Shown here: positions 1-44,870 of the stretch, in pieces | How the letters are laid out: every line of letters begins with the position of its first letter | How positions within the stretch are numbered: the stretch's first letter is position 1 | Source: Alphaproteobacteria bacterium | Lineage (GTDB): Bacteria > Pseudomonadota > Alphaproteobacteria > Rhodospirillales > Rhodospirillaceae | Length of the DNA: 44,870 nt | Assembly (NCBI GenBank): GCA_015233585.1 | Contig: JADFXL010000005.1 | Coordinates: forward strand, 1 to 44,870 | Reading direction: 5' to 3' | Translations under genes and position numbers: made by a program | The notes under the pieces: model-generated | Databases searched by the model: none | The model's input: only the letters and a program-made list of their open reading frames with translations | Told to the model about the DNA's origin: nothing

Positions 1-671
1 ATACCGCGTACAATCGAGCCATCAATAGGGACGAATTCGCCCGCTTGCAGGACAATGACGTCGCCCGCTTGCAGGGACTCGAACGGCACCGCAACTTCCG
101 TGTCGTCGCAGGAAAGCCATACTTGGCGGGGGTTTTCGCCAAACAAATGTTCCAGCCTGTTCTTGGATCGCAGCTGCGTCTTATGCACCAGCTTCAGGCC
201 ATAAAAGTAAACGCCCGAACATATCGATGCGAGCAGGTAGTAGCCGGACAGCAGACTGACAGCCACGAGAAGCGATTCAAGCTGATTGGAGCGGATCTTG
301 CGCTCAATGAAGGTGCTTTCAACGGCGCTTTCCAGGAGAGGGATCATGGCGTAACTCATTATGCCGACCACGATCAGGCTCGCTGGCGGAAAAAACCATG
401 TCGCGATTGAGGCTAAAGCCGCAACGCCGATCATCCGCAGGTGGCGGTCAATGACAGCCTCAGGTGGGACCTGGCTTGTCGTGCTCGGCTCGCCGGTGGA
501 CACGACGGAAGACGAAGAAGCCGCAGGCACGACAACATAGCGCCCGGATAATTCGCTCGGTTCCCGTATAGTCGTCTGCGGCAATTTGGCCGGAGCCTGT
601 TTCCGGTGTCGCCAATGTGTATTTACGGCAGCATAGGCGATGCTGCCAAGAACGAACAGTTCTGCCAACAT
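1..671 (-). CDS. Cation-transporting P-type ATPase, N-terminal part (runs off left edge)
   Basis: Reading the minus strand from an ATG at 671 gives about 223 open codons that leave the window at base 1. A GGAG sits about 9 bases before the ATG. The N-terminus starts with a hydrophobic segment (MLAELFVLGSIAYAAV), then a Ser/Val-rich cytosolic stretch, two closely spaced membrane segments (LRMIGVAALASIATWFF and SLIVVGIMSY), a second hydrophobic hairpin (LLVAVSLLSGYYLLASICSG), and then the actuator-domain signature LQAGDVIVLQAGEFVPIDGS, which is characteristic of P-type ATPases. No CxxC heavy-metal-binding domain is visible, so the substrate cannot be assigned; a P1B-like heavy-metal pump is most likely. 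The phosphorylation (DKTGT) and ATP-binding domains lie outside the window. An apparent plus-strand reading frame over 45-410 is only its antisense shadow. Confidence 0.85.
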   Translation of the reverse strand, partial: MLAELFVLGSIAYAAVNTHWRHRKQAPAKLPQTTIREPSELSGRYVVVPAASSSSVVSTGEPSTTSQVPPEAVIDRHLRMIGVAALASIATWFFPPASLIVVGIMSYAMIPLLESAVESTFIERKIRSNQLESLLVAVSLLSGYYLLASICSGVYFYGLKLVHKTQLRSKNRLEHLFGENPRQVWLSCDDTEVAVPFESLQAGDVIVLQAGEFVPIDGSIVRG

Positions 672-751
672 TAGCGCTGACTCCGAATAAGGAGAGGAAG
701 TTCATTTGCGAGAAATCGTTACAAGCAAGAGCTACGCCATCTATTAAGGGA

Positions 752-887
752 CCTGTACAGAAAGGCCGCGCCCGTGTCAACATGTACAGGTGTGCCGGCT
801 CCGGTTTTTCCTGGACACATGTTTAGGTTTTTCATGGACACATGTTTACATCAATTCTGTGTCCAGGAAAAACCGGAGCCGGCACAC
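752..887. mobile_element. Inverted-repeat element, probable insertion-sequence end remnant
   Basis: Two nested signals lie here. CCTGTACA (752-759) is mirrored by TGTACAGG (783-790). A perfect 30-bp inverted repeat has arms at 790-819 and 858-887 around a 38-base centre. The 14-bp block TGGACACATGTTTA occurs twice in direct orientation (812-825 and 835-848). Repeated sub-terminal blocks plus long inverted ends resemble abutted or deleted ends of a transposable element (IS21-type ends carry such repeats), but no transposase is present. It could equally be a miniature inverted-repeat element. No target-site duplication was recognised. Confidence 0.5.
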
Positions 888-968
888 AGACAGCCGGGTG
901 CGGTACACCCGCTCTTGTCCTCCAGTGACACAGCGAAATTATATGCGTCTTGACAACAGGGAAAGTGA

Positions 969-1073
969 ATGAAATCGTGCAGCCAATTTTGCGGCGAACT
1001 CGAAGGACGGTCGGCCGGGGCCAGCGACAAAGATTATGATTATTTTGGCCGCGCCGACAAGATCTGGCGATAA
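969..1073 (+). CDS. Possible 34-aa peptide upstream of the diaminobutyrate genes
   Basis: A short frame starts at ATG 969 after an AGGGAA-like ribosome site (958-963) and ends at TAA 1071-1073, 22 bases before the aminotransferase start. The predicted peptide begins MKSCSQFCGELEG and ends DYDYFGRADKIWR, with two cysteines four apart and an aromatic/charged tail. It has no recognised family. It could be a leader peptide, a small ribosomal peptide substrate for the neighbouring enzymes, or a chance frame; the last cannot be excluded from one sequence. Confidence 0.3.
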   Translation: MKSCSQFCGELEGRSAGASDKDYDYFGRADKIWR

Positions 1074-1095
1074 TGTTTGGGGCAATGGGTTACCT

Positions 1096-2424
1096 ATGCG
1101 TGCAGTGAGCTTTCTCGACCGACAAATCCAGACTGAGTCCAATGCGCGGACCTATCCACGACGGCTGCCGATCGTCATCGACAAGGCGGAGGGGCTGTGG
1201 GTCACCGACGTTAACGATAAAGTTTATATGGACTGTCTGGCCGGAGCCGGCACCCTGGTTCTGGGGCACAACCATCCGGTCGTCATAGACGCTTTGCGGT
1301 GGCACCTGGACGAGGGGCGGCCTATGATCGCGCTCGACCTGCCCACCCCGACCAAGGATGCCTTCGTCGAGGCGCTGCTGTCGACCCTGCCCTGCCCATT
1401 GCGGGACGGCAAAATCCATTTCTGCTCGCCTTCCGGCTCGGATGCCGTCGAGGCTGCCGTAAAGCTGGTCAAGATCGCCACCGGACGACGCGGCATTCTC
1501 GCCTTTTCCGGCGGCTATCACGGCCATACTCACGGCTCTCTGGCCATGATGGGCAATCGTGGTCCCAAGCGGGCGATCAGTGGTCTGATGCCCGACGTAC
1601 AGTTCATGCCCTTCCCTTATTGCTATCGCTGCCCCTTCGGTCGCGCGACGGCTTGCGGCGATGATAGGTCTGATCCGCCCTGCCAGCATCTGTTGCGCGC
1701 CATGGTGCATGACCCCAATTCCGGACTGCCCCCGCTTGCTGGCGCTTTGGTTGAGGTGGTGCAGGGCGAAGGCGGCGTGATTCCGTCGAACCCGGCATGG
1801 ATGCGGGCAATGGCAGATACTTTGAAAAACGAAGCGGCGCTGATCGTCGACGAAGTCCAGACCGGCTGGGGGCGCACGGGGAAACTTTATGCCTTCGAGC
1901 ATTCCGGCGTGTGTCCCGACGTGGTGGTCCTGGCAAAAGCGATCGGCGGCGGGCTTCCCCTGGCCGTCATTATCTATCGCCGCGAACTGGACTGCTGGGA
2001 ATCGGGGGCACATGCCGGTACCTTCCGCGCCAGTCAGATGGCGATGGCGGCGGGATTGGCGACGCTCAAGCACATTCAGGACGCCGGATTGGCCGAGAAC
2101 GCCGAGGTGATGGGGCGGCGCCTTTGCTCGCGGCTTAAGGAATTGCAGACTAAACACCCCTTCATCGGCGATGTGCGGGGGGTGGGTCTGATGCTGGGCA
2201 TGGAAATCGTTGCACCGGAGGCGGACGCCACAGGGCGTCCAGCGACGGATGGCGCCCGGGCTCGCCGGTTGCAGACGGCGCTTCTTGCCCAGGGCGTGAT
2301 CGCCGAACTGGGGGGACGTGACGATGCGGTGTTGCGGCTGCTGCCACCGCTCAACATCACCCTGCGCGAGACCGATCTGATCGCCGATGCGATCACAGCC
2401 GCCTGCGGCAACGTTGCCGCATGA
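1096..2424 (+). CDS. dat: L-2,4-diaminobutyrate:2-oxoglutarate aminotransferase
   Basis: This is a PLP-dependent class III aminotransferase of 442 aa from the chosen ATG. The family interconverts aspartate semialdehyde and L-2,4-diaminobutyrate using glutamate/2-oxoglutarate (EC 2.6.1.76). Visible signatures are the N-terminal block ESNARTYPRRLP typical of Dat/RhbA/EctB-type enzymes, GGYHGHTHGSLA, the PLP-ring aspartate in LIVDEVQTGWGRTG, and the Schiff-base lysine in VVLAKAIGGGLP (about Lys281). ATG 1096 is preferred because family similarity begins just after it; an in-frame ATG at 1036 would add 20 residues overlapping the small upstream frame. Its stop overlaps the next start by four bases (ATGA), so the two are translationally coupled. 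The pairing with a decarboxylase supports diaminobutyrate as substrate rather than ornithine or GABA. Confidence 0.88.
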   Translation: MRAVSFLDRQIQTESNARTYPRRLPIVIDKAEGLWVTDVNDKVYMDCLAGAGTLVLGHNHPVVIDALRWHLDEGRPMIALDLPTPTKDAFVEALLSTLPCPLRDGKIHFCSPSGSDAVEAAVKLVKIATGRRGILAFSGGYHGHTHGSLAMMGNRGPKRAISGLMPDVQFMPFPYCYRCPFGRATACGDDRSDPPCQHLLRAMVHDPNSGLPPLAGALVEVVQGEGGVIPSNPAWMRAMADTLKNEAALIVDEVQTGWGRTGKLYAFEHSGVCPDVVVLAKAIGGGLPLAVIIYRRELDCWESGAHAGTFRASQMAMAAGLATLKHIQDAGLAENAEVMGRRLCSRLKELQTKHPFIGDVRGVGLMLGMEIVAPEADATGRPATDGARARRLQTALLAQGVIAELGGRDDAVLRLLPPLNITLRETDLIADAITAACGNVAA

Positions 2425-3866
2425 AAGGTCTCGTCTTCTCACCTGCGTCGCTAGCGGATTGGCTGGATTTGCTGAATCGCACAGCGGAAACCATCGCCAA
2501 CCATCTTCCCGCCGGTCCCTATGCGGGAGGGATGCCGGATGCTGCTGCCCGGACCATGGCGGCACCGATCCTGCCCCAGACGGCATGTTCTCCTGAGCAG
2601 GTACTAGCCGGGCTCGGCGCTGTGGTCGCAGGTTCGGTCGGCATATGGCATCCGCATGTGACGGCCCATCTGCATTGTCCGGTGCTGCTGCCGGCCTTGG
2701 CGGCGGAAGTGGCGATCGCGGCGCTCAACGCGTCGATGGACTCGTTCGATCAAGCGCCGGCCGCGACCCTGGTCGAAAACCGTCTCTGCGAATGGCTTTG
2801 CGATCGCGCCGGGTTCGGTGCGAGATCGGGCGCGACCTTCACCAGCGGGGCTACCCAGTCAAATTTCATGGGCTTGCTGCTGGCCCGCGACGCGTTCTCG
2901 GCGTCCTATTGGGACCACCCCACCCGCCTTAAGGGTTTACATCCAGAATCCCGCCGTCTGCGTATCCTGTGTTCGACCGACGCTCATTTTAGCATCGCTA
3001 AGGCTGCGTTCCAACTGGGCCTGGCTGCCGATGCGGTGGTGCCGGTCGGGGGCGACACGGATCGCAGAATGCGGCCCGAGGCGTTGTCGCAAACGATCAC
3101 GGATCTGCGTCAGCTGGGTTGCCTGCCATTCGTGGTGGTAGCCACCGCCGGCACCACCGATTTCGGGGCTATCGACCCCTTGCGTGAGATCGCAGCCATC
3201 GCGCAGCGGGAAGGGATGTGGCTGCATGTCGATGCCGCCTATGGTGGCGCGCTCTTGCTTTCGGGATGCTACAGAGACCGTCTTGTCGGCATTGGGCTGG
3301 CCGATTCGGTGGCCATCGACTTCCACAAGGCATTCTTGCAGCCGGTCAGTTGCGGTGCATTCCTTGTCGCCGACGCCGCGTATTTCAAGCTGATCGAGGT
3401 GGTGGCCGATTATCTCAACCCCGATCCCGAGCCCGGAGACGAGGCGTTTTCCCATCTGGTCAATCGCTCGCTGATGACCACCAGACGGTTCGACGCGTTG
3501 AAATTATGGATGAGCCTGCAATGGCTCGGCGAACGCGGCTATGCCGAGTTGATCGACCGCCCCATCGATCTGGCCCGTGAAGCTGCGGCCATGCTGGCGG
3601 CGGACCCGGCCTTCACGCTCCTGGCGGAACCACAGCTAGGCTGCGTGGTGTTCCGTCTGGCCAACGTCGACGACCGGGTGAACCGCGAGGTGCCGCGCCG
3701 CCTGTTCCAAGAGGGCCGCGCCGTTCTCGGCCACACCCGCATCGATGGACGATATTGCCTTAAACTGACCCTGATCAACCCCCTGACCCGCATCGAAGAC
3801 ATCGCCGCCCTGCTGGCGATGATCGTTACCTGCCGCGACGAGATCGCCGCGCTCACCCCTCGCTGA
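2421..3866 (+). CDS. ddc: L-2,4-diaminobutyrate decarboxylase
   Basis: This is a 481-aa PLP-dependent group II decarboxylase. The family member paired with Dat converts L-2,4-diaminobutyrate to 1,3-diaminopropane and CO2 (EC 4.1.1.86). Signatures are TSGATQSNFMGLLLARD, the cofactor-binding HVDAAYGGALLLSG, and SVAIDFHKAFLQPVSCGAF containing the Schiff-base lysine (about Lys303). The start overlaps the aminotransferase stop as ATGA, so both should be made together. Dat-Ddc pairs are known from Acinetobacter and from the start of rhizobactin-type siderophore pathways (RhbA-RhbB). No siderophore synthetase or norspermidine genes are visible here, so the fate of the diaminopropane is open. Glutamate or tyrosine decarboxylase activity is less likely given the context. 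Confidence 0.87.
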   Translation: MKGLVFSPASLADWLDLLNRTAETIANHLPAGPYAGGMPDAAARTMAAPILPQTACSPEQVLAGLGAVVAGSVGIWHPHVTAHLHCPVLLPALAAEVAIAALNASMDSFDQAPAATLVENRLCEWLCDRAGFGARSGATFTSGATQSNFMGLLLARDAFSASYWDHPTRLKGLHPESRRLRILCSTDAHFSIAKAAFQLGLAADAVVPVGGDTDRRMRPEALSQTITDLRQLGCLPFVVVATAGTTDFGAIDPLREIAAIAQREGMWLHVDAAYGGALLLSGCYRDRLVGIGLADSVAIDFHKAFLQPVSCGAFLVADAAYFKLIEVVADYLNPDPEPGDEAFSHLVNRSLMTTRRFDALKLWMSLQWLGERGYAELIDRPIDLAREAAAMLAADPAFTLLAEPQLGCVVFRLANVDDRVNREVPRRLFQEGRAVLGHTRIDGRYCLKLTLINPLTRIEDIAALLAMIVTCRDEIAALTPR

Positions 3867-4156
3867 TCGATGTCAACTGCCCAGGGCGTCGACGTAGTGG
3901 AATTCGACCGTCACCCCGAAATCCGCAGTGGCGCATTGACCAACTCGTCGGAAAGCTGCGGTTCGAGAGCGACGTTACGGGGGCTTGCCCGACCGGCTCG
4001 TTGCTGGCGCCACCGTCTGTCCGCACCACAGTTCCGAAAGCCGGCGCACCCGGAGCGCTGGCTATCAGCGGCAAATTCTGATACATTTCCAAAGACGGTG
4101 GTTGGTTTGCTCACAATTATAACGATTCCATCCGCATTTAAATCTGGATCAGTACT
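3867..4156. other. Spacer with a sharp change in base composition
   Basis: No gene is supported here. The first roughly 200 bases are GC-rich like the decarboxylase gene and hold only short unrecognised frames on both strands. From about 4075 the sequence becomes AT-rich and stays so through the next two genes, which marks a probable junction of DNA from different sources. No transposase remnant or terminator was recognised. Confidence 0.5.
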
Positions 4157-5347
4157 ATGGAGATAAACGAATTTAATAAAGCAAAGATTCCTTTCTCTCT
4201 TTCTGAATACGAAGAACGCTGGCACCGTGTTCGGTTAATGATGTCAGAGGAAAGAATTGATTTATTATTTGTTACCGGACCTGAAGGTATTTGTTATCTG
4301 CACGGGCATCAGGCTAATTGGTATCAGGGGAACTCGCCAAAGGAGTGGCCAGCTATTTCAGGGACAGCCATCCATGTCAATCACGATTCTCCTATACACT
4401 TTGATATTATAGATGAGATAAATCTTCTTAGACAATCTTCGATTCTTAAAGATATTCGCATTTACCCAACATTATCAATTGATTCGATTTTCTTTCTAAT
4501 CGGCGAACTTTCAGCCTTAGGCTGGTTAGGGGGGACCGTCGGATTAGAATTTTCCAATTACAGACCAAATCGGTCGATAAGCGAAACCATGGAACAGGCT
4601 TTTATTGCAGCGGGTAATCGCGTTGTAGATAGCAGTTCGATCATGCGAAAAGTACGGCGTATAAAATCGCCACAGGAAATTGCAATGATAGAACAGGCTT
4701 ATCGTATCGTTGATATAGGACACCATGCTTTACAAAAAAATCTGAGACCTGGTGTAACAGAATTAGATCTTGCGGCTGAAGTTAACTACGCAATGATGAA
4801 AGCTGGGGGGGAACAAGCTGCGCTTTTGTTATCCTTACAGTCAGGGCCTCTGGCATCGTTCCACGGGCTGCCTTCGCGGAGGATTATCTCCCAAGGCGAT
4901 TTGGTAACAATGGACCCCTGCGGTGTTGTGAATCGTTACCACGCTAACAGAGCGCGCGCTTATTATTTGGGTGATCCGGATAAGAAATTAATCTCATTGT
5001 ATGAGGCGGCTGGCGGCGCCTTTAATGTGTTGGTTGATAATGCAAAGAATTGCACGTCTGTTTCACACGTCAACAGAATTCTACGTACCTATTATGAAGA
5101 TAGCAATATCTGGCCGTTACGCGAGTGGGTCGGAGGCTATGAACTAGGTATCAGCTTTCCTCCTGACTGGGTAGGGGATTTTGTTTTTACCGTTGAAGAT
5201 GAAAATTCTGAAGACTATTTCCAGGCCGGAATGGTTACGAATTTTGAGAGTATTTTTGGTACATTTCTTATCGACACGGTTGTTTACGAAGAAAAGCAAG
5301 CTCGGATATTATCTGCTGATATGCCTCAGCTTATGGTAATTGATTAG
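4157..5347 (+). CDS. M24-family hydrolase resembling ectoine hydrolase/creatinase
   Basis: This is a 396-aa protein with the two-domain layout of M24 (pita-bread) enzymes: an N-terminal creatinase-type domain opening with SEYEERWHRVRLMM, and a C-terminal catalytic fold from about residue 165. The blocks FHGLPSRRIISQGDLVTMDP, NRYHANRARAYYLGDP and GYELGISFPPDW recall the ectoine hydrolase (DoeA/EutD) and creatinase branch. Canonical M24 metal ligands are mostly replaced: the Asp 11 residues after the first is Asn, the GHG histidine position is Tyr, and the last Glu position is Ile (FLIDTVV). This fits metal-independent C-N hydrolases of the creatinase/DoeA type rather than aminopeptidase P. DoeA opens ectoine to N-acetyl-diaminobutyrate, a suggestive link with the upstream genes. 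The gene is AT-rich compared with dat/ddc, suggesting separate acquisition. No clear ribosome site precedes the ATG. Confidence 0.72.
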   Translation: MEINEFNKAKIPFSLSEYEERWHRVRLMMSEERIDLLFVTGPEGICYLHGHQANWYQGNSPKEWPAISGTAIHVNHDSPIHFDIIDEINLLRQSSILKDIRIYPTLSIDSIFFLIGELSALGWLGGTVGLEFSNYRPNRSISETMEQAFIAAGNRVVDSSSIMRKVRRIKSPQEIAMIEQAYRIVDIGHHALQKNLRPGVTELDLAAEVNYAMMKAGGEQAALLLSLQSGPLASFHGLPSRRIISQGDLVTMDPCGVVNRYHANRARAYYLGDPDKKLISLYEAAGGAFNVLVDNAKNCTSVSHVNRILRTYYEDSNIWPLREWVGGYELGISFPPDWVGDFVFTVEDENSEDYFQAGMVTNFESIFGTFLIDTVVYEEKQARILSADMPQLMVID

Positions 5348-5366
5348 AACAAGGAGCCTAGAAAAT

Positions 5367-5999
5367 ATGACTTCTTCGTTCTGCAAAGTACCGACTAATC
5401 CAGAATTCAATTATCTAATTCGATCGGCTCACGCAGATGAACTGCCTCGATTGATTGAAATTGAGAAGGCGGCCCTGAATCTGTTTAAACAGACAGAACA
5501 CTTTGCGCTTGCAGACAATCCTACGCCTGATCCAATGATGTACCTGAGATTTTTGGACAAAGGAGCAATTTTTGTGGCCGTAGATAGCGAGGACAACATA
5601 GTCGGATTTGCACTGACAGAAGAAGTTGGGTGTCAAGGCTTTCTGAACGAGATATATGTACATCCTGCCCACGGAAGACAGGGACTTGGTCGCAGATTGG
5701 TTGATGCGGTAAAAATATGGTGCGACATGCGTGGGTACAACGAAGTCCGATTGACTACGTTTGTTAATGTTGCATGGAACGCTCCTTACTATGCTCGTCT
5801 TGGCTTCCAGCCACTCAAAGAAGACGAACTGAGTCCAGAACTGCTTGATGTGCGAAGAGACGAGGCGACGACGTGGGGAGTTGATATTACCAGAACCGTA
5901 TTTATGACACTTGTGATTCGTCAAAACATTATGAGTATCATAACTAAAGATAGACAGAAAGACAGCCAGAAGATTGTGATATTTTCTGTATTATCGTGA
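5367..5999 (+). CDS. GNAT-family N-acetyltransferase
   Basis: This is a 210-aa protein of the Gcn5-related acetyltransferase fold. The acetyl-CoA pyrophosphate-binding loop is seen as HPAHGRQGLGRRLVDAV (Q/R-x-x-G-x-G pattern) after the beta-4 strand FLNEIYV; the C-terminal YYARLGFQPL is the usual GNAT helix-strand ending. The start at ATG 5367 is fixed by AAGGAG at 5351-5356; an in-frame ATG at 5340 overlaps the upstream stop and is less likely. It follows the M24 gene by 19 bases, with the same AT-rich composition, so the two form an operon. The substrate is unknown; an amino group on diaminobutyrate, diaminopropane or a product of the hydrolase is a reasonable guess from context. The last ~25 residues, rich in Lys/Gln/Ile, lie outside the domain. 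Confidence 0.75.
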   Translation: MTSSFCKVPTNPEFNYLIRSAHADELPRLIEIEKAALNLFKQTEHFALADNPTPDPMMYLRFLDKGAIFVAVDSEDNIVGFALTEEVGCQGFLNEIYVHPAHGRQGLGRRLVDAVKIWCDMRGYNEVRLTTFVNVAWNAPYYARLGFQPLKEDELSPELLDVRRDEATTWGVDITRTVFMTLVIRQNIMSIITKDRQKDSQKIVIFSVLS

Positions 6000-6047
6000 G
6001 GATGGTGGTAGCGGCGAAGGGAAAGATCGACCATTTCCGGTGAATTC

Positions 6048-6299
6048 GTAAGCATTCGGTGAACCACGCGGTGGCCATACAGCGTTGACCGGTTTTGCTC
6101 AGGCCGCGCATCTCATCAGGGCGATACGGGATTTCCAGTTCCACGGCAATAGTTCGTCGATTCTATTGGCCGGATGGTCGGCGATGCGTGCGAGTACGTC
6201 GGCGAGCCAGGCCAGGGGATCCGCATCGTTCATTTTTGCTGTGACGATCAGCGTGTACATGATCGCCGCACGTTGGCCACCGCGGTCGGAACCGGCGAA
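6048..6299 (-). pseudogene. IS66-family transposase, C-terminal remnant with element end
   Basis: The minus strand from 6299 to a stop at 6099-6101 encodes 66 residues matching the C-terminus of the large IS66 transposase (TnpC): [45 protein letters not shown]. The rest of the gene is missing and the frame starts abruptly at the junction with an IS5 fragment near 6300. The plus-strand sequence GTAAGCATTCGGTGAACC beginning at 6048 looks like the IS66 terminal repeat (GTAAGC start), which marks the element's right end. Non-functional. Confidence 0.78.
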
Positions 6300-6422
6300 T
6301 AAAGTATGGCTCCGACAAAAAGGCGATTATCTTCTGCGGTTCCACCAACATTACCTTTCACGGCCCGGAAGAAAATCTTTGATCCGATCCCATTGATCGT
6401 CGCGTAATCCATAACGTTTCAT
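6300..6422 (-). pseudogene. IS5-family transposase, N-terminal remnant (frameshifted)
   Basis: From ATG 6422 on the minus strand the frame reads MKRYGLRDDQWDRIKDFLPG, the usual start of an IS5-family transposase, then stops at 6351. A shifted frame continues with [17 protein letters not shown], which is the expected next part of the family, so a small indel has broken the gene. The match ends near 6300 where the IS66 fragment begins. It is a dead double relic formed by one element inserting into or recombining with another. Confidence 0.75.
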
Positions 6423-6452
6423 CGGTCAGCTCCAAATCAGCCGACCGTCTAT

Positions 6453-6532
6453 GAATCACATTACCTAGAAAGGAATCACATTACCTAGAAAGGAATCACA
6501 TTACCTAGAAAGGAATCACATTACCTAGAAAG
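6453..6532. repeat. Four exact tandem copies of a 20-bp unit
   Basis: The unit GAATCACATTACCTAGAAAG occurs four times head to tail (6453-6472, 6473-6492, 6493-6512, 6513-6532) with no mismatch and no spacer. It lies between the IS5 relic and the 3' end of the pilin gene. The perfect identity suggests recent slippage or expansion. It is not a CRISPR array because there are no spacers. Confidence 0.95.
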
Positions 6533-6612
6533 TTGGTAGACTCGTTTTCAGACCAAGCCAAGAACATTGACTCGTATTACGCGATTTCAAAATTACTAAC
6601 TGACGACACGCC

Positions 6613-7272
6613 CTAGAACGCCTGCGCCGATGGGTTTCTTGACGCACAGGAACCATTCGTAGCGTCGGCGTTGGAAAATACGCCCTGCACCTGAGTCTGG
6701 TTGACAAAATCGCCACGGAAGGCGTTACCTTCCCAGTATTTGGTCAACGCCGGATTGGTGGGAGCTACGGATGCGAAATACACGGCATAATTAGTTTGAA
6801 TCTCTCCATTCCCACCGGCGATAACGGGTGTTGCCCGGATGCAAATCTCCACATGCCCGATACTGTCAGTCCCAGAGGCGGCGATCTGGTAATCCCATGC
6901 GCTTGTGGTTGGCATGGTAAGTGTTGGTATAATGGAGCTGAGACACGAAGCGGGCGTTGCTTGATTACAATGGGCTGCTACGGTGTCTATATATGGATTG
7001 GCATTCAGGTTTGTAACAATTTGGGCGAGTGGAGTTGTGCCGGCATCATTGATATGCTGTGCGACGTAGCCTGATACGGCCGACGCGATGTGACCGGAGA
7101 AGTTGACCGGCTCGGCTGTCTGGGAAACTTTGATAAAATTCTGAAGCTTCGGGATGCCGATAGCAGCCAGGATGCCGATGATGGTCACCACCACCATCAA
7201 CTCGATCAGGGTGAAACCGCGCTGGGCGGGCATAGAGAATCTGGGCTTGGCAATCAACGGAATTGTCCGCAT
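6613..7272 (-). CDS. Type IV pilin-like protein
   Basis: From ATG 7272 this is 219 aa. The prepilin peptidase site is PAQRG/FTLIELMVVVTIIG, with the conserved Glu at mature position 5 and the hydrophobic N-terminal helix that anchors pilins in the inner membrane before assembly. The mature protein has an Ala/Thr/Asn-rich globular head with several cysteines (HCNQATPASC, EICIRA, and GSCASRNP near the C-terminus) that could form a disulphide-bounded D-region. An internal ATG at 7233 would give a shorter six-residue leader (MPAQRG), also acceptable; no strong ribosome site separates the two. It has no pilus assembly genes beside it; the secretin gene at 41999 is the only related gene in the window. 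It could be a major pilin or a pseudopilin. Confidence 0.85.
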   Translation of the reverse strand: MRTIPLIAKPRFSMPAQRGFTLIELMVVVTIIGILAAIGIPKLQNFIKVSQTAEPVNFSGHIASAVSGYVAQHINDAGTTPLAQIVTNLNANPYIDTVAAHCNQATPASCLSSIIPTLTMPTTSAWDYQIAASGTDSIGHVEICIRATPVIAGGNGEIQTNYAVYFASVAPTNPALTKYWEGNAFRGDFVNQTQVQGVFSNADATNGSCASRNPSAQAF

Positions 7273-7366
7273 CACACGATGTATCCTGATCCAACAGGTT
7301 GAAAGTAAGGATGCGAGAGGCCTCAGGCCCTCGTTCTTTCCTTTTCCGATCAAGCCAATCCCCCCC

Positions 7367-8800
7367 TTATACGCTGGTTCCCCCCACAGTAAGGCTGCTC
7401 ACCAGCAACGTCGGCTGACCCACGCCAACAGGAACGCTCTGGCCGTCCTTGCCGCAGGTGCCGATGCCGGGATCGAGTTTCAGGTCGTTGCCGATCATGG
7501 TCACCTTGGTCAGCACGTCGGGGCCATTACCGATCAGGGTAGCGCCTTTGACGGCGGGGCCGATCTTGCCGTCCTCGATCAGATAGGCTTCGGAGGCTGA
7601 GAACACGAATTTGCCCGACGTAATATCCACCTGACCGCCGCCAAAATTGACGGCATACAAGCCCTTCCCGACCGAACGCAGGATCTCCTGGGGATCCTTG
7701 TCCCCAGCCAGCATGAAGGTGTTGGTCATGCGCGGCATGGGGTGGTTGGCAAACGACTCGCGCCGGCCATTGCCGGTCGGCGCCATACCCATCAGGCGGG
7801 CGTTGAGGCGGTCATGGAGATAGCCCACCAGGATGCCGTCATCAATCAGCACCGTGCGGCCCGTGGGGGTGCCTTCGTCGTCGATGGTGAGCGAGCCGCG
7901 CCGGTCGGCGATGGTGCCGTCATCGATCACGGTGACACCCTTGGCCGCCACCCGCTGGCCCATCAGGCTGGCGAAAGCGGAGGTCTTTTTGCGGTTGAAG
8001 TCCCCCTCCAGCCCGTGGCCAATGGCTTCGTGCAGCAAAATGCCGGGCCACCCCGGCCCCAGCACCACCGGCATCTCGCCGGCCGGGGCGGGGATCGACC
8101 CCAGATTGACCACAGCCTGGCGTAACGCTTCCTCCACCACCGGCTGCCACGACTCGGGGGTAAGGAAACGGTCATAAGCGACCCGGCCTCCGGTGCCATA
8201 GCTGCCGGTCTCGCGGCGGTCGCCGTCGGCCACGACCACCGAGACGTTGATGCGGACCAGGGGGCGGATATCGGCGCTGGCTTGCCCATTGGCCCGCAGG
8301 ATGTAGACCGCCTGCCAGTTGCCCGCGATGGACGCCATCACCTGAACCACGCGGGGATCGGCGGCGCGGGCGTAGGCGTCGATTTCGTGCAGCACTTTGA
8401 CCTTGGTGTCGAACGGCATCAGGGCCAGCGGGTTGATATCGCCGTACAGCGAACGGCTGGTACGCGAGGGTCCCAGCGCCAGGGTGCCCCCGTGCCCGGC
8501 TCGCACGGTCTGCACGGAAGCGGCGGCCCGCTCCAGGGCCGACTGGCTCAGGTCGGTGGCGTGTGCATAGCCGGCGGCCTCGCCCGATATCGCGCGCAGG
8601 CCAAACCCGTGGGCGGTGTCGAAAGAAGCGCTCTTGAGGCAGCCATCGTCGAAACCGAGGCTCTCCGATTGGCGGTATTCCAGGTATAGCTCGCCATCAT
8701 CGGCCCCCTCCAGGGCCTTGGCCACGGTGGCCACGGTTTGGGCGCGGTCGAGGCCGGCTCGGGCGAAGAACAGGTCTTCGGTTGCGGCGATAACGCTCAT
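7367..8800 (-). CDS. tldD: Metalloprotease TldD
   Basis: This is 477 aa, the normal length for TldD, which with TldE/PmbA forms a zinc protease that trims unfolded or modified peptides (microcin B17 maturation and CcdA degradation in E. coli). The family zinc motif HExxxH is present as HEAIGHGLEGDFNRKKTSAF (His257, Glu258, His262), and the C-terminus carries GKDGQSVPVGVGQPTLLV, a conserved TldD stretch with the cysteine of the metal site just before it (GTCGKDG). The start at 8800 (MSVIAATEDLFFARAG) is chosen over an ATG eight codons upstream because family similarity begins there. The pmbA partner is not in the window. It is divergent from the DUF3422 gene. Confidence 0.95.
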   Translation of the reverse strand: MSVIAATEDLFFARAGLDRAQTVATVAKALEGADDGELYLEYRQSESLGFDDGCLKSASFDTAHGFGLRAISGEAAGYAHATDLSQSALERAAASVQTVRAGHGGTLALGPSRTSRSLYGDINPLALMPFDTKVKVLHEIDAYARAADPRVVQVMASIAGNWQAVYILRANGQASADIRPLVRINVSVVVADGDRRETGSYGTGGRVAYDRFLTPESWQPVVEEALRQAVVNLGSIPAPAGEMPVVLGPGWPGILLHEAIGHGLEGDFNRKKTSAFASLMGQRVAAKGVTVIDDGTIADRRGSLTIDDEGTPTGRTVLIDDGILVGYLHDRLNARLMGMAPTGNGRRESFANHPMPRMTNTFMLAGDKDPQEILRSVGKGLYAVNFGGGQVDITSGKFVFSASEAYLIEDGKIGPAVKGATLIGNGPDVLTKVTMIGNDLKLDPGIGTCGKDGQSVPVGVGQPTLLVSSLTVGGTSV

Positions 8801-8898
8801 CGGGCACTCCCATTCTGGGGCCATTCACGGCTTGGCAATCGGGTGGCGCGGCCTCATAGTGGCCACCGTACCATTCACTGCATGAAATTATACAGGCG

Positions 8899-10257
8899 AT
8901 GCCAGGAGAAACAACAGCACTACGTGGATTCGGTCCCGGCGGCGCGGCGACGGCGGTGCTGACCGAGCATTCCTTGCGACGCGGCCTGGCCGCCGAGGTC
9001 CACGCTCGCCCGCATGAGGAATTGCCCACGCCGGTACGGGTGTCCCATCTGGCCTTGGCCCATGACGCCGGCGAGAACGCGTTTGCCGCCGAACGCGACA
9101 GCCTGTTGGCACTGTGCGACCAGTTCAAGATCGAGCCGCCGCCCTCGTCGGCCAACTTCTTCGCCGCCAATTTCGGACGATTCCGTCTGCGGTGGGAGCG
9201 TCACACCGAATTCTCGACCTATACCCTGTTCCGTTTCGACCCGTTCGAGTCTCCGTTCGCCGAGCCCGCCATCGGTCTGGTCCCGGCCGCCTGGCTCGCC
9301 AACGTCCCCGGCCAGGTGCTGACCGCCGTTCATATGGCGGTGGAGCGGCGATGGCTGGGTGGCGATGCTCATGCCTCGCGGTTCGATTGCGAGGCTCACC
9401 TCACCCCCGGCGGTCCCCTGGTTGGCTGCGGCGTCAGCGGCGGAGCCGGCAACGCCTGGACCGATTTCCAGATTCATGGCGACGGCTTTGGCCGCGTTCT
9501 GCTTCACAATTTCTCACTGACGCCAGGACAGACCGGACGGCTGGTGCAACGTTTTCTGGAAATCGACACGTACCGCATGATGGCGTTGCTGGCCCTGCCG
9601 CTGGCCCGCGAGACGGCACCGGCGTTGACCCGTATCGAGACCGGCGTGGCCGAAGTGATTGCCGAACTGGCCAGAACCGGCGATCGCGACGACCGCGCCC
9701 GTCTGGGGCGTCTGAGCGAACTGGCGGCCGAGGCCGAGCATCTGGCCAACGCCACCGGCTATCGCTTTGCCGCTGCCCGTGCCTATTATGACATTATCTA
9801 TCGCCGCATTGATGCCCTGCGGGAAGTACGTCTCCCAGGGGTTCAGACGGTAGCCGAGTTCATGGAACGGCGGCTGTCGCCCGCCATGTTGACCTGCACC
9901 TCCACGGCCGAACGCCAGGAAGCCCTGTCGCGGCGAATCGCACGGGCTGGCGATCTGTTGCGAACGCGGGTCGATATCGAGATGGAGGAAAACAACCGCG
10001 ATCTTCTGCGCTCCATGGACCAGCGCGCCAGAATACAGCTCCGGCTTCAGGAAACGGTGGAAGGATTGTCGGTAGTCGCCATCAGTTACTATGCCCTGAG
10101 CCTGCTCGGCTATGCGTTCAAGGGCGCCAAGGCGGCGGCGCTGCTGCCCGTCACACCGGAGGTCGCCATGGCGGTCGCCTTGCCGGTGGTAGTGGGGATC
10201 GTCATGATCGGGCTACGGCGTCTGCGGCGGGGGCACAAGTCGGAAAGCGGGGAATAG
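8899..10257 (+). CDS. DUF3422 family membrane-anchored protein
   Basis: This is 452 aa. The opening HSLRRGLAAEVHARPHEELP is the hallmark of DUF3422, a family of unknown function common in alpha- and betaproteobacteria. The middle is a soluble domain followed by a long helical, probably coiled-coil stretch (residues about 230-390), then two C-terminal hydrophobic segments (VVAISYYALSLLGYAFKG and VAMAVALPVVVGIVMIGL) ending in basic residues, so the protein is likely anchored in the inner membrane with its bulk in the cytoplasm. No good ribosome site precedes ATG 8899, and the start may be slightly off. It diverges from tldD with about 100 bases between them. Confidence 0.85.
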   Translation: MPGETTALRGFGPGGAATAVLTEHSLRRGLAAEVHARPHEELPTPVRVSHLALAHDAGENAFAAERDSLLALCDQFKIEPPPSSANFFAANFGRFRLRWERHTEFSTYTLFRFDPFESPFAEPAIGLVPAAWLANVPGQVLTAVHMAVERRWLGGDAHASRFDCEAHLTPGGPLVGCGVSGGAGNAWTDFQIHGDGFGRVLLHNFSLTPGQTGRLVQRFLEIDTYRMMALLALPLARETAPALTRIETGVAEVIAELARTGDRDDRARLGRLSELAAEAEHLANATGYRFAAARAYYDIIYRRIDALREVRLPGVQTVAEFMERRLSPAMLTCTSTAERQEALSRRIARAGDLLRTRVDIEMEENNRDLLRSMDQRARIQLRLQETVEGLSVVAISYYALSLLGYAFKGAKAAALLPVTPEVAMAVALPVVVGIVMIGLRRLRRGHKSESGE

Positions 10258-10283
10258 GTTTGCCGCTATTATCGCCGACAGGA

Positions 10284-12929
10284 TCATCCAGGCGGCAGTT
10301 GGGTCCGCGCCGAGAGCGCGCGCCGCATCGTGAACATCAACCCCTTGATGTCAAAGGGCTTGTGCAGAAAGGCGAACGCGCCGGCCTCCTGTGCCATCGC
10401 ATCGGTCAAATCTGCGCCATAGCCGGAGCACAAGATACAGGGCACATCGGGCAGAATGACCTTGATCGCCCGTATCAGGTCGGTGCCACGCATCTCCGGC
10501 ATGATCTGATCGCTCACCACGAGATCCCAGATGCCAGGGTTTTCACGGACGGCCTCAAGAGCTTCCAGCGGGCTTGCGGTGGACGCGACTTCCAGCCCGC
10601 AACGCTCCAGGGCGGTAAGCAGCATGTCTCCGAAATCCGGGTCATCATCGACCAGCAGCACCCTTCCCGTCATCCCGGCTTCGGCGGACGGAGGTTCGGC
10701 GGAAGCGAGGGATGGCGCCAGGGCGGCGCGGGAGAGCACAACCTCACAGCGGGTGCCCTCCCCTGGCCGGCTGCGCATCACCATGGCTCCATCATGGGCC
10801 AGCACGATCTTGTGGGTGATCGCCAAACCAAGTCCCGTGCCGCGCCCGGTTCCATGGGTGGTGAAAAAGGGAACGAAGGCATGTTCCATCGTGGCGGCGT
10901 CCATGCCGATGCCCGTGTCGGTGACAACAAGAGCAACGGGAGGATCTGCCGGGTCGAGACTGCCGATAATAGCCCACGCGGTACCCTCGGCATCGCTCCA
11001 GTTCGTCACCCCGTCAACGTTGCCGTTGCCGTGGCGAGCTTTCAACATCGCGTAAATTTCACGGTCATGCCCCGTCGTCGTCACGGCAATGGTGACGGTG
11101 CCCGGATTTTCTTCCAGGGCATGGTGGGCGTTGATGCACAAGTTCATGAGAACCTGCCCCAACTGGTCATGATCGGCCTCAACCGAGGCATCGGGATCCT
11201 CGATCTCCACCAGAATATGCGTCGTGGGCGGGATACTCACCAGCAACAGTGATTCGGTCTCCCGGACAAGATCGGCCAGTCGGAAGCCGATGCGATTGGC
11301 CCTGGTGCGGTGGGCAAAGGTCAGGATCTGATCGATCAGCGACTTGCCACGACGGCCCGCCAGCAGGATACGTCTGGCATTGGCGGCGGATGGATGGCCC
11401 GGCGCCGTGTCTTCGGCGATAAATTGCGCAAACCCCATGATCGCGCCCAATAGGTTGTTGAAATCGTGGGCAACCCCGCCCGCCACATAGCCCAGGGCTT
11501 CCAGTTTGCGTATCTGATTGAGGCTTGCTTCTATTTCCTGACGGCGGCGGCGTTCGCGCAGGGCAGAAAATCCAAGGGCGATATCGTTGGTCAGATCCAT
11601 GAACAGGGCGATCTCCTCGTCGGAGAATGCGTTCACCTCCGAGGCATATACGCACAGTTCGCCGAACACGCCGCCCCTGTTCTTGAGCGGCAGAACGATG
11701 CAGGAGCGGTATTCGCGCGCCAGCGCCGCAACGCGCCAGGGTGACATCGCAGCGTTGGCAGCCGTGTCGTGGTTGACCTGAAGGGTGCCGGTCCGTATCG
11801 CCATCCCTCCCGGCCCCCGTCCTTCGGGGGTGTCGTCCCGCCAGCTTATGCGCACCTGCGACAGATAACCGTCCTCGACGCCGGCATGGGCGACGGGGCG
11901 GACGGTTCTGGCCTCATCGTGTTCGGCCAAGCCGACCCAAGCCATGCGGAAATCGCCCACTTCGACCACCAATCGGCATACCTCGGCGAACAGTTCCGTC
12001 TCCGTGAGGCACCGGTCGGCCTCGTTGGCCGCCCGTATCAGCGCATCACCGACCATGGTTGTCATTCGCAGCACACGGTTAAGGCTCTTGAGCCTGACCT
12101 CGTGTGCCTTGCGATCGGTCACGTCATTGGCCATGCTCAGGGCCAGACGGCGTCCATCGGGCAAGGGATTGAGCGGCCCGTCGCTCATTTCCCATACCCG
12201 CTTATCCCCGGTGCTCGTGGTAATGACATATTCGCCTTCGCAGCGGCGCCGGCTCAGGCTGTAGAGTTCGTCCATGTGATCGCATACTTCTATCCCATAA
12301 GCGCGTTGCACCCAGGCGCCAATGGAAGGTATGTCGGCGTGGCTGTAGCCGGTTATCTCCGTCCAGGCCTGATTGACGAGAATGATTTCCCCGTCCTCGA
12401 CATGAATAATCATCGGAAACGGAGCTTCGTTGATAACCTGACGGAATCTTTCTTCGCTTTCCCGCAGCGCCTTTACGGCGGATACCTTTTCGGAAATATC
12501 CCGCATAAAGACGAAGAAATGATCTCTGGTGAAGGATACGCTGGCCTCAACGTCGATAATCCCGCCGTCCTTTCGCCTCCAGCGAGTCGCAAAGCGTTCG
12601 CTCCCGGAGGCCATGATGCGGGCAATGCGAGCGGCGATATCGGCGGGTGTTTCCATCGCCTCAAGCTCGGACAGGCTCAAGGTCTTTAATTCGGCCTCAC
12701 TATAGCCGGTCATCCGGCCCAGGGCGGCGTTGCCATCGACGATCCGGCCCGTCTGGTCCACGACCATATAGCTGTCGATTGACGACAGGATCGCCGCCGT
12801 GTGGCGCTCGGCCATGGCAAGCGGACCAGCAAGTGCCTTCCGGATTCGCTGGCGCCAGGACCGTTGGGAAATAGCCACAAGCACGAGCAGCAAGGCGAAG
12901 GCCATGCCGTTGGCAATCACCCCCACCAT
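10284..12929 (-). CDS. Hybrid histidine kinase: PAS-PAS-GAF-HisKA-HATPase-REC
   Basis: This is 881 aa. One N-terminal membrane segment (ANGMAFALLLVLVAISQ) is followed by a PAS domain (SSIDSYMVVDQTGRIVDGNA), a second PAS (EAPFPMIIHVEDGEIILVNQ), a GAF domain (about 290-470), a HisKA domain with phospho-acceptor His488 in AGGVAHDFNNLLGAIMGF, an ATPase domain ([20 protein letters not shown]) and a C-terminal receiver with phospho-acceptor Asp807 in DLVVSDQIMPEMRG. The start is supported by GGGAG nine bases upstream; an in-frame stop lies further upstream with no other ATG between. With only one membrane segment and no clear periplasmic domain it likely senses internal or soluble signals through PAS/GAF. 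It is divergent from the response regulator at 13196, a plausible partner. Confidence 0.92.
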   Translation of the reverse strand: MVGVIANGMAFALLLVLVAISQRSWRQRIRKALAGPLAMAERHTAAILSSIDSYMVVDQTGRIVDGNAALGRMTGYSEAELKTLSLSELEAMETPADIAARIARIMASGSERFATRWRRKDGGIIDVEASVSFTRDHFFVFMRDISEKVSAVKALRESEERFRQVINEAPFPMIIHVEDGEIILVNQAWTEITGYSHADIPSIGAWVQRAYGIEVCDHMDELYSLSRRRCEGEYVITTSTGDKRVWEMSDGPLNPLPDGRRLALSMANDVTDRKAHEVRLKSLNRVLRMTTMVGDALIRAANEADRCLTETELFAEVCRLVVEVGDFRMAWVGLAEHDEARTVRPVAHAGVEDGYLSQVRISWRDDTPEGRGPGGMAIRTGTLQVNHDTAANAAMSPWRVAALAREYRSCIVLPLKNRGGVFGELCVYASEVNAFSDEEIALFMDLTNDIALGFSALRERRRRQEIEASLNQIRKLEALGYVAGGVAHDFNNLLGAIMGFAQFIAEDTAPGHPSAANARRILLAGRRGKSLIDQILTFAHRTRANRIGFRLADLVRETESLLLVSIPPTTHILVEIEDPDASVEADHDQLGQVLMNLCINAHHALEENPGTVTIAVTTTGHDREIYAMLKARHGNGNVDGVTNWSDAEGTAWAIIGSLDPADPPVALVVTDTGIGMDAATMEHAFVPFFTTHGTGRGTGLGLAITHKIVLAHDGAMVMRSRPGEGTRCEVVLSRAALAPSLASAEPPSAEAGMTGRVLLVDDDPDFGDMLLTALERCGLEVASTASPLEALEAVRENPGIWDLVVSDQIMPEMRGTDLIRAIKVILPDVPCILCSGYGADLTDAMAQEAGAFAFLHKPFDIKGLMFTMRRALSARTQLPPG

Positions 12930-13124
12930 CAGCGCCAGCTCCCAGACAACGGCTCGACCCGCGCCGTCCTTCTCGTGGCAACGCCCAGAAAATTTTGTGG
13001 TTCATGGTCACTCATTTCTCTTTAGCCTTTGGCCTTTGGTAGAAAACCGGTACGATCCCAGGTGGCCAGGAAAAACGGCCAGTGGCATGTGCATTCACTT
13101 CACAAACACGCGTTGAATGCAATT

Positions 13125-13153
13125 TTGACGCATGTTCGATTTTTACTTATTTG
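13125..13153 (+). promoter_or_regulatory. Possible sigma-70 promoter before the LuxR-type regulator
   Basis: TTGACG (13125-13130) and TATTTG (13148-13153) are separated by 17 bases and lie about 45 bases before the TTG start at 13196. The -35 box is good, the -10 box poor. This is the only promoter-like pair noticed in the 266-base divergent spacer. Confidence 0.3.
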
Positions 13154-13195
13154 ATACCAGTGATTATATGACATCCTGACCGAAGGGGAAGAGCG

Positions 13196-13849
13196 TTGCG
13201 AATTGTTGTTGGAGATGACCACCCTCTTTACCTGGATGCGGTATCGGAACAGCTTTCGAGATTTTTTCCCAATGCCGAAATCTTGCGCTCCGTAACATTC
13301 CCTGGGGTCCTTGATCATCTGAATGCGGGGATGGCCGACCTGGTGCTCCTCGACTATTCCATGCCGGGATGTGTCAAAGCCGGGGGCGTGCGGCGTGTCG
13401 TGGCGGCGGCGGCCGGGGCTCCCGTCGTCGTGATGTCGGGGGTTGCTTCGGCGGAGGATGTCCTCGACTGCCTCAAAGCGGGGGCTCAGGGCTTCTTGCC
13501 CAAGGCGCTGGAGGGGGCCGTATTCATGGCTGCCGTATCCGTAGTGGTAAACGGCGGAACCTATGTCCCGATCGAGATCATGACGGACCAGCGTTTTTCC
13601 ACGGCGGAACTCCTTTGCCCTGAAACAGTTCCGGGTGCCGGTGCTATTGTGGACCTTAGCCTGCGGGAAACCACCATGCTCGAACTGCTGGTCGGCGGAG
13701 CCACCAACAAGGAGATCGCTCGCCACCTGGGGTTGGAAGAGGTTACCATAAAATTCTATTTCACGCGCCTGTTCCGCAAACTTGGCGTAAAGAACCGCGC
13801 GCAAGCTGCCGTTGCCGCCATCAGTGCCGGGCTGACCCGCCAGAACTGA
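13196..13849 (+). CDS. NarL/FixJ-type response regulator (REC-LuxR HTH), TTG start
   Basis: This is 217 aa from a TTG start, supported by AAGGGGAAG about 5-8 bases upstream and by the receiver domain beginning immediately (RIVVGDDHPLYLDAV). The receiver phospho-acceptor is in DLVLLDYSMPG and the conserved Lys in GFLPKAL. The C-terminal DNA-binding domain reads LSLRETTMLELLVGGATNKE then IARHLGLEEVTIKFYFTRLF, typical LuxR-type HTH. It most likely takes phosphate from the adjacent divergent hybrid kinase. It converges with the OmpR-type regulator gene, leaving a 17-base gap. Confidence 0.92.
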   Translation: MRIVVGDDHPLYLDAVSEQLSRFFPNAEILRSVTFPGVLDHLNAGMADLVLLDYSMPGCVKAGGVRRVVAAAAGAPVVVMSGVASAEDVLDCLKAGAQGFLPKALEGAVFMAAVSVVVNGGTYVPIEIMTDQRFSTAELLCPETVPGAGAIVDLSLRETTMLELLVGGATNKEIARHLGLEEVTIKFYFTRLFRKLGVKNRAQAAVAAISAGLTRQN

Positions 13850-13866
13850 AGCGGTGGCAACTCCCT

Positions 13867-14583
13867 TCAAATTCGCTCCACGTTGGGAATGAACAGGTAG
13901 CCGACGCTGCGTAGCGTCTTGATAATCATCGGATCTTTGGCGTTGTCATTCAGTTTGCGGCGAATTTTCCCAATCGTTACGTCGATGGTGCGATCAAACG
14001 GTTCGCGATCGCCACTGGCGATATAGTCAAGAATCTGATCGCGCGAAATCGCACGCTGCGGCCTTTGGACCAGCACGGACAGAAGCTCGAATTCCTGGTG
14101 GGTCAGATACACACGCTCACCGGTGGGAGAGGTCAGTTCCCGACGTCCAAAATGCAGATCCCAGCCCAGGAAGCGGGCGATGGAGCCGGGTTCGGCGGGT
14201 TCCTTTACCGGTGTTGGGCTATTCCGGCTCCGGCGCAGGTTGGTGCGGATCCGGGCCAGGAGTTCGCGGCGGTCAAAGGGCTTGGTGATGTAGTCGTCGG
14301 CCCCGAGTTCGAGGCCGACGACCTTATCCACCGTATCACTCTTGCCGGTCAGAATAATCAACGGCACCAGGGACGTGGAACGTAAATTCCGCGCCAGACT
14401 GAAGCCATCCCCATCGGGCAAGAGCAGGTCAAGGATCACCAGATCGACCGACTCCCTGGCCAGGATCTGGCTCATTTCGGCACCGCTTCCGGCCGTAAGC
14501 ACGGCGTAGCCCTCCATCGTCAGGAAACGATCCATCAGCCGGCAGATTTCAGGATCGTCATCTACAATCAGAATACGTTCCAT
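13867..14583 (-). CDS. OmpR/PhoB-type response regulator
   Basis: This is 238 aa. The receiver domain (MERILIVDDDPEICRLMDRF, phospho-acceptor in LVILDLLLPDGDG, Lys in YITKPFDRREL) is joined to a winged-helix Trans_reg_C domain (VYLTHQEFELLSVLVQRPQR; DREPFDRTIDVTIGKIRRKL; IKTLRSVGYLF). Proteins of this type bind tandem half-sites about 10-11 bp apart as dimers. Just such an arrangement of TTACA repeats lies directly upstream at 14621-14655, suggesting autoregulation. No cognate membrane kinase of the simple EnvZ type is adjacent; partners may be the hybrid kinases of the island. It is divergent from the CheY-like gene at 14712. Confidence 0.93.
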   Translation of the reverse strand: MERILIVDDDPEICRLMDRFLTMEGYAVLTAGSGAEMSQILARESVDLVILDLLLPDGDGFSLARNLRSTSLVPLIILTGKSDTVDKVVGLELGADDYITKPFDRRELLARIRTNLRRSRNSPTPVKEPAEPGSIARFLGWDLHFGRRELTSPTGERVYLTHQEFELLSVLVQRPQRAISRDQILDYIASGDREPFDRTIDVTIGKIRRKLNDNAKDPMIIKTLRSVGYLFIPNVERI

Positions 14584-14620
14584 AAACCCGCTCCCAATTT
14601 GAATGCGCTCCTTTTCCCAT

Positions 14621-14655
14621 ATAATTACAAAACTTTACAATAGCGATCATATTTC
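14621..14655. promoter_or_regulatory. Candidate operator: TTACA half-sites ten bp apart, block shared with 15284-15318
   Basis: In the divergent spacer, TTACA occurs at 14625-14629 and 14635-14639, exactly 10 bp apart, followed by TCATATT at 14647-14653. The 35-base block resembles the one at 15284-15318 at about 26 of 35 positions, including an identical AACTTTACAAT core and the TCATATT tail. The spacing suits an OmpR/PhoB-type dimer, and the gene for such a regulator starts 37 bases away. Confidence 0.5.
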
Positions 14656-14711
14656 AGAGACAAGAATGCATCATCATGCTGGGTGAATTTCAGATTTGAG
14701 AGATCATCACG

Positions 14712-15245
14712 ATGGTGGGCTATAACATTGAACGGCTGAATTTCCTGATCGTTGACGATAACAAGCACATGCGGGCGTTGGTAAAGACCATTTTGCATTC
14801 GCTCGGGACAAGAAACGTGATCGAGGCGAACGACGGCGCCGACGCCCTCAGGGAATTGCGCAATTTTCCAGCCGATATCGTTATCTGTGACTGGAACATG
14901 TCGCCCCTGGATGGCCTTGATTTCACACGCCTAGTGCGAACCGGGAAGGATACCACCAACCCGTTTGTCCCCATCATCATGCTGACAGGCCATACCGAAT
15001 TTTCCCGCGTGGTCGAAGCTCGCGAAGCCGGCGTTCATGAATTTCTGGCCAAGCCCGTCTCGGTGAAGAGGTTGTTTACCCGTATCCGCTCGATCATCGA
15101 CACCCCGAGAACCTTCATTCGTGTGCCCAACTACTTCGGCCCGGACCGAAGGCGGAGCCGTAACGTTATTTTCAAGGGCAAGGAACGCCGCAGGATTGTT
15201 GCCGCGTCCCAGACGCAATTTGAAGAGGCGAGATCCGCCATGTGA
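14712..15245 (+). CDS. CheY-like single-receiver response regulator
   Basis: This is 177 aa with a receiver domain (LNFLIVDDNKHMRALVKTIL; phospho-acceptor in IVICDWNMSPLDG; switch Thr in IIMLTGH; Lys in FLAKPVS) followed by about 45 residues with no recognised DNA-binding or enzymatic domain, rich in Arg (FGPDRRRSRNVIFKGKERRR). Such proteins act by protein-protein contact or as phosphate shuttles. The DRRR/KERRR pattern in the tail recurs in the small protein at 19240 (QDRRMMGERRSPRERRKRF), a motif often seen in PilZ-neighbour or c-di-GMP-linked proteins, but no PilZ domain is evident. The start follows the shared operator block. Confidence 0.88.
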   Translation: MVGYNIERLNFLIVDDNKHMRALVKTILHSLGTRNVIEANDGADALRELRNFPADIVICDWNMSPLDGLDFTRLVRTGKDTTNPFVPIIMLTGHTEFSRVVEAREAGVHEFLAKPVSVKRLFTRIRSIIDTPRTFIRVPNYFGPDRRRSRNVIFKGKERRRIVAASQTQFEEARSAM

Positions 15246-15283
15246 TGGCCCTTCTTCCCTCGCACCAGGGCTCCAGCGTATCA

Positions 15284-15318
15284 AAAATAATATAACTTTA
15301 CAATGAGGGTCATATTCG
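15284..15318. promoter_or_regulatory. Second copy of the candidate OmpR-type operator block
   Basis: This block contains AACTTTACAAT (15294-15304) and TCATATT at the same offset as at 14621-14655. The upstream half-site is degenerate (AATATA instead of TTACAA). It lies 60-95 bases before the gene at 15378, downstream of the CheY-like gene. Confidence 0.45.
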
Positions 15319-15377
15319 GCTTACAGAACTCCGTCATGATGTCCCTGAAGCCGCCAAGGAAAAGGAGGTAGCAGGAC

Positions 15378-15731
15378 ATGCAAAAACCACAAGGACTGTC
15401 CGGCGATACGGGTCGTCTCAAAAACCGGGTGAATCACCAGCCGTGGTCAGGGTGCGGGACCGAGCCGGATCTTGAGGATGTCCTATCGGACCCGATCGTT
15501 CATATGGTCATGCGGCGCGACCTTCTTAGCCTTGAGGATGTGATGAAGGTCATCGTCGAAGCCCAGGCCAGACTGGCGGCGGCCGAGCACACTCTGCCGC
15601 TATGCCGTGTCGAGGATCTTGCGAATCTCCCGGGCCAGATCTCCCTTCGAGTAGGGTTTCAGCAATACCGTTATCTCGGCGCCAAGAATCTCGCGGGCGG
15701 CCAGGATCATGGACGACGAACCTGTGCATAG
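15378..15731 (+). CDS. Small hypothetical protein, 3' half antisense to the kinase gene
   Basis: This is 117 aa from ATG 15378, preceded by AAAGGAGG about 10 bases away, a strong ribosome site. Residues about 30-70 (DLEDVLSDPIVHMVMRRDLL, then DVMKVIVEAQARL) form an amphipathic helical unit of the kind seen in short conserved proteins of Rhodospirillales; I do not know its function. From base 15600 the frame runs antisense to the end of the hybrid kinase gene for 132 bases, and the predicted C-terminus looks like random sequence. Either the genes really overlap tail to tail, or a rearrangement removed the original 3' end and the frame reads into the kinase. The candidate operator at 15284 precedes it. 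Confidence 0.6.
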   Translation: MQKPQGLSGDTGRLKNRVNHQPWSGCGTEPDLEDVLSDPIVHMVMRRDLLSLEDVMKVIVEAQARLAAAEHTLPLCRVEDLANLPGQISLRVGFQQYRYLGAKNLAGGQDHGRRTCA

Positions 15732-18700
15732 CAAAATACCCAGGTGAGGCCATTGGCTCTTGACCTGCCGGGCCAGATCGATGCCCGTGCGCCCACCCGG
15801 CATCATGATATCGCTAAACAGGATGGCAACGGTGTCGCGGCCCCGAAGGATATCAAGGGCGGCATCGGCGCCCTCCGCCTCGATCACCGAATAACCGAGT
15901 CCTTCAAGGCAGCGGCGGGCAAACTTGCGTACCCTCATGTCGTCCTCCACCAGCAACACGATCTCACGGTGGCCGGTTTGCAGCGCAATGGCGATCTCGC
16001 TTGGCGCCGCCGCCTGGGTGGCGACGGGCAGGAGGAGCGTAACCGTGGTGCCGTGGTCAACTTCGCTTGAAAGACGGGTTGCGCCGCCCGACCGGCTGGT
16101 GAACTGGCTCACCATCCGCAGGCCAAGCCCGGTGCCCTTGCGTTTGGTGGTGAACAGGGGATCGAAGACCCGGTCCCGGATTTCCGGCGCAATGCCACAG
16201 CCGGTATCTTCAACGGCGATGGCGACATAGTGGCCGGGGGCCAGGTCCGTTACCCCTTCTTCCGTTACCCCTTGTTCTGGCGGGATCGTTATTTCGCGGG
16301 TGCGTATGGTCAGGGTGCCGCCGGTAACCATCGCGTCGCGCGCATTGAGCGCCAGATTGAGAATCGAGGTTCCGAAATGAGCGTCGTCGCATTGAGCGTG
16401 CGGCAGATTCACTTGCAGATCAAGACTGAGGTAGATGGATTCCCGCAGCGCGCGCTGCACCAGGGTACTCATGCGCAGGATCTGGCTGTTGACGTCAATC
16501 GGCTGTGAGGGCAGCGGCTCCTGGCGGGCAAAGGCCAGGAGACCCCGGGTCAGGTGGACGCCCTGTCCCACCGCCAACATCGCATCCCCAAGGATGTCGT
16601 TGATTTCCGACTCGTTCTCGTTGTTGGTGAAGTCGTCGAGGAGTTCGAGATTCCCCTTGATGACGGTAAGAAGATTGTTGAAATCATGGGCAACGCCGCT
16701 GGCCAACTGGCCGATGGCCTCCATCCTGCTGGCACGCAGCAACTCGGCTTCCGTCTTTTTACGTTCGGTGATATCGGTGGCGATACCAGCTACCGCCTGC
16801 GGCTGCCCGGTTTCGTCATGGAAGGGAAATTTGATGGTCATAAAGGTGATATGGGAGCCGTTGTCCATGGGCACGATCTCGTCGGTTTGCAGGGAACGGT
16901 TGTCATCAAGCACGGAACGGTCGTCGGCGCGGAAATGATCCGCCAATTCTTTCGGGAACAGATCGTAGTCGGTCTTGCCGACGATTTCGTCCATGGACAC
17001 ATGGAACAGGGTTTCATACTTGCGATTGATCAGCAGGTATTTCCCCTCCCGATCCTTAAGGAAGATGACCGCCGGGCTGTTGTCGAGGATGATACGCATC
17101 AACTTCTCGCTCCGCCGCAAGGCCGCTTCCGCCTTTTTGATTGAGGTGATGTCGGTGCGGATGGAGACGATGCCGCCGTCACGGGTACGGCGTTCGTTGA
17201 TCAGCATGACCCGTCCGTCGGTGAGGTGCTGTTCAAAGGAACCTTCGGCCCGGTGGTGGCTGTCGATTCGGGCGGCGATCCAGGCTTCCGGGTCGCCGTC
17301 GACCTGATAGTGGTTCTGGCTCATCCGTATTCGCAACGCATCTTCGAAACAGGTTCCGATGATGGTGTCGCTCCGGTCTCCATACGGCTCGCAATACTGA
17401 TTATTGCACAGAACCAGACGATCGTTGACATCCCACAGGGCGAGGCCGCCCTGGATGCTCTCAATGGCGTCCCGTAGCAGGAATTTGGCCCGTTCCAGGG
17501 CTTCGGCCTGACGCTTGCGCTCGGTGATGTCGCTGGCGTAGATGTGAACGCTGTTCTCGGGCGCGATGGCGCTGACATTCAGCCAGAAAATTTTATCCGC
17601 GATGGAATATTCGATATCGTGGGTACCCCCCAGATTATGGACTCGGTAGACGAGGCGCCGGATATCTTCCGGCACGATGCCGCCGACCCGGCAGGCCCAG
17701 AAATCCAGCAGAGGCTGGCCAGCCCGGTTGGCGTAAACAAGGGTGCCATCCATGGTAATACGGAAAACCGGATTGGGGTTGAGTTGCGGGAATACCGCAA
17801 GACTTTCGATCTTGTCCTTGGCCAGTTTGGCCTCGGTGATATCGCTCATGATGCCCCGATAGCCCAAAAAGCCGCCGCTTCCATCAAATACGGGCTTTCC
17901 ACCGATGGCCACATGAATTTCGGCCCCGTCGGCGAGGTGGATCAGGAACGGGACATCACGGAACGGACGATGGCCGGTAAGGTCGGCAAAAAAGCGCTCG
18001 CGATCCTTTGCGGATGTGGCTTGACGCAAAATTTCGTTCAGGTTTGTTTTGGCCAGAACATCGGCGATGATTTTGCCAAAGGTTTCCCTCCCCTCCGACA
18101 CATAAGTGAACCAAAGATCGGGGCCGCATTCCCACAGCCAGTCCGACATGGCTTCGGCCATGTCGCGCAGCCGCATCTCACTGTCGAGCCGGGCCTGTTC
18201 GGAGCGTTTGCGCTCTTCGATTTCGGCACGAAGCTGAAGGGTTCGTTCCTCGAATCGTTGTTCAAGCTGAATATGAAGCTGACGCAGCCGATTTTCGCTT
18301 TGCCGGAAGAGAGTAACGAAATAGGCCAGCACAACCAGATACGCCAGCATGGTTGCGATATGCCAGAACCACCACGTCGGCCCCCACCACAAGGCAAACA
18401 GGAACCTGAAGCAGGAAACGGCCATGATGCTACAGAAATAATAAAGTGCGAGGTCGCCATGATCCGCCGCACGGCGCCACATGCCCATGAAATAGCCTGC
18501 CGCCACGAGATAACCGAGACAGGCGACCAGATTCATGACACGCCCCACGGCGCCGACATGCGCCAGTTTGTGCCCGGACATCAGGATGACAAACAGCCCG
18601 CCGGCAATCAGCAATGTCATGGCGATTGCCAAAATCAGTGCCGAGCGGCGTGTCTTTCCGATTCTTGGCAGTCCCGTCGCGGCAAGAAGCACCCCGCCCA

Positions 18701-19046
18701 CCAGCCGGTTGCTATCGCCCAGAAACTGCGATGTCGGACCGGGCGGTACCGCGGCATGAAAAAGCTCCAGGGCGCCCATGGCGACAAGCGCTACCGCGAC
18801 ATGATCGTATTTCGGCGATAACCGGTCATAGCTTCGCAGCGTGACGATCACGGTGGCAAGGGTGATGGCGGTAAACGCTCCCAGGCTCTCCACAATGGCA
18901 TGAAGCGGCGGATACTCCCAGAGCCAGCCCGAAAATCCGTGGCGCAGGGCCAGCCCCCCCGCCAGAAGAAAAAGGGCGGGAGCGCCATACAATACGACGC
19001 TCCGCACCATTCCGGCGATCGTATTGAAATGGCGGAGGGATTGCAT
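15600..19046 (-). CDS. Multi-PAS hybrid histidine kinase with polytopic membrane sensor
   Basis: This is 1148 aa. The start at 19046 is fixed by AAGGAG nine bases upstream (MQSLRHFNTIAGMVRSVVLY); a longer frame to 19148 lacks this. Residues 1-270 hold about eight hydrophobic segments (for example YGAPALFLLAGGLALRHG, LILAIAMTLLIAGGLFVIL), an integral sensor like MASE-type domains. A coiled coil (QLEQRFEERTLQLRAEIEER) leads into four or five PAS domains, then HisKA with His787 in LASGVAHDFNNLLTVIKGN, an ATPase domain (GTGLGLRMVSQFTSRSGG), and a receiver with Asp1079 in AILFSDIMMPGGRTG. It stands alone on the minus strand with no downstream partner; its output could be the OmpR-type or CheY-like regulators close by. 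Confidence 0.92.
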   Translation of the reverse strand: MQSLRHFNTIAGMVRSVVLYGAPALFLLAGGLALRHGFSGWLWEYPPLHAIVESLGAFTAITLATVIVTLRSYDRLSPKYDHVAVALVAMGALELFHAAVPPGPTSQFLGDSNRLVGGVLLAATGLPRIGKTRRSALILAIAMTLLIAGGLFVILMSGHKLAHVGAVGRVMNLVACLGYLVAAGYFMGMWRRAADHGDLALYYFCSIMAVSCFRFLFALWWGPTWWFWHIATMLAYLVVLAYFVTLFRQSENRLRQLHIQLEQRFEERTLQLRAEIEERKRSEQARLDSEMRLRDMAEAMSDWLWECGPDLWFTYVSEGRETFGKIIADVLAKTNLNEILRQATSAKDRERFFADLTGHRPFRDVPFLIHLADGAEIHVAIGGKPVFDGSGGFLGYRGIMSDITEAKLAKDKIESLAVFPQLNPNPVFRITMDGTLVYANRAGQPLLDFWACRVGGIVPEDIRRLVYRVHNLGGTHDIEYSIADKIFWLNVSAIAPENSVHIYASDITERKRQAEALERAKFLLRDAIESIQGGLALWDVNDRLVLCNNQYCEPYGDRSDTIIGTCFEDALRIRMSQNHYQVDGDPEAWIAARIDSHHRAEGSFEQHLTDGRVMLINERRTRDGGIVSIRTDITSIKKAEAALRRSEKLMRIILDNSPAVIFLKDREGKYLLINRKYETLFHVSMDEIVGKTDYDLFPKELADHFRADDRSVLDDNRSLQTDEIVPMDNGSHITFMTIKFPFHDETGQPQAVAGIATDITERKKTEAELLRASRMEAIGQLASGVAHDFNNLLTVIKGNLELLDDFTNNENESEINDILGDAMLAVGQGVHLTRGLLAFARQEPLPSQPIDVNSQILRMSTLVQRALRESIYLSLDLQVNLPHAQCDDAHFGTSILNLALNARDAMVTGGTLTIRTREITIPPEQGVTEEGVTDLAPGHYVAIAVEDTGCGIAPEIRDRVFDPLFTTKRKGTGLGLRMVSQFTSRSGGATRLSSEVDHGTTVTLLLPVATQAAAPSEIAIALQTGHREIVLLVEDDMRVRKFARRCLEGLGYSVIEAEGADAALDILRGRDTVAILFSDIMMPGGRTGIDLARQVKSQWPHLGILLCTGSSSMILAAREILGAEITVLLKPYSKGDLAREIRKILDTA

Positions 19047-19239
19047 GATTTCACTCCTTGGAGGCTTCCCTGAATGACGGCGCATTGTACAACGTACAAC
19101 GAAGCGGGCAAGGGTCGGCCTTCTATCTATCCTGGCAGGGCGGCCCAAGGCGGAAATCGGTCGATATCACTTTAATATCCGACAAATTTAGTATACAATT
19201 CGGCCTGACAACAAGATCATTGGCGAGGAGGATCGTGTG

Positions 19240-19533
19240 ATGGAACAGCCGTACTGTGTTTCCGTCGAACGGCTCGACAATCAGGATCGTCGTATGATGG
19301 GCGAGCGGCGCAGCCCGAGAGAGCGCCGGAAACGATTCGGCCAATCCTGGCTGATCGAAATAACCCTAGAAAATGGACGGGAAATTGTTCAAAGTCGCTC
19401 CTTGCTCGATCGGCGCGGCCGGTTTGGCGGAATGGACCGGCGCAGCGAATATAGCCTGCAATCTGCTGATTCCAGGGGGGCACCACGTCCGAACGACCCG
19501 GATCGGGGATGGCAGGTCAATCTGGAAGCGTAA
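19240..19533 (+). CDS. Small Arg-rich hypothetical protein
   Basis: This is 97 aa from ATG 19240, with GAGGAG at 19225-19230; a GTG directly before it (19237) is an alternative start. The protein is strongly charged, with the clusters QDRRMMGERRSPRERRKRF and SLLDRRGRFGGMDRRSE flanking a short predicted strand (SWLIEITLENGREIVQ). It has no recognised family. It diverges from the hybrid kinase gene, and its Arg-rich signature resembles the tail of the CheY-like protein at 14712. Its stop codon lies inside a 17-bp tandem duplication. Confidence 0.55.
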   Translation: MEQPYCVSVERLDNQDRRMMGERRSPRERRKRFGQSWLIEITLENGREIVQSRSLLDRRGRFGGMDRRSEYSLQSADSRGAPRPNDPDRGWQVNLEA

Positions 19534-19555
19534 GCAGGCTGGAAGCGTAAGCAGG
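19522..19555. repeat. Perfect 17-bp tandem duplication across a stop codon
   Basis: CTGGAAGCGTAAGCAGG occurs at 19522-19538 and again at 19539-19555. The first copy contains the TAA that ends the small protein (LEA-stop), so the duplication lies just outside the coding sequence and looks recent. Confidence 0.9.
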
Positions 19556-19609
19556 GAACGGAACGATTATTACAGGGGTTGGCTGGGTTTCGTGAAATAG
19601 GGCGCCGAT

Positions 19610-19656
19610 TCCCGAACCCCGGATCGGGGGATACCCCCCGAACCCCTTTATTTTCG
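19610..19656. repeat. REP-like GC hairpin
   Basis: A run of C/G palindromic blocks (GAACCCC, CGGGGG-ATA-CCCCCCG, AACCCC) followed by TTTATTTTCGAGA forms a strong hairpin. The layout of C-runs followed by a T-run and GA resembles part of the palindromic insert in polA (39537-39616), so the two may be the same repeat family. It could also work as a terminator for the small gene ending at 19533. Confidence 0.45.
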
Positions 19657-19670
19657 AGAACGCGAATCGT

Positions 19671-19698
19671 AATTACAATCTGAATACAATTATTACAT
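19671..19698. promoter_or_regulatory. ATTACAAT-rich site upstream of the diguanylate cyclase
   Basis: TTACAAT (19673-19679), ATACAAT (19684-19690) and TTACAT (19693-19698) recur at about helical-turn spacing, with 20 bp between the first and third. This resembles, more loosely, the half-sites at 14625 and 15298, and lies about 85 bases before the cyclase gene. Confidence 0.35.
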
Positions 19699-19780
19699 CA
19701 TCCATACACAAATTGTCTGTACCCTGACGTGCAAAGGAGACGCCCAAACGGTCGCCTTTGAAAAGGACAGGAGGGTTAAC

Positions 19781-20779
19781 ATGGATAGTTGGGCAACTCA
19801 GACGGAGCTGATCGAACTTGCTCCACGCCGCCACACGATTCTTATCGTGGATGACGAACCCTCAAACATACGGGCTTTGGGCGAGATTCTAAAGGCTGAC
19901 TATCGGATTCTCGTTGCGCCGACCGGCCTTGAAGCCCTGCGCACGGTCGAGGCGACCATACCGGATCTGGTTCTGCTGGATATCATGATGCCGGTTATGG
20001 ACGGTTTTACCGTTTACCGTCATCTCAAGGAGAAACCGGAGTTCAACCATGTGCCGATCATCTTCGTAACCTCCAGCGCCGATATCGAGAACGAAACAAA
20101 AGCACTGGCGGACGGAGCGGTTGATTTCATCAGCAAGCCGCTCAGTCCGCCGGTGGTGCGGGCCAGGGTAAAGGTCCATCTCGCCTTGAAGGATCGCAAT
20201 GACGAACTGGTCCGCCTGGTCTCGGTCGACAGCCTGACCGGCATTGCCAACCGCCGGGCTTTCGACAACGCCTTGGCCATGGAATGGCAGCGGGCCTGGC
20301 GGGTCAGGGCGCCTCTGGTGATCGCCATGATCGACATCGACCATTTCAAGCTGTACAATGACTGTTATGGTCATCAGGCCGGGGATGAATGCTTACGTAT
20401 GGTTGCGGTGGCCCTGAAAGATCAGGCGAGCCGGGGCAGCGATGTGGTCGCCCGTTATGGCGGGGAGGAGTTTTCCGCAATCCTACCCGGGTGTTCCACC
20501 GACAATATGGCCGAACTGGCCGAGCGGATGCGGGCCAGCATTTCGGATCTTGCCATTCCTCATGCGGCCAGTCCCACCTCGGGCGTGGCCACCATCAGTA
20601 TCGGCATGGCCTGTCTGGCGCTTTCCTGTGACGGAACCGCTTACCCTCAGGCGGCCGAAGCGGCCCGGGCCGGGGCCAGCCGCTTGGTGAATTCGGCGGA
20701 TCAAGCCCTGTACCAGGCCAAGAAAATGGGCCGTAATTGTGCTGTCTGTGTGACGGAACCGATGGCTGACTTCAGGTGA
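19781..20779 (+). CDS. REC-GGDEF diguanylate cyclase (PleD/WspR-like)
   Basis: This is 332 aa with AGGAGGG upstream of ATG. An N-terminal receiver (HTILIVDDEPSNIRALGEIL, phospho-acceptor Asp67 in LLDIMMPVMDG, Lys in FISKPLS) is joined to a GGDEF domain that makes c-di-GMP from two GTP. The active-site loop is GGEEF (residues 227-231) and an inhibitory I-site RGSD lies exactly five residues before it, so the enzyme should be active and product-inhibited. The substrate-binding DIDHFKLYNDCYGHQAGDEC is intact. Phosphorylation would drive dimerisation and activity. The stop overlaps the GTG that could start the next gene, so the cyclase and the following kinase are one transcription unit. Confidence 0.95.
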   Translation: MDSWATQTELIELAPRRHTILIVDDEPSNIRALGEILKADYRILVAPTGLEALRTVEATIPDLVLLDIMMPVMDGFTVYRHLKEKPEFNHVPIIFVTSSADIENETKALADGAVDFISKPLSPPVVRARVKVHLALKDRNDELVRLVSVDSLTGIANRRAFDNALAMEWQRAWRVRAPLVIAMIDIDHFKLYNDCYGHQAGDECLRMVAVALKDQASRGSDVVARYGGEEFSAILPGCSTDNMAELAERMRASISDLAIPHAASPTSGVATISIGMACLALSCDGTAYPQAAEAARAGASRLVNSADQALYQAKKMGRNCAVCVTEPMADFR

Positions 20780-20817
20780 GAATCCTGCGTTCGAGAGCGC
20801 TTCGGGAGACGACGGTG

Positions 20818-23800
20818 ATGAGGCATGGGGGGCGATGGAAGCTGGGCATATTGCTGATGGCCGGGTATGTGACTGTGGTGGCCGGCATGACAGGAACCAC
20901 CATGCTGATAATCGGCGCCTTCCGCGAGACGATCTTTGTGGCGAACGATGTGTACCTTCACCCTTTCACGGTCAGCAACGCGGCGCTGGAAGCGCAACTC
21001 GCCGCCAGCACGATTCGCGATCACATGCTTTACGCGGTGATGTCCCGTGATACCGGGGAGGTTTCCCAGACCATCGGCAAGGTTGCCGCAGCCGACCGGC
21101 GGCTGCACGATCAAATCGACATTGTGGACCAATGGTTTCTTGGCGACTTGAGCAAGGTGGCGGAGGCGCGGGCACTGGCCTTCGAATGGACCCCGATCCG
21201 CAACCGGATCCTGAACCTTGCCGAGGCGGGCCGGTTCGAAGAGGCGCGCGGTGTGGTCCTCAATACCGGGACACAGACGTATAATCAGTTGCTGGCCCGG
21301 CTGGTCTACGTCAATGGATTCGCCCGCGACAAGGCGGCGGCCTTCACGTATCAGATCATTGACAATGGAAGAAAATCAATCCGGCAAACCATAATAGTCC
21401 TGGTGGTGGGAGCGACGACATGCCTTGGGCTTGGTGGGCTGTTGGTCAGCCTCGTATTGGCTCGGCTGAAGCACGAGGAGGAAACCCGCCTGGCGATGCG
21501 GATTGTGGAGGGGAAACTCACGACCGCCGAGGCGGCACTGAGTGAATCCCGCGAATGGTTCCACCAGATATTCAATGCCACCAGCGATATTATCGCCGTG
21601 ATCGAAATGAAGGAAGACCGTTCGCCCGGCCGGTTCGTCGAAGTGAACGACCGGGCCAGCGAAATCTGGGGCTATGATCGCGACGAACTCCTGGCCATGA
21701 GTCCGCTCGATCTCAATCACGGGATCATCGGGTTTACCCCCGATGTCCGCGAGAACATGACGCAAAATGGTATGGCCCTGTTCGAACGGGTGCATCGAAC
21801 CAAGGACGGCCGGCTGGTTCCGGTCGAAGTTGCCGCACGGGTCTTCGTCAGCAGCAACCGGATGTTTTTTCTGTCCGTGGTCCGGGACATCTCGGAGCGG
21901 CGGAGGACAGAACGCCAGATTGCCGAGTTGCACGATTTCAACAGCAAGATCATCTCCGAATGTCCGGTCGGCATCATCGTTTATTCCAGCGAAGGCCCGT
22001 GCGTCCTCGCCAACGAAGCCGCCGCCGCCACTATCGGCGCCACGATTGGACAGGTGCTGACAACCGATTTTCTTCATCTGACATCGTGGCGGACCAGCGG
22101 CCTGCTCGACGCCGCGCTTCTGACGCTTGCCTCCGGGGAACGTCAGCAGAGAAGCATCAATATTACCACCAGCTTTGGCCGGGAAATCTGGGCGGAATGC
22201 AATTTCGTACCGATCCGTCGTGGCGATCAGCCTCATTTGCTATTGATCCTTCAGGACATGACCCCCTGGAATTGCGCCCAACTGGACTTGCAGGCCGCCA
22301 AGCAGGCTGCCGAAGCGGCAAGCGAAAGCAAGAGCGCGTTCTTGGCCAACATGAGCCATGAGATTCGCACGCCCATGAACGCCATTCTCGGTCTCGTGCG
22401 GCTGGTTGAGGAGACGGCACTTGACCAGGAGGCGCGTCGCTACCTCGTCCGGATGAAATCCTCCGCGCGCGCGCTGCTTGGCATCCTTAACGACATTCTT
22501 GATTTTTCAAAAATCGAAGCGGGACGCATGGAACTTGAGTGTGTCTCCTTTCAACTCGACAAGGTCATGGAGGGCGTGACCGCCATCGTCGCGACCGAGG
22601 CCGCGCGCAAAGGGATCGAGACCATCGTCGATATCGACCCGCAGGTTCCCCTGCATCTGCTGGGGGATTCTGTGCGTCTGGAACAGGTGCTGCTCAACCT
22701 CGCGGTCAATGCCGTCAAGTTCACGACAGCCGGTGAGATCGTGTTGCGCGTAACCCTGGCGGCGGAAGACGAAGCCAAGGAAGATGAAAACAACGTGACC
22801 CTCGAATTTTCGGTTCGCGATACCGGTATCGGCATTGATCCCGGACATCACGAGCGTCTGTTTCATGCCTTCTCGCAGGCCGACAATTCAACCACACGCC
22901 ATTACGGCGGCACCGGCCTGGGCCTTGCTATCTGTAGCCGCATCGTCGCCCTGATGAAAGGAACGATCGGCTTTACCAGTGAACCCGGGGAGGGAAGCGA
23001 CTTCCGCTTCACGGCCGTCTTCGGCCGGGTGGCGCCACAGTCCGAGGCCGCGCCAGCGATACGCGGAAAAATGTGCGCCCGGGCCTGTGGATTGTCGATC
23101 CTGGTGGTGGACGACAATGACTCGGCCCGCCACGCTCTGGAACAGATCTGCCGTTCGCTCAGCTGGAACGTCGATACGGCAGCATCGGGACCAGAAGGGC
23201 TGGCGGCGCTCCGTTCCGCCACGGCCATTGGTCGCCAGCTCTGCTTCGTGCTGGTTGACTGGCGAATGCCGGAAATGAATGGTCTGGCGATGCTGCGCCA
23301 GGCCAAGGCCGACCCGACGATTGCGTTGCCGCCGATCCTCCTGATGACCGATGCTTTCGGCGCCCCCGACATCACCAGTGCGGCCGATCTGCCGGTCATC
23401 CATGCCATTCTCACCAAGCCCGTCATGGAATCGGCCCTGATTGAGACCGTGACTCGGATGTGTGCAAATTGCCCAGACGCGGTTACTCGTATTGATGACA
23501 GGAAAAGCTCGTTGCGTGGTTCTCTGATCGGTCTGCGAATCCTGCTGGTTGAAGATTGCGACATCAATCAGGAAGTGGCGGGAGAGCTTCTCCGACAGGC
23601 GGGCGCCACCGTTCACAAAGCCAGAAACGGCATCGCCGCGCTATCCTTTCTCGAACAGGGCGGCGAGGATCGTGTCGACGTGGTGCTGATGGATGTGCAG
23701 ATGCCGGGGATGAACGGGTATGATACCACCCGGCTGGCGCGCCAGCGTCTGAAGCGTACCGACTTGCCCATTCTGGCGATGACCGCCAATGCGACTACGG

Positions 23801-24594
23801 ACGATCGCGAAAAGTCCCGCCTTGCCGGGATGCAAGCCCATATCCCCAAGCCGATCGACGTGGACGCACTGCTATCCCTGTTGGCAGCCTATCTGCCGGC
23901 GAATCGCCAGGCAGAGACTGGCCGCGCCTCATCGCCAGAATCAGAGCCGGACCCAACGCCGTTTGCGGATCTGCCGGGTATTGATCAGCGAACCGCGCTT
24001 CTGAGACTAGGCGGCAATCAGCGACTGTTCCTGGCTCTGCTCGACAGGTTCGTATCTGTGTTCAGGGATTGCGGGCCGGATGTGCGGCGGCTTATGGCAG
24101 AAAACAATACCGGAGACGCCGCCGCGCGACTGCACCATCTGCGGGGGGTAGCCGCCAATCTCGGCATGGACGGAATCTCCCGTCTGGCCACCTCCGCCGA
24201 AGCCGTAATCCGGGATGGAAGACGCGAGAGCGGCTCTGCTCTGGCCGCGCTTGAAACGTCCCTGAGTAACGTCATTGGAACGATTGCCGCCCTGACCGAA
24301 CGGGTGCGGATGGTGAATCCGGAGACGTTGTCACTGTCTTTGTCCGATATCCTTACCCGACTTGGGAAGCTCCGCGACCTTGCCGCCGAACGGGACTTCC
24401 AGGCTCTGGATGCGTTCGAGGCCGTCCGCCCCCATCTGTCTTCCTTCTTTCCACCCGAAGTGACGAGCCGTCTTGTGAACGCATTCGAGGGGCTGGATTT
24501 CGCATCGGCAAAAAAAGATCTCGAAGAACTGCTGACTATGACAAACGGTCAGGAATTATCAACAAGAACAGGGAGCCCATTGCACAACGGTTGA
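20818..24594 (+). CDS. Hybrid histidine kinase: periplasmic 4-helix sensor-PAS-PAS-HisKA-HATPase-REC-REC-Hpt
   Basis: This is 1258 aa from ATG 20818 (GGGAG upstream); a GTG at 20776 overlapping the cyclase stop is an alternative. Two membrane segments ([20 protein letters not shown] and [19 protein letters not shown]) flank a helical periplasmic region of about 170 residues, like 4HB_MCP ligand-sensing domains. Two PAS domains follow, then HisKA with His514 ([18 protein letters not shown]), an ATPase domain ([18 protein letters not shown]), receivers with Asp814 ([11 protein letters not shown]) and Asp959 ([13 protein letters not shown]), and an Hpt domain with His1106 ([12 protein letters not shown]). 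This is a complete BarA/EvgS-type internal phosphorelay. About 100 unassigned helical residues follow the Hpt. Its neighbours suggest it may feed the cyclase receiver. Confidence 0.93.
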
Positions 24595-24637
24595 GGCCAA
24601 CACACCTTGAAATAATAACGATTATCAGGAGCGTGCC

Positions 24638-26407
24638 ATGAACCATGCCAACCAGAATCGTCGTCGGAATCCCGGCCGGACATCTTCGGTTGACTCCTTC
24701 GAGCATGACCGTCTGCGCCGACTGATTGACCTTGGCATTGCCCTTTCGGCAGAGCGCAACCATGACCGCTTGCTGGAACAGATTTTACTGGAAGCCAAAT
24801 CCTTGACCAACGCCGATGGCGGAACCCTCTATCTGATGGACGAGAGCGGCGGCCTGTGCTTTGAAATCGTCCACAACGACAAGCTCGCGATAGCCATGGG
24901 CGGTACCACGGGACGGCCGGTCCCGTTCCCGCCGCTGCGGCTCTACGATCCCGAGACCGGCCAGCCGAACCATCACAACGTTGCTACTCATGCGGCGTTG
25001 AGCAACTCCGTTATCACCATCGAGGACGCCTACAACGCCAAGGACTTCGATTTCTCCGGCACCAAGAAATTCGACGCCAGTACCGGCTACCGGTCGAAAT
25101 CGTTCCTGACCGTGCCCCTGCGGAACTACCACGGTGACGTGATTGGCGTGCTGCAACTGATCAACGCCCGCGATGACGAGGGGGCGGTAAGCGTCTTCAC
25201 CGACGAGATCGTGCCTCTGATTACCGCCCTGGCCAGCCAGGCGGCGATAGCCATTGACAACCAGCGCTTGATTGAAGCCCAGAAAAAGCTCCTGGAATCC
25301 TTCATTCAGGTCATCGCCCACGCGATTGACGCCAAATCGCCCTACACCGGGGGGCACTGCGTCCGCGTGCCGGTAATCACCGAGATGCTGGTCAAGGCGG
25401 CTCACGACAGCAGGGACCCGGCCTTCGCCGATTTCCACCTGAGCGAGGATCAGTTTTACGAACTGCATCTGGCGGCATGGTTGCACGACTGCGGCAAGGT
25501 CACCACGCCCGAATACGTCGTGGACAAATCCACCAAGCTGGAAACCATCTATGACCGAATTCACGAGATCCGCACTCGGTTCGAGGTACTGCGGCGAGAT
25601 GCTGAAATCGCGTTTCTGCGAGACTGTCAGGCAGGGGGCGACGTATCGGAATTGCAAGCCCGCTTTGATGCCCGTTGCCGGGAACTGCAGGAGCAATACG
25701 CCTTCGTTGCCGAAAGCAATCTGGGCAGCGAATTTTTCGGTCCCGACAAGGTGGCTCGTCTGAAGGAAATCGGGGCCCAGACCTGGACCCGCTATTTCGA
25801 CCGCACCACCGGCTTGGCCTGGACGGAGAGCACAAGATGCAAGGACGTGCCACCGCCACCCGCAACGGAGCGCCTGCTGGAGGATCGTCCCGACCAGATT
25901 ACCGATCGTTTCAATCTTGGGGAACTCTATAACCTGTCGATTGGTCGTGGCACTCTGACTGCGGAGGAACGGCGGATCATCAACGATCACATCGTTGTTA
26001 CAATCGATATGCTGAACAAGCTGCCGTTACCCAAGCATCTGCGGTCGCTACCGGAAATCGCCGGGGCCCACCATGAAAAGATGGATGGAACCGGCTATCC
26101 GCGGGGTCTGAAGCGGGCGGAGATGTCGGTTCCGGCCCGGGCGATGGCCATCGCAGATATTTTTGAAGCCCTGACCGCCGCCGATCGTCCCTACAAGAAA
26201 CCGAAGACTCTGTCGGAATCGATCAAAATCATGTCAAACATGAACAAGAGCCAGCATATCGATCCAGACTTGTTCGATTTATTTCTTCGCGATGGCGTTT
26301 TCAAGGAATACGCAACGAAGTTCCTGCTCCCGGAACAGATTGATGACTTTGACATCACCCCATATTTCTCAAAAATGGAGGTCGTAGAACAACAACAGCA
26401 CGTATGA
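24638..26407 (+). CDS. GAF/HD-GYP c-di-GMP phosphodiesterase
   Basis: This is 589 aa, with AGGAG before ATG 24638. A GAF domain (about residues 20-210: LIDLGIALSAERNHDRLLEQ, GGTLYLMD) precedes an HD-GYP domain that hydrolyses c-di-GMP. The HD pair is LHDCGKV (His283, Asp284) and the HHE...GTGYP signature is GAHHEKMDGTGYPRGL (His478, His479). Between them is an extra segment of about 130 residues, including a helical stretch with RFEVLRRDAEIAFLRDCQ and a Pro-rich loop, longer than in the minimal domain. It lies 43 bases after the kinase gene on the same strand, so synthesis, sensing and breakdown of c-di-GMP form a cyclase-kinase-phosphodiesterase operon. Confidence 0.92.
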   Translation: MNHANQNRRRNPGRTSSVDSFEHDRLRRLIDLGIALSAERNHDRLLEQILLEAKSLTNADGGTLYLMDESGGLCFEIVHNDKLAIAMGGTTGRPVPFPPLRLYDPETGQPNHHNVATHAALSNSVITIEDAYNAKDFDFSGTKKFDASTGYRSKSFLTVPLRNYHGDVIGVLQLINARDDEGAVSVFTDEIVPLITALASQAAIAIDNQRLIEAQKKLLESFIQVIAHAIDAKSPYTGGHCVRVPVITEMLVKAAHDSRDPAFADFHLSEDQFYELHLAAWLHDCGKVTTPEYVVDKSTKLETIYDRIHEIRTRFEVLRRDAEIAFLRDCQAGGDVSELQARFDARCRELQEQYAFVAESNLGSEFFGPDKVARLKEIGAQTWTRYFDRTTGLAWTESTRCKDVPPPPATERLLEDRPDQITDRFNLGELYNLSIGRGTLTAEERRIINDHIVVTIDMLNKLPLPKHLRSLPEIAGAHHEKMDGTGYPRGLKRAEMSVPARAMAIADIFEALTAADRPYKKPKTLSESIKIMSNMNKSQHIDPDLFDLFLRDGVFKEYATKFLLPEQIDDFDITPYFSKMEVVEQQQHV

Positions 26408-26482
26408 ATACGATAGTTCCAACCAGATAGCCATGGTTTGTTGCACACATTATTTGTTCGGTGTTGTGTGATGGAGGCGTAC

Positions 26483-26821
26483 ATGGAACTTCATGATAAA
26501 AGCTGCACCCCCTGTAAGCGCGGCGAGCGGTCCCTTGGCCCCGAAGAAATAGCGATGTTTGTGCCGTATGTGCCTCAATGGCAAGTGAGCGGCGGCGGCT
26601 TGCGGCTCGTTCGCGATTTCCGGTTCGAGACCTATGCCCAGATTCTGACGTTTGTTGCTGCGGCAGGGGCGATGGCCGAGCAGGAAGGACACCACCCCGA
26701 TATCTGTTTTGGCTGGTGCCATGCCACCGTGGCCCTTTCTACGCACGAACTCAAGGGACTCCACGAGAATGATTTCATCATGGCCGCCAAGATTGATCGT
26801 TTGTGTCCGGGCCTGACGTAA
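26483..26821 (+). CDS. phhB: Pterin-4a-carbinolamine dehydratase
   Basis: This is 112 aa, the usual size for this enzyme, which dehydrates 4a-hydroxytetrahydrobiopterin/pterin after aromatic amino acid hydroxylation and thereby recycles the cofactor (EC 4.2.1.96). The signature MAEQEGHHPDICFGWCHATV followed by LSTHELKGLHENDFIMAAKI shows the active-site histidines. The start at 26483 is fixed by GGAGG at 26473-26477. No phenylalanine hydroxylase gene is nearby, so a general pterin or molybdopterin-related role is possible. It is not obviously part of the signalling operon; 75 bases separate it from the phosphodiesterase gene. Confidence 0.92.
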   Translation: MELHDKSCTPCKRGERSLGPEEIAMFVPYVPQWQVSGGGLRLVRDFRFETYAQILTFVAAAGAMAEQEGHHPDICFGWCHATVALSTHELKGLHENDFIMAAKIDRLCPGLT

Positions 26822-26899
26822 TCAATTGTCCCTCCCCCTCTTGCATGAATGAGAATCATTCCCATCTTTGTAATAAGAATAATTCGCAGGAGGAGTGTT

Positions 26900-27172
26900 A
26901 TGACATACAATGTTCAAATACGCCATAGTCGGCCGGTGCCTTATGGAGATGGCAATGAGTATCAGCGGGAATCTCGCCGCATAGAGGCGCAAACCGAGGA
27001 GGAAGCCATTCTCAAGATCAGGCTGACTCCACTTGATAACATTGACTGCGTCGACTCATGGCATCATGAAGGGATGTTTCCGTTCTCCGTCGATACCGGC
27101 AATCCTGACTTCTTTACCAACGTCACCCGGCCATCCCTGGAGCGCATTGGCCTGGAGCCGCGTGTCGGCTGA
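26900..27172 (+). CDS. Small hypothetical protein
   Basis: This is 90 aa from ATG 26900, with AGGAGG at 26888-26893. The sequence (MTYNVQIRHSRPVPYGDGNE, then RRIEAQTEEEAILKIRLTPL) is hydrophilic and looks like a compact alpha/beta domain with a short acidic helix. The family is not recognised. It is the last plus-strand gene before a convergent hairpin. Confidence 0.7.
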   Translation: MTYNVQIRHSRPVPYGDGNEYQRESRRIEAQTEEEAILKIRLTPLDNIDCVDSWHHEGMFPFSVDTGNPDFFTNVTRPSLERIGLEPRVG

Positions 27173-27214
27173 AGAGGGGGCCGCAATAGCCTTGGCGGAT
27201 TCCGGTGGATGACG

Positions 27215-27254
27215 AATACCGGCCAACCGATGATTGGACTCGTTGGCCGGTATT
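27215..27254. terminator. Perfect 13-bp hairpin between convergent genes
   Basis: AATACCGGCCAAC (27215-27227) and GTTGGCCGGTATT (27242-27254) pair perfectly around a 14-base loop. It lies between the plus-strand gene ending at 27172 and the minus-strand regulator ending at 27324, so it could terminate transcription from both sides, although no T-run follows on either strand. Confidence 0.5.
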
Positions 27255-27323
27255 ATCGGGGACAGAGAAGGTTCTTGGCGCCATGCCACCCGGCTTGGTC
27301 CATGACGAGGAGACCGAAGCCAA

Positions 27324-27974
27324 TCAGCTTTCGATCAGGTTGCTTTTGATGGCGTAGGAAGTCAGCTCGGCGGCGTTGTGAAGATCGAGCTTGCGCATGA
27401 GGTTGGCGCGGTGGTTCTCGACGGTCTTGACGCTGATGAAAAGCTGTTCGCTGATTTGCCGATTGCGAAAGCCTTCGGCCACCAGCTTGATGATTTGACG
27501 TTCCCGCGCGGTCAAGGTATTGCCTGCGGTCTCTCGATCTTCGGAATCTCCGATATAACGGTTGACATCCGCCTCGGAGATGCCCTCCGAAAAGTAACGC
27601 CCACCCGCCAGAACGGTGCGGATGGCCAGGAGAAGGCCGACGCGGTCAATCTGTTTCAGGGTATAGCCGTCGGCTCCGGCGCGCATCGCTTCTGCAATTT
27701 TCTGTTCGGAGTCCGATACGGTCAGAACCAGAATGCGGACTTGCGGCCAGCGCTGCTTGATTTCACGGGTGGCGTCGACGCCGCTCATCCTGGGCATGGA
27801 CAAATCCATGAGAACGATATCTGGCAGCAGGGAGGCCACCATGCGTATCGTTTCGACCCCGTCCTCCGCTTCGCCGACAACCTCTACATCTGGCTCAGAA
27901 GCCAGCAACGCGCGCAGTCCAGCGCGGATCAACCGCTGATCTTCGGCTATTAGTATCCGTACCGACATGCTCAT
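27324..27974 (-). CDS. NarL/FixJ-type response regulator downstream of rpoN
   Basis: This is 216 aa from ATG 27974; ATG 27968 is equally likely, and longer in-frame starts to 28079 precede the receiver with unrelated sequence and overlap rpoN. The receiver is VRILIAEDQRLIRAGLRALL with phospho-acceptor in DIVLMDLSMPRMSG and a YTLKQ switch region; the DNA-binding part is LTARERQIIKLVAEGFRNRQ then ISEQLFISVKTVENHRANLM. No ribosome site is evident. It follows rpoN on the same strand after about 100 bases. In many alphaproteobacteria the hpf and ptsN genes occupy this place, so the regulator is an unusual neighbour. Confidence 0.9.
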   Translation of the reverse strand: MSMSVRILIAEDQRLIRAGLRALLASEPDVEVVGEAEDGVETIRMVASLLPDIVLMDLSMPRMSGVDATREIKQRWPQVRILVLTVSDSEQKIAEAMRAGADGYTLKQIDRVGLLLAIRTVLAGGRYFSEGISEADVNRYIGDSEDRETAGNTLTARERQIIKLVAEGFRNRQISEQLFISVKTVENHRANLMRKLDLHNAAELTSYAIKSNLIES

Positions 27975-28075
27975 TGAAGGTGCCAAGTTGTCATTCTGAC
28001 AAAAATTTCCAAATATTACAGCAGCCATTTTGCCTTCCGCTACCACCGCCGTCAAGTTAAATCCCTTAACACGGA

Positions 28076-29584
28076 TCAATTTTTGGGCGTGCGCATGGAT
28101 TTTTCTTGTCTTCGCTGTGCCGACGAGGGAATTCTCATCGCTTCTCGATATTTTGCCACTGTTCGCCGCGCAATTTCGATTCCACCAGCTTTAAGCAACT
28201 TCACGATCGTCTCATCGCTGAGAATGTCCGAGGGACGCTCCTGGTCAACCAGCTCCTTGATGCGGTGGCGAACCGCTTCCGCCGAGTGGGCGTCGGCGCC
28301 ATCCGTTGCAGCAATAGCCTGGGTGAAGAAATACTTCAGCTCATAGATGCCCCTGGGTGTCGCCATGTACTTGTTGGAGGTGACACGGCTGACGGTACTT
28401 TCATGCATTTCGATCGCCGAGGCGATGTCGCGCAACACCAGCGGCCGCAGGTGGGACACGCCACGAGCGAAAAAAGCATCCTGCTGGCGCACGATTTCAC
28501 TCGCGACCTTGAGAATCGTGGTGGCACGCTGGTGCAGGGACTTGACCAGCCAGTTGGCCGACTGGAGGTTCTCGGCCAGATAGTTCCGATCCTCCTTGGA
28601 CTGGGTCGCCTTGCTGATCTTGGTGAAGTATCTGGTGTCAATCAGCAGCCTCGGCAACGTTTCCGAATTGAGTTCAATGATCCAGCCCCCATCGGAACTG
28701 GTGCGCATCAGAACGTCGGGCGTGATGGGAGTCGCGATAGCATGATCGAAGGCCAGAGCTGGTTTGGGATTGAGCGCGCGGATTTCATGCACCATGTCGG
28801 CCAGATCTTCGGCATCGACCCCGCATATCTGCATCAACGACTTCATATCCCGTTTGGCCAGCAGGTCCAGACGGCCGAGCAGCGCTTGCATGGCCGGATC
28901 CAGCCGGTTGCGGTCCTTAAGCTGGAGAGCCAGGCATTCCCTGAGGGTGCGGGCGCAAATGCCGGGCGGATCAAACGCCTGGAGCAGCCGCAGCACCGAC
29001 TCCACGCGCGATACCTCGCAGTTGAGCACCCGCGCCACTTCGGCCAGACTTTCGGTGATCCAGCCGGCATCATCGACCAGATCAATCAGATAAAGGCCAA
29101 TGATCCGGTCGCCAGGATCATGGATATCGACGTTGAGCTGGGCCACCATATGCTCGCGCAATGAGGGTGCCGCTTCCCGCACCTGTTCATAATCCGAATT
29201 GGGGTCCTCGAAATCGGAACGGCCGCCCTGTCCGCTCCAGTTGGCAAGCGACATGTCGCTGAACTCGGGAGCGTCGCCCGGCGTATCGCTGGACCAGGAA
29301 TTATCGTAGTCGATGTCCAGCGGGGTTTCATCCTGACCGGCGATCTTGTCCAGAACCGGCTCGTCCCGGTCCCGGCGCTCTTCCCCTAGCGTCTCTTCGG
29401 CATCCCCGATTCCATCCTCGCGGCGATCGTCCCGCTCCAGCAACGGATTGCGCTCCAATTCCGCATCCACATACGCCGAAAGTTCCAGATTGGTAAGTTG
29501 CAGCAGCTTGATCGCCTGCTGAAGCTGCGGCGTCATGACGAGAGATTGGGACTGGCGCAGGTCGAGGCGTGCGGTCAAGGCCAT
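28076..29584 (-). CDS. rpoN: RNA polymerase sigma-54 factor
   Basis: This is 502 aa, full length. Region I is the Gln/Leu-rich QSQSLVMTPQLQQAIKLLQL; an acidic region II follows (about residues 50-110); region III ends with the core-binding and HTH parts, and the RpoN box is present as ARRTVAKYREAMRIPSSAQRR without its first residue. It directs transcription from -24/-12 promoters with enhancer-binding activators. It starts 11 bases after lptB, in the conserved kdsD-lptC-lptA-lptB-rpoN order. The C-terminus ends shortly after the box, as normal. Confidence 0.97.
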   Translation of the reverse strand: MALTARLDLRQSQSLVMTPQLQQAIKLLQLTNLELSAYVDAELERNPLLERDDRREDGIGDAEETLGEERRDRDEPVLDKIAGQDETPLDIDYDNSWSSDTPGDAPEFSDMSLANWSGQGGRSDFEDPNSDYEQVREAAPSLREHMVAQLNVDIHDPGDRIIGLYLIDLVDDAGWITESLAEVARVLNCEVSRVESVLRLLQAFDPPGICARTLRECLALQLKDRNRLDPAMQALLGRLDLLAKRDMKSLMQICGVDAEDLADMVHEIRALNPKPALAFDHAIATPITPDVLMRTSSDGGWIIELNSETLPRLLIDTRYFTKISKATQSKEDRNYLAENLQSANWLVKSLHQRATTILKVASEIVRQQDAFFARGVSHLRPLVLRDIASAIEMHESTVSRVTSNKYMATPRGIYELKYFFTQAIAATDGADAHSAEAVRHRIKELVDQERPSDILSDETIVKLLKAGGIEIARRTVAKYREAMRIPSSAQRRQEKSMRTPKN

Positions 29585-29595
29585 GGCGGCTTACC

Positions 29596-30453
29596 TCAGA
29601 GGCTGAAATGCTCGCCAAGATAAACCCGGCGAACTTCCTCGTTGCCGACGATTTCCGAAGGCGTACCCTCCATCAGCACCGAGCCTTCATGAAGGATATA
29701 GGCTCTGTCGATGATCTCAAGCGTTTCGCGCACATTATGGTCGGTAATAAGCACGCCGATCCCACGGAACTTCAGATGAGCCACCAGATCGCGGATTTCC
29801 GCCACCGCAATGGGGTCGATGCCCGCCAGGGGTTCGTCCAGCAGAATGAAGCCGGGGTGAGCCGCCAGGGCGCGGGCAATTTCCACTCGCCGCCGCTCGC
29901 CTCCCGACAGCGCCAGCGCGGGCGCCTGACGCAAATGGGAGATGGAGAACTCGGCCAGCAGCGAATCGAGCGTCGCATCCCGCTGGTCGCGATCGGCCTC
30001 GACCACTTCAAGGATGGCCATAATGTTCTGCGCGACGGTCAAGCCGCGAAAAATCGAGGCTTCCTGGGGCAGATAGCCAATCCCCATACGGGCCCGGCGA
30101 TACATGGGCAATTTGGTGATGTCGACGTCGTCCAGCAGCACCGAGCCGCTGTCGGGGCGAATCAGGCCGGTGATACAGTAAAAACAGGTGGTCTTTCCGG
30201 CTCCATTGGGGCCCAGCAAGCCCACCGCCTCGCCCCGGCGCACGTTTATGCTGACTTCGCGCACCACCGGACGGCGTTTGAACCGCTTGCCGATCTTGTC
30301 GGTGCGAAGACCGCTCAGCCCAGACGCCGGGTGGGGCTGAAGCAGGGCCACGCCGCCGCCCACGGGAGAGGCCGGAGAATCGGGCGTGGCATGGGCTTCT
30401 TCTGTTCGTGGCTCCGCTACGTCATCCACTGCCATATCATCGAATGACTTCAC
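29596..30453 (-). CDS. lptB: LPS export ABC transporter ATPase LptB
   Basis: This is 285 aa, with an N-terminal extension of about 45 residues, Pro/Ala-rich, beyond the usual 240. Walker A is GPNGAGKTTCFYCI, the ABC signature is LSGGERRRVEIARALA, Walker B is FILLDEPLAGIDPIAV, and the H-loop is in LITDHNVRETL. It energises extraction of lipopolysaccharide from the inner membrane with LptFG (not in this window) and hands it to LptC-LptA. The start could be at an internal Met seven codons on; the extension is not needed for activity. It sits between lptA (49-base gap) and rpoN. Confidence 0.95.
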   Translation of the reverse strand: MKSFDDMAVDDVAEPRTEEAHATPDSPASPVGGGVALLQPHPASGLSGLRTDKIGKRFKRRPVVREVSINVRRGEAVGLLGPNGAGKTTCFYCITGLIRPDSGSVLLDDVDITKLPMYRRARMGIGYLPQEASIFRGLTVAQNIMAILEVVEADRDQRDATLDSLLAEFSISHLRQAPALALSGGERRRVEIARALAAHPGFILLDEPLAGIDPIAVAEIRDLVAHLKFRGIGVLITDHNVRETLEIIDRAYILHEGSVLMEGTPSEIVGNEEVRRVYLGEHFSL

Positions 30454-30501
30454 TATCTGTGCCCCATTTCGTCTTGCGTTCTCTCAACGGCCTGGATGGA
30501 C

Positions 30502-31611
30502 TTATTCCTCTTCCGACTCTGAGGTGGCTTGCCCGCTCTGGTCTTTTTTCTCGGGAACCAGCAGCAGTTTCACACGCTCCCGTGTTGTGGATCCCGGTGC
30601 CGTGGGGAAAACCTTGCTGATCCCGGTATTGAGGTTGACCACCCCGTATTCCCCATTAAGTTGATTTTCGCCCCGGGTAATTTTAACCGCACCGGTCAGA
30701 GTGGCGATCCCCGTTTTAACGTTGTACACGCCTTTGTTGCCCAGAGCCACTTCGTCGGGAGTGGTGAGAATGACATGGCCATCGGCATATACATCCGAGA
30801 TTTCGCTTCCCCCCTCTTTTCCAGAACCTGATTTCTCTGGTTTGCCGGAGGATCGGCCCGGAGGGTTCTTTTTCGCCGGTGCTTTTTCGGCCGGCGCCTT
30901 TTCGGCCGGTGTTATCACGGCCGTCAACAGATCCGCCTGTAACCGACGCCCATCATCGCTGACGGCCTGCGCCTCGCCCCGCCCTATGGCGATGTGCGTT
31001 TGCGTATTGTACTCCAGACTGTCTTTGGCCGTAATGATTTCGCTTGGGGTCACCAACTGGGGCGGGCGCCCGTGCAAAACCAGCGTCGTGGTGTCGATAT
31101 CATAGTCGGCGTTATCGCCATAGGCGGTGTCGTCGGGGGTGACGATCCGCACGGAGCCGGTCGCCACCAGCCGCCAGATTTCATTGCCGCCACCAGGGTT
31201 CTCGGCGCCGTCCTCGGCATCGTTGGAAGCCGTTTTTGGGTCCGTCGCAGGAGCATTATTATGGCCCGCAGCCGGAACGGATGGGGATTTCACCTTGCCA
31301 CTTCTGGTAGCTTTGTTATCTTTGGTGTCTTTGGCTTTGGTGGGGTCTTTTGGGCGGTAATAGGCGGTGAGGGTATCGGCGTACACCGTGGTGGTGCCAT
31401 GCACGGCGCGGGCGTTGACATGAGCAATGATCTGCTGCGTATCCCGAACCCATTCGATCCCTTGATCGGCGTATATTTCCGTCGGTGTCGAGTCATTCTG
31501 ATTGCCAAGGCCAACGCCTGGGGCTGCCCAGACACGCCCGGCACTGTTCGCCAGAACCAGGGCCATCAGCAGCAGGACATTTACAACGGGCGGGGGTGGG
31601 CACCGTCTCAT
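30502..31611 (-). CDS. lptA: LPS periplasmic bridge protein LptA (long form)
   Basis: This is 369 aa, about twice the E. coli length, from ATG 31611 (GGAAG just upstream), where it overlaps the lptC stop by four bases. A signal peptide (VNVLLLMALVLANSAGRVWA) leads to OstA/LptA-type beta-jellyroll repeats (EIYADQGIEWVRDTQQIIAH; AYGDNADYDIDTTTLVLHG; ALGNKGVYNVKTGIATLTGA). Low-complexity Lys/Pro/Ala segments (APAEKAPAEKAPAKKNPPG and a second near residues 90-140) separate the repeats and account for the extra length. It carries LPS across the periplasm between LptC and LptD. The highly charged linkers are variable in alphaproteobacteria. Confidence 0.9.
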   Translation of the reverse strand: MRRCPPPPVVNVLLLMALVLANSAGRVWAAPGVGLGNQNDSTPTEIYADQGIEWVRDTQQIIAHVNARAVHGTTTVYADTLTAYYRPKDPTKAKDTKDNKATRSGKVKSPSVPAAGHNNAPATDPKTASNDAEDGAENPGGGNEIWRLVATGSVRIVTPDDTAYGDNADYDIDTTTLVLHGRPPQLVTPSEIITAKDSLEYNTQTHIAIGRGEAQAVSDDGRRLQADLLTAVITPAEKAPAEKAPAKKNPPGRSSGKPEKSGSGKEGGSEISDVYADGHVILTTPDEVALGNKGVYNVKTGIATLTGAVKITRGENQLNGEYGVVNLNTGISKVFPTAPGSTTRERVKLLLVPEKKDQSGQATSESEEE

Positions 31612-32315
31612 GGCGCCTTCCTCTTCCTTCCAGAATCCAGAACCAGCTTGGCTTTGCCGCCAAACTGTATGTGCTGGCCATCGTCCCACAACTGGAACCC
31701 CTGGGATTCAATTCTGCCAAAGGGACCCTGACCGTGGACGCAGTCATTGCCGTTGGCGCTGCCATCCTTGATGTTGATCCGCGCGCTTGCCGTATGCATC
31801 TCGTAGCCGTCATCGTGGTACAGGTTGACATCTCCTTGCAAATCGAGACGGTCGTGGTCGCGGTCATAGTGGCCGGTATTGCTGTTTATTACCACCCCGG
31901 CGCCACTTTCCATCGTCATGTCGGCCTTGGGTGCTTCAAGATCATACGCGCCGCTGCCCCTTCGTCCTGTTTCCGTGGCCAGATCGGCCGTCACGGTGAA
32001 GGGTTCATCGTTGTCGTTGACGCCGGAATACCGGGCGTTCACCATACTGAGCGACTCCACGTCCTTGCCCACCACATTGGAGAATGACAAGTGAAAGTGA
32101 TCCTCCAGCCCTGACAGTTTCGGCCAGACCATGACCAGCACCAGCACGACCACGGCGATACCCGCCAGCAGCCCCTTCATCATTGTCACGAACAGACTGT
32201 AATGCAGGCTGGCGGCGCGGCGAGCCGCCGGCTCCCGGTCACTGAAATGCATCTCCCGCAACACCGCCGTTACGGAAACATCGGGGGACGAAAGGGGGTC
32301 GTTAGACGACGTCAT
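31608..32315 (-). CDS. lptC: LPS export protein LptC
   Basis: This is 235 aa. A single membrane segment near residues 45-70 (GLLAGIAVVVLVLVMVWPKL) is followed by a periplasmic domain with LptC-type beta strands (YSGVNDNDEPFTVTADLATE; GVVINSNTGHYDRDHDRLDL). Its ATG at 32315 overlaps the kdsD stop and its stop overlaps the lptA start, both as ATGA, so kdsD-lptC-lptA are translationally coupled. An ATG seven codons upstream is possible but lies inside kdsD. It is anchored in the inner membrane and bridges LptFG and LptA. Confidence 0.9.
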   Translation of the reverse strand: MTSSNDPLSSPDVSVTAVLREMHFSDREPAARRAASLHYSLFVTMMKGLLAGIAVVVLVLVMVWPKLSGLEDHFHLSFSNVVGKDVESLSMVNARYSGVNDNDEPFTVTADLATETGRRGSGAYDLEAPKADMTMESGAGVVINSNTGHYDRDHDRLDLQGDVNLYHDDGYEMHTASARINIKDGSANGNDCVHGQGPFGRIESQGFQLWDDGQHIQFGGKAKLVLDSGRKRKAP

Positions 32316-33376
32316 GCCATGCCAAACCGCAGACAATCGTGAACATGAAGAAGGCCGACCGGACGCTCATCTTCGACGACGAACAGCGTCGTGATTGCAT
32401 TTTCGTTCATCACCCGTAACGCTTCCACCGCCAGGCTGTTGGGATGCACCACCTTGGGCGCCCTGGTCATCACGTCACCCGCCCGCTGGCCCAGCAATGC
32501 GGGCGCCAGCAAGTGACGGCGCAAATCACCGTCGGTGATAATGCCGAGCAAGCGGCCGTCCGGGTTGCCGACGACGCCGACACAGCCCAGTCGCTTTTCT
32601 GTCATGACCAGAATCGCCTCCGCCATGACCACCCCGGTGCTCACCACAGGCATGGCATCCCCGCCGTGCATGAGATCGGCCACCTTCAGCAAGGCATTCC
32701 CGAGTCGCCCCCCCGGATGAAACAGGCGAAAGTCGGCGACGGAAAAACCCCGACGTTCAAACAGCGCGACGGCAAGGGCGTCCCCCAGAGCCAGCATCAT
32801 GGTGGTGGAAGTCGTTGGTGCCAAGCCGAGCGGGCAGGCCTCCGATTGCTTGGGCAAAAGCAGAACGATATCGGCCGCCTGGGCCAGACTGCTGCCCGCG
32901 CGGCCGGTGATGGCGATAAGAGGGATAGCGAACCGGCGCGTATAGGCCACGATGTCCGAAAGTTCGACGGTTTCCCCGGAATTTGACAAGGCGATAACCG
33001 CATCGCCCCGTGCGATCATGCCCAGATCGCCATGGCTGGCCTCGGCCGGATGGACAAAGAACGCCAGCGACCCGGTGGAGGCCAGGGTTGCAGCGATCTT
33101 GCGCGCCACATGTCCGCTTTTACCCATCCCCGTGACGACCACCCGCCCCCGGACGGCCCCCAGCGTGTCGAGCGCACGCACCAGTTCGTCCCCCAGGCTT
33201 GCCCCCAGGGCACGCAAAGCCTCCGCCTCGATGTCAAGCACCCGGCGTGCCGAGAGAACGTCCGCGACGGCGGTTCCCGGCGCCGGCGCTGATGTTGCAG
33301 GCTCTATGGTTGTTGTGTTCAGTGGAAATGCCCTCCTGATATTGGCACCATTTGGCCGGAGTATGCGCGCCAGCAC
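32312..33376 (-). CDS. kdsD: D-arabinose 5-phosphate isomerase (KdsD/KpsF)
   Basis: This is up to 354 aa. A SIS sugar isomerase domain (RVVVTGMGKSGHVARKIAAT; HPAEASHGDLGMIARGDAVI; ALSNSGET) precedes two CBS domains (DVMTRAPKVVHPNSLAVEAL and the preceding pair). It converts ribulose 5-phosphate to arabinose 5-phosphate, the first step to Kdo for LPS, consistent with its place in the LPS transport operon. The ATG at 33376 has no ribosome site, whereas a strong AGGAGG lies further inside, before the in-frame CTG at about 33320, so the true start is uncertain and may be non-ATG or downstream. The IS3 remnant abuts the upstream side. Confidence 0.93.
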   Translation of the reverse strand: MLARILRPNGANIRRAFPLNTTTIEPATSAPAPGTAVADVLSARRVLDIEAEALRALGASLGDELVRALDTLGAVRGRVVVTGMGKSGHVARKIAATLASTGSLAFFVHPAEASHGDLGMIARGDAVIALSNSGETVELSDIVAYTRRFAIPLIAITGRAGSSLAQAADIVLLLPKQSEACPLGLAPTTSTTMMLALGDALAVALFERRGFSVADFRLFHPGGRLGNALLKVADLMHGGDAMPVVSTGVVMAEAILVMTEKRLGCVGVVGNPDGRLLGIITDGDLRRHLLAPALLGQRAGDVMTRAPKVVHPNSLAVEALRVMNENAITTLFVVEDERPVGLLHVHDCLRFGMA

Positions 33377-33429
33377 CCCAGATCGTCAACGCGCCGCGAG
33401 GGGGGCGGTCGCTCTCTTTGGAGGCACTG

Positions 33430-33700
33430 GGGTGATCCGGAAAACTGGACAAAGACCTAAGCAAGTATGGGAGAGATGGGCAACGTTACACGGAAGAGGT
33501 ATTCTGCGAACTTCAAGGCAAAGGTAACCTTGGAAGAAATCAAGGGCGTACAGACCGTTGCGGAGTTGGCAGCCAAGCATGGCATTCACCATACGCGGAT
33601 CGCGACGTGGAAAAGGCAAGTCATTGAGGGATGGCGACATTTTCGGGGAAGGCGGAAACAGCGAAGGCTGTCAATGACGCCGGCATAGACAAATTTTTAG
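33430..33700 (+). pseudogene. IS3-family transposase orfA remnant (frameshifted)
   Basis: Reading from 33467, the frame MGNVTRKRYSANFKAKVTLE and AELAAKHGIHHTRIATWKRQ is the N-terminal HTH of IS3-family OrfA. A one-base loss near 33632 shifts it: VIEGWRHFRGRR replaces the expected VIEGMATFSGKAETAKAVND, which is found in the neighbouring frame. The frame stops at 33686-33688 and the element is cut off by about 33700, with no orfB following. TGATCCGGAAAACTGGAC near 33431 looks like the element's left end. The insertion lies directly upstream of kdsD. Confidence 0.8.
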
Positions 33701-33713
33701 TCAGGGCCTCCGG

Positions 33714-34508
33714 TCAATGAATTCGTACCGGCGGCGTTACCGGCGAACGCCCCAGCAAATAGGATGCAAGCGCCGCCATGCGGGATGCAAACGAGATCGC
33801 TTTGTTCCGTAGATAAAAATTACCGCAGCCGCGAATAGACAGAGTTCCGTCGTATGACCATGTTGAATTAGCCATGCGGCGGAAGTCATGATGAAATACG
33901 TAGTCTCCTGGCGCAAAAAAAGTAAGGCCAAGAACGCGAACCGGCAAGGCGTTGGACACATCAAGCACCAGTCTGTCCGGCTGGTTAACACGGACGGAGG
34001 TTCGATACACGACATCACCGGCAGGTGTGTTTTCCTTCTGGGCAAAATAGAATTCTGCCCCTTCGAACAAATCTTTCACTTGCAGATCGTCGCGCTCCAC
34101 CCCTTCGGAACCGGTCAGGGCATGGGCCTCGCTAACCAGTTCGCGCCAACGCTCACGGGTATCTGACCAATAACGAATACTACGATATTGCGAAACCGCC
34201 GCAACACGCGCCAGAACATCCTCACGCAGGGCGGTATCTGGTGAAGCGACAGCTACCACCACCTCCAGCGCGGCCCCTTCCGGCATGGGACAAACAGACC
34301 GACCGCCGGACGACACCGCGTCGCACGGCCCGATATTCACGCCGACCCCCATGTCCCCGTCCTGGTAAAGGACTGGCATTTGCGCAAGCGCACACGCTTC
34401 TGCACGCGGGCCAAACAGCGAAACCATTACCAGAAAGCCGACAACTACTTTACGGCTCAAACCAAACGAACCATAAACTCTACGCGCAACGCACCAGAAA
34501 CCATTCAC
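33714..34508 (-). CDS. Secreted protein of unknown function
   Basis: This is 264 aa. The N-terminus has a likely signal peptide with a basic head and hydrophobic core (SRKVVVGFLVMVSLFGPRAEA). The mature part includes ASPDTALREDVLARVAAVSQ and EFYFAQKENTPAGDVVYRTS, which suggest a beta-rich periplasmic domain. It resembles uncharacterised exported proteins sometimes listed under DUF6675, but I am not certain. Two cysteine pairs (SVCPMPEG and RGCGNFYL) may be oxidised. It is on the same strand as, and 77 bases downstream of, the Gly/Ala-rich protein gene, so the two may be one operon. Confidence 0.65.
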   Translation of the reverse strand: MNGFWCVARRVYGSFGLSRKVVVGFLVMVSLFGPRAEACALAQMPVLYQDGDMGVGVNIGPCDAVSSGGRSVCPMPEGAALEVVVAVASPDTALREDVLARVAAVSQYRSIRYWSDTRERWRELVSEAHALTGSEGVERDDLQVKDLFEGAEFYFAQKENTPAGDVVYRTSVRVNQPDRLVLDVSNALPVRVLGLTFFAPGDYVFHHDFRRMANSTWSYDGTLSIRGCGNFYLRNKAISFASRMAALASYLLGRSPVTPPVRIH

Positions 34509-34585
34509 CCGCGCACCAAAGGCGAAAACTCACCTCCGCCCCATGCCAGCGCAGATAGAGCGCTGACATTCCATAAGGTCAATGG

Positions 34586-35305
34586 TTATTGCGATCCTGC
34601 CGAACCCGAAGTACCACCCGCTGAGCCAGTACTACCAGAGGTCGTGGTAACATTGTTGCTGTTGTTTGAAGTGGTCACAGCGACGGCAACGCCAATGGCT
34701 GCTGCCGCGGCCACACCTGCGGCAACGGCACCTGCGGTAACAGCACCAACGGCCGCAGCTCCAGCGGCCGCAGCTCCAGCGGCCGCAGCTCCAGCAGCAC
34801 CTGCGGCCGCAGCACCTGCGGCTCCGGCAGCACCTGCGGCTCCGGCAGCACCTGCGGCTCCAGCTCCGGCCGCTCCAGCTCCAGCCCCTGCTGCACCAGC
34901 TCCCGCCGCACCGGCTCCAGCTCCTGCACCGGCTCCAGCCCCCGCACCGGCTCCGGCTCCGGCTCCGGCTCCAGCACTCCCAGCACCAGCCCCGGCACTC
35001 CCAGCACCGGCGCTACTGGCACCTGCACTACTGGCACCTGCACTACTGGCACTCCCGGCGCTACTGGCACCGGCACTACTAGCACTCCCGGCACTGCTAC
35101 CACCGGCGCCAGCACCGCCGCCACCACCAGCACCACCACCGCCGCCAGCACCGCCACCACCAGCACCGCCGCCACCACCACCAGCGCCGCCGCCGCCGCC
35201 GCCTTGAGATCCGGGAGTGGCTCCAACACTAGTTTGGGCCTGGACAAGCACGGGGGCAGCCAACAGTGAACCCACAATCGCCGATACGATCAAAACTTTT
35301 TTCAT
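34586..35305 (-). CDS. Gly/Ala-rich low-complexity secreted protein
   Basis: This is 239 aa. A signal peptide (MKKVLIVSAIVGSLLAAPVL, ending VQA-Q) is followed by blocks of almost only Gly, Ala and Ser: a poly-Gly part with Ala every few residues (about 35-68), a GASSAGSAS part (about 68-100), alternating GAGAGA (about 100-135), and GAA/GAAAA repeats (to about 190). A hydrophobic segment (AVAAGVAAAAAIGVAVAVTT) and a Thr/Ser/Gly/Asn tail end the protein. The ends, but not the middle, recall small exopolysaccharide-operon proteins such as YjbE/GfcA. The silk-like composition could give a fibrous or slippery surface protein. The plus-strand Pro/Ala frame here is its antisense. Confidence 0.75.
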   Translation of the reverse strand: MKKVLIVSAIVGSLLAAPVLVQAQTSVGATPGSQGGGGGGAGGGGGGAGGGGAGGGGGAGGGGGAGAGGSSAGSASSAGASSAGSASSAGASSAGASSAGAGSAGAGAGSAGAGAGAGAGAGAGAGAGAGAGAAGAGAAGAGAGAAGAGAAGAAGAAGAAGAAGAAAAGAAGAAAAGAAAAGAAAVGAVTAGAVAAGVAAAAAIGVAVAVTTSNNSNNVTTTSGSTGSAGGTSGSAGSQ

Positions 35306-35536
35306 GTCTTTACCAACCCCAAATTATCCAACCAAGCTTCAGCCTGTATCGCACGAAGAGTAACCCTATCGCAAGTGCTAAATCTGAACCATCCCGCTCG
35401 GGAAGCGATAGCATTAGGCATATAACCCTATATATATAAATATGCCCCCCTTGCTTTCCCAGAATTCAGGGATTGGTGAACGCCAACGCACCCCTTTGGA
35501 TCTGTTTTCAGAAAAATGGGGCTATATAACGCAGGG
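35306..35536. other. AT-rich upstream region of the Gly/Ala-rich gene
   Basis: No gene is seen. The stretch is AT-rich, with TATATATATA near 35431-35441 and imperfect copies of a TAACCCTAT motif (about 35361 and 35424). It should hold the promoter of the low-complexity protein gene, but no convincing -35/-10 pair was found. It follows the end of the minus-strand membrane protein gene, so it may also contain its terminator. Confidence 0.4.
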
Positions 35537-37009
35537 TTAGATGGAATCACTGTTCCCGTGATATTGGCCCCGTGATTCTGGCGACTCCGGAGCCCGGACG
35601 AAATACCCTTGGCCGAGACGGCGTTTTCCTGGAAGGCGGCGCTCCAGAACGAATTGCGCCACTGCCGCAAGAGCCAATGCCATCGCAGGCCACATGCCCA
35701 AAGTATAGCGGGGGATGCCAACACCAAGCGCTGCGGTCAGCAACAGCGCGCTGTGGACCGTAACGGCGGCCAGCAGGCCAGCGGCGTTCAGGGGGGGAAT
35801 CGCCCCTCCATTCCAGGAAACAACAAGGCACAACATACTCAGCCCGCCGGTAATCCAGCCGAGAGCAAACATGCCGCCCCGAATCACGATGGCTTTCCCG
35901 CCCGGCGTGACAATTTTTGCCAATTCCGTCATCATTGGCTCGAACGGCAACGGACGGTGTGCGGCAATGAATGCGATAATGACCGTAATCTGGTCCGGGT
36001 GCGTGTAGAGCACCCACATGTCCTTGTAGTGCCGCCAGGACAGGGCCAGATAGCCAAGCGGCGCTCCGGCCAGGCGCTCCAGGCCCACCCCAAGAGCTAC
36101 GTTGTTCATGGCCGCTTCCGGCAAACCAACCTCCGCCCGCACTTTGTCCGAACAGAAATACTCGATGCAGGTTTCGTAGCTTTCCATCAGCAGACGCTCG
36201 ATATCGTCCGTGGGAGCCTCCCGCACCAGGGCACGAACCGGCGCGAAATCCATCTCAAGCGCTGCAAACAAACGCTGCCGCATCGGATCCGTTTCGGTCT
36301 GGCTCCGGGCTGGCGCCTCGACCATGGCGGCCTTGGCGAAAAAATGACGGCCGGCAAGGGAAGTTGCGGCCGCGCCATGATGGATGCGCGTATAAGCGCG
36401 CTCGCTCCCGACAAGAAGCAGCATCGGCACGATGGCCGCCGCCATAACCACGGCCAGGGATCGCCCCGTGAACCGGTGACGGCGGTTCATAAGCACCATC
36501 AGCACCAGCACCGGAAGGAAGGCATAGCCCGTGGGCCGTACCGTGGCGGCGAGTCCGGCGGCGACCGCGGCCACCATCGCCCAACGCCAATGGCGGGTAC
36601 ACGAAAAACGGATCAACGCGGCAAGGAAGAAAAGCAGCAGACTCGTAAACAGCGACTCCGTCAGAATCATGGCGTGATACAGGTTCAGGTAGGGATTTAC
36701 CATAATCGCAACCACCAACCCGAGCGCCAGGACAAAAGTGCCCCTCGCACGCACGACCTCACACCCAAGCATGGCCAGCGCCGCAGCGTAGCTCAAGGTT
36801 TGCGCATACATAGCGCCATTGGTGCCAAAAAATCCGAGAAATAGCGGATAGCCCGCCGTTCGAATCGCCGAGAAGTCAAGATAGGAAGCGGAGTCCGGTT
36901 GCAAAATCGGCGTTGGCGGCAGGATTGTAAATTGAATAACTGCGTACAAAGCTACCGAAACGAGCATCAACGTCTGTGAAGTCCGAACCGAAAACCTGAA
37001 TATCCCCAC
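35537..37009 (-). CDS. Polytopic membrane protein, GT-C glycosyltransferase-like
   Basis: This is 490 aa with about ten or more hydrophobic segments (for example TLMLVSVALYAVIQFTILPP, VVAIMVNPYLNLYHAMILT, WAMVAAVAAGLAATVRPTGY, YTLGMWPAMALALAAVAQFV). The first loop has LQPDSASYLDFSAIRTAGYP, with the Asp-Ser acidic position that is catalytic in GT-C glycosyltransferases such as the ArnT/PMT type, and RPTG in a later loop. A soluble, more polar segment of about 130 residues (210-340) is periplasmic. I infer a lipid-linked sugar transferase or related enzyme; no substrate can be named. It stands upstream of the Gly/Ala-rich protein gene, which would suit surface polysaccharide or glycoprotein assembly. 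Confidence 0.7.
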   Translation of the reverse strand: MGIFRFSVRTSQTLMLVSVALYAVIQFTILPPTPILQPDSASYLDFSAIRTAGYPLFLGFFGTNGAMYAQTLSYAAALAMLGCEVVRARGTFVLALGLVVAIMVNPYLNLYHAMILTESLFTSLLLFFLAALIRFSCTRHWRWAMVAAVAAGLAATVRPTGYAFLPVLVLMVLMNRRHRFTGRSLAVVMAAAIVPMLLLVGSERAYTRIHHGAAATSLAGRHFFAKAAMVEAPARSQTETDPMRQRLFAALEMDFAPVRALVREAPTDDIERLLMESYETCIEYFCSDKVRAEVGLPEAAMNNVALGVGLERLAGAPLGYLALSWRHYKDMWVLYTHPDQITVIIAFIAAHRPLPFEPMMTELAKIVTPGGKAIVIRGGMFALGWITGGLSMLCLVVSWNGGAIPPLNAAGLLAAVTVHSALLLTAALGVGIPRYTLGMWPAMALALAAVAQFVLERRLPGKRRLGQGYFVRAPESPESRGQYHGNSDSI

Positions 37010-37132
37010 AAAGCCTCACTCCGGTGGCGAGTACCACACGGCCCAATGCCGTCAGACCAAGCCCGCACCCAACCTGATCCGAAACGCTGTGCCCAGTGGT
37101 CGGAGTGAACCACGTGGACAGCCAGCCGCCCA

Positions 37133-37624
37133 TCAAGCGGTCAACGACACATTGTGCTGTGGCTGGCTCGACGCCGTACTAATGGGCGACGAAGATGTGG
37201 CGGCAAAAGAGGGCCGCTGGACCGAAGTGGAAGGCTGGGCCGCCCCCAGCGCCTGTGTCTTGCCGTAAAGAAGCGCTATCCGCGCCGGCGACTGGTAAAG
37301 TTCGGCACCCGTCGTGGTATCCCGCCACTCCTCAATCGGCGCCCCCGTAGCGGCATCCACGGTCAGAATGGGACTGGAGTAGTAGGCGCTGTTAGATGAA
37401 GCCGTGGATGTGGATGTGGATGTGGATGTGGATGTGGATGTGGATGTGGACGCGGAGGTGGACGTGGACGATGACTTGGACGAGGATGTTGTTGGAGACG
37501 TAGCCGTCGATGTGGACGACGCAAGGCCAGCCGAAGACGCCTTCGTCGACGTTGCCGACACTCCGTATGATGCTCCCAGCCCTGTGATACCGGAGCCCAG
37601 CCCTGTGATACCGGAGATAGTCAT
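37133..37624 (-). CDS. Ser/Thr-repeat protein with FlaG-like core
   Basis: This is 163 aa from ATG 37624. Residues about 1-20 have a short duplication (GITGLGSGITGLG), then a Ser/Thr-only repeat stretch (STSTSTSTST...) coded by GTGGAT-type hexamers (see repeat), then a conserved core PILTVDAATGAPIEEWRDTT followed by TGAELYQSPARIALLYG. This core matches the layout of FlaG-like domains (VDxxTG...RDxxTGxxxxQxP) and of the protein at 38006, which it resembles closely. It has no signal peptide. It is divergent from that gene, with about 380 bases between. Its role is unknown; FlaG-like proteins are associated with flagellar filament length in other bacteria. Confidence 0.65.
   Translation of the reverse strand: MTISGITGLGSGITGLGASYGVSATSTKASSAGLASSTSTATSPTTSSSKSSSTSTSASTSTSTSTSTSTSTSTASSNSAYYSSPILTVDAATGAPIEEWRDTTTGAELYQSPARIALLYGKTQALGAAQPSTSVQRPSFAATSSSPISTASSQPQHNVSLTA
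37404..37445. repeat. Hexanucleotide microsatellite inside the Ser/Thr gene
   Basis: GTGGAT is repeated seven times exactly (37404-37445) and then degenerates through GTGGAC, GCGGAG and related units to about 37470. On the minus strand it encodes alternating Ser and Thr. Because the unit is six bases, copy number changes would alter length of the linker without breaking the frame. Confidence 0.93.
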
Positions 37625-37948
37625 CGGCGCACCAATACGCTCCCACCGCCAAATGCATCCAATACATCTCAAATGTTATGATACACCTTGACACCCCGAT
37701 GATGCAAGAAAATCGGGAATTTGGCCGCACTTGACGTCATGATCGGGGGTTGCCTGGCTATCAACCCCTCCAACCTGGACGGCCGTCGACCGGAGGCCGA
37801 AAACCGCAAACTCCTGACATAGTCTGGCCCGAAAGCTATGGAATGAGAAGGTAATGAGAAGATTCGGCCGCCTTGTTGCGTATCTCCGTATCACCCTGCC
37901 CGCTCATGGCTGGCGAGGAGAAGCCGCAAAACCCTGCCTTCAGCAAAC
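37625..37948. other. Spacer between divergent FlaG-like genes
   Basis: This 324-base stretch has no gene I can support. It contains a 20-base tandem duplication of the 5' end of the minus-strand gene (CCAGCCCTGTGATACCGGAG, near 37578-37618, partly inside the gene) and a small hairpin GGGGTTG (37746-37752) / CAACCCC (37762-37768). The right part leads into the promoter at 37949. Confidence 0.4.
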
Positions 37949-37977
37949 TTGACTTCTCGTGTTAAGTTGACCATAAT
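37949..37977 (+). promoter_or_regulatory. Sigma-70 promoter for the gene at 38006
   Basis: TTGACT (37949-37954) and CATAAT (37972-37977) are separated by exactly 17 bases. The start codon at 38006 is 29 bases after the -10 box and has AGGAGG at 37994-37999. This is the clearest housekeeping promoter in the window. Confidence 0.65.
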
Positions 37978-38005
37978 GCCCTCCAGGACTGTTAGGAGGA
38001 TGGCG

Positions 38006-38518
38006 ATGGAAATCGCGTCCACGTTGAATTCGGTGAGCACGTACATGACCGCCACGCAGCCTGTGAGCCGCGTGAGTGCGGGTGTGGCCGATGGTACGCC
38101 GGCACCGATGGTAAACTACCTCCAATATGCCGCGCCAGTTATCAAGGTCGAACCCAACGACGGGGTGGCTTATCTCGTCATGCGTGATGCGGTAACCGGC
38201 AAAATTCATCAGACGATCTCGCCTCCCGTGGCCGCCGCAGTTTATGAGCGGAGCGCCAAGACAGCTAGCCAGCAACAGCGGCCGCAACCTCAGCCGCACA
38301 CTGGGAGTGGGGCCTCAGGCCAGGTTCCCGGTTTGCCAAAGGCAGCTTCTCCAGGAACCGTGGGTGAGCACGTCCCCGGTGCTGGGACTGGGACTGGGAC
38401 GGGCATTGGTCAGCCGCAACAATCAGGTGCGGCCCAGTCCGCAGCAGCTACTTCCCCGTTGCCCCAGCAAGGCACGACGCAGGGGGGCACGAGGCAGGGT
38501 GTGTCGATTCTCGCCTGA
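38006..38518 (+). CDS. FlaG-like protein with Pro/Gln/Gly-rich tail
   Basis: This is 170 aa. The start at ATG 38006 is set by AGGAGG six bases upstream; the nearer ATG at 38000 is too close to it. The N-terminus (MEIASTLNSVSTYMTATQPV) leads into a core APVIKVEPNDGVAYLVMRDA then VTGKIHQTISPPVAAAVYER, which aligns with the core of the divergent protein at 37133-37624 (P-[IV]-x-x-V-[DE] ... RD-x-x-TG ... Q-x-SP ... Y). The C-terminal 80 residues are low-complexity Gln, Pro, Gly, Ala, Ser, with (GT)n near residue 130. It is probably a duplicate of the same ancestral gene. Its function is unknown; motility or surface structure is a guess. Confidence 0.7.
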   Translation: MEIASTLNSVSTYMTATQPVSRVSAGVADGTPAPMVNYLQYAAPVIKVEPNDGVAYLVMRDAVTGKIHQTISPPVAAAVYERSAKTASQQQRPQPQPHTGSGASGQVPGLPKAASPGTVGEHVPGAGTGTGTGIGQPQQSGAAQSAAATSPLPQQGTTQGGTRQGVSILA

Positions 38519-38553
38519 CGTTGCCGTCCATGCACGATATTAGGTTGCATTGA

Positions 38554-41478
38554 GTGACTGAGGTGGTGTCTTTGGCGGTGCCGCCGGAAGGCCGCGTCTC
38601 ATTCCCTGACCTTGACCCTGACGCCGGGTTCAGCGACATTCGCGCCATGACCCTGGATAACTCGCCTGATAGCTTCCCGCCCCTGCCCCGCCATGTGTAT
38701 CTGGTGGATGGTTCTGGATTCATCTTCCGTGCTTTTCACGCTTTGCCGCCGCTGACCAGGTCCGATGGAACGCCGGTGGGCGCGGTTCATGGCTTCGTCG
38801 CCATGCTGCTGAAGCTGATCGAGGAAACGGATGCCGACCATATCGGCGTTATCTTCGACGCCGCCCGGCGCACCTTTCGCAACGATATCTACCCGGCCTA
38901 CAAAGCGAATCGGGCCGAGACGCCGCCGGATCTGGTGCCGCAGTTCGCGCTGATCCGCGACGCCACCCGAGCCGCGAACGTGGCGTGCATCGAGATGGAG
39001 GGATTCGAGGCCGACGATCTGATCGCCACCTATGCCCGCCAGGCCGTAGCGGCAGGCGCCCGCGTCACCATCGTTTCCGGCGACAAGGATCTGATGCAAC
39101 TGGTTTCCGACGATGTGGCTCTGTTCGATCCTCTGAAGGGACGCACCATGGGCCGGGCGGACGTGATCGAGAAATTCGGAGTCGGCCCGGAGCGGGTGAT
39201 CGATGTTCAGGCCCTGGCCGGCGACTCCACGGACAACGTGCCGGGGGTGCCCGGCATCGGCGTGAAAACCGCAGCCGCCCTGATCCAGCAGTTTGGCGAC
39301 CTGGATACGGTGCTGGCACGGGCGGGCGAAGTTCCTCAGGCCAGACGCCGCCAGGTTCTGCTGGACCATGCCGACGACGCCCGGCTGTCCCGCGAGTTGG
39401 TGCGCCTGCGCGACGACGTGCCCGTGCCCGAGCCTTTGTCGGCCATGGCCAAACGACCGATGGTGTTGCCGGTTCTGATTTCGTTTTTGAAGGCTCAGAC
39501 GTTCCGCCAGATCGTGGCTCGTCTGGAGAAGAAAGGCGGGGGAGGCTCGCCTCCCCCGATCCCCCTCGATTTTTCAGATGATGCAGGGGGTCTGGGGGAC
39601 GCGCCGCGTCCCCCGGTCTTGCGTTATGAACTGCTGCAAACGCTGGAGGCCCTGGACCGCTGGATCGCCGATGCGCGAGACGCCGGAGTCGTGGCGGTGG
39701 ATACCGAGACCGATTCGCTCGACAGCCTCAACGCCAATCTGGTGGGGGTGTCGCTGGCGGTGGCGCCGGGGCGGGCCTGTTATATCCCGCTACGCCACCG
39801 CGCCGGCCAAGCCCAGGGAACGCTGGATTTTGGCGAGGGAACGTCCACCGCTGGCGGGGATGCGACGCCCGTACAAATTCCCATCGACCAGGCATTGGCC
39901 CACCTGCGGCCGCTGCTGGAAGATGCTGGCGTGCTCAAGGTCGGGCATAACATCAAATTCGACCTGCACGTCCTGCACACGGCGGGTTGTACCGTGACCC
40001 CGCTGGATTGCACCATGCTGATGTCCTATGTACTTGACAGCGGCAGCCGTGGCCATGGCATGGACGAACTGGCCCAGCGGCATCTGGGGCTGAAAACCGT
40101 CACGTTCAGCGAGGTCTGCGGCACCGGCAAGAATCAGATCACCTTCGACCGGGTGCCCCTTGACAAAGCGTGCGACTATGCCGCCGAGGATGCCGACGTG
40201 ACCTTGCGCCTGCATCTCCTGTTCAAGAAACGGTTGCTGGCCGAGCGTCTGTTGACGGTGCATGAGACGCTGGAGCGGCCTTTGGTTCCCGTGCTGGCAG
40301 CCATGGAGCAGGCCGGCATCCGAGTCGATGAGGCGGAATTGAGGCGGCTGTCGACGGATTTCGCGGGCCGCATGGCGACGCTGGAGCGGGAAATCCACCG
40401 GCTGGCGGGCCGCACCTTCAACGTCGCGTCGCCCAAGCAACTCGGCGAAATCCTGTTCGAGGAAATGAGCCTGACCGGAGCCAGGAAAAGCGCCAAATCC
40501 GGAGCCTACACCACCGATGCCGCCGTGCTGGAACAACTGGCCGCCGCCGGACATGATCTGCCGGCGCGCGTGCTGGATTGGCGCCAGTTGGCCAAGCTGA
40601 AAAGCACCTATACCGACGCCCTCATGGCTCAAATCGACCGGCGCAGCGGGCGGGTCCACACTTCGTTTTCCCAGACGGTGACCTCAACCGGCCGGCTGTC
40701 GTCCAACGAACCAAATCTTCAGAACATCCCCATCCGCACCGAGGAAGGCCGCAAAATTCGCCGCGCTTTTATCGCCGCCCCCGGCCATGTCCTGCTGTCG
40801 GCGGATTATTCACAGATTGAGCTGCGGCTGGTCGCTCACGTTGCCGGTATCGCCGCGCTGAAGGAAGCCTTTCACCACGGCGCCGATATCCACGCCATCA
40901 CCGCGAGCCAGGTTTTCGGTGTCCCGCTGGAGGGGATCGACCCTGCCCTGCGCCGACGCGCCAAGGCGATCAATTTTGGCATCATCTACGGCATTTCCCC
41001 CTTCGGTCTGGCGGCCCAGCTCGGCATCCCCCAGAGCGAGGCCAAGGCCTATATCGACGCCTATTTTGCCCGTTATCCCGAAATCCTGGCCTATATGGAG
41101 CGGACCAAGGAACTGGCCCGCACCCATGGTTTCGTCTTCACACCGTTTGGCCGCAAGTGTTACACGACGGGCATCAAGGACAAAAATGCGGGTATGCGCG
41201 GCTTTGCCGAACGGGCCGCCATCAATGCTCCCATCCAGGGAGGCGCCGCCGACATTATCAAGCGCGCCATGATCCGTATGCCATCGGCGCTGGCCGATCG
41301 GGGCCTCACCACCCGGATGCTGCTTCAGGTCCACGACGAACTGGTGTTTGAAGTCCCCGAAACCGAAACCGAAACCGCAACCACCGTGATTCGCGAGGTG
41401 ATGGAGGGAGCGGCGGTGCTGTCAGTACCACTGGTAGTCGATATAGGAATGGCGAGCAACTGGGCGGACGCGCACTGA
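38554..41478 (+). CDS. polA: DNA polymerase I
   Basis: This is 974 aa from GTG 38554; ATG 38647 (MTLDNSPDSFPPLPRHVYLV) is the more likely start by family comparison, although neither has a clear ribosome site. The 5'-3' exonuclease domain (residues 40-325) holds VIFDAARRTFRNDIYPAYKA and GDKDLMQLVSDDV. The 3'-5' exonuclease domain has VAVDTETDSLDS and HNIKFDLHVLH, so proofreading residues are kept. The polymerase domain has LSADYSQIELRLVAHVAG, RRRAKAINFGIIYGIS and VHDELVFEVPE. Between the exonuclease domains is a low-complexity linker (GGGGSPPPIPLDFSDD, residues about 328-354) encoded by a palindromic insert. The enzyme fills Okazaki gaps and repairs DNA. Confidence 0.96.
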   Translation: MTEVVSLAVPPEGRVSFPDLDPDAGFSDIRAMTLDNSPDSFPPLPRHVYLVDGSGFIFRAFHALPPLTRSDGTPVGAVHGFVAMLLKLIEETDADHIGVIFDAARRTFRNDIYPAYKANRAETPPDLVPQFALIRDATRAANVACIEMEGFEADDLIATYARQAVAAGARVTIVSGDKDLMQLVSDDVALFDPLKGRTMGRADVIEKFGVGPERVIDVQALAGDSTDNVPGVPGIGVKTAAALIQQFGDLDTVLARAGEVPQARRRQVLLDHADDARLSRELVRLRDDVPVPEPLSAMAKRPMVLPVLISFLKAQTFRQIVARLEKKGGGGSPPPIPLDFSDDAGGLGDAPRPPVLRYELLQTLEALDRWIADARDAGVVAVDTETDSLDSLNANLVGVSLAVAPGRACYIPLRHRAGQAQGTLDFGEGTSTAGGDATPVQIPIDQALAHLRPLLEDAGVLKVGHNIKFDLHVLHTAGCTVTPLDCTMLMSYVLDSGSRGHGMDELAQRHLGLKTVTFSEVCGTGKNQITFDRVPLDKACDYAAEDADVTLRLHLLFKKRLLAERLLTVHETLERPLVPVLAAMEQAGIRVDEAELRRLSTDFAGRMATLEREIHRLAGRTFNVASPKQLGEILFEEMSLTGARKSAKSGAYTTDAAVLEQLAAAGHDLPARVLDWRQLAKLKSTYTDALMAQIDRRSGRVHTSFSQTVTSTGRLSSNEPNLQNIPIRTEEGRKIRRAFIAAPGHVLLSADYSQIELRLVAHVAGIAALKEAFHHGADIHAITASQVFGVPLEGIDPALRRRAKAINFGIIYGISPFGLAAQLGIPQSEAKAYIDAYFARYPEILAYMERTKELARTHGFVFTPFGRKCYTTGIKDKNAGMRGFAERAAINAPIQGGAADIIKRAMIRMPSALADRGLTTRMLLQVHDELVFEVPETETETATTVIREVMEGAAVLSVPLVVDIGMASNWADAH
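39537..39616. repeat. Palindromic REP-like element inserted in frame in polA
   Basis: Within polA, CGGGGGAGGC (39537-39546) pairs with GCCTCCCCCG (39549-39558), and GGGGGACGCG (39594-39603) pairs with CGCGTCCCCC (39605-39614), both 10-bp perfect stems with one- or two-base loops. Between them CCCCC (39561-39565) can pair with GGGGG (39586-39590). This three-hairpin block is REP/BIME-like and is translated as the Gly/Pro-rich linker. It lies between functional domains, where an insert could be tolerated. Confidence 0.8.
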
Positions 41479-41491
41479 GGAGACCCGACGC

Positions 41492-41692
41492 ATGAAGATG
41501 ACGTTTTTGCGGATTGAAAAGGGCTTCGATGGCCCATGGTACTCGGCGGTATTCGACTGCGAGGACATCATCGGCACCGAGTCGCGTGTCTGGCAGATCA
41601 AATACACCAGAGAGCAAGTCGTTAAAATGCTGGTCCATCCTGACCTTGGCACCGAAATGCGCAAGGCTCTGGAAGCCTTTCCCGAATCGTGA
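41492..41692 (+). CDS. Small hypothetical protein downstream of polA
   Basis: This is 66 aa, 14 bases after polA with a GAGGAGA ribosome site (41476-41482). It is compact and hydrophilic with a predicted beta strand set (MTFLRIEKGFDGPWYSAVFD) and a C-terminal helix (EMRKALEAFPES). It has no recognised family. It is probably co-transcribed with polA. Confidence 0.7.
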   Translation: MKMTFLRIEKGFDGPWYSAVFDCEDIIGTESRVWQIKYTREQVVKMLVHPDLGTEMRKALEAFPES

Positions 41693-41998
41693 CGATACCG
41701 CAGATGAATCGGCAGACACACCCCGCCGGTCGTTGAGCTGTCCAGCCAAACTCAAAAAGTTACAAGCACAACCATTATGTTATTTTTGGTAGTGATCCGC
41801 GTAATTTTTCCTCCATGAGGGCATTCCATACGTCATGGAGAAATCAATCCCTAATACAATTGACACCTGAAACAAAGAATGGCAATTTTGCTGGTCGGTT
41901 GTTCTCAAACCGGAGGCGCTATCAATCATTAATTGCTCTAATTGATAGTTGCCCGATAAGATCGAGATCAGGTTATTGCTGACGGCTGGGATTGACGG
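41693..41998. other. AT-rich spacer before the secretin gene
   Basis: No gene is supported in these 306 bases; a minus-strand frame that crosses it is the antisense of the secretin gene. A hairpin TATCAAT (41920-41926) / ATTGATA (41941-41947) lies near the middle of the right half, and TTGACA (41858-41863) is a possible -35 box with only a poor -10 (CAATTT, 41881-41886). The secretin promoter is probably here. Confidence 0.35.
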
Positions 41999-44023
41999 AT
42001 GGTCCGGTGGGGGGAGAGACGTGGATACGCCCGGCCAGTGAAACGCTGGAGATGGTCCGTTGCTTGCGCTGCAGCTCTGGTGACGATGGCGGGGGCGTGT
42101 GCTGGCGGAGGGGAGGCCATTCACGATCCTTCCGCCAACCTCACCAGGAATGACTACGAGTCCCTGCGAGATCGCCGCCCAAAAACCGGGGCCAGCACGG
42201 AACCAGCGATTCCCGAATTCCAGCCGGTGGTAGCGACGCCACGCGAAGGTGCGACCGAGTTGCAAAAAATCGTCACTGTCTCTTTCAATGAAAGCGTATC
42301 CGTCAAGGACATCCTGATCGAACTGGCGCGCAAGGCCAAGGTCGATCTGGAACTTGATCCGCACATCGACAGTAACGTGATTTTCTCCGCCTATGACCGG
42401 CCATTCCAGGAGGTGATCGCGCGCATCACCGATCTGGCCGGACTGCGCTACACCTTCAAGAACGGGGTATTGCGGGTGGAAAAGGACGATCCCTATATCG
42501 TCAACTACCGAGTCGACGGCTTGAACGTGGTGCGCACCGCGACCGAGACCATGAGCGCCTCGACCGACGTATTCAGCGCGGTCAGCGGCAGCGGTGGCAA
42601 CGGTGGCAACAACGGATCGACCGCGTCGCTCCGCTCGAACTCCAGCGGCGATCTGTGGGGCGAAGTAGAAAAGGGGCTGGACCAGATCATCAAGGCAAAC
42701 CAGATGACCAAGGCTGGACTGGAAAAGGCCAAAGCCAGGATGTCCGGCTCGGGGTCCGAAGAATCGCTGGGCCGGGGCCAGATGGTTCCCGGCCAGGCGC
42801 CGCCCCTGCTTCCCGCCCAGCAGCAACAGAGCGTCAACGCCAAGACGGTCGAGGAACTGACCAAAGCGGCACTGAACAATGCAAAAGCGGCGTCGCTGCA
42901 ACAGGAAATGCCGCTTACGGACCTCGCCTCCAGGGTGGGCAAGACGCCTACGACCGCAACAACGGAGCTTGAGCGAACCCTAACAGGTGGGGTGTCCGGC
43001 AGCGTCACCATTTCCGCCAAGGGAGATGGCGACTACTACAGCATCAACAAGCAGGCAGGCATTGCGACCGTCTATGCCGACAGCCGTACCCAGGACAAGA
43101 TCGCCGCCTACCTGAAACAGGTGATGGCCTCCCTGGCCAGTCAGGTGCTGATCGAAGCCCGCATTGTCGAGGTGTCGCTAAACAACGATTTCCGCGCCGG
43201 CATCGACTGGACGGCCGCGTTTGGTCCCAAAACAGCCGTTGGCGGAAATAATAAGAGCATGATTTCCACCACCCTCGTCAACGGCACGAATGCGGCTGTC
43301 ACGACCGACGTAGGTTCGACCTTGGGCAATGTCTTTGCCGCCAGCCTGAACATCGGCAGGGATTTGAACGCAGCCGTCAACCTGCTTAATCAGTTCGGGA
43401 CTCAGCGGACCCTGTCAAGTCCGCGTCTCACGGTTCTGAACAACCAGACCGCGATGCTCAAGGTGGCCAAAAACAGTGTTTATTTCCGGGTTGCCGTGTC
43501 TTCGACTCCGGCCACCACCACGACGCCGGCAACCTACTTGACGACCAGCACGATGAACACCGTGCCAATCGGGCTGGTAATGACCGTACAGCCGTACATC
43601 AATCCCGATACCGACGAAATCATTCTCACGCTGCGGCCGACGGTGAGCCGCGTGGTCGGCGAGGCCGCAGACCCGGCGGTCGCGCTTCAAGCCCTGCAAT
43701 TCGGAGGGGCCATCACCTCCAACGTGCCGGTGGTCGAGGTGCGCGAGATGGATTCGGTTATCCGCACCCACTCCGGTGGCGTGGTGGTGATGGGGGGCAT
43801 GATGGAGGAGCAAGGGATAAATACCGAAATGTCCGTCCCCGGAGTATCGGACATCCCCGGGGTCGGAAATCTGTTCAAGGGCAAGAATGAAAGCAGCGAG
43901 GTGACCGAACTGGTCATTTTCCTGACCGCCAAAATCGTCGACAAACCATTGGTAACGGTGGATAAGGCCGATTACGATTTATATCAGAAATACACGCGGG
44001 ATCCTCGACCGCTGGCATTCTAG
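41999..44023 (+). CDS. Type IV pilus/MSHA-type secretin (PilQ/MshL family)
   Basis: This is 674 aa. A basic head and hydrophobic stretch (WSVACAAALVTMAGACAGGG) act as signal, and the Cys in it might be a weak lipobox. An N-domain (SVSVKDILIELARKAKVDLE; EVIARITDLAGLRYTFKNGV) is followed by a low-complexity region with Gly/Asn runs, a second N-type fold (YADSRTQDKIAAYLKQVM; LIEARIVEVSLNNDFRAGID) and the secretin domain (TLSSPRLTVLNNQTAMLKV; TVQPYINPDTDEIILTLRPT; VPGVSDIPGVGNLFKGKNES). These are the marks of the outer-membrane ring through which pili or type II substrates pass. The start codon is uncertain (GTG 42038 is an alternative). No other assembly genes are adjacent; the pilin at 6613 is 35 kb away. 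Confidence 0.9.
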   Translation: MVRWGERRGYARPVKRWRWSVACAAALVTMAGACAGGGEAIHDPSANLTRNDYESLRDRRPKTGASTEPAIPEFQPVVATPREGATELQKIVTVSFNESVSVKDILIELARKAKVDLELDPHIDSNVIFSAYDRPFQEVIARITDLAGLRYTFKNGVLRVEKDDPYIVNYRVDGLNVVRTATETMSASTDVFSAVSGSGGNGGNNGSTASLRSNSSGDLWGEVEKGLDQIIKANQMTKAGLEKAKARMSGSGSEESLGRGQMVPGQAPPLLPAQQQQSVNAKTVEELTKAALNNAKAASLQQEMPLTDLASRVGKTPTTATTELERTLTGGVSGSVTISAKGDGDYYSINKQAGIATVYADSRTQDKIAAYLKQVMASLASQVLIEARIVEVSLNNDFRAGIDWTAAFGPKTAVGGNNKSMISTTLVNGTNAAVTTDVGSTLGNVFAASLNIGRDLNAAVNLLNQFGTQRTLSSPRLTVLNNQTAMLKVAKNSVYFRVAVSSTPATTTTPATYLTTSTMNTVPIGLVMTVQPYINPDTDEIILTLRPTVSRVVGEAADPAVALQALQFGGAITSNVPVVEVREMDSVIRTHSGGVVVMGGMMEEQGINTEMSVPGVSDIPGVGNLFKGKNESSEVTELVIFLTAKIVDKPLVTVDKADYDLYQKYTRDPRPLAF

Positions 44024-44132
44024 GAACAGATACCCAAATCCGTATAAGCCTAATGTGCCCCATTCATTGAGGTGGACCCCATCGCTTGGACAGCGGAGAG
44101 GCGGAGTTAAGAGAGGGTCCCGCCGGGGTCAT
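44024..44132. other. Spacer between secretin gene and IS3 remnant
   Basis: There is no gene here. TGAGGTGGACCCC (about 44067-44079) has the look of an IS3-family terminal repeat, which would place an IS boundary just after the secretin gene. No terminator was recognised. Confidence 0.35.
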
Positions 44133-44741
44133 CTAGGCGTCCACCCGCAAGGCGAGTGGCGCCACGGAGAACTGTAGCACCTTCTCTATGCCATGTATAT
44201 AAACTTTTGGTTGCTGTTGTGGGGCCTGTGGGTATGTGGGCGAAGGTGAGCATTTCCCCGCTTTTCCGGCGTCAGCCGGACAAGCGGGGGAAGCGCAGCC
44301 GGTCGGCGAAGCCGATCGTCCACATATCCACAGGCCGGCCTCGTACGCCTCGCGCGGCGTCCGATAACCCAGCGCCTGGTGCGGGCGGTCGTCGTTGTAG
44401 AGCGCCAAGTAGCCGCCGATTCCGGCCCGCGCCTCGGCCACCGTGGCGTAGGCCTTGATGAACACCTCCTCGTACTTCAGGCTGCGCCACAGGCGCTCAA
44501 TGAAGATGTTGTCCATGAAGCGGCCCTTGCCGTCCATGCTGATGGCGATGTTCTCGCGTTTCAGCACGCCGGTGAAGTCGCGGCCGGTGAACTGGCTGCC
44601 CTGATCGGTGTTGAAAATCTCTGGGCGGCCGTAGCGGGCCAGTGCTTCCTCCAGGGCCTCGACGCAGAAATCGGCGTCCATGGTGTTGGAGAGCCGCCAC
44701 GCCAACACCCGCCGGCTCGCCCAATCCATGACGGCGACCAA
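44133..44741 (-). pseudogene. IS3-family transposase orfB, 5'-truncated
   Basis: The 202-aa frame on the minus strand begins VAVMDWASRRVLAWRLSNTM, inside the rve integrase core, and continues with IFNTDQGSQFTGRDFTGVLK, GRFMDNIFIERLWRSLKYEE and YNDDRPHQALGYRTPREAYE. The DDE residues that remain are the later Asp (NTDQGSQFT) and Glu (FIERLW); the first catalytic Asp region (usually DITYI) is missing, because the match ends abruptly at 44741. The C-terminus is complete. The element is non-functional; an intervening hairpin element lies where the 5' part should be. Confidence 0.85.
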
Positions 44742-44785
44742 GTCTAAACCACTACCAGCTGGAAGCTGGTAGGTTTGAGTCTAGG
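44741..44785. mobile_element. Hairpin with flanking AGTCTA repeats, possible IS200/IS605-type end
   Basis: CTACCAGCT (44752-44760) pairs with AGCTGGTAG (44764-44772) around a 3-base loop, framed by AGTCTA at 44741-44746 and 44779-44784. Such a subterminal hairpin is typical of IS200/IS605-type ends. It separates the IS3 fragment from the broken OmpA-like gene. No transposase of that family is in view. Confidence 0.35.
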
Positions 44786-44800
44786 CTGGAAGCCGGGAAG

Positions 44801-44870
44801 TTACTCTAAAGAGATGTTGGTTTCGTTCTCCGAACGTTTGCCGTCAGTGTGACCATCGATATAGGCGAGG
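44801..44870 (-). pseudogene. OmpA-like C-terminal domain fragment (gene runs in from right edge, truncated)
   Basis: The minus strand from 44870 reads AYIDGHTDGKRSENETNISL followed by Glu and a stop at 44801-44803. GHTD plus the downstream N-x-S-L matches the peptidoglycan-binding OmpA/MotB motif (GHTDxxG...N..LS..RA), but the protein ends where the conserved Arg-Ala helix should follow. The gene therefore seems to have lost its 3' end to the insertion of the neighbouring mobile DNA. Only 22 codons are visible, so this is tentative. Confidence 0.45.

Follow-up and report, generated by a model that had tools for sequence, protein, structure and literature searches.

What controls the genes around an OmpR-type response regulator that sits in a cluster of signalling genes, and how far does any such control extend? 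The locus that raises this question lies in a stretch of 44,870 nucleotides (hereafter the window), corresponding to contig C391 in a 3.33 Mb MAG from the Rhodospirillales (435 contigs, 80% complete, 59% GC). An earlier note, made from the DNA letters, had proposed a three-site local regulon: two matching sequence blocks, one between the regulator and a CheY-like gene and one before the gene at 15378, together with a looser array before a diguanylate cyclase. The features concerned are collected in Table 1.

Table 1. Genes and candidate sites at the locus (window coordinates)
Feature	Position	Strand	Description	Basis
OmpR-family response regulator	13867..14583	-	REC + Trans_reg_C, 238 aa	Pfam
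Half-site tandem TTACA-N5-TTACA	14625..14639	+	Candidate OmpR-type self-operator in divergent promoter	Sequence, shuffles
Block 1, AACTTTACAAT-N5-TCATATT	14631..14653	+		Exact match search
CheY-like single-domain receiver	14712..15245	+	177 aa, FGPDRRR tail	Pfam
Block 2, AACTTTACAAT-N5-TCATATT	15294..15316	+	Candidate second operator, no second TTACA	
Small protein gene	15378..15731	+	Strong Shine-Dalgarno AAGGAGG	
Hybrid PAS kinase gene	15600 to about 19048	-		
Third array, TACA x4	19674..19708	+		Sequence, shuffles
REC-GGDEF diguanylate cyclase	19781..20779	+	Downstream of third array	Pfam

Two matching blocks and a half-site tandem

The matching pair of blocks is real. As the earlier note had observed, the 35-base segments 14621-14655 and 15284-15318 resemble each other closely, agreeing at 25 of 35 bases, and the shared core and TCATATT do recur at the same distance: both elements are identical in the two copies, at an offset of 663, with TTACAAT and TCATATT starting 12 bp apart in each. 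No other two intergenic regions in the window match as well as this pair, and no match to the frame of 18 fixed positions was obtained in shuffled windows. Further genomic hits, which the earlier note had made one of its criteria, did not appear: at up to three mismatches, the 3.3 Mb of the MAG hold no copy of the frame beyond blocks 1 and 2, and near matches to TTTAC-N9-CATATT elsewhere in it fall mostly inside genes. Across 59 genomes of the family, the frame is found at two to three mismatches about as often as its reversed control, mostly in AT-rich genomes.

Block 1 is distinguished by a tandem of half-sites, which reads TGTAA-N5-TGTAA towards the regulator gene. Such a pattern arises in 3 of 20,000 shuffles of the regulator's own intergenic region. 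The 10-bp spacing of half-sites that had been ascribed to the sites in general is confined to 14625-14639; block 2 contains a single TTACA and the third array follows a different spacing. In the genome as a whole TTACA-N5-TTACA is not enriched; at up to one mismatch it occurs only 17 times, whereas the reversed control occurs 68 times, and we therefore rejected it as a genome-wide regulon motif. The sole other exact copy in the MAG (C409:11108) lies within an open reading frame and looks like a chance occurrence.

An OmpR-type operator at block 1 is the most likely single explanation of these observations, which we put forward tentatively, at somewhat under an even chance. Block 1 would then be a candidate OmpR-family site in a promoter region common to the regulator gene and the divergent cheY gene; a regulator dimer would occupy both TTACA half-sites, on the same face of the helix, and, once bound, would control both its own gene and cheY. 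From its identity to block 1, and hence with less force, block 2 is probably a related operator, which the same or a sister OmpR-type regulator may read before the gene at 15378. If true, this would link an OmpR-type regulator to a CheY-like protein about which little is known and to a small protein conserved in Rhodospirillales.

We may also hypothesize that the blocks are related promoter/operator regions, each combining a core promoter with the site of another factor, or the remains of a diverged promoter duplication, and that the neighbouring regulator does not bind them; we consider this rather unlikely. It would account for the nearly equal distances that separate the blocks from the two start codons (81 and 84 bases), for a weak likeness that, with the offset unchanged, persists some 30 bases further downstream, and for the lack of a tandem half-site in block 2 and of a match to the boxes of relatives described below. 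Moreover, TACAAT has five of the six bases of a sigma-70 -10 element and forms the end, at 14641, of a weak promoter match. However, promoter-like matches are near shuffle level (5 versus 3.3), with no such match reported for block 2, and on the former ground a sigma-70 promoter was rejected as the sole explanation. The spacer within the blocks also argues for the operator: four of its five positions differ between the copies while its length is kept, a pattern more in keeping with protein binding than with recent copying. Finally, the rarity of the tandem among shuffles makes its presence in the regulator's own promoter improbable by chance.

Known operators and boxes of homologous regulators

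The arrangement is one of ordinary local bacterial gene control, and the kind of system is already known. One close parallel is the K-box of FxkR in Rhizobium, GTTACA-N4-GTTACA, a single copy of which can serve a divergent regulator/target pair (PMC4999443, PMC7888657). It is an alphaproteobacterial OmpR-type box, and the candidate box in block 1 shares with it the 10-bp distance of the half-sites and a place flanked by a regulator gene and its divergent neighbour; however, the leading G is missing from both half-sites of block 1, which retains only TTACA in each, block 2 has one half-site, and no fixK or hFixL link is seen at the window locus. OmpR sites, 20 bp long, are made up of two 10-bp sub-elements, and ompR is subject to autoregulation (PMC3050692). 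Here the AT-rich tandem sites of ompF/ompR, the putative autoregulation and the best NCBIfam model are points of likeness, whereas the score of the window regulator against that model is a point of difference (see below). KdpE binds half-sites TTTATA and TTTACA with 5 bp between them (PMC3264566); its TTTACA-type direct half-sites and near-helical spacing recall block 1, but the window regulator fits the KdpE model far worse than the OmpR model (1e-36 versus 1e-63). CenR of Rhodobacter, another OmpR-family protein of the Alphaproteobacteria, likewise binds a direct repeat, TGA-N8-TGA, whose halves are roughly one turn of the helix apart (PMC9275681). The half-site sequence differs, and the CenR motif was rejected as the identity of our sites. 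In a post hoc comparison, the E. coli ompF upstream sequence TTTACTTTTGGTTACATATT, which we take to be the F1 OmpR site, matches 12 of 15 shared fixed positions in a 20-bp span; as composition-shuffled patterns match this upstream region equally well in 3.4% of cases, the resemblance is only a lead.

We analyzed 78 upstream regions of regulator homologues, leaving aside the window and the nearest paralogue in its own genome. Direct repeats of the form GTWAC-N5-GTWAC, with a 10-bp period, occur in the regulators' own upstream DNA in 26 of the 78, against a shuffle mean of 0.02 and maximum of 1, and in none of 55 CheY upstreams. TTACA-N5-TTACA is present in 12 of the 78 (0.05 expected). Spacings of N3, N4 and N7 yield no case and N6 two, which sets the period of the boxes at 10 bp. 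De novo motif search in these upstreams, by expectation maximization (EM) to which no motif was supplied, returned a motif of 20.5 bits over 22 columns, written tGTTACAcTCtGTTACA or tGTTACAcTCtGTTACAaaTTT. Many main-clade members have two boxes upstream of the start codon, at about 88 and 60 bases from it and 28 bp apart. Box presence clusters on the homologue tree (10 changes versus 26.6 in shuffles), and the clade that holds most box-bearing members leaves the window regulator outside. Judged by their sequence, these putative boxes are of the known OmpR/FxkR type.

A by-product of this comparison is thus a set of Rhodospirillales-wide OmpR-type regulators with strongly conserved, often double, candidate self-operators, which provide a usable matrix for predicting OmpR-type regulons in the order. 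Double tandem GTWAC boxes, a conserved double candidate self-operator, are listed for 13 order-wide OmpR-type regulator loci.

When the relatives' matrix is run over the window (about 90,000 positions), the block 1 tandem ranks 168, block 2 297 and the third array 81, and there are higher-scoring positions inside genes. The matrix singles out none of the three sites, and we rejected it as support for them. The low ranks reflect the absence of the conserved G from each half-site and of the tandem from block 2. Although its matrix rank is low, block 1 has the geometry and the position in the regulator's own promoter that would be expected, and is a plausible candidate for a diverged self-operator.

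The regulator as a divergent paralogue

An OmpR-type regulator does adjoin the first block, as the earlier note had stated: Pfam identifies a Response_reg domain (1.7e-29) followed by a Trans_reg_C winged helix (1.2e-22), the domain order of the OmpR/PhoB family. Its best NCBIfam model is OmpR (1e-63), with 214.9 bits against a cut-off of 331, so that it is not OmpR proper in the equivalog sense; members of the order-wide clade are likewise under this cut-off, at 277-282 bits. No homologue found in the order or class exceeds 51% identity to it. In a tree of 80 homologues, the regulator's long branch falls outside the main clade, beside a sister group, and the order-wide OmpR clade (PHILVVDDDR type) does not include it; its exact place is unsure because the branch is long. 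No histidine kinase gene is found directly beside the regulator gene.

The recognition helix reads IDVTIGKIRRK, compared with IDVQVSRLRRK or similar in most relatives, and the T and K at the two unusual positions occur in no other row of the aligned homologues. By PhoB/OmpR numbering we take both to be base-contact positions, which makes an altered DNA-binding specificity plausible. By alignment and tree, the regulator is a lineage-specific paralogue that has diverged and whose recognition helix is altered. One may speculate further that this OmpR paralogue, with its changed helix, moved its box from GTTACA to TTTACA/ATTACA half-sites and so insulated from the ancestral OmpR regulon a small local circuit made up of the CheY-like protein, the small conserved protein and possibly the diguanylate cyclase; specificity would in this way have changed at the DNA level after duplication. 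This scenario is unlikely as it stands; if true, it would offer a natural case of paralogues that have diverged in both box and recognition helix.

The proposed regulon and its neighbourhood

The array before the diguanylate cyclase is non-random: its four TACA elements start at 19674, 19685, 19694 and 19705, that is, at spacings of 11, 9 and 11 bp, while no chain of three or more arises in 5000 shuffles. Read from 19673, it forms two 20-bp units, TTACA-N6-ATACA-N4-TTACA-N6-ATACA. The looser array previously proposed here therefore exists, but it lacks the block common to 14631-14653 and 15294-15316 and is a different motif. No other copy is present in the MAG at up to two mismatches, and the pattern is absent upstream of five homologues of the diguanylate cyclase (50-53% identity), so that conservation at these genes was rejected.

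That one OmpR-type regulator runs all three sites, diguanylate cyclase included, as a local regulon is in our estimate decidedly unlikely. The regulator gene adjoins the first site, and the non-random third array has the near-helical spacing and two 20-bp units expected of OmpR-type dimers; yet the absence of the shared block, the 11/9/11 spacing, the lack of any such array at the five homologues and the lack of enrichment in the genome all argue against it. Nor is the full block conserved upstream of some 60 CheY orthologues, where the best case matches 11 of 18 positions, a background level, compared with 18 in the window. The exact blocks are thus not kept at the CheY-like or diguanylate cyclase genes of relatives from outside the genus, and the three-site regulon is left unsupported, with two block copies only. 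Membership of the diguanylate cyclase array in the same regulon is doubtful, and to treat the array as a regulon member at all is speculative. Mere coincidence, in which AT-rich intergenic DNA of a 59% GC genome would generate look-alike blocks, is very improbable: the pair's lenient ungapped score is equalled in 6 of 200 runs when all intergenic regions of the window are shuffled, but in none of 400 when the two regions alone are, and the 18 fixed positions recur neither in shuffles nor elsewhere in 3.3 Mb.

The CheY-like protein has relatives 70-78% identical across the order and is a paralogue of the CheY conserved order-wide; the same MAG holds a second CheY copy (C244:11266-11766). In locus L173 (contig C244, 1611-2827), this second, order-typical CheY stands in tandem with another CheY-like gene. 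The small protein, conserved over a stretch of about residues 15-70, has relatives in 67 of 148 genomes, and its gene overlaps the convergent hybrid PAS kinase gene at the 3' end. Comparison of the relatives' loci revealed no synteny between the small gene and cheY; a conserved unit of the two was rejected, the small gene being a stand-alone family.

Several other features of the window were recorded. A direct repeat, TTGTACAACGTACAACG, is located at 19085-19101, upstream of the hybrid kinase gene. A 98-aa protein (19237-19533) without a Pfam match contains repeated DRR/ERR motifs similar to the tail (FGPDRRR and GKERRR) of the CheY-like protein. At 27324-29584 (minus strand), a NarL-type response regulator gene lies directly downstream of rpoN and overlaps its end. 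Lastly, a low-GC patch at 4001-6000 (44% versus about 59%) spans an M24 peptidase and a GNAT acetyltransferase.
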